Below are positions 1 through 37,602 of a stretch of DNA of 37,602 nt, in pieces. The stretch is from Chitinispirillia bacterium (GTDB lineage Bacteria > Fibrobacterota > Chitinivibrionia > Chitinivibrionales > Chitinispirillaceae). Within the stretch, counting starts at the first letter, position 1; each line of letters opens with the position of its first letter. The notes under the pieces were generated by a model that made no database searches, was not told the origin of the DNA, and was given only the letters and a program-made list of their open reading frames with translations. The stretch spans positions 1 to 37,602 of the forward strand of contig WQRV01000008.1 in NCBI GenBank assembly GCA_009786575.1, written 5' to 3'. Made by a program: the position numbers and the translations under genes.

Positions 1-66
1 TTGGCCATGCCTTGGGCATTGCCTTGGACCATACCTTGAGCCATACCCTCGGCCATACCTTCGGCC
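1..66 (-). repeat. 12-bp coding tandem repeat (EGMA/QGMx)
   Basis: About five degenerate copies of a 12-nt unit encode Glu/Gln-Gly-Met-Ala in the tail of the Rpn remnant. Such EG-rich repeats at the C-terminus are common in this family and vary in copy number. The array continues to the window edge. Confidence 0.6.
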
Positions 67-359
67 CTGCCCTCCTTCTTCGCCGCCCTCAGCCTCACCC
101 TATCGTCCATCTCCGCCAGCATGAGCAGCTCGTACTCGCGGCGGGTTTTCGGGTCCAGTTCGGAGTAGGCCTTCATTATGCCGGCGGCTTTTTTCAGTTC
201 GGGGCTCATTTCCGCTATCATGTCTAACTCCTCCTTGGTTTCGGCGTTTAACAGTTTAAGGCAGCGCCATAGACCGCTGCCATCGTTCTCTTTCGGTAAT
301 TTGGCTAATTCCAGCGTGTGGACCTCAATCAGGTCCGTGTGTATTTTATGTAATATAGA
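1..359 (-). pseudogene. Rpn-family nuclease, C-terminal remnant (runs off left edge)
   Basis: The minus-strand frame is open from an in-frame TAA at 360-362 to the window edge. It encodes a stretch resembling the 'sdkIEvHfLELpKl' segment of Rpn/PD-(D/E)XK transposase-like nucleases (here LIEVHTLELAKLP), then a short helical region with ETKEELDM, and a charged tail with EG/QGMA repeats, typical of this family's C-terminus. The N-terminal nuclease core that carries D...ExQ is absent, and the other two frames upstream also contain stops, so this is a truncated copy. The ATG at 221-219 is preceded by AAGGAGGAG with 8 nt between AGGAGG and the start, so a short C-terminal product could still be made. 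It resembles the intact gene at 3844-4716. The family call is by motif only; the coding end lies outside the window. Confidence 0.6.
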
Positions 360-403
360 TTATGGCGGAGGGATAAATGCCAATTTGGTGTAATCCCAGT
401 ATT

Positions 404-431
404 GTAGAGACGCAATGCATTGCGTCTCTAC
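404..431. repeat. Perfect 28-bp palindrome (REP-like)
   Basis: GTAGAGACGCAATG at 404-417 is followed without a spacer by its exact reverse complement at 418-431. Palindromes beginning GTAGAGACGC are a recurrent intergenic repeat type in several bacterial phyla (from memory, for example cyanobacteria). It lies just upstream of the truncated end of the Rpn remnant and could mark the break. There is no T-run on either side, so a terminator role is unlikely. Confidence 0.7.
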
Positions 432-479
432 GGTGGGATATGCGATAAATTATTATTTATCAGTGTGCTGCTGTTGATT

Positions 480-642
480 GTCTGAACCATGATTTGCCTG
501 ATTAAAGGATTAACATGATTGCCTGCGGCGAGCCCTTCGGGGTTAAACGTCAAAAGATAACGTCAAAATCATCAATAATCCGGGTTTTGATGTTGATTTT
601 TAATCAAGGAAATCATTTAATCAGGTAAATCAAGGTTCAGAC
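480..642. mobile_element. MITE-like element with 41-bp imperfect inverted ends
   Basis: The left arm 480-520 begins GTCTGAACCATGATTTGCC and the right arm 602-642 is its reverse complement with a handful of mismatches (GTCTGAACCTTGATTTACC when read inward). The interior of about 80 bp has a further small inverted repeat (AAAATCATCAA against TTGATGTTGATTTT, around 564-600) and no open frame. Size, terminal inverted repeats and lack of coding capacity fit a miniature inverted-repeat element or a large folded RNA. No clear target-site duplication was seen. Confidence 0.55.
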
Positions 643-667
643 AAAAAAGGCGGATTGTACGCCAAAT

Positions 668-800
668 GGCAATTCCCACCGATAATGCCCGTAGGGGCGA
701 CCGCCCCCGGCCGCCCGCCGGAATTGCGATATTGCGTTTGATTTAACGTATACCGCAATCCGTACGGCCGCCCCTACGGGCATTATCGGTGAAAATTGCC
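668..800. repeat. Long inverted repeat with GTAGGGGCG core (REP-like)
   Basis: Arms of about 35 bp (668-702 and 766-800) are reverse complements apart from a three-base block and one further difference. Both contain ACCGATAATGCCCGTAGGGGC. The GC-rich loop between them has no gene. The right arm runs directly into the IS3 transposase remnant, which suggests that the repeat inserted there or marks its truncation point. Confidence 0.55.
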
Positions 801-883
801 TCACAGAATTTACAGTCCCGGAGATGTACCAAGTCTTAAAGGTGTCCCGCAACGGCTTTTACGCGTGGAACAAGCGTAAAAAA
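794..883 (+). pseudogene. IS3-family OrfB transposase fragment
   Basis: The plus frame starting at 794 reads EFTVPEMYQVLKV followed by SRNGFYAWNKRKK. This corresponds to the N-terminal signature of IS3/IS150-type OrfB, whose usual form is 'ft v.emC.vLgVSrsgyYaW..R'. Only about 30 residues are recognisable; there is no start codon, no DDE catalytic region and no OrfA, so this is a decayed scrap. No terminal repeat of the element was found next to it. Confidence 0.6.
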
Positions 884-918
884 AATTGCGGGAATAATGC
901 CGCCCTATACCCTACCCA

Positions 919-1509
919 TTAATCTGCCATAAGACTAAACGGCAGTTCAAGTTCAATCTTAATGGGCCAATATGTAACAGTTTCAACAAACTTAGTTATC
1001 ATAGCGCACTGAGCGTCTATAATCAATTTCATATCCCCAATAGGTATTCTGACTCCCGCCCCCGCCGACAACGCTACCGCCGCAAAACTTATCTTCTCAT
1101 CCTTATCAAAGTCGCTTCCTCCGAGAAATCCCCCAAAACCCATTGTCGCCGAAATGTACGGGTACGGAAATGCCGGGGCGGAAAATCTTACGGAAAAACC
1201 CAATCGCAAGTAAAGCGTCGCCATGTACACATCGTCAGGCCGTTCACCATAGGCTTTGTCATAGTCAAAGCCAAGTATACCCACATCTGCTAACCACCCA
1301 AATTCGCCAATCCCCTCGGGGTTTGTCCATATTTCACTTACTCCTATAAAATAGCCCGGTTTCCAATAATCGCTGAACATCTTCGGCGACAAGGGGCTGA
1401 GATACCCCGCCGAGAACGATGTCCGCCGTTCCGAATCCTGAGCATATGCCGGTGCAATAATACCGACACACATTACACAAACAACTAACAATACCGTACA
1501 GCGTTTCAT
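919..1509 (-). CDS. Exported outer-membrane beta-barrel-like protein, unknown function
   Basis: A protein of 196 residues with a clear Sec signal peptide: basic MKR start, hydrophobic stretch, and probable cleavage after AYA at residue 23. The mature part is rich in alternating hydrophobic/aromatic and Gly residues (for example a GFGGFLGGSDFD turn near 125 and repeated short strands), as in small outer-membrane barrels that begin with 'SAGYLSPLSP'. It ends with a short amphipathic strand rather than the classical terminal Phe. No catalytic motif was seen. It is the last gene of a minus-strand trio of envelope proteins, 87 bp after the FISUMP lipoprotein. I do not recognise a specific family. 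Confidence 0.65.
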   Translation of the reverse strand: MKRCTVLLVVCVMCVGIIAPAYAQDSERRTSFSAGYLSPLSPKMFSDYWKPGYFIGVSEIWTNPEGIGEFGWLADVGILGFDYDKAYGERPDDVYMATLYLRLGFSVRFSAPAFPYPYISATMGFGGFLGGSDFDKDEKISFAAVALSAGAGVRIPIGDMKLIIDAQCAMITKFVETVTYWPIKIELELPFSLMAD

Positions 1510-1550
1510 AAATACCGTTCCTTTCTTTTATGGTTATATCTAAAAATAAA

Positions 1551-1586
1551 ACAAAAAACACTCCCGCCCGGCCTTTTCGGGCCGGG
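1551..1586 (-). terminator. Rho-independent terminator after the FISUMP lipoprotein gene
   Basis: Read on the minus strand, CCCGGCC/GGCCGGG (1567-1586) closes a 6-base loop and is followed about 10 nt later by TTTTTTG (1551-1557). It sits 11 bp beyond the stop of the gene at 1597-2331, where a terminator is expected, and would separate it from the 919-1509 gene. Confidence 0.6.
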
Positions 1587-1596
1587 GGAGAGGGGT

Positions 1597-2331
1597 TTAT
1601 AGGCATTTTTCCAACTCGTAGTCTTTGTCGCTATTTGGATCGTAGCGAGGATTTGGTCTTCCGCAGGGATCGCTCGGTAGAGCGTCCCGAACACAACGGA
1701 CTTTGCATAGCCAAAAGTTATATTCTTTTATATTTTCCGAGGTAAAACCGGTTCTTGTGCTGATGTAGCCATCTTTCATGCCATCAGTTGAAGCATGTAT
1801 GCTAAAACATAGCGAATCTTCATCTGATATTCGCCAAATGCCCCTTTTATCTTTGGGGCGATATTGAATGCTATAAGGTAGTTCTGCTGAGAAACCGGTT
1901 TCGTTGGGGAGGTTGAAAGTTGATTCACAGGATTTATTTTCTACTGATGACTCTGAAATAAGGTCGCATCCGTGCCAATATGATGTTTGTCCTCGTAAAG
2001 TTTCCCAATCCTCACGTGTGGGCATACGCCATTCGCCGGGATAAAAGTCTTCGCATTCGATTCCCCAAATATCCTCAGCCGTCCAAACAAGGTCATTTAT
2101 TCTGACGGTTGGCCAAAATTTAGTTTCGCATTTACCTTCACTATCACAGCGATGTTCTTCTCCATTTGTAGTCTTGCCATATTTGACATTTGGGTTAAAT
2201 TTTCCCGGTTCACCATCGGGGATGTAGCTTCCGCCTCCTCCCGAAGGGTTGTCGCCGTCTCCGCATCCGGTCAGGGCAATGGATAACAAAATCAACGCTG
2301 TTACTGCTAAATACATCAGTTTTTTAAACAT
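1597..2331 (-). CDS. FISUMP-domain lipoprotein
   Basis: A protein of 244 residues. A hydrophobic leader ends in the lipobox LTGC, with the lipidated Cys at 23, followed by a Gly/Ser/Asp-rich linker. Residues ~70-215 fit the Fibrobacter succinogenes major paralogous domain: W-P-T-V-R-I-N-D-L-V-W-T-A-E-D, then GEWRMPTREDWETL (usual form 'GWhlPt..EW..L'), a Cys pair region, and C-terminal WLCKVRCVRD (usual form 'y.VRCV.d'). FISUMP proteins are surface or secreted proteins of Fibrobacterota and some Bacteroidota with no assigned enzymatic role. The start ATG has GGAG 7 nt upstream. Its codon use is more AT-rich than the core genes to the right, in keeping with an accessory locus. Confidence 0.8.
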   Translation of the reverse strand: MFKKLMYLAVTALILLSIALTGCGDGDNPSGGGGSYIPDGEPGKFNPNVKYGKTTNGEEHRCDSEGKCETKFWPTVRINDLVWTAEDIWGIECEDFYPGEWRMPTREDWETLRGQTSYWHGCDLISESSVENKSCESTFNLPNETGFSAELPYSIQYRPKDKRGIWRISDEDSLCFSIHASTDGMKDGYISTRTGFTSENIKEYNFWLCKVRCVRDALPSDPCGRPNPRYDPNSDKDYELEKCL

Positions 2332-2475
2332 GGTACTGCTCCTTTTTTGAATTTCATCTGTTAAAAATAGGACAAAACCACCGAAACGTGATCTTGTCCC
2401 TCCCTGAAAAATGGTACTTTTTATTATGATTTTCGGAGTGTGTCCACCACGAAAAAGGCCACTATTTACAGAATT

Positions 2476-3471
2476 TTAAGGCAGATATCGCCCTAAATCA
2501 CCCCATACATCTTCCGTTCCTAATGTTCCATCAGGGGCAACTGTACGTATTATTAATTTTTTGCCTTCATCGGTCATGATAGTTCTATAGTCCAACTCGA
2601 CGCTTTTTTCTATTTCCCTGTTTTCGTTTGCTCCTAATAAAAACAGGCGTGTTCCACTCGTATACCATTTTCTATATTTATGAAGACAAGAGCCGTCACG
2701 TTCTCTATCACTTTCACACCCGTAATCACCAAAGTAGTAACCAACTGTAGTATTCTCTCTATATCCAAAGAGTCTTGTACTGTCTTTTACCATTTCTCCT
2801 TCTCCAAAACAATGGTATTTTCCGTTTGCAAAATATATTTCCTTATACTCTTTATCTCCCACATAGTCCCTCCCTAACCACCACCCTCCATAAATAGCAT
2901 CTTGGCCGTATACTGTACCAAAATTTCTCATATAGTCCTCTATATTTAATGCGACTTTAAGAAACTTCGTCTTTATACAATTATCTTCCCCACACCCCAA
3001 AATGAGAGTATCTCTTGAAAACCGGTACTCTCCCAAGCTCATCTCCCAGTAACCTACATATACAGCATATATTTCTTGGTTCTTTGTACGCCACTCATAT
3101 TTGTTTAATTCCGATATATCAGACGAGAACGGTCCATGTAACGCATAACCTGTTCGCCCTCTTATCCAAATATCCCCCACTTTTTCTAATTTTATCTGAG
3201 CAAACCCACTCCCCAACAACACGATCGACGAGTCAATAATCATCAAATGCCGTACATTTTCATCATCCTCGTCAACCTTCTCATCCGCCCAAACATTCGC
3301 AACCTGCCGCTCCATCGCATCGCCATATACAACAAGCTCCCACACGCCAAACAACCTTGCATCCCGGCCGAAATCATCGTCCTTATCCGGCCCGCCATCC
3401 CCGCTACATCCGGCCAGGATTGTGAGGAAAAATATGGTTGCACCCATCAAAAACAGCATCTTGCGGTACAT
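2476..3471 (-). CDS. Lipoprotein of unknown function
   Basis: A protein of 331 residues with leader MYRKML, a hydrophobic stretch and the lipobox LAGC (Cys 22), followed by an acidic GDGGPDKDDD spacer as in outer-membrane lipoproteins. The rest is rich in Tyr, Trp, Gly and Asp, with a repeated style of strand (for example WRTKNQEIYAVYVGYWEMS) suggestive of a beta-rich fold, perhaps lipocalin-like. Cys residues at ~160-165 (CGEDNC) and ~255-265 could form disulfides. No motif assigns a function. It is followed at 144 bp by the FISUMP lipoprotein on the same strand. It is AT-rich relative to the genes further right. Confidence 0.7.
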   Translation of the reverse strand: MYRKMLFLMGATIFFLTILAGCSGDGGPDKDDDFGRDARLFGVWELVVYGDAMERQVANVWADEKVDEDDENVRHLMIIDSSIVLLGSGFAQIKLEKVGDIWIRGRTGYALHGPFSSDISELNKYEWRTKNQEIYAVYVGYWEMSLGEYRFSRDTLILGCGEDNCIKTKFLKVALNIEDYMRNFGTVYGQDAIYGGWWLGRDYVGDKEYKEIYFANGKYHCFGEGEMVKDSTRLFGYRENTTVGYYFGDYGCESDRERDGSCLHKYRKWYTSGTRLFLLGANENREIEKSVELDYRTIMTDEGKKLIIRTVAPDGTLGTEDVWGDLGRYLP

Positions 3472-3843
3472 AAACGTTCCCTTTTTAAGGTTTTAAGATA
3501 AAAACAATGCTTTTCCATGATTTTTTCAATAACTATAATGTGGTTCAGTATTTTTGACTGATTTTACAACGCATTTAAGGCGCATCCTGTCTTCAGATAA
3601 AATAATGTTTTATTAGCAAAAAAGCAAATTTTTTTAAAATTTCTCCCATTTTGCTTATTTTTTCTGTTTTTAGCCTTATTTTAGGCCAGAAAAGCCCTTT
3701 AGCCGGCCTTCGGCGCGGCAGCAGGGCGGGTTTCCCCCACCCTGAACCCCGGCCCCGGAATGCCCTGTTTAAGACCGCGGCGACAGTTTTTTTGCTTTTT
3801 AGACTCCAAAGATGTATATTTATAATAATAGGGAGACCAAAGA
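3472..3843. other. Intergenic region between divergent genes, with a GC-rich patch
   Basis: 372 bp without a gene. Most is strongly AT-rich and probably holds the promoters of the divergent lipoprotein and Rpn genes. A contrasting GC-rich patch (about 3699-3770) contains GCCGGCCTTCGGC and a possible stem CAGGGC (3722-3727) / GCCCTG (3762-3767). The patch resembles inserted repeat DNA; I cannot assign it to a named element. Confidence 0.4.
3792..3820 (+). promoter_or_regulatory. Promoter of the Rpn-family gene
   Basis: -35 TTGCTT (3792-3797), 17-bp spacer, -10 TATATT (3815-3820), followed by TATAATAATA. GGGAG at 3831-3835 precedes the ATG at 3844 by 8 nt. The TTG-17-TATATT arrangement recurs at several other genes in this window. 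Confidence 0.55.
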
Positions 3844-4716
3844 ATGGCCAAATTACCGACAGACGCGGACATCCTGCCGCCGTCAGATGACCACATCTTC
3901 AAGACCCTGCTGACGCGCCCGGACGCAAAGCGCGTCCTGATGGACGTCATATCGGCGGCGATAGAGCGCCCTGTTGTGGACGTATTCGTGCGAAATACCG
4001 AGCTGCCGATCTCGGACACCGCAGAAAAGGGCGAGCGCTTGGACGTAAACTGCACCATCGACGGCGGCGACCAAGTGGACGTGGAAATGCAGAGTTCCCG
4101 GATGGAGGAGTCTGACGAGGATCACGACCACAAAAATTTTAAAAACAAGTATGTCTATTATGGGACGGATTTGCACTCATCACAACCGTCGAAGGGCAAG
4201 AAATACGTCAATTTGGTGCGGACGTATCAAATTACGTTCTGTAGCTATACGGTTCTGCCGGACAGACCTAATTTCGTCAACAGGGCAGCGCTCCGCTTCG
4301 AGGACGGTATGTTGTTCAGCAACCAACTCAATATGGTTATCGTTGAAATGAACAAGCTCAATGATATTTTAAAAAGGCCGAATGCCGCTCTGACCTCGCT
4401 TGAAATGTGGTCGGCATTCTTCCAGTTTGCGGATAAGCCGGAGTATAGGGATATTATCAATCATATTATAGAAACAAAAGAGGAGGTAGGTATGGCCGCC
4501 ACGTTATTGCAGGAAATAAGCAAGGACGAACAGGAACGCGCACGGTTCAGGAGCAGGAGGATGTTCGAGACGGACATGGCTTCAAACATCCTTACCGCTG
4601 AGGACAATGTTCGGGTGGGGATTGCGAAAAAGATGAAAGCTGACGGGGCCGATGTCGATACAATTGCCAAATGGACCGGCCTTACGGTGGACGAAATCTT
4701 AAAACTCAACATCTGA
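3844..4716 (+). CDS. Rpn-family recombination-promoting nuclease / putative transposase
   Basis: A protein of 290 residues. The N-terminus (PPSDDHIFKTLLTRPDAKRVL, about 12-32) and the core D67 (RLDV), E81 and Q83 (DVEMQ) match the PD-(D/E)XK nuclease fold of Rpn/YhgA-like proteins, which are DNases linked to recA-independent recombination and phage defence. Residues ~160-200 carry MLFSNQLNMVIVEMNKL, the usual family mid-region, and ETKEEVG lies near 210. The C-terminus (about 250-290) is a short helical segment ending in a helix-turn-helix-like DVDTIAKWTGLTVDEILKL, common in this family. A second start, ATG at 4492, has a perfect AGGAGG five nt upstream and is in frame, predicting a 74-residue C-terminal isoform. 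The gene is flanked by repeat remnants, consistent with horizontal mobility. Confidence 0.85.
   Translation: MAKLPTDADILPPSDDHIFKTLLTRPDAKRVLMDVISAAIERPVVDVFVRNTELPISDTAEKGERLDVNCTIDGGDQVDVEMQSSRMEESDEDHDHKNFKNKYVYYGTDLHSSQPSKGKKYVNLVRTYQITFCSYTVLPDRPNFVNRAALRFEDGMLFSNQLNMVIVEMNKLNDILKRPNAALTSLEMWSAFFQFADKPEYRDIINHIIETKEEVGMAATLLQEISKDEQERARFRSRRMFETDMASNILTAEDNVRVGIAKKMKADGADVDTIAKWTGLTVDEILKLNI
4480..4494 (+). promoter_or_regulatory. Internal ribosome binding site and start codon inside the Rpn gene
   Basis: GAGGAGGT (4480-4487) followed by ATG at 4492-4494, with 5 nt between AGGAGG and ATG, in frame with the main reading frame (codon 217). This is a better Shine-Dalgarno than the gene's own GGGAG. 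For E. coli rpn genes, C-terminal small proteins from internal starts have been reported to block the full-length toxin; that this happens here is inference. Confidence 0.5.
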
Positions 4717-4778
4717 ACCAGCCCCGATTTGGTGTAGGGTCGAAGAGTATTTTTTCAAAAAGGTAGTTTAAACTTGGA

Positions 4779-4803
4779 TGTCCACTTTATTGGGGGAATA
4801 CCA
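4779..4803 (-). repeat. Probable IS3-family terminal inverted repeat
   Basis: Read on the minus strand, the segment starts TGGTATTCCCCCAATAAAG and ends TGGACA. It keeps the TG...CCCC..AA..AAGT.GGACA pattern that I recall for many IS3/IS150-type ends. No matching second end or transposase lies beside it, so it would be a solo remnant. The segment supplies the GGGGGA (4792-4797) that serves dapF as ribosome binding site. Confidence 0.4.
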
Positions 4804-4805
4804 GA

Positions 4806-5657
4806 ATGAACCTGCAATTCATAAAGGCCGAGGGGTTGGGGAACGATTTTGTGATGCTCGACTGCGCCGGCGTCCCCCAGTCGGACGAGGTTGGGGCGAA
4901 GGCCCGCGTTTTGTGCGACAGGCGCCTTGGGGTCGGGGCCGACGGGGTGATCTGCGTGTTGCCGGCGGCCATGCCCGGGGCGGACTACCGGATGCGCATC
5001 TTCAACTCCGACGGGAGCGAGGCGGAAATGTGCGGGAACGGGGTGCGCTGCTTCGGGGAGTACCTGCGCGCGACCGGGCGGGCCGCCGAGAGGGTGGCAA
5101 TCGAGACGCTCGCCGGGCTCATCGAGGTGGAGTTCGCCGGGGCCGGCGAGCGCGGGGGACAGTACCGGGTGAACATGGGGCCGCCGAAGTTCGCGCCCAA
5201 AGACATCCCTGTATTGCCGGCCGACCTCAACGATACCGATTTTGTGATGAAGGAGGTCTCCGCGCTCGGCAGGGCGTTTGCGGTGACGGCGGTGTCTATG
5301 GGCAACCCGCACGCGGTCATCTTCGCCGACGAGCTCGGCGACGACCTGGTGCAGACGTACGGCCCGGCGATCCAAAAAACCGCGTATTTCCCGAAAAGCG
5401 TGAACGTTGAGTTCGTTAAAGTGTTGTCGTCAAACGAGATACGCATGCGCGTGTACGAGCGCGGGTGCGGGGAGACGCAGGCCTGCGGGACGGGGGCGTG
5501 CGCGGCGGTGGCTGCCGGGATCGCCACCGAGAAGCTCGAAAACGATGTCACCGTGCACCTTTTGGGCGGGGATTTGGGAATATCGTGGGACGGGTACTGG
5601 GAGCATCCGGTGTACATGACCGGCCCGGCGCGGGTAGTCTTCGGGGGCAGCATTTAA
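4806..5657 (+). CDS. dapF: Diaminopimelate epimerase
   Basis: A protein of 283 residues, normal length. It converts LL- to meso-diaminopimelate, the penultimate step of lysine synthesis and the source of the peptidoglycan cross-linking residue; cytosolic and cofactor-free. Both active-site cysteines are present: C76 in MCGNGVRCFGEYL and C227 in GETQACGTGACAA. The N-terminal KAEGLGNDFVMLD and the GNPHAV motif are also intact. The ATG at 4806 is 8 nt downstream of GGGGGA, which lies in a probable IS3 end. The stop is 2 nt before the next gene, so the two are probably co-transcribed. No promoter is obvious in the 89 bp upstream. Confidence 0.95.
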   Translation: MNLQFIKAEGLGNDFVMLDCAGVPQSDEVGAKARVLCDRRLGVGADGVICVLPAAMPGADYRMRIFNSDGSEAEMCGNGVRCFGEYLRATGRAAERVAIETLAGLIEVEFAGAGERGGQYRVNMGPPKFAPKDIPVLPADLNDTDFVMKEVSALGRAFAVTAVSMGNPHAVIFADELGDDLVQTYGPAIQKTAYFPKSVNVEFVKVLSSNEIRMRVYERGCGETQACGTGACAAVAAGIATEKLENDVTVHLLGGDLGISWDGYWEHPVYMTGPARVVFGGSI

Positions 5658-5659
5658 AA

Positions 5660-5932
5660 ATGGGCATATTTGAGGCGCTTATGCTAACCTGCTTCGGGAT
5701 CAGCTGGCCTATATCCATAATCAAGACCCTGCGGACCAAGGCCGTTACCGGCAAGAGCCCCCTTTTTATATGGGTCATCATTGCCGGCTACATCTTCGGC
5801 ATTATCCACAAGCTGATCACCCCCGACTGGGTAATATATTTATATGCTATAAATCTTGTAGCTGTAACCGCTGACCTTATATTATATTATAGATATGCGG
5901 GAAGGGAACCTCCCGCCGGAAAATCGACGTAA
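5660..5932 (+). CDS. Small PQ-loop (SemiSWEET-like) membrane protein
   Basis: A protein of 90 residues, three hydrophobic segments (about 3-20, 35-53, 58-76) with a short basic connection KTLRTKAVTGKS after the first. The pattern hydrophobic-'SWPISIIKTLRTKAVTGKSPLF' resembles one PQ-loop repeat, where the motif is usually PQ followed by a basic stretch and 'G.S'; here W-P-I replaces PQ. Three-helix single-repeat proteins of this kind work as dimers in sugar (SemiSWEET) or unknown transport. Start ATG is 2 nt after dapF, with the ribosome binding site inside the dapF end (GGGGGC). A longer frame-related start inside dapF (5465) was rejected because its first half is a shadow of dapF. Function is not proven. 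Confidence 0.6.
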   Translation: MGIFEALMLTCFGISWPISIIKTLRTKAVTGKSPLFIWVIIAGYIFGIIHKLITPDWVIYLYAINLVAVTADLILYYRYAGREPPAGKST

Positions 5933-6009
5933 CCCAGAATGCGCCATCGACCGGAAATCTCGGGCAGCCGTGTTCTAAACTAAATAAACCTTAATAGACA
6001 GGACCCAAA

Positions 6010-7305
6010 ATGGCCGCGAAAAACGATCAAGCCCCGGCAATCATCTACAACCTCTTCCCCCGCCTCTTCGCCACGATAGACGACTGGACGGAACACGTGG
6101 AGAAGATCGCCGAGATGAAGTTCAACTCCGTGTACGTCAACCCGTTCCACGAAGTCGGCGGGTCGCAGAGCCTCTACGCGGTGAGGGACTACTTCAAGCT
6201 CAACGCCGACTTTCTGCCTAAAGGGTCGAAAACCGACGACTTCGCGCCGCTCAAGAAGTTTTTGGACGCCTGCAAGGCCGCGGGCCTTATGGTGTATATG
6301 GATTTGGTGATCAACCACACGGCCAACGAGTCGCCGCTTGTTACAAAGTACCCCAAGTGGTACAAGCACAACCCGGACGGTACGGTCGCGCACCCGTTCG
6401 CGATAGACCCGGGCAACCCCGGCAGCATTACGGTGTGGGGCGACCTCTCCGAGATCGAGTTCGAAGACAACCCCGACTTCGACGGCATGATCAAGTACTG
6501 GGACAGCATGGTCGAGTTCTACCAGAAGCTGGGGATAAACGGCTTCCGCTGCGACGCCGCCTACAAGATCCCCCGCCGCGCGTGGGAGCCGCTCATCAAA
6601 AACGCCCGCAAGCGCGCGCCGGGTGCGGTGTTTCTGGCCGAAAGTTTGGGCTGCACAGTAGAGCAAACGCTCGCGCTCAACGGGTGCGGCTTCGACTACC
6701 TCTTCAACTCGAGCAAGTGGTGGAACTTCGAGGGCCCGTGGTGCCTCGAGCAGCACAACCAGTTCCGCAGCATCGCGCCGTCCATCTCCTTCCCCGAATC
6801 GCACGACACAACACGGCTCATGGCCGACCAGCCGGGGACGCTCGAGATGCAGAAGAACCGCTACGTCCTCGCCGCTATCTTCTCCAAGGGGCTCATGGTG
6901 ACCGTGGGCTACGAGCACTGCGCGAAGAAGCAGATAAACGTGGTAAACACGCGCCCGTCCGACATGATGATGTCGCCGCACTGGAACCTTTCGAGCTGGA
7001 TCGCCAAGGTCAACACGCTGAAAACCGCCACGCCGGCGATGTGCGTTGAGGGGCAGTGGAAGATGCACGGCAGCTACGACCACGACCTGCTGTTCTTAGA
7101 AAAGCGCATGGACGACGGGAAGCCGGGGATGGGCGTGCTCATCAACAAGGACTGGCACAACCGCCGCCACGTCAACCGTTCTGAGATCCCGGGGGACTTC
7201 GGGAGTTTCAGGAAGATGTACAAGATATTCGACGACCGGATGAAGCCGCTGGATAACGCCGGGGATGTAGATATGATAGCGTCTGAGATTGTTTTGTTTA
7301 TATGA
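6010..7305 (+). CDS. GH13 alpha-amylase-family enzyme, cytosolic
   Basis: A protein of 431 residues without signal peptide. The (beta/alpha)8 GH13 motifs are in order: region I DLVINH (D98-H103), region II GFRCDAAYK (nucleophile D182), region III FLAESLG (acid/base E211), region IV ESHDT (transition-state D266; Ser replaces the usual Asn before His). The beginning, IIYNLFPRLF then VYVNPFHEVGGSQSLYAVRDY, resembles GlgE-type maltosyltransferases and related standalone GH13 proteins more than secreted amylases. It is much shorter than GlgE (about 650) and lacks its N-terminal domain. A role in cytosolic alpha-glucan (glycogen or maltodextrin) turnover is likely; exact specificity is open. AGGA lies 8 nt before the start. 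The neighbour downstream is a GH5 enzyme. Confidence 0.8.
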   Translation: MAAKNDQAPAIIYNLFPRLFATIDDWTEHVEKIAEMKFNSVYVNPFHEVGGSQSLYAVRDYFKLNADFLPKGSKTDDFAPLKKFLDACKAAGLMVYMDLVINHTANESPLVTKYPKWYKHNPDGTVAHPFAIDPGNPGSITVWGDLSEIEFEDNPDFDGMIKYWDSMVEFYQKLGINGFRCDAAYKIPRRAWEPLIKNARKRAPGAVFLAESLGCTVEQTLALNGCGFDYLFNSSKWWNFEGPWCLEQHNQFRSIAPSISFPESHDTTRLMADQPGTLEMQKNRYVLAAIFSKGLMVTVGYEHCAKKQINVVNTRPSDMMMSPHWNLSSWIAKVNTLKTATPAMCVEGQWKMHGSYDHDLLFLEKRMDDGKPGMGVLINKDWHNRRHVNRSEIPGDFGSFRKMYKIFDDRMKPLDNAGDVDMIASEIVLFI

Positions 7306-7310
7306 CCTTC

Positions 7311-7382
7311 GCACCCCCTCCGGGGTGCGGAAATTTGTGGGGGGAACGCGTTTCTACCGGGCTTTGCACCCCTGCGGGGTGC
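7311..7382. repeat. Two related GCACCCC/GGGGTGC hairpins
   Basis: GCACCCC-CTCC-GGGGTGC-type stem at 7311-7328 (6 bp after the GH13 stop) and GCACCCC-TGC-GGGGTGC at 7366-7382. Both stems are perfect or nearly so and share the arm sequence. Neither is followed by a strong T-run, so they may be REP-like repeats that reduce or process read-through between GH13 and GH5. Confidence 0.5.
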
Positions 7383-7429
7383 TTTGACCTTGTAAGCGCA
7401 GAAATTGGATATTACAGGGGGGGAATTTT

Positions 7430-8494
7430 ATGGACCGTATGCGTGGGCTGAATATGGGCGGGTGGCTGAGCCAGATCGACGCCATTCAGGAGAAGGACCC
7501 GGAAAAATTTCCGGGGATAGACGGGCACATGGAGACATTTATCGGCGGCAAGGATTTCGCCAACGTCAAAAAGTGGGGGTTCGACCATGTACGGATACCT
7601 GTTGATTCGTACCTGTTTTTTGACGGCAGCGAGAACCCCGTACAATCGCGAATAGCCCACTTGGACAAGGCGGTTGACCTCGCGGCGCAGAACGGGCTGA
7701 AGTTTGTGCTCGACCTGCACGAATGCCCCGGCCACGATTTTGCCGACGCGACCGGCAGCCCCGTTCAAAAACTCTTTGCGGATGATGCGTACCTCAAAAA
7801 GGCGGAGAAGATCTGGGCGTATCTGGCGGAGCGCTACGGGGAGAGGGACCACGTCATTTTCGAATCCCTCAACGAACCGGTTGCCCCTACCGCCGAAATC
7901 TGGAACAAAACGAAAGACCGCCTGTGCCGCGAGATCCGCCGCCACGCGCCGAAGTCAACAATCATCACCGGCTCAAACATGTGGAACTGGCCGAGCACTT
8001 TTGGGGAGCTTACCCCGTTCGACGACAACAACGTGATCTACAGCGTCCACTTCTACGAGCCGCTGCTCTTTACGCATCAGCACGCACCGTGGCTGCACGA
8101 GGCGGAGACGAAGGTCACCCGCCCCTACCCCGGCGACTACGGAAAAGGTTTTACGCGCAAGTACGGCCTCTGGCTCTCGGTGGGCGCGTGGAACAGAAAC
8201 AGGTTCGTCGCCGAGTTCGAGCCGGTCAACACGTTCCGCAAGAAACACGGCGTCCCGGTAATCTGCAACGAGTTCGGCGTCTACACCCCCGTCGAGCTTG
8301 AATCGCAGCTGCGCTGGTACGGCGACCTGCTCTCCGTCCTGAAAGAGATGGGGATCGGCTTCTCGTACTGGAACTACAAGAATCTGGATTTCGGCATAAT
8401 ATCAACAGGAGAACAATTGCACGCCAACCTGCCGCAGTACGACAACCCAGAGAGGATAAATAATCCCGTGCTTGACGTACTGAGAAAGTATTAG
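7430..8494 (+). CDS. GH5 family glycoside hydrolase, no signal peptide
   Basis: A protein of 354 residues. GH5 features in order: RGLNMGGWL near the start, VRIPVD (55-59), LDLHECPG (95-101), acid/base E149 in FESLNEP, HFYEP (205-209), nucleophile E279 in VICNEFGVY, and WNYKNLDFGI near the C-terminus. The HxCPG loop recalls exo-acting GH5 enzymes (exo-beta-glucanase type). There is no leader at the chosen start (ATG after a run of seven G's), and the upstream in-frame codons give no hydrophobic stretch, so the enzyme should act in the cytosol on imported oligosaccharides. It is followed by an RNase D-like gene after 4 nt, in one operon. Confidence 0.85.
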   Translation: MDRMRGLNMGGWLSQIDAIQEKDPEKFPGIDGHMETFIGGKDFANVKKWGFDHVRIPVDSYLFFDGSENPVQSRIAHLDKAVDLAAQNGLKFVLDLHECPGHDFADATGSPVQKLFADDAYLKKAEKIWAYLAERYGERDHVIFESLNEPVAPTAEIWNKTKDRLCREIRRHAPKSTIITGSNMWNWPSTFGELTPFDDNNVIYSVHFYEPLLFTHQHAPWLHEAETKVTRPYPGDYGKGFTRKYGLWLSVGAWNRNRFVAEFEPVNTFRKKHGVPVICNEFGVYTPVELESQLRWYGDLLSVLKEMGIGFSYWNYKNLDFGIISTGEQLHANLPQYDNPERINNPVLDVLRKY

Positions 8495-8498
8495 CGCT

Positions 8499-9455
8499 AT
8501 GGAAAGCAAAATAATAACAACCGAAGAAGAGCTCAAGGGGTATTTTGACAATCTGCGCAAAAAAGGCATCAACAAGCTCGCCCTCGACATGGAGGGCGAC
8601 CAGGGGATGTTCCACTACCGCTACGCGGTGTCCATACTGCAATGTTTCGACGGCGAGGATGGGGTGATCATCGACGTAATAACGATGGGCGGCAGCGGGA
8701 ACGATACGCTGCGGGAGTTTCTCACCTGTCAAGACATAATCAAGGTGATGTTCTCATGCGGCAACGACGTATTCATGGCGCAGAATGTTCTGGGCTGCAC
8801 GATATCGCCCATTAACGACATATCCATCGCCCAGAAATTATTGGAGATACCTATAAATCTGACGAGTTACCTGAACATCGACAAAAACCTTAAAGACAGT
8901 TTTCAGCGCGCCAACTGGCTCTTGCGCCCCATTAAGCCCAAACTTTTGGAATACGCTATAAACGATGTCCTCAAGCTGCTTGATATCGAGAACGACCTTT
9001 CCGCGCAGCTGACTGAAAAGGGGCTCTACGACGCCTATATCGAGCAGTCGCGGGCAACGAGCGGCAAGACCTACATATCCGACCCGCACCAGCTATTCAA
9101 GACTAAATTCCCGGGGTACATACGGCTGCCGTTCGAAAAAAAGAAGCTGGCCGCCGCGCTGTGGATATTCCGCGAAATGCTTGGAGAGAGGTTCGACTGC
9201 CCCACGGGGTACATCATCCCCAAAAAAACTCTGGCGGCAATCCTTAGCAGCAACAAGGAGCTCGTCAGCGCGTTGGAGAGCGAGATAAACCGGGGCAGGA
9301 AGCCGCAGAAGCGGATGGACATCGCGCTGATACGCGAACTGTTCGAAAAGGCCATGCACTCGCCTTTTATCCCGCTTAAGCCGGATAAAAGGCCAATAAG
9401 AAGGCGGCCCAGCGACCATAGCCAGCCGGTGCGGCAGGGGCCGGCTGAACAATGA
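8499..9455 (+). CDS. RNase D-like DEDDy 3'-5' exonuclease
   Basis: A protein of 318 residues. The exonuclease motifs are complete: LALDMEG (D30, E32), SCGNDV (D90), and YAINDV (Y152, D156), which places it in the DEDDy class with RNase D. The C-terminal ~110 residues (RLPFEKKKLAAALWIFREML... and PKKTLAAI) fit an HRDC-like helical domain, as in RNase D. Family members trim tRNA and other structured RNA 3' ends. The gene sits 4 nt after the GH5 gene and its stop overlaps the GT4 start by ATGA, so it is translated within a glycan-related operon, an odd partner. Confidence 0.8.
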   Translation: MESKIITTEEELKGYFDNLRKKGINKLALDMEGDQGMFHYRYAVSILQCFDGEDGVIIDVITMGGSGNDTLREFLTCQDIIKVMFSCGNDVFMAQNVLGCTISPINDISIAQKLLEIPINLTSYLNIDKNLKDSFQRANWLLRPIKPKLLEYAINDVLKLLDIENDLSAQLTEKGLYDAYIEQSRATSGKTYISDPHQLFKTKFPGYIRLPFEKKKLAAALWIFREMLGERFDCPTGYIIPKKTLAAILSSNKELVSALESEINRGRKPQKRMDIALIRELFEKAMHSPFIPLKPDKRPIRRRPSDHSQPVRQGPAEQ

Positions 9456-10618
9456 AGGTTTGCCATTTCATCACATACTATCTGCCCGTCACGCAGAACT
9501 GGATCTACAGCCAGCTGGTATTTAATGATGAATGCAAGTCAACGGTCCTGTGCCAGCGGCTGATAAACCCGAAACAGTTCCCGTTTGACAACGTGCATCC
9601 CATCTGTCAGACACCGGGCCCGTCATCAATACCCAAACGCATCGCCCACAAGATTTTTGAGAGATACCCGTCCAACCCGCATTTAAGGATTATCAACGGT
9701 ATAAAACCGGATATCCTGCACGGGCATTTTTTATTAGAATCATGGCGCAACTATCACCTCATCAAACAATCAAAAATCCCATTGGTGACAACCTGCTACG
9801 GCCAGGACATAACAAGCCTGCCCCGCAAGCCGTTCTGGAAATCCCGCGCAAAAAAAGTTTTCGAACTATCCTCCGCCTTCATCGTAGAAGGGCCGCACAT
9901 GGGGGATACGCTGGCCGCTTTGGGATGTCCGAAAGAGAAGATCAACGTCATCAAGCTGGGGATTGACACAACGAAAATCACCCACAACCCGCCAATGGAT
10001 GATAATGGCGGGAACGATACCGTACGGATTCTGTTCACAGGTCTGGGCAGGGAGAAAAAAGGCGCGGCCTACGCCGTACAGGCGTTTATCAAGGCGGTAT
10101 CGCTGATGCCGCCATCCGGCAGCACCAACATAGAACTGCATTTACTGGGCGACGGCCCATACCGTAAGCCCGCGGAAAAAATGCTACGTAATGCCGGCAT
10201 TATGCAAAAGGCAATTTTTCACGGGATGAAGCCGGTGGATCAATACCTCAAATTATTAAAAAGTATCGACATCGTCCTCGCACCCAGCGTCCGCGCCGCC
10301 GACGGCGACACCGAGGGCGGCGCGCCGGTAGTGGTGATAGAGGCCCTCTGCGCCGGCATCCCCGTCATCGCCAGCACCCACTGCGACATCCCCAGCATAG
10401 TATCGCACGGATCATCCGGCCTGCTGTCCGCCGAGCGCGATGCCGGTGCGCTGGCCAAAGACATCGTCACCCTGTCCATAAACAAACAATTACGCATTGA
10501 CATGGGGAAACAGGGCTCAAATTACGCACGGGCGGAGCACGACATCATCCGTCAGGTACGGAAGATCACGAACGTCTACAGAAAAGCCGTACCCCTCAGC
10601 GGCAAACCTCACAGCTGA
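9452..10618 (+). CDS. GT4-family glycosyltransferase
   Basis: A protein of 388 residues, GT-B fold. The N-terminal half holds DILHGHFLLESW and VTTCYGQDI; the C-terminal half has ILFTGLGREKKGAAYAVQAF (sugar-nucleotide region), LHLLGDGPYR, and DGDTEGGAPVVVIEALCAGIPVIA, the E-rich donor-binding motif in the form found in WcaL-like enzymes. These transfer a sugar from a nucleotide donor to a cell-surface polysaccharide or lipid acceptor at the inner face of the membrane. The ATG overlaps the upstream stop (ATGA, 9452-9455), indicating translational coupling. The gene converges with the SBP gene after 16 bp. Confidence 0.85.
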   Translation: MKVCHFITYYLPVTQNWIYSQLVFNDECKSTVLCQRLINPKQFPFDNVHPICQTPGPSSIPKRIAHKIFERYPSNPHLRIINGIKPDILHGHFLLESWRNYHLIKQSKIPLVTTCYGQDITSLPRKPFWKSRAKKVFELSSAFIVEGPHMGDTLAALGCPKEKINVIKLGIDTTKITHNPPMDDNGGNDTVRILFTGLGREKKGAAYAVQAFIKAVSLMPPSGSTNIELHLLGDGPYRKPAEKMLRNAGIMQKAIFHGMKPVDQYLKLLKSIDIVLAPSVRAADGDTEGGAPVVVIEALCAGIPVIASTHCDIPSIVSHGSSGLLSAERDAGALAKDIVTLSINKQLRIDMGKQGSNYARAEHDIIRQVRKITNVYRKAVPLSGKPHS

Positions 10619-10634
10619 CCACTCATCCCCGCCG

Positions 10635-12434
10635 TCAGTCGCTCTCCCGCGCCTTCACGTACAAATACTCAAGATTGTGCAGCACCCCGCCGTTCATGCT
10701 GGGGTTGATGTTGCCGAACTTGTCCCAGATGCACTCTATCCTCTCGGCGAGGACGGTGTAGATGAACGGCTGCCTCTCGGCGGCGATGCGCTGCCACTCG
10801 TCGTAGAGCTCCTTGCGCTTTGCGCGGTCTATCTCGCGCACGCCCAGGTTGAAGATTTCGTCGATCCGCGCCTCCCATTCGGTGGCCGGCGACGGCTGGC
10901 GGGGGTACCACATGTGCAGGGTGCCGCCGGAGTGCCAGACGTTGCGCCCGAGGTGCGGCTCGGGGCCGCCTGTGAGGCCCAAAAGTATCGCGTCCCACTC
11001 AAACGGCGGGTTGTCCATCCGTTGTATCAGGGCGTTGAACTCGAGCAGTTGGAAGTGCACCTTTATTCCCAGGTCCTGCAGATCCTTGCGGATGATCTCG
11101 GCGATCTTCACGCGCAGGTTGTTGCCGCTGTTGGTGACGAACGCGAACTCCACCAAATTGCCGTCCTTGTCCTTCATAGCGCCGTTGTCCCAGCGGAACC
11201 CCTCGGCGGCCAGAATCTCCCGGGCCTTTGCCGGGTCGTAGGGGTAGGTTGCCACGTCGCCGTTGTAGAAGTACCCTTCGCCCGGCGTCTTGGGCGAGAC
11301 CTGCGGGTAGCCCAGGCCGTTCATCGCTATCTTGACCATGTTCTCCTTGTCCATGAGGTGCGCTATCGCCCGGCGGAAGTTGTCGTTGCGAAACCAGCCA
11401 AGCCTCACGGAGTCTACGTAGGTTTTTCCTGTTTTGGGATCGGCCGACAGGTTTTGGTTAAACACCATAAAACTCGACCCGGTGTTCGGGCCGAGGCGGT
11501 AGACCGTAAAGTTCGAGTTCGCCTCCGCCCGCTTGAGTTCGGGGAAGTCCTCGCCCTTGGCGCTTATGTGATCTACCTCGCCCTGCAAAAATTTCAGGAG
11601 CTCGGCGTTTTGGTCGGCAGTAATAACGTAGATGAGCCGCTCTAAGTACGGCAGCGCGTTGTGCTCAGCGTCCTTCTTCCAATACTTGGGGTTTCGTTTG
11701 AAGACCACCTTCTGCGACGACATATACGATTCAAGCTGGAACCTCCCGTTAACAACAATATCCTCCGGGCGCGTTTTTATGGAAAGCTCGGTCGAAAATG
11801 TTTTGCGTTTGACGGCATCGGCGTACTTGTGCTTCGGAAGTATCTCCTGCATCACCATCGTCTCCAAAAACGGCGCAAACTTGAACGGCAGCGTAACATT
11901 CACGTGCGCGCTGTCGAGCGCCACAACGGTGAACCGCTGCCCCTCCGGCGAAAAAATGTCGCGGGCGGAGTTGGGGACTATGTCCATATTGTACACGAGG
12001 TCGTTGAACGTGAACTCCACATCGTACGCGGAAAGCGGCGTCCCGTCGGACCACTCCACCCCCGGCCTCATGTAGAACATGCACGACAGCCCGTCCTCGC
12101 TCATCTCCCATCTGTCGGCGAGGTTCGGCTCTACCTCAAGCGTCACGCCGTTCATCGACAGCAGGCCGTCGAACATCAGCGTCGTGAAGTACGACGTGCT
12201 GGTCTCGGTGGAGGTAATCGGATTGAACGACTTGGGGTCGGAGAACGTAGACAGCACGATCTCGCCGCCCGGCGTGCCGACGGTGTGTATGAACGCCTCC
12301 GCGCGTTTCTGTATCTCCTCGTAGTTGGGAGCCTGCGGCGCCCCGCGCTGCCCTCTGGCCGGTTTGTCGTTCCCGCAGCCCGCAGCCGTCACAGCAATAA
12401 CAATCCCCGCCAATACCGGTAACCATCTTTTCAT
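10635..12434 (-). CDS. Peptide/nickel-type ABC transporter substrate-binding lipoprotein (family 5)
   Basis: A protein of 599 residues. I chose the ATG at 12434 because GGAG lies 6 nt upstream; an ATG 4 codons earlier overlaps that site. A short leader ends with lipobox TAAGC (Cys 20). The SBP_bac_5 pattern follows: GGEIVLSTFSDPKSFNPITSTETST, the 'lFDGLL' segment, 'PNLADRWEMSEDGLSCMFYMRPGVEWSDGTPLSAYDV', and 'FRRAIAHLMDKENMVKI'. Members (DppA/OppA type) bind peptides or sometimes oligosaccharides for an ABC importer. No permease or ATPase is nearby. It lies 69 bp after a GH9 cellulase on the same strand, so cello-oligosaccharide binding is possible but unproven. Confidence 0.85.
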   Translation of the reverse strand: MKRWLPVLAGIVIAVTAAGCGNDKPARGQRGAPQAPNYEEIQKRAEAFIHTVGTPGGEIVLSTFSDPKSFNPITSTETSTSYFTTLMFDGLLSMNGVTLEVEPNLADRWEMSEDGLSCMFYMRPGVEWSDGTPLSAYDVEFTFNDLVYNMDIVPNSARDIFSPEGQRFTVVALDSAHVNVTLPFKFAPFLETMVMQEILPKHKYADAVKRKTFSTELSIKTRPEDIVVNGRFQLESYMSSQKVVFKRNPKYWKKDAEHNALPYLERLIYVITADQNAELLKFLQGEVDHISAKGEDFPELKRAEANSNFTVYRLGPNTGSSFMVFNQNLSADPKTGKTYVDSVRLGWFRNDNFRRAIAHLMDKENMVKIAMNGLGYPQVSPKTPGEGYFYNGDVATYPYDPAKAREILAAEGFRWDNGAMKDKDGNLVEFAFVTNSGNNLRVKIAEIIRKDLQDLGIKVHFQLLEFNALIQRMDNPPFEWDAILLGLTGGPEPHLGRNVWHSGGTLHMWYPRQPSPATEWEARIDEIFNLGVREIDRAKRKELYDEWQRIAAERQPFIYTVLAERIECIWDKFGNINPSMNGGVLHNLEYLYVKARESD

Positions 12435-12503
12435 TACAATCTCCATATTCAGATAATAAAAAAGCGCCGCATCATCTTTTATAACAGGATGACCTCCCGC
12501 ATA

Positions 12504-14234
12504 TTATTTCTTAGGCATCAACGCGTCTAACGCCGCAAATAAAAACGTAGACGGCGCGTTCCAATTTATCGCAACCTCGTTCGACGCGTAGCTCTTGTAA
12601 ACATCCTCGTAACTCTTAGCCGGCAGCGCCGAACGGTACGTCACCTCGTGCACGCTGTCCTGATGCCCCTTGTTCGGCCCGCCGGCCAGAAATCCGGGAA
12701 TGACCCCAGCCTTTTGCGCTACGATCTGCCGGTGGTGCGGGTTCGCCATCGCCTTCGTCCCAAACGCGCTCATGAACGACATCCCCACCGCGTTCTTGCC
12801 AAGCAGGTAATCGGCGATCTCCGACGCACCGGCAAGATACTTCCTGTCGTTCGTAATCTGATACGCATAAATCATCCCGATTCCCATATTAGCGAAGTTG
12901 GAGTTCGATCCCCAAATAAAATTCGTGTTGGGGATACGGTACAGATTTTTATCCATCTCACCAAGCCACTTGTCAGCCGCGGCCACAACAGACTTTCGCA
13001 CCGCGTCAAGCAGCTTCGCATCCAACTTGTTCTTGACAGTAGAGAGCGATAACGCCGCCAGCCCGTGCACGTTCTGCCACGACGGCTCGCCCTTGTTGTA
13101 GGTGATATCCTTATCCTTCAAAAACTCAGAATACTTCTTGTCGCCCGTAGTGATAAACAGCTCCGCCGCCGCCCAAACAAACTCATCCCCAAACTCAACA
13201 TCCCTGTACTCCCCCGTCCTCACATCCTCAGGATTGCGAAACGGCACATTGGGATTCTTAACCGCCCACTCCCACGCGCTGGCCGCTCCGTCAATACAGC
13301 TCTTCGCAAACGTACTGTCAAACGGCATGTACACCCGTCCCGCCATAGCCATAGACGCCGCGAAGTTCAGCGCCGCCGTGGTACCCTTGCCTATGATGAA
13401 CCTCTGCCCCTTATCCTCCGCCGGCATGATGTACCCGGGGAACGTAAGCGTCGTCAGCTTGTGAAACACGCCGCCGTCTTTGTCCTGCATTGTCCGCATC
13501 CAGTCCAGATTGACCTTCACCTCATCCAAAATATCAGGCCGCCCGTTGCCCGACTCGGGGATGTTCAGGCTCTTGTCGGGGAAATACTCCGGGAAGAGCT
13601 CGTAAAACGCCATCAGCGTCCCCACCGTGATCCCCGAGTTCACGACGTACTTACCAAAATCCCCGGCATCGTACCACCCGCCCGGCGAACTCACCGGCCC
13701 CTCGCCCTCCCACCTCCCGCTTGACGGGTGGAAAATCACTGCGTTGTCGGGGTGCCCCGCAGCCCGCGCCCACTTGCCGGCGAACTTCTGCAAGAGCGGC
13801 GCCGAACATCGCTGGAAGTAGAACGTGCGCATCGACGCGGCTGCCACTTCCTTAAAAACGCTGTCGGAAATAACGAACGGGTAAGACTCGCTCTTGTGCG
13901 GTACGTGGCCGAGCAGCACAAGCTTGTACCGCCCCGGCGCCTTCAGGCCGGAAAAGTCGGCCCGCCAGCCCGTCTCGCCGGACTCCTTCCACTCAATGGG
14001 GCCGGAGAGTTTGCCGGAAAAGGCAGTCTTGTTATCCGGAAGGCTGACCACAATAAAACCGGACGGCGCGGCCTTGCCGGACTCGTTTACGACCACCGCT
14101 ACCTTGCGGGAGCCGGGATAGTAGCCGAGCTGGTTTAGGCGGATGTTTTCCATGGTCGTTGCAAATACTGAGTTAGAGGTTATAGTTAGGGTTAAAAGGA
14201 CGGCGGCAGCTGTGATAATTGAGTACCTTTTCAT
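12504..14234 (-). CDS. GH9 cellulase (endoglucanase type) with N-terminal Ig-like domain
   Basis: About 576 residues, with a signal peptide (KRYSIITAAAVLLTLTITSNSVFA) for export. Residues ~30-125 form the CelD_N Ig-like domain (IRLNQLGYYPGSRKVAVV...). The (alpha/alpha)6 GH9 domain follows, with WYDAGDFGKYV (D190 and D193, base/nucleophile pair), NPHHR (substrate-binding His) and YASNEVAINWNAP (acid E554). It cleaves beta-1,4-glucans. There is no carbohydrate-binding or type IX sorting domain at the C-terminus (ends ALDALMPKK), so it may be periplasmic or plain secreted. The ATG at 14234 is preceded by TTG at 14237, which has GGAG at better spacing; either may start. It begins 33-36 nt after clpX on the same strand. 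Confidence 0.93.
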   Translation of the reverse strand: MKRYSIITAAAVLLTLTITSNSVFATTMENIRLNQLGYYPGSRKVAVVVNESGKAAPSGFIVVSLPDNKTAFSGKLSGPIEWKESGETGWRADFSGLKAPGRYKLVLLGHVPHKSESYPFVISDSVFKEVAAASMRTFYFQRCSAPLLQKFAGKWARAAGHPDNAVIFHPSSGRWEGEGPVSSPGGWYDAGDFGKYVVNSGITVGTLMAFYELFPEYFPDKSLNIPESGNGRPDILDEVKVNLDWMRTMQDKDGGVFHKLTTLTFPGYIMPAEDKGQRFIIGKGTTAALNFAASMAMAGRVYMPFDSTFAKSCIDGAASAWEWAVKNPNVPFRNPEDVRTGEYRDVEFGDEFVWAAAELFITTGDKKYSEFLKDKDITYNKGEPSWQNVHGLAALSLSTVKNKLDAKLLDAVRKSVVAAADKWLGEMDKNLYRIPNTNFIWGSNSNFANMGIGMIYAYQITNDRKYLAGASEIADYLLGKNAVGMSFMSAFGTKAMANPHHRQIVAQKAGVIPGFLAGGPNKGHQDSVHEVTYRSALPAKSYEDVYKSYASNEVAINWNAPSTFLFAALDALMPKK

Positions 14235-14269
14235 CAATGAAATTTTCTCCGTAATTTGGGGTTAATGGT

Positions 14270-15532
14270 TTATGCGGATTTTTTGCTCTTCTCGTTCTTC
14301 ATAACATAAGCCGCCGGGATCTTCCCCTGCACCGCCTCCTTGCTCACAACCACCTCGGCGACATCGTCGCGCGAAGGCAGCTCGAACATCATCGGCAGCA
14401 GGCAGGTCTCGAGGACATTACGCAGCCCCCGCGCACCGGTCTTCTTTCTGACGGCGGTATCCACGACCTCCTTGAGCGCGTCCTGGGCGAACGTCAGCTT
14501 GACGCCTTCCATCACAAATAATTTTTTGTACTGACGCGTCAGCGCGTTCTTGGGCTCGGTCAGGATCTTCAATAACGATTCCTCGTCTAACTGGTCTAAC
14601 CCCATCACCGCAGGCAGGCGCCCTACTATCTCCGGGATCAACCCAAAACTTATCAAATCGTCAGGCTCGACCTTGCGGAGAATTTCGCCGATTTTATATT
14701 GACTTTTACGCTTGACCTCGGCGTTGAACCCCATCCGGCTCTCGCCTATCCGCAGCTCGATTATCTTATCGAGCCCCTCAAACGCCCCGCCGCAGATAAA
14801 CAGGATGTCTCTGGTGTTGATCTGTATTAAATTTTGTTCGGGGTGCTTCCTCCCCCCCTTGGGCGGCACGCTCGCAACCGTACCCTCGAGTATCTTGAGC
14901 ATCGCCTGCTGCACGCCCTCGCCGGAAACGTCTCTGGTGATTGATGGGTTCGCGGATTTACGCGCGATCTTGTCGAACTCGTCTATATATATGATCCCGC
15001 GCTCGGCCTTGGAAACATCGTAATCGGCGGCCTGGAGCAGGCGCACGAGCATATTCTCCACATCCTCGCCAACGTAACCGGCCTCGGTGAAGATTGTCGC
15101 GTCTACAATTGTAAACGGCACCTTGAGGAACTTCGCCAGCGTCTGGGCGATCAAAGTCTTGCCGGTACCGGTGGGGCCGATCATAAGCATATTGGACTTG
15201 TCGATCTCAACCCCGTCGCCGTTCTCCTGCGTCCTCGATTTGAGCCGCTTGAAGTGGTTGTAGGCCGCCACGCACACGCCGCGCTTCACATCGTCCTGGC
15301 CTATCACGTACTGGTCGATGAACTCCTTGATATCGGCGGGCGCAGGGAGCGCGTCGTAGTTGAAGTCGTCCGCATTCTCGCTCTTGTTCCCGCGGACGAT
15401 GTCGCCGCAGAGGTCAACGCATCCGTGGCAAATATAGGCCGACACGCCGGAGATGAGGCGCTTGCCCTCCTCCGGCCCCTTACCGCAAAACGAACATTTG
15501 ACGCCCGGACCCCGGGGTTTGATACTGTCCAC
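14270..15532 (-). CDS. clpX: ATP-dependent Clp protease ATP-binding subunit ClpX
   Basis: A protein of 420 residues, normal length. N-terminal zinc-binding domain with C13, C16, C35 and C38; Walker A GPTGTGKT, Walker [12 protein letters not shown], the substrate loop GYVGED, and sensor/arginine finger region ...[13 protein letters not shown]. It unfolds tagged substrates and feeds them to ClpP. The start is GTG; AAAGG lies upstream at longer than usual distance. clpP lies 194 bp upstream on the same strand; the spacer holds two inverted repeats, so the two genes may be unequally expressed. A GH9 gene follows directly. Confidence 0.97.
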
Positions 15533-15578
15533 GTGTACAGCCTTTCTATTTCGTGATACCTCTATAATTTACGCGGTT

Positions 15579-15616
15579 AGATACCATGCCCGTGCCGCGG
15601 CTCGGGCATGGTATCT
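15579..15616. repeat. 14-bp-arm palindrome in the clpP-clpX spacer
   Basis: AGATACCATGCCCG (15579-15592) and its exact reverse complement (15603-15616) flank a 10-base GC-rich loop. It lies 47 bp before the clpX start. With no T-run it is not a typical terminator; an attenuator, RNA-processing stem or repeat are possible. Confidence 0.6.
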
Positions 15617-15624
15617 ACAAATTA

Positions 15625-15715
15625 CACGATTATGGACTATACCCGCCCGCACCGTTCGCCGGCATCACGGCTGTCGTGCAGCCGGCGGGCGGGGCGGGTA
15701 TAATGCTTAATCGTG
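15625..15715. repeat. Inverted repeat element (CACGATTA...TATACCCGCCC ends)
   Basis: Outer ends CACGATTA (15625-15632) and TAATCGTG (15708-15715), followed inward by CTATACCCGCCCGC and the reverse complement of TTATACCCGCCCCGC. The interior has a further GCCGGC stem. A solo half of the same repeat occurs at 26470-26495. The end of the element lies 11 bp from the clpP stop. Confidence 0.6.
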
Positions 15716-15726
15716 TCTTCCATACA

Positions 15727-16311
15727 TCATTCCCGGGACGTAAAGATCTCGTCCACAAGCCCATACGCCTTGGCATCCGCCGCCGTCATGTAGAAGTCCC
15801 TGTCGGTATCTTTGGCTATGACATCGTGGGGCTGGCCCGTGTGCTTGCACAGAATATCGTTGAGCGTCTGCTTGACGCGGATGATCTCCTTCGCGTGGAT
15901 CGCGATGTCTGCCGCCTGCCCGCCCGCGCCGCCCGCCGGCTGGTGCAGCATAATGCGGGAGTTGGGGAGCGCGTAACGCTTGCCCTTCGTCCCCGCAGCA
16001 AGGAGAACCGCGCCCATGCTCACCGCCTGACCAATGCAAATAGTAGACACGTCAGGCTTGATGTACTGGATCGTATCGTAAATGGCCAGACCGGAACTTA
16101 CTACGCCGCCCGGCGAGTTTATGTAGAGCGTAATGTCCTTCTCGGCGTCCTCGTATTCGAGAAAGATGAGCTGCGCCATGACGAGGTCGGCGGTCGTATC
16201 GTCTATGTCGGAGCCCAGGAAAATGATGCGCTCTTTCAGGAGGCGGGAGTAGATATCGTAAGAACGCTCGCCGCGGCCTGTCTGTTCGATTACCATTGGG
16301 ACTAATGCCAT
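15727..16311 (-). CDS. clpP: ATP-dependent Clp protease proteolytic subunit ClpP
   Basis: A protein of 194 residues. Serine-protease triad S98 (IGQAVSMGA), H123 (MLHQPAGG) and D172 (KDTDRDFYM), with [16 protein letters not shown] typical of ClpP. It forms the tetradecameric proteolytic chamber used by ClpX. The N-terminus [22 protein letters not shown] is the normal mature start with almost no propeptide. It follows tig by 34 bp and very probably shares its transcript. Confidence 0.97.
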
Positions 16312-16345
16312 ATTATTTATTGCCTTTCTGTATTGATTACTTTAT

Positions 16346-17605
16346 TTACTGTACCGTTTCACCGATTAAGAAATCCAACGTCTTCTTTTCCCTGATTTCG
16401 GCGCGGATCCGGTTTGTTGTTCCGTTCTTGCGGAACATTTGCTTCAGCTGGCTGAACTCGTGGCCGTAGCGCTGCGCCATTTGCTCGATCTCCCTGTCCA
16501 CTTCCTCCTGCGTCGCCTTGATCTTTTCTTTTTCGGCGATGTAGTCAACTATACGCATTCTTTTCAGAGCCATTACCGCGGAGTCGCGGGCCTGACCGGC
16601 GAGGACGTCTCTGGGCTCGGCCTGGCCGCCGCGGTTTTGGGTGTACTCGTCTATCATCGCGTCTATGTAGGCCTCAAGCTTAGAGGGCGGTACGTCGAAA
16701 GGGTTGGCTTCGATAAGCGCCTTGACCGCCTCGCCGTGCGCCTCGCGCCTGGCCTTCTGGGCCTCCTCGTCCTCCATCCCCTTGCGCATCTCCGCCTTCA
16801 GCGCGTCTACCGTGTCAAAGTCGCCGAACTTCTTTATGAACTCCGGCGTAAGCTCCGGCAGATGCTTCTCCTGCACAGAGAGTACCTTCACAGCGAAAAC
16901 GCCGTCCTTCCCGGCCGCGCCTGTGTCGGCGTAGTCCTTGGGGAACGTAACGGAGATCTCCACCTCGTCACCAGCCTTCACGCCGGTAAGCCCCTTGTCG
17001 AACTCCTTCATCCCCCCCTCGGCGCCGATCTCTATAGGGTAGCCCGGGTTGTGGTTCTTGAGGTCGGAGCGCTCAGAGCCGTCTATGACCACGCTGGCGT
17101 ACTCCACGCGCACGTGGTCGCCCTTCCGCGCCGCGCGGTCCACATCCTTAAACTCGGCGAACCTCTCCACAAAGTGGTTGAAGTTGCCGTCTACGTCGGA
17201 ATCCTTGACCTTCTGCGGCTTGGCCTTGATCTTGAGCTTGTCGTACCCGGTGATCTCGATGGGCGGATCAACCTCAACCTCTATGGTAAACGTGAGGGCC
17301 TCGCCGTCTGAGGGCTCTTTCATGCCGGTCATCGACGGCTGGGAGGCCGGGTCGATATTGTGCTCTTCGCAGGCGGCCTTGAAAGAGTCCTTCACCAGAT
17401 CCTCTATGGCGTACGCCTTCGCGGCCTCGCCGAACCGCTGCCTGATCACCGCGATGGGCACCTTGCCCTGCCGAAACCCCGGCAGCCGGGCGTCGCGGCG
17501 GTACTCGTTAAGCTTGGCGTCAACGGCTGCGCCAAACGCGTCCGCCGGAACCTCAAACTCTATCACTCGCTTCCACGTCTCGGGTTGTGATACTGTAGTC
17601 TTCAA
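16346..17605 (-). CDS. tig: Trigger factor
   Basis: A protein of 419 residues. Ribosome-docking signature GFRQGKVP (43-50), PPIase FKBP-type domain (about 155-245, GDHVRVEYASV ... GLTGVKAGDEVEISVTFPKDY) and helical C-terminal chaperone arms (about 260-415). It binds nascent chains at the ribosome exit. The start codon is TTG at 17605-17603: AGGAGG (rc of 17615-17620) lies 9 nt upstream and the in-frame GTG further up is followed by TAG, so TTG is required. First gene of tig-clpP-clpX; tRNA-Leu lies 95 bp upstream on the same strand. Confidence 0.95.
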   Translation of the reverse strand: MKTTVSQPETWKRVIEFEVPADAFGAAVDAKLNEYRRDARLPGFRQGKVPIAVIRQRFGEAAKAYAIEDLVKDSFKAACEEHNIDPASQPSMTGMKEPSDGEALTFTIEVEVDPPIEITGYDKLKIKAKPQKVKDSDVDGNFNHFVERFAEFKDVDRAARKGDHVRVEYASVVIDGSERSDLKNHNPGYPIEIGAEGGMKEFDKGLTGVKAGDEVEISVTFPKDYADTGAAGKDGVFAVKVLSVQEKHLPELTPEFIKKFGDFDTVDALKAEMRKGMEDEEAQKARREAHGEAVKALIEANPFDVPPSKLEAYIDAMIDEYTQNRGGQAEPRDVLAGQARDSAVMALKRMRIVDYIAEKEKIKATQEEVDREIEQMAQRYGHEFSQLKQMFRKNGTTNRIRAEIREKKTLDFLIGETVQ

Positions 17606-17700
17606 CTAAAACACCCTCCTGTACTCTTTATTTTATTGATTTTATTACGTTTTCAGTATAATCGTACTGGCATACCCGTACTTGCTATATATAATTTTAT

Positions 17701-17781
17701 GCAAGGAGGGGGAATCGAACCCCCACAGGTTTCCCTACCAGATCCTAAGTCTGGCGCGTCTGCCAGTTCCGCCATCCTCGC
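17701..17781 (-). tRNA. tRNA-Leu (anticodon UAG)
   Basis: On the minus strand the 81-nt sequence folds with acceptor GCGAGGA/TCCTTGC, anticodon stem CCAGA/TCTGG with loop CTTAGGA (anticodon TAG), a class II variable arm of about 13 nt and T stem GGGGG/CCCCC with TTCGATT. The 3' CCA is not encoded. It reads CUN leucine codons. A TTGATT-17-TATATT promoter lies just upstream. Confidence 0.95.
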
Positions 17782-17807
17782 GTCGCCCAACGGGCACAAG
17801 CCATTAT

Positions 17808-17836
17808 AATATATATCACCGCGGGCTTAAAATCAA
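17808..17836 (-). promoter_or_regulatory. Promoter of tRNA-Leu
   Basis: Minus strand: -35 TTGATT (rc of 17831-17836), 17-bp spacer, -10 TATATT (rc of 17808-17813) followed by ATAATGG. Transcription would begin about 20 nt before the mature tRNA end and may continue into tig. Confidence 0.55.
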
Positions 17837-17865
17837 AACTGTTAGGTAAAAAAGGGAATTATATA

Positions 17866-17895
17866 TTGACTCGGCAGCCGGGAATAACGTATCTT
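17866..17895 (+). promoter_or_regulatory. Promoter of the secreted Cys-rich/TPR gene
   Basis: -35 TTGACT (17866-17871), 18-bp spacer, -10 TATCTT (17890-17895). It is divergent from the tRNA-Leu promoter. A run of seven G's (17926-17932) before the ATG at 17937 is a candidate ribosome binding site. Confidence 0.45.
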
Positions 17896-17936
17896 TTTTA
17901 ATGGTGAACCTATAAACGTGAACTCGGGGGGGAAAT

Positions 17937-18515
17937 ATGATAAGAGCTGGCGCAGCGGTGCTGACGGCGGTATTACTGACGGCGGGCGGGATTGTAACAG
18001 CGTACGCCCAGACACAAACGACCTGCAAGGGGTGCAACGGGCAGGGGTGGTACCAGTGCTCCCTCGATTGCACGGCAAAACACCCCTGCCTCGCCTGCGA
18101 AGGAAGCGGCCAGGTAAGCCTGAAAGCCCAAAATTGCAACGTATGCGGCGGCAAGGGGTGGTCAACCGGATGCGGCACCCCAGGCTGCACCAAAAAGCAC
18201 AGGTGCAACGCCTGCGACGGAAGAGGCCGTACCGCCATCGACCCGTCAGCCGGCGCGCAGGCGGCTTTCAACAGGGGGAACGTGGCCTTCGATAAAAAAG
18301 ATTTCGACGAGGCCATCGCCGAGTACACCGAATCTATAGAGCTGGAGCCCAACAACGCGAACGCCTTTAACGCCAGAGGGGCCGCCTACGCCATAAAACG
18401 CAGATACGACGAGGCCATCGCCGACTTCAAAGCCGCGCTGAAAATCGACCCGAACCACGCCGACGCGAAGAAAATGCTCAAATTCGCGGAGCAGGATAAA
18501 GCGAAAGCGAGATAA
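17937..18515 (+). CDS. Exported protein with DnaJ-type CxxCxG repeats and TPR
   Basis: A protein of 192 residues: signal peptide (cleavage after AYA, about residue 24), then four Cys-rich units (CKGCNGQG, CLACEGSG, CNVCGGKG, CNACDGRG) with two extra Cys-rich linkers (CSLDCTAKHPC, CGTPGCTKKHRC), then two TPRs (about 104-175). The CxxCxGxG units match the zinc-binding centre of DnaJ, but there is no J domain, and the protein should be outside the cytosol. The spacing suggests two zinc clusters or disulfides. A periplasmic holdase or protein-binding role is a guess. Transcribed alone; a hairpin follows. Confidence 0.75.
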   Translation: MIRAGAAVLTAVLLTAGGIVTAYAQTQTTCKGCNGQGWYQCSLDCTAKHPCLACEGSGQVSLKAQNCNVCGGKGWSTGCGTPGCTKKHRCNACDGRGRTAIDPSAGAQAAFNRGNVAFDKKDFDEAIAEYTESIELEPNNANAFNARGAAYAIKRRYDEAIADFKAALKIDPNHADAKKMLKFAEQDKAKAR

Positions 18516-18559
18516 CCCGGCTTTTAAGAGGTTCGCGAATGATTTGGGGAGAGGTAAAA

Positions 18560-18589
18560 AACGGGGGGGCGGATATCCGTCCCCCCGTT
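18560..18589. terminator. Hairpin terminator between convergent genes
   Basis: Arms AACGGGGGGGCGGAT and ATCCGTCCCCCCGTT (15 bp, one G-T wobble) lie between the Cys-rich/TPR gene (plus) and the coiled-coil gene (minus), consistent with a bidirectional stop. The T-runs on both sides are short, so it may depend on the very stable stem. Confidence 0.6.
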
Positions 18590-18617
18590 TGCTATAGCGG
18601 TTTGTCCCAAAACTCCT

Positions 18618-19151
18618 TTAACTCCATGCGGCTACGCCCTCATTTATGTAGGAATCCACGTGTTTTTTGTCTCTGTCGGCAATAATACCATCTTTGTTAA
18701 GTATGAATGTAAGTTCTTTGACCGAATCGAATTTCCTGTCGACCGCATCAAATCTCCTGTTCATCTGCGCTTCTAACTTGTCAAATCTCCTGGCAACATC
18801 CGACTTAGAATTATCAATTTTTCCGTCAATCTCTACAAATCTCCCGGCAACATCCGCCTTAAATTTATCAATTTTTCCGTCAATCTCCACAAATCTCCCG
18901 GCAACATCCGCCTTAAATTTATCAATTTTTCCGTCAATCTCCACAAATCTCCCGGCAGCATCCGCCTTAGAATTATCAATTTTTCCGTCAATCCGGACAA
19001 ACCTCCCGTCAATCTCCGCAAATCTCATGTCAATCGCGGCAAATCTCCTGTTAAACTTCAATTCGGACCTGACAAAAAGCGAAAACATCGCCACCAAAAC
19101 GACAGCGGTTCTAAGGTTCTCAGCGCTTAAAATTGATTCCATCATATCCAT
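18618..19151 (-). CDS. Membrane-anchored coiled-coil protein with 18-residue repeats
   Basis: A protein of 177 residues: an N-terminal hydrophobic segment (about 13-27, LRTAVVLVAMFSLFV) with few charges, then an almost continuous coiled coil. The middle holds four copies of an 18-residue unit RFVEIDGKIDxxKADVAG, with two of the copies identical. Similar units are found in 'RFxxxDxxF/ID' helical proteins resembling t-SNARE or phage tail-fibre coils. The C-terminal ~40 residues (KELTFILNKDGI...) are unique. Function is unknown. Promoter TTGTTT-17-TATATT lies upstream and AAAGGGG 7 nt before the ATG. Confidence 0.65.
   Translation of the reverse strand: MDMMESILSAENLRTAVVLVAMFSLFVRSELKFNRRFAAIDMRFAEIDGRFVRIDGKIDNSKADAAGRFVEIDGKIDKFKADVAGRFVEIDGKIDKFKADVAGRFVEIDGKIDNSKSDVARRFDKLEAQMNRRFDAVDRKFDSVKELTFILNKDGIIADRDKKHVDSYINEGVAAWS
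18784..19005 (-). repeat. 54-bp coding tandem repeat, four copies
   Basis: TTATCAATTTTTCCGTCAA starts at 18811, 18865, 18919 and 18973, a strict 54-bp period. The middle copies are identical over nearly the whole unit. It encodes the coiled-coil units of the gene at 18618-19151; copy number is expected to vary between strains. Confidence 0.85.
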
Positions 19152-19170
19152 TGTACAACCCCTTTCTTAT

Positions 19171-19199
19171 AATATAGTTATTTTGTGGTAAAAAAACAA
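19171..19199 (-). promoter_or_regulatory. Promoter of the coiled-coil gene
   Basis: Minus strand: -35 TTGTTT (rc of 19194-19199), 17-bp spacer, -10 TATATT (rc of 19171-19176), then ATAAG and the start at 19151 after an AAAGGGG ribosome binding site. Confidence 0.6.
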
Positions 19200-19209
19200 C
19201 ATTTCCCTC

Positions 19210-20046
19210 TCAAAAAAACACCGACACCGCCAGACAGCCAAGCCCCACCCCCGCCGCTGCAGCGCCCGCCGCGCCCATCCTTATATTGCCGCGGATCCTG
19301 CCCTCGTAGTAGGACGACAGCCTGTTCGAGTTGTCGTCCTTTGAGTAGTGGTTGAAGTAGGTGTTCATCTGAACGGTATTAACCGCGTACAGCGCTATCC
19401 CGGCAGCCGTGACCGTCAGTGCGGAGATGTTTATCATAACGCGGACCTTGGTCTTGTGCCTGCATGAGGGCTTTTGGGGCGGCGGGGCCGTATCGGCGGG
19501 AATCTCCGGTTCGGGGATGTTCCACTTCGCGCTGAACGGCTCTCCCGCCCTCACGGCCACTATCTCCTCGCCCCGGACCAGCGAGGCGTAGCCGTTGTTA
19601 TCGAAGATCACGGAGTCGAGATCGGCCGCCGCCTCCGTGTCGCGGACGCTTACGCCGTAGACGCTGTGGCTGACAACGGCGTGGCGCAAGCGGAGCGCGG
19701 CGAGCGGGCTCTGGGTCTTTATGCCGTTCCAGTCGAAAGCCTGCGCCGCTGCCGGCGCGCCGGCAGTGTCGTTTACGGAGGTCAGGACAACGGGGGCAGC
19801 AACGGTCCCGGCGATGGTAAGCGACCCATGAACATTTATCCCGGTCAGCGAGTCGAAATAGAGCGACGTCCCGGATGGAATAAAGAGCGAATCGTCCTCC
19901 GGTACGACGATGGTTGACCTTACGATGTAGGCACCGGCAGCAAGCTCCCCGGCAAGCCGGCCGGATATCTGCGCCTTCTCGCCTGAAAAAGCTGCCTGTA
20001 CCGCTGTAATGATGGTAACGACGGCAATAACGGTAATGCGTGACAT
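19210..20046 (-). CDS. Exported beta-helix-like protein with C-terminal membrane segments
   Basis: A protein of 278 residues: signal peptide (about 1-20), then repeated short strands of parallel beta-helix style (SLFIPSGTSLYFDSLTGINVHGSLTIAGTVAAPVVLTS, about 52-90; later RLRHAVVSHSVYGVSVRD). A Pro-rich stretch (EPEIPADTAPPPQKPS) leads to two hydrophobic segments (about 205-225 and 258-278) and the protein ends VSVFF. The N-terminal part is like pectin-lyase/NosD folds without a visible active site; the C-terminal half resembles small membrane-anchored Fibrobacter proteins. No assigned function. AGGAG lies 6 nt before the ATG; a TTGATT-17-TTTAAT promoter sits at 20063-20091. Confidence 0.6.
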   Translation of the reverse strand: MSRITVIAVVTIITAVQAAFSGEKAQISGRLAGELAAGAYIVRSTIVVPEDDSLFIPSGTSLYFDSLTGINVHGSLTIAGTVAAPVVLTSVNDTAGAPAAAQAFDWNGIKTQSPLAALRLRHAVVSHSVYGVSVRDTEAAADLDSVIFDNNGYASLVRGEEIVAVRAGEPFSAKWNIPEPEIPADTAPPPQKPSCRHKTKVRVMINISALTVTAAGIALYAVNTVQMNTYFNHYSKDDNSNRLSSYYEGRIRGNIRMGAAGAAAAGVGLGCLAVSVFF

Positions 20047-20062
20047 GGTACTCTCCTGTCTG

Positions 20063-20105
20063 ATTAAATGTTAATGTTGACGTAAAATCAACGTTCGCGC
20101 GAACG
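20063..20105 (-). promoter_or_regulatory. Promoter with adjoining 14-bp palindrome
   Basis: Minus strand: -35 TTGATT (rc of 20086-20091), 17-bp spacer, -10 TTTAAT (rc of 20063-20068). CGTTCGCGCGAACG at 20092-20105 is a perfect palindrome ending directly at the -35, as expected for an operator. The regulator is unknown. Confidence 0.4.
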
Positions 20106-20324
20106 GCCACCCGGCACGAGGCGCAAAATAAAACGGAAATGGCGTAAAACGAGAGTATCTTCCGAAGAAAATCAAACAAAAAACATCAACCGAGAGAGTC
20201 TTCCAAGAGAAAAAAACAACAATCAACCAAGAAAATAACGCAAAAAAAAACCAAAAAAACGCAATCAGTAATAACAAATCAGAAACCAAACACATCTGCA
20301 ATATAATTAATGCCAAACCTTAAA
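20106..20324. other. A-rich intergenic DNA
   Basis: About 220 bp downstream of AmrS and upstream of the palindrome. Plus strand is strongly A-rich with few T's (purine-biased runs around 20165-20260). No gene, tRNA or convincing hairpin seen. Confidence 0.5.
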
Positions 20325-21347
20325 TCAAGAAAAAACTCCATCTATCTTCGCGCCGCACTTCCTGCAGCAACCGCCCTCCATCCCCCGCCTGCCGGTACGG
20401 TACCCGTGGCGGGTAATAACCGGGGCTTTGCACCCCGGGCATATCGTGTCCCTCGCCATCTCCACGTTGCCGGCGTAGACGTAACGCAGCCCCGCGTCGA
20501 GCCCTGTCTTCACGGCTTTCTCTATTACGGCGGGGTCCGTAGCCGGGCAGGCCGCCATGCGGTACTGCGGCACAAACTTCGAGACATGCCAGGGGACGTC
20601 CTCCCCCAGTTCCTTGCGGATAAATTTCGCAATAGCGGAGAGCTCCTCGCCGGAGTCGTTGCAGCCGCCAATCACGAGCGTAGTCACCTCTAACCATATC
20701 CCCATCGCGCGGACGCTTTTCAGCGTGTCGAGGACGGGCTGCAGGGAGCCGCCGCAGAGGTCTTTATAAAACGCGTCGCGGCCCGACTTGAGGTCAATGT
20801 TGCACGCATCAAGGTACGGGCCGATCATCTCCAGACACTCCTTGGTCATGTAGCCGTTCGATACGAAAATAGTCTTAAGCCCTGCCTCTTTCGCCGCCTT
20901 TGCCGTATCAAGCGCGTACTCAAAGAAGACCGTTGGCTCGGTGTAGGTAAACGATATGCTGTCGCACCCGCTTTTTTGCGCTACTTCCACGGCTTTCTGC
21001 GGCGGCAGCGCACGGCCGCAGGCGTCTAAGCCGCCGTCGGAGTTTCGCAACCCCCCGGCCTGGGAGATGCTCCAGTTCTGGCAGAACGCGCACCTGAAGT
21101 TGCATCCCGGCGCGGCTATGGAGAACGTACAGCTCGCCGGTAAAAAGTGGTAGAGCGGCTTCTTCTCTACGGGGTCTACGTGCTCGGCTATGGCGCGGCC
21201 GTAAACGCGCGTACGCAAAACGCCGCCGTCGTTGGCGCGGACGATGCACTTCCCGCTCTTGCCGGGAGCGATGCAGCAGCGGTGGGCGCACAGCCCGCAG
21301 ACAACCGAACCGTCATCGTTACCGCTCCATAACAGCGCATCGTTCAT
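20325..21347 (-). CDS. amrS: AmmeMemoRadiSam system radical SAM enzyme (AmrS)
   Basis: A protein of 340 residues. The Fe4S4 motif is GCNFRCAFC (C82, C86, C89 with the ATG start). The N-terminal Cys region CGLCAHRC...GKCIVR is typical of this PflA-like subfamily, as is the C-terminal zinc-ribbon CPGC...CCRKCG. Its genomic partners, an AMMECR1-domain and a MEMO protein, are not in this window. The enzyme uses S-adenosylmethionine radical chemistry; the product is not settled. Start ATG at 21347 chosen over GTG at 21353 because GGGGG is 5 nt away. It follows the PorU-like gene by 21 bp, so the two are likely co-transcribed. Confidence 0.88.
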   Translation of the reverse strand: MNDALLWSGNDDGSVVCGLCAHRCCIAPGKSGKCIVRANDGGVLRTRVYGRAIAEHVDPVEKKPLYHFLPASCTFSIAAPGCNFRCAFCQNWSISQAGGLRNSDGGLDACGRALPPQKAVEVAQKSGCDSISFTYTEPTVFFEYALDTAKAAKEAGLKTIFVSNGYMTKECLEMIGPYLDACNIDLKSGRDAFYKDLCGGSLQPVLDTLKSVRAMGIWLEVTTLVIGGCNDSGEELSAIAKFIRKELGEDVPWHVSKFVPQYRMAACPATDPAVIEKAVKTGLDAGLRYVYAGNVEMARDTICPGCKAPVITRHGYRTGRRGMEGGCCRKCGAKIDGVFS

Positions 21348-21368
21348 AAGCACCCCCGTACCTTACTA

Positions 21369-24300
21369 TTACCGCGGCGGATGGACCACGAGCTTCTTTA
21401 TCTTGCTCTTGACCGTCCTGTTAATGTTCGGCGATGTCGCCGTCACCTGATATAAATATACGTTCGGCGTCAGCAGGTTGCCCGCCTGATCCGCCGGAAC
21501 CCACTCCTGGCCATTTTGGGGATTCCTTATCACCGACAACAGCCGCCCGCCAAGCGTGTATATCCGTACCGTCACCAAAACGTCCTGCTTTACGGAGGAG
21601 ACGCCGGAGTGGTGGTAGTAGAAGCGCGTTTGACGCCCCATCCTCACAGGGTTGGGAACATTCATCACATGGTCGAGCTTGATCTCGGCCGGGTCTACGA
21701 CCTCCAGCGCCACACTCAGCTTAGATACGTTTCCCAACAAATCCTGCGCGCTGATGATAAGCTCGTGCGTACCGCTTTTGAGCGAGTTCTCGTCGAGCTG
21801 TATCGCAGCGGTGCCCTGTTTGAAACTCCCCTCGGTAAACTGGAACAGGTGGTTGATCGCGCGTTTGGAGAGCGCGCCCCTTACCTCCATAGACAGCCCC
21901 TCGTCCGGGCCGTCTCCTATAAGATTGATGCCGTTCTCATCACCAATACTTACTTCCAGCGTAAGCGGCAGCTGCGCGGTAATGCGGTTTTTGACAAAAA
22001 GGCCGGCCTGGTTCATCGAAGCGTCCCTGTATACCGGCCTTACGCTTATCACCGGCCCCGATGTGTCGGCCAGCTGCCCGCTCTCCGATCCGTAAAATAT
22101 CAGCCCGCCCAAATGCCCGGAGCCCATAACGGTATCTCCGGCCTTCCAGGCGTGAGCCGTCAACCGCACGCCCGGCTTCCCGAAGGCGAGGTTCATGGGC
22201 AGAAGCAGCGGCTGCTCAAATTCACCCTTGTCAACGGAAATCTTCGCGCTGAACACCGGGCTGCCCGGCAGCGTATAGTATACTGTGTCTATTCTGATGA
22301 GACCTTCGCCAATAGATATGGTGTCTACATTATAGAAAAACCTGCCCCCGTCTTTTCTCCGCACCGAGTCCTGCAGCGGATTGAACAGCGTAAGGCTGAC
22401 AAACGCGCTGTCTCCGCTAAATCCGGCGTCTTTTTGGCCATACCAGTCTTTTACCGTACCCCTTATGGTCACCTGCTGCATCGCCTTCAGGGTGTCTAAC
22501 GCCGTGCCGGCCGCGTCCGTTATTTCGAGGCCCACGGTGCGATTGCGCTTCATGATGTTTATGGAGGGGTCGCCCAGCGTTACGTAGAACGAACCCTCTC
22601 TCTGGACGGCTTTTTGCTTGGCAATAGTGATCGCGCTGCCTACAGAGATGTTCGCGCCGGCCGTAGTGTCGAATAGTGCGCCTATAAAATGGCCGGATAG
22701 GTACTGGTTGTTGTAGGTGCCGGACTCGCGCGCGCTCGCCAATACCGTAACGGCGCCGGCGCCCGGCTTGCGCAGGAGCATGGCCGAAATGCAATCGTCG
22801 GTGGGCATGTCGAATTTGCCTATCGAACAGGAAAAGAGGGTGAAGACCGGGTAACGCATCCTGTTGTTGAGCGCGGCAATATCGTCCTTCTGCATCAGAC
22901 GCTCGTCGGCAATTATAGCCGGCGCACCGTGGCCGACCCAGTTGACAAGCGCGAGACCGTTGTTTATTTCGTTTATGAACGTCCGGGTCGCCCCCGGCTT
23001 GTAGTAGCGTTCGTCCCACTCGTACTCAAGCAGCGGCAGCTGGCGCAGGTCAATGCCGGGACGCAGCCGCTCAATGGTGCGGGAAAGCGCCTCCGAGGCC
23101 GCCATGTGGTTTCTGATAACATCCCGGCCCGCACCCTGCTGGTCGTCGTCGTACGCCATGAGCACGCGCCCGCGCCACGCGTCAAACACCGCCACGCGCG
23201 GATCCTCCGTTTCTGTAATCTTTTGCACTATGTCAAACGCCTCCGCCTCGCTCTTGACCGGCAAACGCCCCAGCAAATAGTACCCGCTATACTGCCTGCC
23301 CGGACTGACCCCCGGAGTCAAAAGTACGTAAAAGTCGTCGTTGATCTTCTGCGAAATGTACGGAACCGGCATGAAGTTCGGCTGGCGCGTTGTAACGCCC
23401 TTGTAATCGTAGTGCCCCGCACCCACCAAAACGACATACGAGAACCCGCTCCCGCCGTCCCAGCTGCGGTAAACGTGCAAAAGAAAATTCCTGATGGCCG
23501 CCGGATCAATATTGCCTCCGCCGAACTGGTCGTAAATATCGCGCAGCAACACCACCTTGGGATGCGCAAACCCCATGTTAACCTTGTGACCGGCGAGCTT
23601 GAACGAGGCGCCCAAAAAATCCTCGTGCGTAATTATCAGATAATCGGTCTTGTTAAACGCGCTCCTAAGATCGCGTATCTGATACCTCGCGTTTTCAACA
23701 GGCCGCCTGATGTACTCTTTGAGCGAATCGCTGTAGTCGGCAATATCCTTTTCGAGCATCACGGCGTAGCGCGTACCACGCCCGCCTAAGTCGCTCCACG
23801 TAAACGATGCCTCCCTCGCGGTGTCTATAAGCGCAATTTCCCTCTCGTCAACAGGCACGCGGAGCACATACGCAAGACTGCCGGTACCATTGGAAAGCCT
23901 GTACGTCACGGGCCGGTGCCGAACAACGCTGCCATAAATATCACGGTCAACCGCGTCGGCGGAAAAAACGTCTATCAGTCCGGCATTCTCCGGAAAACTG
24001 ATGAAACGCCTGTAACGCAGCTGTATGGCGTTGAGCTCCAAAAGCGACCGCGTGTTGAGCGTGGTATTGCCGAATCTAAGCGCCAGATCACGGTGCGGCC
24101 CCGCCCCCCACTCCGCAATCTCCGATCCGCCGCTGCCGCAGTTGCCGCAAATCTCGGCCCCGGCAAGCCGTGCGCTCAGAAAGCTGCGGGTACTCGAGTT
24201 TATAATACCCCCCGAAGAGTGGCCCTCGCGAACCCAGCCGAGGTAAAACCATACCGCCCCCGAATGGCTCGCATCCAGCCCCGGCAAGTCGAGCCGTATC

Positions 24301-25601
24301 GTCGTATCGGCGCTGCTTAGCGTAAAGCGGCGCCAGGTCCAGTTGATCCCGCCCCCGATAGTCAAACCTGAGGAAGTCTCGTAGTGCTTGTTGTCGTTGA
24401 CCTCCCTTTCCCAGGACATAACATTCGGCGACCTTAAATACCGATAGGCGTCAAATGTCCCGTTAACCCCCGCGTACGGATCCGGCGGCGGCTGCTCATA
24501 CCGCTCCATCTGAGCCCCCGCGCCCCCCCCAGCCGCGAGCCAGTAGGTACGGTAGTCGTCGTAACGGTTCAACAAAAACTGGTACTGAAAACTGCCGCTG
24601 TTATTGAGAAACTGCGGGTTGAACGCCCAGTCCGACAGCGCACTCACATAGGCGACAACGTAATCCTCATCATCCATAACGCCGTTTCGGTTCAGATCAT
24701 AACGCAGCAGCGGCACCTCAATTACCCCCGGCGGGATCTGGCCAATATGCGCAGGGACGGTATCCATCTCGCCCTTGGGCGAAGCGTAGAGAGAAACTGT
24801 ACCGATCGGGACATTATCGCCAAAAATCCTGCGGACGCTCTTGCCGGAGATCCTTATCAGCGAATTCTCCCTGAGCGACGCCTCGTTGCCGTCGCGGTGC
24901 CCGTCGCCCACCCGAAACGTGGCCAGGCGCTGGTCCGGCGCAAACGGATAAGCCTCCAGTTCCGACGCCGCCTTGCGCATCGGCCGCCCGCGGGAAGGCT
25001 GCCACCCCTGGGCAGTACCGAAATTGGACAGCAGCGACCTGACCATCCTCTCATAATCATCGCGCGGAACCCACGATGCGCCGGTGTGGGCCGCAGCCGG
25101 CAAATCAATGACGATCCGCGCCCTCTTGAGCAGCCTCACACGGCGATGCCCCATATCCTGAACCGGCCGCAAAACAAAGCGGGCCGCGCGGTAATCCCGC
25201 AGCATACCGTACGACGGCTCGCTCACCCACCGCGAAGCAAAGACGGGCGGCTCGCCCAAACCAGCGTCCGGACGCCTCTCAATCGGATGGGCGAGGCTTA
25301 CCACTGCCATCTCCTCCGGTACAACGGTAATACGCACTGCCCCCTGCGCCGGAACTCCGGCGTGGACAGCATACCCAGGAATCAGCGCCGCGCCGGAGTC
25401 GCCGGTGGCCACGTAGCCGCCCTCATACATAACATGCGTAACCGGCCCGCGGCCGTCGTGATGCGTTACAGCCTGAAATCCGGACATCTCCCAGGAAAGC
25501 ACCAGCCGGGAGGGCGTGCTCTCCACCACGGCCACGTTAGCGGCAGCCGGGGCGGCAAGGGTCAGGGCAAGGATGGACAAAAAGGCCGGTATTCGTCTCA
25601 T
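21369..25601 (-). CDS. porU: PorU-like C25 (gingipain-family) peptidase, type IX secretion sortase
   Basis: About 1410 residues (TTG at 25610 would add three). Signal peptide to about residue 22, a long N-terminal beta-rich prodomain, then the C25 domain (about 630-1010) with LLVGAGHYDY, catalytic His 891 (NWVGHGAP) and Cys 925 (LFSCSIG). The end (VPNPVRMGRQTRFYYHHSG ... LLTPNVYLYQVTA) is the FlgD-like Ig/beta segment found in PorU proteins and has no true sorting signal. PorU cleaves the C-terminal domain of type IX cargo at the outer membrane and attaches the cargo to the cell surface. At 1410 residues it is longer than the usual ~1150. No other por gene is in the window. The upstream promoter may be TTTAGC-17-TATATT at 25643-25671. 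It is co-oriented with amrS and lies after a HEPN/MNT module. Confidence 0.82.
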   Translation of the reverse strand: MRRIPAFLSILALTLAAPAAANVAVVESTPSRLVLSWEMSGFQAVTHHDGRGPVTHVMYEGGYVATGDSGAALIPGYAVHAGVPAQGAVRITVVPEEMAVVSLAHPIERRPDAGLGEPPVFASRWVSEPSYGMLRDYRAARFVLRPVQDMGHRRVRLLKRARIVIDLPAAAHTGASWVPRDDYERMVRSLLSNFGTAQGWQPSRGRPMRKAASELEAYPFAPDQRLATFRVGDGHRDGNEASLRENSLIRISGKSVRRIFGDNVPIGTVSLYASPKGEMDTVPAHIGQIPPGVIEVPLLRYDLNRNGVMDDEDYVVAYVSALSDWAFNPQFLNNSGSFQYQFLLNRYDDYRTYWLAAGGGAGAQMERYEQPPPDPYAGVNGTFDAYRYLRSPNVMSWEREVNDNKHYETSSGLTIGGGINWTWRRFTLSSADTTIRLDLPGLDASHSGAVWFYLGWVREGHSSGGIINSSTRSFLSARLAGAEICGNCGSGGSEIAEWGAGPHRDLALRFGNTTLNTRSLLELNAIQLRYRRFISFPENAGLIDVFSADAVDRDIYGSVVRHRPVTYRLSNGTGSLAYVLRVPVDEREIALIDTAREASFTWSDLGGRGTRYAVMLEKDIADYSDSLKEYIRRPVENARYQIRDLRSAFNKTDYLIITHEDFLGASFKLAGHKVNMGFAHPKVVLLRDIYDQFGGGNIDPAAIRNFLLHVYRSWDGGSGFSYVVLVGAGHYDYKGVTTRQPNFMPVPYISQKINDDFYVLLTPGVSPGRQYSGYYLLGRLPVKSEAEAFDIVQKITETEDPRVAVFDAWRGRVLMAYDDDQQGAGRDVIRNHMAASEALSRTIERLRPGIDLRQLPLLEYEWDERYYKPGATRTFINEINNGLALVNWVGHGAPAIIADERLMQKDDIAALNNRMRYPVFTLFSCSIGKFDMPTDDCISAMLLRKPGAGAVTVLASARESGTYNNQYLSGHFIGALFDTTAGANISVGSAITIAKQKAVQREGSFYVTLGDPSINIMKRNRTVGLEITDAAGTALDTLKAMQQVTIRGTVKDWYGQKDAGFSGDSAFVSLTLFNPLQDSVRRKDGGRFFYNVDTISIGEGLIRIDTVYYTLPGSPVFSAKISVDKGEFEQPLLLPMNLAFGKPGVRLTAHAWKAGDTVMGSGHLGGLIFYGSESGQLADTSGPVISVRPVYRDASMNQAGLFVKNRITAQLPLTLEVSIGDENGINLIGDGPDEGLSMEVRGALSKRAINHLFQFTEGSFKQGTAAIQLDENSLKSGTHELIISAQDLLGNVSKLSVALEVVDPAEIKLDHVMNVPNPVRMGRQTRFYYHHSGVSSVKQDVLVTVRIYTLGGRLLSVIRNPQNGQEWVPADQAGNLLTPNVYLYQVTATSPNINRTVKSKIKKLVVHPPR

Positions 25602-25642
25602 ATCAGTCAAATTAACGGGTTACGGGTACAATATATAAATAT

Positions 25643-25671
25643 AATATATGCAGTGGGATAAAAGTGCTAAA
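25643..25671 (-). promoter_or_regulatory. Candidate promoter of the porU-like gene
   Basis: Minus strand: TTTAGC (rc of 25666-25671), 17-bp spacer, TATATT (rc of 25643-25648) followed by an AT-rich ATATTTATATATTG tract. The -35 is weak; the -10 matches the window-wide pattern. Confidence 0.35.
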
Positions 25672-25701
25672 TTGTAGTTTGGAGTGTGGAGCCTGTTTTT
25701 T

Positions 25702-26001
25702 TCAGGGCCGTTCGTAAAATACCTGCCCCACCCGCTCTATGTGCTCCCTCAGGTTCTCATTTTTTATGTCCCTGAAGATCGACAGGTCGCAGGTGTACGG
25801 TATCGGCAGGTCGTAAAGCTGGCCGGATATGGCGAATTTGTCGCTGAGCGTGGCGTCGCCGTAGATCGCGAGGTCGATGTCGGAGCCGTTTTCGTAGTCG
25901 CCTCTGGCCCGCGAGCCGTATATTACCACCTTTTCTATGCCCGGATAACGGGAGAATATCCCGTTTACCGCGGCTATCGTCTTGTCGGGGAGTCCGAACA
26001 T
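25702..26001 (-). CDS. MNT-domain nucleotidyltransferase (antitoxin of HEPN/MNT pair)
   Basis: A protein of 99 residues. Minimal nucleotidyltransferase signature GSRARG (29-34) and SDIDLAI (D41, D43), third acidic residue D72 in YTCDLSIF. In HepT/MntA type VII modules such proteins transfer AMP to a Tyr of the HEPN toxin and block it. Start ATG shares one base with the stop of the HEPN gene (TAATG), so it is translationally coupled and transcribed second. Confidence 0.85.
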   Translation of the reverse strand: MFGLPDKTIAAVNGIFSRYPGIEKVVIYGSRARGDYENGSDIDLAIYGDATLSDKFAISGQLYDLPIPYTCDLSIFRDIKNENLREHIERVGQVFYERP

Positions 26002-26423
26002 TACTCTTCCTTTGCGCTGTATTCAGCCATTTTTTTCATAAGTCTCCGCATCTCCTCTACGTAAGAATTTGAGACGTCGCTGGCTACCCTTATGGCGACC
26101 TCCTCCTCATAAGTATGGGCGGTCTCGTTTCTGCGGTCAATCATATCCATCCAGACGGCGCCGTCGTCTATGATCCCGTTTTTGAACGCGGCGCGGACGG
26201 CGTCTTTCGAGCCGGTGATGTCGAATATACCCTTGTGGCGCAGGTAGTCTTTCATGAGGTTCCACGCGAGCTCAAATGTGAACTCGAACGACTGTATGAG
26301 CCCCATCCTCTCGGCCTCGGACAGCTCGCGCTCCTCCTGAATGCGGTGTATCCTCTCGAGGACGGCGAACGCCTTGGTATAGTTGTCGAGCCGCTGTACC
26401 CACCATTTTTCGGGCAGCGCCAT
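26001..26423 (-). CDS. HEPN-domain toxin (HI0074/HepT-type)
   Basis: A protein of 140 residues, mostly helical. The catalytic RNase motif appears as R98-N99-ETA-H103 followed by Y105 (R-x4-H-x-Y), where the Tyr is the site modified by the MNT partner in characterised HepT. It belongs to the 'nucleotidyltransferase substrate binding' family (WWVQRLDNYTKAFAVLERI; FEFTFELAWNLMKDYL). AAGGAG lies 8 nt before the ATG. The gene is first in a two-gene operon with MNT. A likely -10 TATATTAT is in the spacer to prfC. Confidence 0.88.
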   Translation of the reverse strand: MALPEKWWVQRLDNYTKAFAVLERIHRIQEERELSEAERMGLIQSFEFTFELAWNLMKDYLRHKGIFDITGSKDAVRAAFKNGIIDDGAVWMDMIDRRNETAHTYEEEVAIRVASDVSNSYVEEMRRLMKKMAEYSAKEE

Positions 26424-26469
26424 AATTTTCGCTCCTTTTCGCTTCAGCTTTTAGGATAATATAATAAAT

Positions 26470-26495
26470 GCGGGGCGGGTATAATATTTAATCGT
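26470..26495. repeat. Solo half of the CGATTAA/TATACCCGCCCC repeat
   Basis: Minus strand reads ACGATTAA, 4 nt, TTATACCCGCCCCGC. It matches 24 of about 26 positions with the right arm of the inverted repeat at 15625-15715. Here it lies just beyond the stop of prfC, within the HEPN promoter region. Confidence 0.6.
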
Positions 26496-26499
26496 TTCA

Positions 26500-28179
26500 T
26501 CAATCATCGGCCAGCGATACACCCTTGTTATGTTCGGTGAAGAAGCTCATGTGCCAGCCGCTGGGGAAGAGCAGGACTTGATGACCGTCCTTATCTATGG
26601 CCAGCTTCGCCCCCATGGGGATGTGGAGGGACGTCTCGGCGGCCGGCTCGCCGCCGGCAGTCTTTATCCGCTTGACTATCGTCCAGCCGGTCTGCTCAAG
26701 GCGGGAGGCGGCGTTGTATTCGGATTCTAACCTGTATTGTACAAGGTCGAATTGCAACGGCCCCACGGCGCCTAAGAGCGATATTTTTTGGTGGCCGGCG
26801 GGGATGTCGTACAGTTTGACTAACCCCTCCTGCACTAATTGGGTCAGCCCCTCCCTGAACCTTTTGTAGTTGGCGGGGCTGGGGTTGTGGATGTACGCGA
26901 AGCACTCCGGCGGGAAGCTCGGGATCTCGTCGTACACTATCCCGGCGGCATCGCTTAGCGTGTCCCCAATCCTGAACACGTCCGTCCCCATCACGCCGAT
27001 CACGTCGCCGGCGTAGGCCTCGTCTACCGTGGTCCGCTCGCGCCCGAATACGTTGCTGGAGTTGGCGAGGCGGAGAGGCTTGCCGGTGCGCGCGAGCGTT
27101 GCCGTCATCCCCCTTGTAAACTTGCCGGAGACGATGCGCACGAACGCCATGCGGTCGCGGTGGCGGGGGTCCATGTTGGCCTGAATCTTAAATACAAAGC
27201 CGGAAAATGTTTCGGAATTGGGGTCGATAAGATTACCGGTACTGATATTGCCGTTATCGCCGGCCCCGTCAGCATCACCCGTACGGACATCAACGCCGAT
27301 ATTGGCATTTACGCCTCCGCCTGCGTTGACCCTCGGCCGCGGCGGCGGGGAGTACCCCAGAAACCCGTCTAACAAGAGCTGCACCCCAAAATTGTTCGCC
27401 GCCGACCCGAAAAATACCGGCGTCGTCCTCCCCGCCAAAACATCGTTTGGGCAGAACGACACGCCCGCGTGCTCCACCATCTCCATCTCCTCGCACAGCG
27501 CGGCGTAAAGCGTCGGGCTCAGTATCTCCTTAACGGCGGGATCCGACAGTCCGCCGTGCGTAGCGACGGGGGCGCGGAACGTCCCGCCCGGCGTGCGCTC
27601 GTAAAAGTGCGCGAGGCCGGTTTGGCGGTCTAATATCCCCTTAAAATCGCCGCCGGACCCTAAAGGCAGGTTCATGGGATACGCGCCGATTGAAAGTACG
27701 CCCTCTATCTCGTCAAGCAGCGCCAGCGTGTCAAGCGCAGGGCGGTCCATCTTATTGACAAATGTGAATACCGGAGTCTTCCTGCGGCGGCACACCTCAA
27801 ACAGCTTGCGCGTCTGGTTCTCAATGCCCTTGCCGCCGTCAATCACCATAATGACGGAGTCAACGGCCGTCAGCACACGGTACGTATCTTCGGAAAAATC
27901 GTTGTGGCCGGGCGTATCGAGCAAATTGACGTGATACCCGCCGTAGTCGAAATTGAGGACGGTGGAGCTGACTGATATCCCGCGCTTGCGCTCAAGCTCC
28001 ATCCAGTCGGAGACAGTCGCCCGCTCTTTTTTTCTGGCGGTAACGGATCCGGCCAGATGCAGCGCACCTCCGTACAGAAGCAGTTTCTCCGTGAGCGTGG
28101 TCTTGCCGGCGTCGGGGTGCGAGACAATGGCAAACGTGCGGCGCCTTGATATTTCCTGTTGTGTTGCAGACATCATCAT
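26500..28179 (-). CDS. prfC: Peptide chain release factor 3, with inserted linker
   Basis: A protein of 559 residues. GTPase motifs SHPDAGKTTL (G1), RGISVSSTVLNFDY (G2 region), DTPGHNDF (G3), NKMD (G4); domain II with FSGFVFKIQANMDPRHRDRMAFVRIVSGKF and domain III ending in SGWHMSFFTEHNKG. It recycles RF1/RF2 from the ribosome after termination. The domain I-II linker holds an insertion of about 30 residues (about 286-318, Gly/Asn/Asp-rich VNAGGGVNANIGVDV...) compared with E. coli RF3. The start cluster is ATGATGATG. It follows the OadA-AccB gene by 30 bp. Confidence 0.95.
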   Translation of the reverse strand: MMMSATQQEISRRRTFAIVSHPDAGKTTLTEKLLLYGGALHLAGSVTARKKERATVSDWMELERKRGISVSSTVLNFDYGGYHVNLLDTPGHNDFSEDTYRVLTAVDSVIMVIDGGKGIENQTRKLFEVCRRRKTPVFTFVNKMDRPALDTLALLDEIEGVLSIGAYPMNLPLGSGGDFKGILDRQTGLAHFYERTPGGTFRAPVATHGGLSDPAVKEILSPTLYAALCEEMEMVEHAGVSFCPNDVLAGRTTPVFFGSAANNFGVQLLLDGFLGYSPPPRPRVNAGGGVNANIGVDVRTGDADGAGDNGNISTGNLIDPNSETFSGFVFKIQANMDPRHRDRMAFVRIVSGKFTRGMTATLARTGKPLRLANSSNVFGRERTTVDEAYAGDVIGVMGTDVFRIGDTLSDAAGIVYDEIPSFPPECFAYIHNPSPANYKRFREGLTQLVQEGLVKLYDIPAGHQKISLLGAVGPLQFDLVQYRLESEYNAASRLEQTGWTIVKRIKTAGGEPAAETSLHIPMGAKLAIDKDGHQVLLFPSGWHMSFFTEHNKGVSLADD

Positions 28180-28209
28180 TCCATGGCAATTTGATTTTTG
28201 GGTTTGGGA

Positions 28210-30261
28210 TTACAACTCTTCTATCCCAAATAACGGTTGATCCTTGTCCACCGCCGTACCGTCCGCTACCAGCATTTTGACGATCTTGCACCTCGACGGG
28301 GCGGATATTTCGTTGAACAGTTTCATGGCCTCGATGATGCACACCTTGGCACCTTTTTCTACAATGTCGCCCTCCTTGACAAACGCGGACTTACCGGGGC
28401 CGGGGGCGAAGTAGAACGTGCCTACGAGCGGGGCCTTGATGGTCTTGGCGAAGGCGGCCTCTTCCTTTGCCGCTTCCTGCGGCGCGGCTGCGGGCTGCGC
28501 GGATTGTGCCGGGGCGGCGGCGTGCGTTTGCGGCATAAGGGACGAGTGCGTCATAAGCGGGATGCTGGCCGCCCCCGCGGCTGACGGGCCGGGCTGCGCC
28601 GGGCCGCTTGATCGCACCGATATAGTCGAGTCGCCCTTGCGGAAAACTATTTGGTCAATAACCAATCCGTCTATTTTCTGTATCAACTCCGCCGCCACGC
28701 CGTCAATCGGAATATGCGATGCCGGAGACGCCTGTACCGCCGGTGCCGACGGGGCGGCAGGCGCTGCAGGGGCGGCGCTCTGTTTATCGGCGCCGTCACC
28801 GGCATCCTTGCCCATCTGCGCCAATTTCCCTGCCGCTTTGAGTTCAAGATCGGCCGGTATCTCCGGGCGCTTGTCGGCCGGCAATGCCTTCCACCTGAAG
28901 TACTCGAGCGCCGGCTCGGGCAAAAGCACGTAGGAGAGGATGTCCTCCTCGCCTTTGATAAGCGCGGGGTCTACGCTGTAGGTAGACTTTGGCAGCATAG
29001 GCTCTATCTTGTCGGCGGGGCGGTAGTTTATAGGTTTTTCGTTGCCGAGGATTTTCTTGATTATCCCCTTGTCAATCGGAGCGGGTGATCTGCCGTAGAG
29101 GCCCATTACGTAGTCCTTGACCTCTTTGGGAACCATTTTGTAGCGCTCGCCGGATAGAATGTTCATCACCGCCTGCGTACCAACTATCTGGCTTGTGGGG
29201 GTAACAAGCGGGGGATAGCCCAAATCTTCGCGCACGCGGCTCACCTCATCGAGCACTTCGGGCAGCCTGTCGAGCGCCTTCTGCATCTGCAGCTGCGAGC
29301 GGAAGTTCGATATCATCCCGCCGGGGATCTGGTGGATGAGGATGCCTGGGTCTATAGACATCGCCGGTGGCGGCGCGGCGCAACGGCGCTCCGCGAGGGC
29401 GGCGAAGTACTTTGCCGCCGTGTCAAGCGCCTCTATGTCGAGTTTCGCCGAGTAGTTCGTTTCGGAGAATATGGCGACCATCGTCTCGACCGGCGGCTGC
29501 GACGCCGCGCCGGCCATAGAGGATATCGAACAGTCTATCGCGCCCGCGCCGGCCCGCGCACCCTCTACATAGGCTGAAACCGCCATGCCGCTTGTCGCGT
29601 GGCAGTGCAGCTGGATGGGAAGGTCGGCCCCGAACTCGTCGTAGAGCGCGGTCACAAGGCGCTCAGCCATAATCGGCGACAAAATGCCCGCCATGTCCTT
29701 TATGCAGATGGAGTCGATCCCCAGCGCAGCCTGCTCGCGGGCGTACTGCACATATTTGTCTACGGTGTGGACAGGCGAAATAGTATACGCGAGCGTGCCC
29801 TGCGCATGGCCGCCGTGCTTCTTGACAGCCTTGATAGCCGCCTCGAGGTTTCTCGTATCGTTAAGCGCGTCAAACACGCGGAAGATGTCAACGCCGTTGC
29901 GGCAAGCAAGCGCAACAAAACGATCGACTACATCATCCGCATAGTTACGGTACCCGACAAGGTTCTGGCCGCGCAAGAGCATCTGTACCGGCGTATTCCT
30001 TGCCTTAGACTTGATGAGGCGCAAACGCTCCCAGGGGTCCTCGCGCAGAAAGCGCAGGCAAACATCGAACGTAGCACCGCCCCACGCCTCCAGCGTATAA
30101 TACCCCACATTATCAATAACGTCGATGATCTTGAGGATATCGCCGGTGCGCATGCGCGTGGCCCAGAGCGATTGATGCGCGTCGCGCAGCGTAGTATCGG
30201 TTATGCGCAAGGGGATCCCATGGCGCAAATCTTCTGTCTTCAGCCTTTTCGTAACACTCAT
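28210..30261 (-). CDS. OadA/PycB-type carboxyltransferase fused to an AccB-like biotin carrier
   Basis: About 683 residues (ATG at 30261, AGGA 8 nt upstream; TTG at 30267 gives 685). Residues ~15-300 form the HMGL-like carboxyltransferase barrel (DTTLRDAHQSLWATRMRT, LRGQNLVGY, LHCHATSG), ~300-490 the PYC_OADA domain. After a Pro/Ala linker comes a segment (about 517-552, DGVAAELIQKIDGLVIDQIVFRKGDS) like the N-terminus of AccB, a second linker, and a biotinyl domain with APLVGTFY, EAMKLFNEI (biotin Lys 647) and GTAVDKDQPLF, all AccB-like. It should move carboxyl groups from biotin to or from pyruvate/oxaloacetate. The genes before it are accA and accD, suggesting a shared carrier. No biotin carboxylase gene is in the window. 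Confidence 0.85.
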   Translation of the reverse strand: MSVTKRLKTEDLRHGIPLRITDTTLRDAHQSLWATRMRTGDILKIIDVIDNVGYYTLEAWGGATFDVCLRFLREDPWERLRLIKSKARNTPVQMLLRGQNLVGYRNYADDVVDRFVALACRNGVDIFRVFDALNDTRNLEAAIKAVKKHGGHAQGTLAYTISPVHTVDKYVQYAREQAALGIDSICIKDMAGILSPIMAERLVTALYDEFGADLPIQLHCHATSGMAVSAYVEGARAGAGAIDCSISSMAGAASQPPVETMVAIFSETNYSAKLDIEALDTAAKYFAALAERRCAAPPPAMSIDPGILIHQIPGGMISNFRSQLQMQKALDRLPEVLDEVSRVREDLGYPPLVTPTSQIVGTQAVMNILSGERYKMVPKEVKDYVMGLYGRSPAPIDKGIIKKILGNEKPINYRPADKIEPMLPKSTYSVDPALIKGEEDILSYVLLPEPALEYFRWKALPADKRPEIPADLELKAAGKLAQMGKDAGDGADKQSAAPAAPAAPSAPAVQASPASHIPIDGVAAELIQKIDGLVIDQIVFRKGDSTISVRSSGPAQPGPSAAGAASIPLMTHSSLMPQTHAAAPAQSAQPAAAPQEAAKEEAAFAKTIKAPLVGTFYFAPGPGKSAFVKEGDIVEKGAKVCIIEAMKLFNEISAPSRCKIVKMLVADGTAVDKDQPLFGIEEL

Positions 30262-30304
30262 TGTCAACGTCCTTTTATTGGATCATTATTGAAGAAACGG
30301 TTGA

Positions 30305-31258
30305 TTATTTTGTAAATTTCCCCATCGCGGAGAATTTATCAAAACGCTTGGCCTTCAATTTATCCGGCGCAACCGCAAGCAACTTTTCAAACTGCCTCAG
30401 CACAGCCGCCTTTATCGACTGCGCGGCGGCCTCGTGGTTGCTGTGCGCTCCGCCGGCAGGTTCTTTGATTATCTCATCTATAACTCCGAGCGATAACAGC
30501 GATTTAGCCGTGATCTTCAAACTCTCGGCCGCCTGCGGCGAATACGCCGCGTCCCTCCACAAAATAGACGCGCACCCCTCAGGCGATATAACCGAGTAGA
30601 CCGCGTTCGACAGCATCAGCACCGCGTCGGCAACACCAATCCCCAGCGCCCCGCCGCTGCCGCCCTCGCCGGTAACAACCGACACTATGGGCACCTCAAG
30701 CGTAGCCATCTCCGTCAGATTTCTGGCAATAGCCTCGGCCTGCCCGCGCTGCTCGGCGTCGAGCCCGGGATACGCCCCGGCGGTATCTATAAACGTAAGC
30801 ACCGGGATGTTGAACCTCTCGGCCAGGTGCATGAGCCGCATGGCCTTGCGGTACCCCTCGGGCCGCGCCATACCAAAATTCCTCCTGACGTTCTCCTCTA
30901 CATTCTTGCCCTTGCTGTGCCCTATCAACATTAACTTGCACCCGTCAAGCGTAGCGAACCCGCCTATCAGCGCCCGGTCATCCCCATAGCACCTGTCCCC
31001 GTGCAGCTCTACAAAATCAGTAAACATCATGCCTATATAATCGTAAAGCACGGGCCGCCGGGGATGCCGCGCCACCTGCACGGTCTGCCACGGCGTCAGC
31101 CCATCGTAAATTTCCCGCTTGCGCTCCTCGCAGGTCTTATCAAGCTCCGCGATCTGCGCGGCTATGCGCGGGTCGCCCTTATCCGCCGACTGCCTTAACT
31201 TGTCCAGCGCCTTTTCAAGCTCGGCGACCGGCTTTTCAAATTCAAACTCGCGATCCAC
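30305..31258 (-). CDS. accA: Acetyl-CoA carboxylase carboxyltransferase subunit alpha
   Basis: A protein of 317 residues, full length. Characteristic ARHPRRPVLYDYIGMMFTDFVELHGDR, crotonase-fold centre FIDTAGAYPGLDAEQRGQAEAIA and EGGSGGALGIGVAD. With AccD it forms the transferase that moves CO2 from biotin to acetyl-CoA, giving malonyl-CoA for fatty-acid synthesis. GTG start at 31258 overlaps the end of accD by 17 nt. It lies 43 bp before the OadA-AccB fusion. Confidence 0.96.
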   Translation of the reverse strand: MDREFEFEKPVAELEKALDKLRQSADKGDPRIAAQIAELDKTCEERKREIYDGLTPWQTVQVARHPRRPVLYDYIGMMFTDFVELHGDRCYGDDRALIGGFATLDGCKLMLIGHSKGKNVEENVRRNFGMARPEGYRKAMRLMHLAERFNIPVLTFIDTAGAYPGLDAEQRGQAEAIARNLTEMATLEVPIVSVVTGEGGSGGALGIGVADAVLMLSNAVYSVISPEGCASILWRDAAYSPQAAESLKITAKSLLSLGVIDEIIKEPAGGAHSNHEAAAQSIKAAVLRQFEKLLAVAPDKLKAKRFDKFSAMGKFTK

Positions 31259-32123
31259 GGCGCCCCCCCTTCTTACTGCCGGCGCTGCCGCCGTTGTGGT
31301 ACGAAAGAATCGTATGCAGCGTGCTCTTCATATCCTTCCTGTGCACGATACAGTCCAAAAATCCGTGCTGCAAAACAAACTCCGCCGTCTGAAAATCATC
31401 CGGCAGTTTTTGTTTAATAGTCTGCTCTATAACGCGCCGCCCGGCGAACCCTATGAGCGCCCCCGGCTCGGCTATGTTGATATCCCCCACCATCGCGTAG
31501 GAGGCCGAGACGCCGCCCGTGGTAGGATCCGTCAGCACGGATATAAACGGCACCTTCTTCTCGTTAAGCATAGCCACTCCCGCGCAGGTCTTGGCCATCT
31601 GCATGAGCGACAGAATCCCCTCGTGCATCCGCGCCCCGCCCGACGCCGAGAAAATTATGTACGGCACGCGCTGCTCGCCGGCGTAAACCGCGGCCTGCTG
31701 GATCTTCTCGCCGGTGCCGGAACCGAGCGAACCGCCCAGAAAACGGAAATCCATCACGCACACCACCACCTCAAGCCCGTTGATCTTGCCCGTCCCCGTA
31801 ACCACCGATTCGTTGAGCTTGGTCTTGGCGCGCGCCTGCTCCACCTTCTCGGAGTATGGCCCCTTGCCGTCAACAAACTGCAGCGGGTCGCAGGGGCGCA
31901 CGCTCTCGAACATCTCCTTGAACGTCCCGCTGTCGAGCGTAATCCCAATGCGCTCGTAGGCGTTGAGCTTACCGTGCCAGCCGCACTTAGGGCAGACGTT
32001 CAGGTTGTTTATGAAGTCCTGCTTGAACACGTGCGCGGAACAGGACTGGCAGCGCGCCCAGATCTCGTCCTGCTGCACCGGCTTTTTCGCCGGCTCGCGC
32101 TCTTTAGGCTTAAACCACGGCAT
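31242..32123 (-). CDS. accD: Acetyl-CoA carboxylase carboxyltransferase subunit beta
   Basis: A protein of 293 residues; start ATG at 32123 (MPWFKPKERE, the usual AccD beginning), not the earlier ATG at 32210, whose extra 29 residues are untypical. AAGGA lies 9 nt upstream. Zinc ribbon with C25, C28, C44 and C47, then the crotonase fold (GGSLGSGTGEKI, FSASGGARMHEGILSLMQMAKT, DPTTGGVSASYAMVGDINIAEPGALIGFAGRRVIEQTI). Partner of AccA. It overlaps accA by 17 nt, consistent with equal translation of the two subunits. Confidence 0.96.
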   Translation of the reverse strand: MPWFKPKEREPAKKPVQQDEIWARCQSCSAHVFKQDFINNLNVCPKCGWHGKLNAYERIGITLDSGTFKEMFESVRPCDPLQFVDGKGPYSEKVEQARAKTKLNESVVTGTGKINGLEVVVCVMDFRFLGGSLGSGTGEKIQQAAVYAGEQRVPYIIFSASGGARMHEGILSLMQMAKTCAGVAMLNEKKVPFISVLTDPTTGGVSASYAMVGDINIAEPGALIGFAGRRVIEQTIKQKLPDDFQTAEFVLQHGFLDCIVHRKDMKSTLHTILSYHNGGSAGSKKGGRRGSRV

Positions 32124-32236
32124 ATCTTCTTTTTCCTTGATTATGGATATAGTACGACCGGTCCGGACAATCACCGCCAATACAACAATACAATATATAT
32201 TGCGCCACAAAGGATTTCGGTTTTTGAAACAAAATA

Positions 32237-32830
32237 TTACAGGGGTACGGGGCTAAATGACACTTCCCCGCTCTCAATATTATAATACGCGCCCACAACT
32301 GCGGCTCCCGCCCGCTTTACAACGTCATTGCTCTTTATCTGATTTACCACATAATCCACATGAACATGAATCGCCTCATCGGCACACCCGCACCCCGCCA
32401 CCACGGGCCTGATCCGCTCCATAACCTTCCCCAGATTCCCGCCGTAAGCCGCCCCGCTGTACGCCCCCATCACCGCCCGGCAGTCGCTGTGGCCCACCAC
32501 CACGAAAAGCGGCGTCCCAACCACCTCCGCCCCAAACTCCACCGTCCCCATCGCCACCTCGCCCACCACGTTGCCGGCGTTCCGTATCACGAAAATATCC
32601 CCCAGCCGCTGGTCAAAATAGACCTCCGGCGACACCCTCGAATCCGAACACGTAACCACCGTCGCGAACGGCATCTGACCCAGTTTCATCACGTACCGGT
32701 CGGCGGACGTGATGTGAACGGCCGTCCCCCGCCCGTCACAGTAGCGCCGGTTGCCGTCCCTAAGATACCCAAGCGATGCCCGCCAGTCGGTGACACGCTC
32801 GTCCGGCCCGTGTATATCAGCAGCCACCAT
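32237..32830 (-). CDS. Beta-class carbonic anhydrase
   Basis: A protein of 197 residues. Zinc ligands C61 (CSDSR, with D63-R65 dyad), H114 and C117 (VVGHSDCRAV), giving CO2 to bicarbonate conversion. No signal peptide, so cytosolic. It overlaps the nudix gene by 14 nt and lies 113 bp before accD; bicarbonate is the carboxyl donor for the biotin carboxylases of the neighbouring enzymes, so the location is sensible. GAGGGGGG precedes the ATG. Confidence 0.94.
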   Translation of the reverse strand: MVAADIHGPDERVTDWRASLGYLRDGNRRYCDGRGTAVHITSADRYVMKLGQMPFATVVTCSDSRVSPEVYFDQRLGDIFVIRNAGNVVGEVAMGTVEFGAEVVGTPLFVVVGHSDCRAVMGAYSGAAYGGNLGKVMERIRPVVAGCGCADEAIHVHVDYVVNQIKSNDVVKRAGAAVVGAYYNIESGEVSFSPVPL

Positions 32831-33347
32831 CCCCCCTCAACATGCCAATAATCTTCCGCATAGACGAAAAAGCGATCTCCTCATCCGAAATATCCCCCGC
32901 AAACCTGTACAAAACCTCTATAATCTCATCATTAGGACAAACAGACTGCCCCGCCCTCAGGCGGCAGGTATAGAAAATATCAAGCGTATGATACAAAACG
33001 TCCCCATATAGGTATGTATTAGGCGCCGACTTGAAATATTCGACGGAATCGACATCCGCCCCCAGCTCCTCAAACACCTCCCGCCGCAGCGCCCCCTCCC
33101 CGTCCTCCCCGAAATCCACAAACCCCCCCGGCAGGTCCAAAAAACCCTTCCGCGGCTCCTTGTTCCTGCGGACGACCATCAGCCGCCCGCCCTCATCGAA
33201 AATCAGCCCCGCCACCGCCGCCGCCGTGTTCAAATAGAGCCCAAAGCCGCACTCCGTACAAACGATCTTACGGCCGTCCGTAATACCGGCGGGCTTCGAA
33301 CACCGGGGGCAGAATTTTAGGATGTCGTCGTTATTTGTCATCGGCAT
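32817..33347 (-). CDS. Nudix hydrolase with N-terminal zinc ribbon
   Basis: A protein of 176 residues. Zinc ribbon C13, C16, C30 and C33, then a complete Nudix box (G75-x5-E81-x7-REVFEELG at 89-96) inside LDLPGGFVDFGEDGEGALRREVFEELGAD. The zinc ribbon plus Nudix arrangement is seen in NudC-like and many ADP-ribose or nucleotide pyrophosphatases; this protein is shorter than NudC and lacks its diagnostic tail. No Shine-Dalgarno was seen; the ATG at 33341 is an alternative start. Overlap with the carbonic anhydrase gene suggests co-translation. Confidence 0.85.
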   Translation of the reverse strand: MPMTNNDDILKFCPRCSKPAGITDGRKIVCTECGFGLYLNTAAAVAGLIFDEGGRLMVVRRNKEPRKGFLDLPGGFVDFGEDGEGALRREVFEELGADVDSVEYFKSAPNTYLYGDVLYHTLDIFYTCRLRAGQSVCPNDEIIEVLYRFAGDISDEEIAFSSMRKIIGMLRGDGGC

Positions 33348-33383
33348 AAGCAGCGTATAAGGGTAAAAATCAGTACATTACAC

Positions 33384-33414
33384 AAAAAAAGGGCTCCTTC
33401 ACCAGAAGAAACCC
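33384..33414 (-). terminator. Rho-independent terminator of tRNA-Glu
   Basis: Minus strand: GGGTTTCTTC and GAAGGAGCCC pair through ten positions (some G-U) around loop TGGT (33391-33414) and are followed by seven T's (rc of 33384-33390). It lies 9 bp after the tRNA 3' end. Confidence 0.8.
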
Positions 33415-33422
33415 TCCTATGT

Positions 33423-33497
<75 letters not shown>

Positions 33498-33557
33498 AAA
33501 AATCATCCATGTCCGCCCATAATATAATAGATGGGCGGACGAAATGCAAGTTTTTTT

Positions 33558-36539
33558 TTATTTTCCCGCCGAACTCTTCACCTCAGCCAGCACATCCTCG
33601 TTGTCGGGGGCAAGCCGCTGCGCGTTTTGCAGGTGCTGCTTGTACGTATTCATGTCCTTGCGCGACTTGTAGAGCTTGGCCAGGCCGAGCTCCGCCATGG
33701 CGTAAGACGGGTCGGCGCGGAGGGCGCGCTTGTAGTTCATCTCGGCGCGCGGCATCTGCTTCATCTGGATGTACGTCTCAGCCGTCTCAAACAGGGCCGG
33801 GGCGTAACCGGGGAGGATGGAGAGTATCTCCTCGTAAACCTCCAAAGCCTCCTGGAACTTGCCGTTCGCGCGGTGGATGAAGCCGCGCAGTATCATGGCG
33901 TCGGTGTTCATGGGGTCCTGAGCCAAAAGCTGCGTCACTATCCCCTCGGCCTCCTTCGCCTTCTTCTGCTGGATGAGCATCTGGCCGTAGGCAAGCAGGT
34001 AGCGCCCCTCCTTCTTGAGCTCGGTGAGCTGCTTTATCTCCTCCAGCGCCTTGTCGTTCTGCTTCGCGAGCTGGTACACCTCGTATAGCTGGTAGCGGAT
34101 GGTGGCGTCGTCGGGCTTCGCGGCCTTCGCCCTCGCGAGGATGCTTATCGCCTCGTTGTTGCGCTTGGTCTGCACGTAGCCGCGCGCCAGAAGCGACAGC
34201 ACGACCGGGTCGTTCGGCGACATCGTGTTCGCGATCTCTAAGTTTATCATTGCGCTGCTGTAGTCGCCGCGGCGCATAAGAAGCGCGCCTATGCGGCTGT
34301 TGGCCTCCACGTGCTGCGGGTTGGTGCGGATGAAGCGCTGGTAGGCGGCAAGCTCGCTCGAGTCGCGGCCCATAGCGTTGTACACTTGCGCGATCTGCAG
34401 CCACAGCTCAGGGTTGGCGTCGGCCGCGGCGGTGCTCCTCTGCAAGAGCGGCAACGCCTTCGCGTTCTCGCCGCGCTGCGAGTAAAGCACGCCAAGACGC
34501 AGAATATTGCGCATGTCGTTCGGATAAGACTTGATGTTCGCCTCATATATCTTTACGGCCGCACCCGGGTTTTCCTTCTCCTGCAGGAACGCGGCCTTGT
34601 GCGCGGCATCCTGATCCTTCACGCCCGGCTGGGCAATGTACTCGGCATACGCCTTGGCGGCCTCCGCGCCCCTCTTGTCCTGCTCGTAGGCCTCGCCCAA
34701 AAGCGCGAGCACACGGACTATGCCGGCCACGCGCGGCTTCCTGCCGCGGAGATCCTCAAGCACGGCAATGGCGTCCTTCACCTTGCCCGACCGCAGAAGC
34801 GACTCCCCAAGTATCTGCATCACCGAGGGGTCGGCGGTCTGCGACTGCTGTATGTACTTCGCCGCGTCGGCGTACTTCTGCTCCCCAAAAAGCAAACGCC
34901 CCACGCTCGCCGCAATGGCCCGGTCGGTAGGGTTCTTGTCCAAATAGCGCATATAAGACCGCAGCGCCTCTGCGTCCTTCTTCTGCTTGGTGTAAAGGTC
35001 GCCCAGCTCCTTGTACTCCTGCACCGCCCCGGTATTCATCATTACCGCCTGCTCGTAAGTTATAACCGCACCGTTGATGTCGCCCGACGCCACCTGGCTC
35101 TGCCCCATCGCCACAAGCGCGTCGAAGTTCGACGGCTCGAGCTTAAGCGCCTCGCGGTACATGCCAAGCGCCTCCTTGTACTGCTTGCGGCCGTGGTAAA
35201 TCATGCCCAGCGTGTTGTAGGTGCTCACATCGGCCTCGCCGTTCTTTATCACCGCGGTAAGCGTGGTTATCACCGCCTGCGTCTGCCCCTTCGCTATCTG
35301 TATCTCTGCATAACGCTTGTGGTAACCCTTCAGCTTAGGATCAATCTTCTGCGCCGCCTGGTACGACGCCAGCGCGCCGTCGAGGTCCTTCACGTTGTAC
35401 TGGTAGTCGCCAAGCAGGCGGTACCCGTCGGCCTCGGAGGGGTTGAGCTTCACGTACTCGCGCATGGCCGCAACCGCCGCCGCGCCCTGCTTGCTGCTGC
35501 CGGCCGCAGCCGCCAGACGCTTGAAAAGATCCGCGTTCTTGGGGTCAAGAACCGTGGCCTCCCGCAGCGGCGCAACCGCAGCGGCGTGGTCGTCCTTAGA
35601 CTCGGCAAACGCGGCAAGGCGCAGGCGCACTTCGAGATCCTTCTTGTCAACCGCCGCGAGCCGCTTGTCGTTCTCCGCGAGCTTCTCGCGGGCCTTGGCG
35701 CTCTCGTAGCACGCAGAAAGCATCCTCAAATACTCAATATTATTGGGCTGCGCCTTCACAAGGGCCTCAAGCGGCTCAATCGCCTCCTTAAACTTCCTGC
35801 CCTCCACAAGCGCACGCGCCATAAGCCCCCGCGCCTCGGCGGCGCTGGCGTTGCGGTCGGCGGCTATCTTCAAATAAATAACCGCGCTGTCGCGCATGCC
35901 GGCCTCAAGGTACGCCTTGCCTATCCGGAAAGCAACCTCCCCGTCGGCCTTCTCCTGGTACGACCGCCTCATAAGCGGTATCGCCTTGCCGAACTCACCG
36001 TCGTTAAAATAAATATTCCCCAGCTCGCGGTTGGCGATGGCGTTGTTAGGATCAGACGCTATGACCTTCTCAAGCGCCTGCTTGGCATCGGCCGGCCGCT
36101 TGAGGGCAATGCAGGCCCGCGCGTACTCCCAGCTCGCCTCCGCCGTAAAGTTCACCTTGAGCGCCGCCTCCGCCATCGGAAGCGCGTTGTCGTACTGCTC
36201 CATCTTGTTGTAAATCCGCGCAATGCCCAAAAGCGCCTGATACTCGCCGGACTGCACCCGCCAGGCCACCATGTAGCAGGCCAGCGCCTTCTCAATGTAG
36301 TCGAGCTCCTCGTTCGCACGGCCCACCTTAACCCAAACCGCAGGCGAACGGTCAATAGCCGGGAGCTTAGAGTCGGCGTAATCGAGCGCAGCCGTATAGT
36401 TCTTGGCGCCTATCAAGCGGTCGAACTCGGCGTCGGCCCAAACCGGGGGCGGCGTAAGCAGAATTAACGCTGTAAGCGAAAATAACAATAACGATGGCGA
36501 TAACCTGTTGATTTTAAATGAATTAGAGAAAATTGACAC
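33558..36539 (-). CDS. Large exported TPR-repeat protein
   Basis: A protein of 993 residues. GTG start; signal peptide with LSPSLLLFSLTALILLTPPPVWADA (about 12-36). From about residue 38 to 985 it is nearly all tetratricopeptide repeats (over 20), for example ANRELGNIYFNDGEFGKAIPLMRRSYQ and YNTLGMIYHGRKQYKEALGMYREALKLEPSN. No catalytic or membrane domain; it would be a periplasmic or outer-membrane-associated scaffold. TPR proteins of this length occur in Fibrobacterota and Bacteroidota, sometimes with secretion or gliding machinery, but no specific partner is indicated here. A long antisense reading frame on the plus strand is a shadow of this gene. Confidence 0.85.
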   Translation of the reverse strand: MSIFSNSFKINRLSPSLLLFSLTALILLTPPPVWADAEFDRLIGAKNYTAALDYADSKLPAIDRSPAVWVKVGRANEELDYIEKALACYMVAWRVQSGEYQALLGIARIYNKMEQYDNALPMAEAALKVNFTAEASWEYARACIALKRPADAKQALEKVIASDPNNAIANRELGNIYFNDGEFGKAIPLMRRSYQEKADGEVAFRIGKAYLEAGMRDSAVIYLKIAADRNASAAEARGLMARALVEGRKFKEAIEPLEALVKAQPNNIEYLRMLSACYESAKAREKLAENDKRLAAVDKKDLEVRLRLAAFAESKDDHAAAVAPLREATVLDPKNADLFKRLAAAAGSSKQGAAAVAAMREYVKLNPSEADGYRLLGDYQYNVKDLDGALASYQAAQKIDPKLKGYHKRYAEIQIAKGQTQAVITTLTAVIKNGEADVSTYNTLGMIYHGRKQYKEALGMYREALKLEPSNFDALVAMGQSQVASGDINGAVITYEQAVMMNTGAVQEYKELGDLYTKQKKDAEALRSYMRYLDKNPTDRAIAASVGRLLFGEQKYADAAKYIQQSQTADPSVMQILGESLLRSGKVKDAIAVLEDLRGRKPRVAGIVRVLALLGEAYEQDKRGAEAAKAYAEYIAQPGVKDQDAAHKAAFLQEKENPGAAVKIYEANIKSYPNDMRNILRLGVLYSQRGENAKALPLLQRSTAAADANPELWLQIAQVYNAMGRDSSELAAYQRFIRTNPQHVEANSRIGALLMRRGDYSSAMINLEIANTMSPNDPVVLSLLARGYVQTKRNNEAISILARAKAAKPDDATIRYQLYEVYQLAKQNDKALEEIKQLTELKKEGRYLLAYGQMLIQQKKAKEAEGIVTQLLAQDPMNTDAMILRGFIHRANGKFQEALEVYEEILSILPGYAPALFETAETYIQMKQMPRAEMNYKRALRADPSYAMAELGLAKLYKSRKDMNTYKQHLQNAQRLAPDNEDVLAEVKSSAGK

Positions 36540-36695
36540 TGCAAAGCCCCCCTAAGTGTGTTTGTGTTTTTGAGACTGATGCCAATACTTAACTAATCAA
36601 TATACATTACTACGTAGGGTAAAGTCAAAATATTAATTCAATGGAACTCTATCCGCCCCGTTTGCTGAATCGCGCGGGTGGCAGTAGAAACATTT

Positions 36696-37241
36696 TTAAT
36701 CAAAACTATTGACTTCCGATTGTAATTTACGTATATTATCAATATGGAAGCTCGGAGCAGAGGGCCGGTCGGGAGACGTAATTCTTTCGCCAGCCAGTTT
36801 ACCTCCGAGCTTTCCTATTTCCAAAAGTTCTACATCGTGTACCTTTTTCCCGTATTTTGTACTTTCTTTTACAGTAATAAACGCAATCGCGCCATTGAAG
36901 TGCAACGGTGTCCCATACCTGTGAATAAACACATCCGGCTGCCCGCCTCTGTCTTGGCGCTCCACAAGTTTAAGCGAATCCTCATACAAATCAATAATAT
37001 CTGACACTACCGCGAGGTGTTGCCCCGCCGGAAACCCGTTGTTTTTAGACGCACGGATAGATGCGTCTGATATCATTTTCTCTATGGATTTTCTGTTTAA
37101 GCGCGCCGCGTCGTCTGTTCCCGGCCTCAGTATTATCCTAAGGCCACTTACATCACACATCCCTCTATCTTCCAGCAAATTCAATAACTTGCGCTTAACA
37201 TCATTACGACTCATCCCCTGCCGATACATCTCAGCCTTCAT
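36696..37241 (-). CDS. Unknown protein, possible LPD3-like domain
   Basis: A protein of 181 residues, no signal peptide. Residues ~85-150 (VVSDIIDLYEDSLKLVERQDRGGQPDVFIHRYGTPLHFNGAIAFITVKESTKYGKKVHDVELLEI) resemble the 'large polyvalent protein-associated' LPD3/DUF3519 segments that occur in big phage and mobile-element proteins: a helix, 'D....P.v..ihR...p...nG..y.v.itvKe......lY.ve.iei'. The resemblance is from memory and is modest. Charged N-terminus (MSRNDVKRKLLNLLEDRG). Promoter TTGTTT-17-TATATT upstream and GAGGGG 6 nt before the ATG. Stands alone. Confidence 0.5.
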   Translation of the reverse strand: MKAEMYRQGMSRNDVKRKLLNLLEDRGMCDVSGLRIILRPGTDDAARLNRKSIEKMISDASIRASKNNGFPAGQHLAVVSDIIDLYEDSLKLVERQDRGGQPDVFIHRYGTPLHFNGAIAFITVKESTKYGKKVHDVELLEIGKLGGKLAGERITSPDRPSAPSFHIDNIRKLQSEVNSFD

Positions 37242-37331
37242 ATAAGCCCCTCAAAGTTTCTAAACAAAAAAGCTGTTTTCGTGGCAAAAAATAACCAAAA
37301 GCAGGTAGGTAGCCACCTCTTTGACACATAT

Positions 37332-37360
37332 AATATACTTTATTCCAGCCGAAAAAACAA
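37332..37360 (-). promoter_or_regulatory. Promoter of the LPD3-like gene
   Basis: Minus strand: -35 TTGTTT (rc of 37355-37360), 17-bp spacer, -10 TATATT (rc of 37332-37337). Same boxes and spacing as the coiled-coil gene promoter at 19171-19199. Confidence 0.55.
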
Positions 37361-37382
37361 AAAATGAAAATTTTGTCCCCCC

Positions 37383-37412
37383 TTGATATTCCAAGCGCCC
37401 ATAATGTATACT
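37383..37412 (+). promoter_or_regulatory. Promoter of the right-end gene, with GC-rich leader hairpin
   Basis: -35 TTGATA (37383-37388), 18-bp spacer, -10 TATACT (37407-37412). The transcript leader (about 37420-37497) has a strong nested stem CCCGCCC-GGAT-GGGCGGG (around 37440-37457) inside CCCGC...GCGGG, without a T-run. GGGGAG (37484-37489) precedes GTG at 37498 by 8 nt. Confidence 0.55.
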
Positions 37413-37497
37413 TAGTAAAACAGGATGCAATCCCGCAACCCGCCCGGATGGGCGGGGAGGCGGGTGGACTTGGCGGAAAAATTGGGGAGATTATATT

Positions 37498-37602
37498 GTG
37501 ATTTTTAGTATGCTGACAATAACGCTTTTGACCGTGTGCGCCGCCGTGATGGCGGCGGGGCGTGTTGGCTCACGCCCGGCTTGCTTGACAAAGGGGAATT
37601 TT
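37498..37602 (+). CDS. Start of an exported protein (cut by window end)
   Basis: Only the first 35 codons are visible, all open. GTG start (ATG at 37510 is an alternative) with GGGGAG 8 nt upstream and a good promoter. The N-terminus is hydrophobic (IFSMLTITLLTVCAAVMAAG) like a signal peptide, followed by polar residues. Family cannot be judged from this fragment. Confidence 0.55.
   Translation, partial: MIFSMLTITLLTVCAAVMAAGRVGSRPACLTKGNF

Follow-up and report, generated by a model that had tools for sequence, protein, structure and literature searches.

A truncated rpn gene in a Chitinispirillia genome that may persist as an orphan RpnS-like unit

The truncated rpn gene and its surroundings

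The rpn genes code for phage-defense nucleases. One of them, in truncated form, opens the window considered here, by which is meant the whole 37,602-nucleotide stretch (G000:C8:1-37602; contigs are cited as genome:contig, or by the contig alone for the window's own genome) at the start of a contig in a metagenome-assembled genome of 2.89 Mb and 200 contigs. The record series of this genome presumably derives from the termite gut and belongs to the phylum Fibrobacterota, and the closest named record with an rpn gene of the same subfamily is the Chitinispirillia genome WQTH01 (Co191P3bin71). The C-terminal part of a 5'-truncated rpn gene of the PDDEXK_2/TIGR01784 type, homologous to the intact genes on C148 and C122, occupies positions 1..338 of the minus strand and runs beyond the window into contig C15. 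At the DNA level it is 82–93% identical to the paralogues on C191, C148, C122 and C90, and 81–97% identical at the protein level; since homology to all four stops at position 338, the breakpoint is placed there. The minus-strand frame stays open over 119 codons, from 359 down to position 1, as the first-pass annotation had it in assigning 1–359 to the remnant, but only the part up to 338 can be counted as rpn: the stretch at 339..359 (minus strand), through which the frame extends to a stop, is unmatched in the intact copies.

The other end of the gene lies on C15 (31,261 nt), whose last 79 nt are identical to positions 1–79 of the window, with no other contig matching at 100%. This exact overlap (1..79, minus strand) falls in the four-residue repeat region KEGRAEGMAEGMAQGMVQGNAQGMA of the remnant. 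When the two contigs are joined, the frame spans 149 codons from stop to stop and finishes in ...KAARAMKAEGLDPATVARITGLTPDDIRRL*, the usual ending of Rpn proteins; extended leftwards, it thus closes at a normal stop, with no frameshift just left of the window. The truncation at 338 is within the contig, while three other C-terminus-only copies, on C191, C90 and C168, each start at a contig end, probably because the assembly was cut there.

By profile (PF12784/TIGR01784) the remnant belongs to the Rpn family. It matches PF12784 over positions 139–228 only (21.7 bits, E=1.9e-4), a score under the full-length cut-off because the gene is truncated; its intact paralogue C148 satisfies both profiles, PF12784 and TIGR01784. 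The nuclease core with the catalytic residues, present in the intact copies, is absent, and judged by its sequence the remnant is a fragment and not an Rpn nuclease. The earlier description of a lost nuclease core and an open C-terminal frame is therefore right on both counts, except that the nuclease domain still contributes its last 39 or so residues upstream of the ATG at 221, the ragged breakpoint lying 117 nt upstream of that codon.

The breakpoint itself is situated at the base of a hairpin (GGACCTGATTGAGGTCC, window 314–342) with a terminator-like score on the plus strand. Directly upstream of the remnant lie a 28-bp perfect palindrome, GTAGAGACGCAATGCATTGCGTCTCTAC (404..431), a dispersed repeat with many copies in the genome, and a MITE-like element (478..644) with 43-nt inverted arms (478–520/602–644), which is likewise present in many genomic copies.

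The internal start of the remnant

The ATG at 219..221 (minus strand) is the earliest start codon of the remnant frame, no ATG, GTG or TTG being found in frame upstream of it, and it would open a predicted 103-aa RpnS-like product. It is preceded by the Shine-Dalgarno (SD) sequence AAGGAGGAG (228..236, minus strand; duplex –11.4 kcal/mol), so that the remnant carries an in-frame SD and ATG ahead of its C-terminal domain, as expected of RpnS. The spacer is 6 nt (TTAGAC); the 8 nt first reported holds only when counted from GGAGG. The anti-SD sequence used for these energies was assumed, since a pattern search of the genome did not find the 16S 3' end. An SD of this strength (≤ –11.4 kcal/mol) precedes 1.2% of 1,093 internal in-frame ATGs of control ORFs, and 18% of those that follow a pair of glutamates.

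Promoter-like sites at the remnant are at chance level (2 found against 1.7 expected). Comparison with its four paralogues and the copy from a sister species leaves four substitutions that occur in the remnant alone; all are synonymous, where chance would make about 75% nonsynonymous. Before the sister-species copy was included, the count of remnant-specific synonymous changes stood at nine; the four that are left may predate the truncation.

Internal starts across Rpn genes

The ribosome-binding site is conserved in the relatives of the remnant, for an SD and ATG stand at the same position in true relatives that are 46–97% identical to it. The strong SD is present in relatives whose gene is intact or nearly so: AAGGAGGAATTGGACATG at the corresponding position on G002:C36, AAGGAGGAGTTGGCCATG on G005:C2 and AAGGAGGAATTGGCCATG on G006:C16. 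More distant relatives, at 46–50% identity, carry AAGGAGGA(A/G)TTGGCCATG at the internal start, and the closest paralogues in the same genome, C148 and C122, have a weaker SD of AGGAG only. Because strong SDs occur in intact or nearly intact relatives, that of the remnant was probably inherited rather than gained.

The window also holds an intact rpn gene of another PDDEXK_2 subfamily (3844..4716, plus strand; 290 aa; PF12784 E=8e-29; TIGR01784 E=1e-24). It has its own predicted rpnS start, an internal AGGAGG-TAGGT-ATG (4481..4494, plus strand; –13.3 kcal/mol) that would yield a 74-aa product, and a strong internal SD is found in most relatives of its subfamily. The first-pass annotation equated this start, 3.6 kb away, with that of the remnant on account of a shared ETKEE-x2-M. 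BLASTP does pair the two proteins weakly (E=0.006), but profile–profile alignment with hhalign (probability 99.8) rules the equation out: the remnant-type ETREELDM falls opposite EYRDIINH of the intact protein, and the Met217 that ends its ETKEEVGM falls opposite Ala215 of C148, an offset of 11 residues downstream from the site in the remnant. As the two starts are at non-homologous residues in this alignment, their likeness is, on the sequences, convergent, and the presence of an SD and ATG in both genes makes the internal start more interesting. Other Rpn subfamilies have yet other peptides at this point (KKEVFNM, GGGKPM, GGDIM and KEEDFM), with AGGAGG or GGAGG still preceding the methionine.

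More broadly, an internal SD and ATG at –9 kcal/mol or stronger occurs in 21 of 32 non-redundant Rpn genes as against 23 of 122 control ORFs (Fisher p=8e-7), the controls having been picked mechanically, so that spurious frames may be among them; 18 of the 21 sites are 50–125 residues from the end of the protein. Shuffling of synonymous codons gives a median p of 0.21 for the Rpn genes and 0.66 for the controls (p=1.5e-5). Taken gene by gene, only 1 of the 32 Rpn genes falls at p<0.05, because glutamate-rich stretches readily give SD-like codons.

Solitary tails among the relatives

A search of 24 genomes of the family with tail queries, which were used because PF12784 alone misses C-terminal pieces, gave matches only in the eight genomes of this genus and in one relative, G022. 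Most of the apparent solitary N- and C-termini are contig-edge cuts, and such cases were left out. Away from contig edges, solitary RpnS units are frequent: there are about 25 solitary C-terminal frames (genus plus one relative) and about eight tailless pieces from the N-terminus or middle, counts that are strong but approximate, the depth of the N- and C-terminal searches being unequal and tandem copies not being independent. Solitary N-terminal remnants are, at that resolution, not equally common.

The points at which these tails begin were placed by local alignments (at only 66–70% identity for G006:C92). In nine of them, on G004:C114, G007:C145, G005:C51, G005:C14 (two), G007:C155, G007:C127, G000:C80 and G006:C92, homology to the nearest intact gene starts 3–18 nt upstream of the internal ATG; eight of the nine retain an SD-like sequence with a different peptide upstream of it, and the one on G007:C127 has lost its SD. 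Eleven others, including the remnant in the window (117 nt), start 24–125 nt upstream of the internal ATG, two start 199 and 371 nt upstream, and three begin inside the tail without an internal start.

Tails directly behind an intact rpn gene are found on G000:C80, G005:C14 and G005:C51. On G005:C14 (L188/L157, 15329–16745) an intact 341-aa rpn gene of the Transposase_31 type is followed by two tandem tails, each opening with GGAGGAGGCAATACCATG; in the genome of the window itself, on G000:C80 (L175:465-1620), a 61-aa frame opening at AAGGTGGTTAATATG makes a second tail downstream of an intact 315-aa rpn gene. A solitary RpnS-like tail on G004:C114 (L110:1244-2072) overlaps the end of an ORF resembling the YafQ/RelE toxins (Pfam E=3e-4, below the cut-off), which is itself preceded by an antitoxin-sized ORF, possibly making up a three-gene toxin–antitoxin cassette. 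Two longer frames carry such tails in fused form: a 423-aa rpn frame on G004:C131 (L180) in which its own C-terminal tail is present as two in-frame copies, as though a downstream rpnS had become part of it, and a 575-aa frame on G022:C122 (L178:115-1839), helicase-like by eye, with an Rpn-type tail at its end (EIAKKLKTKGIDTDTIAETTGLSVDDISQL).

Interpretation

We consider it probable, with a fair measure of doubt, that the remnant arose from an rpn gene through loss of the first ~165 codons, which left a complete internal rpnS unit. A rearrangement would have removed those codons and spared the SD, the ATG, a dimer helix with the four-residue repeats, a two-helix tail and the stop. In intact genes of the same kind, the ribosome would also initiate at the internal ATG and make RpnS, which would pair with the full-length nuclease and block it. 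The remnant would still yield a free-standing RpnS-like protein of 103 aa, presumably able to dimerize and to act as an antitoxin. This makes the suggestion of a surviving orphan antitoxin-like relic plausible for the remnant, in that it agrees with the published RpnL/RpnS system and with relatives whose tails are cut at the internal SD and ATG; those relatives support it far better than does the remnant, whose own ragged 5' end looks like a deletion. As a genus-wide pattern, the same reading is well supported.

A more far-reaching proposal, which we put forward tentatively, is that free-standing and duplicated RpnS modules are a feature of the genus: units of SD, ATG and tail from several unrelated Rpn subfamilies would have been copied out exactly at the ribosome-binding site and arrayed behind intact rpn genes or another toxin (the YafQ/RelE-like ORF on G004:C114), forming an antitoxin bank with different repeat numbers. 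Clearly less probable than the orphan-unit reading, but not negligible, is plain decay, in which a recent break beside dispersed repeats left a C-terminus that is intact because little time has elapsed and that is not expressed. The ragged 5' end at –117 nt rather than at the ribosome-binding site, the palindromic and MITE-like repeats immediately upstream, the absence of a promoter signal beyond chance, the small number of remnant-specific substitutions and the further ragged fragments on G005:C74 and G006:C16 would all be accounted for in this manner, but decay sits poorly with the retention of the whole RpnS unit in most truncated copies of the genus, nine of them cut at the ribosome-binding site, and with the lack of any nonsynonymous change among the remnant-specific ones. 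A chimeric assembly within a repeat, as the source of the truncation at 338 or of the C8–C15 join, is very improbable, for although contigs break inside rpn copies throughout these assemblies, and the window starts at such a break, the boundary at 338 is internal to its contig, C15 alone shares the exact 79-nt overlap, and internal truncated rpn copies occur in other assemblies too.

The tails cut exactly at the internal ribosome-binding site form a natural record, legible without expression data, that points to a real and separately useful internal start. They also carry the idea of RpnL/RpnS antitoxins over to a group of Fibrobacterota that is uncultured and across several Rpn subfamilies with internal starts at non-homologous residues, and the tandem tails of different repeat number would allow a test of antitoxin stockpiling against related nucleases.

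Comparison with known Rpn systems

The rpn genes of Escherichia coli and Clostridioides difficile make RpnS from an internal start; in E. coli, RpnS binds and inhibits the full-length Rpn, with specificity set by repeat number, and it can also be a separate gene, as in ypaA, which is rpnE-S (Zhong et al., PMC10327210). The remnant has five or six four-residue repeats and C148, C122, C90 and C191 have fewer (the tail of C157 is beyond its contig end and outside this comparison), so that by the published rule poor pairing with these four would be expected. Since its repeat number differs from that of the complete copies seen, the remnant product would most likely leave the resident nucleases unsilenced, unless an uncut cognate exists, and the remnant would then be the orphan of a toxin lost or unseen.

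A PADLOC search matched nothing, and a PDB sequence search for RpnA-S gave no match, a fold search being used instead. The model of the G004:C114 tail, of low confidence (pLDDT 67), has a long helix followed by two short ones in an RpnA-S-like topology, and the PDB fold that it matches best is RpnA-S of E. coli (7TH0; E=1.3, probability 0.91, rmsd of 0.9 across 37 columns). Proteins with DUF4351 (PF14261) are separately encoded RpnS in some species (PMC10327210); the PF14261 profile matched neither the remnant nor the single solitary tail that was checked.

With RpnL/RpnS as known from RpnA–E of E. coli, the Chitinispirillia genes share the PD-(D/E)XK nuclease, an internal SD and ATG near the C-terminal quarter, and a tail in which four-residue repeats occur together with HTH-like helices, 7TH0 being the best fold match, at E=1.3, of the low-confidence model of one such tail; they differ in being of the PDDEXK_2 and Transposase_31 types. 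The predicted RpnS of the remnant is, at 103 aa, longer than the 5.4-kDa RpnA-S, and some 50 residues separate the ATG at 221 from the first repeat, as against the published 8–20. With the free-standing rpnS genes (ypaA and the second rpnC-S downstream of rpnC) the remnant has in common an RpnS-like frame standing as its own gene, but it is without an adjacent cognate and retains 117 nt of the nuclease end. The remnant and the tails of its relatives fit the RpnL/RpnS gene-within-gene system, in which such free-standing genes have been described before.
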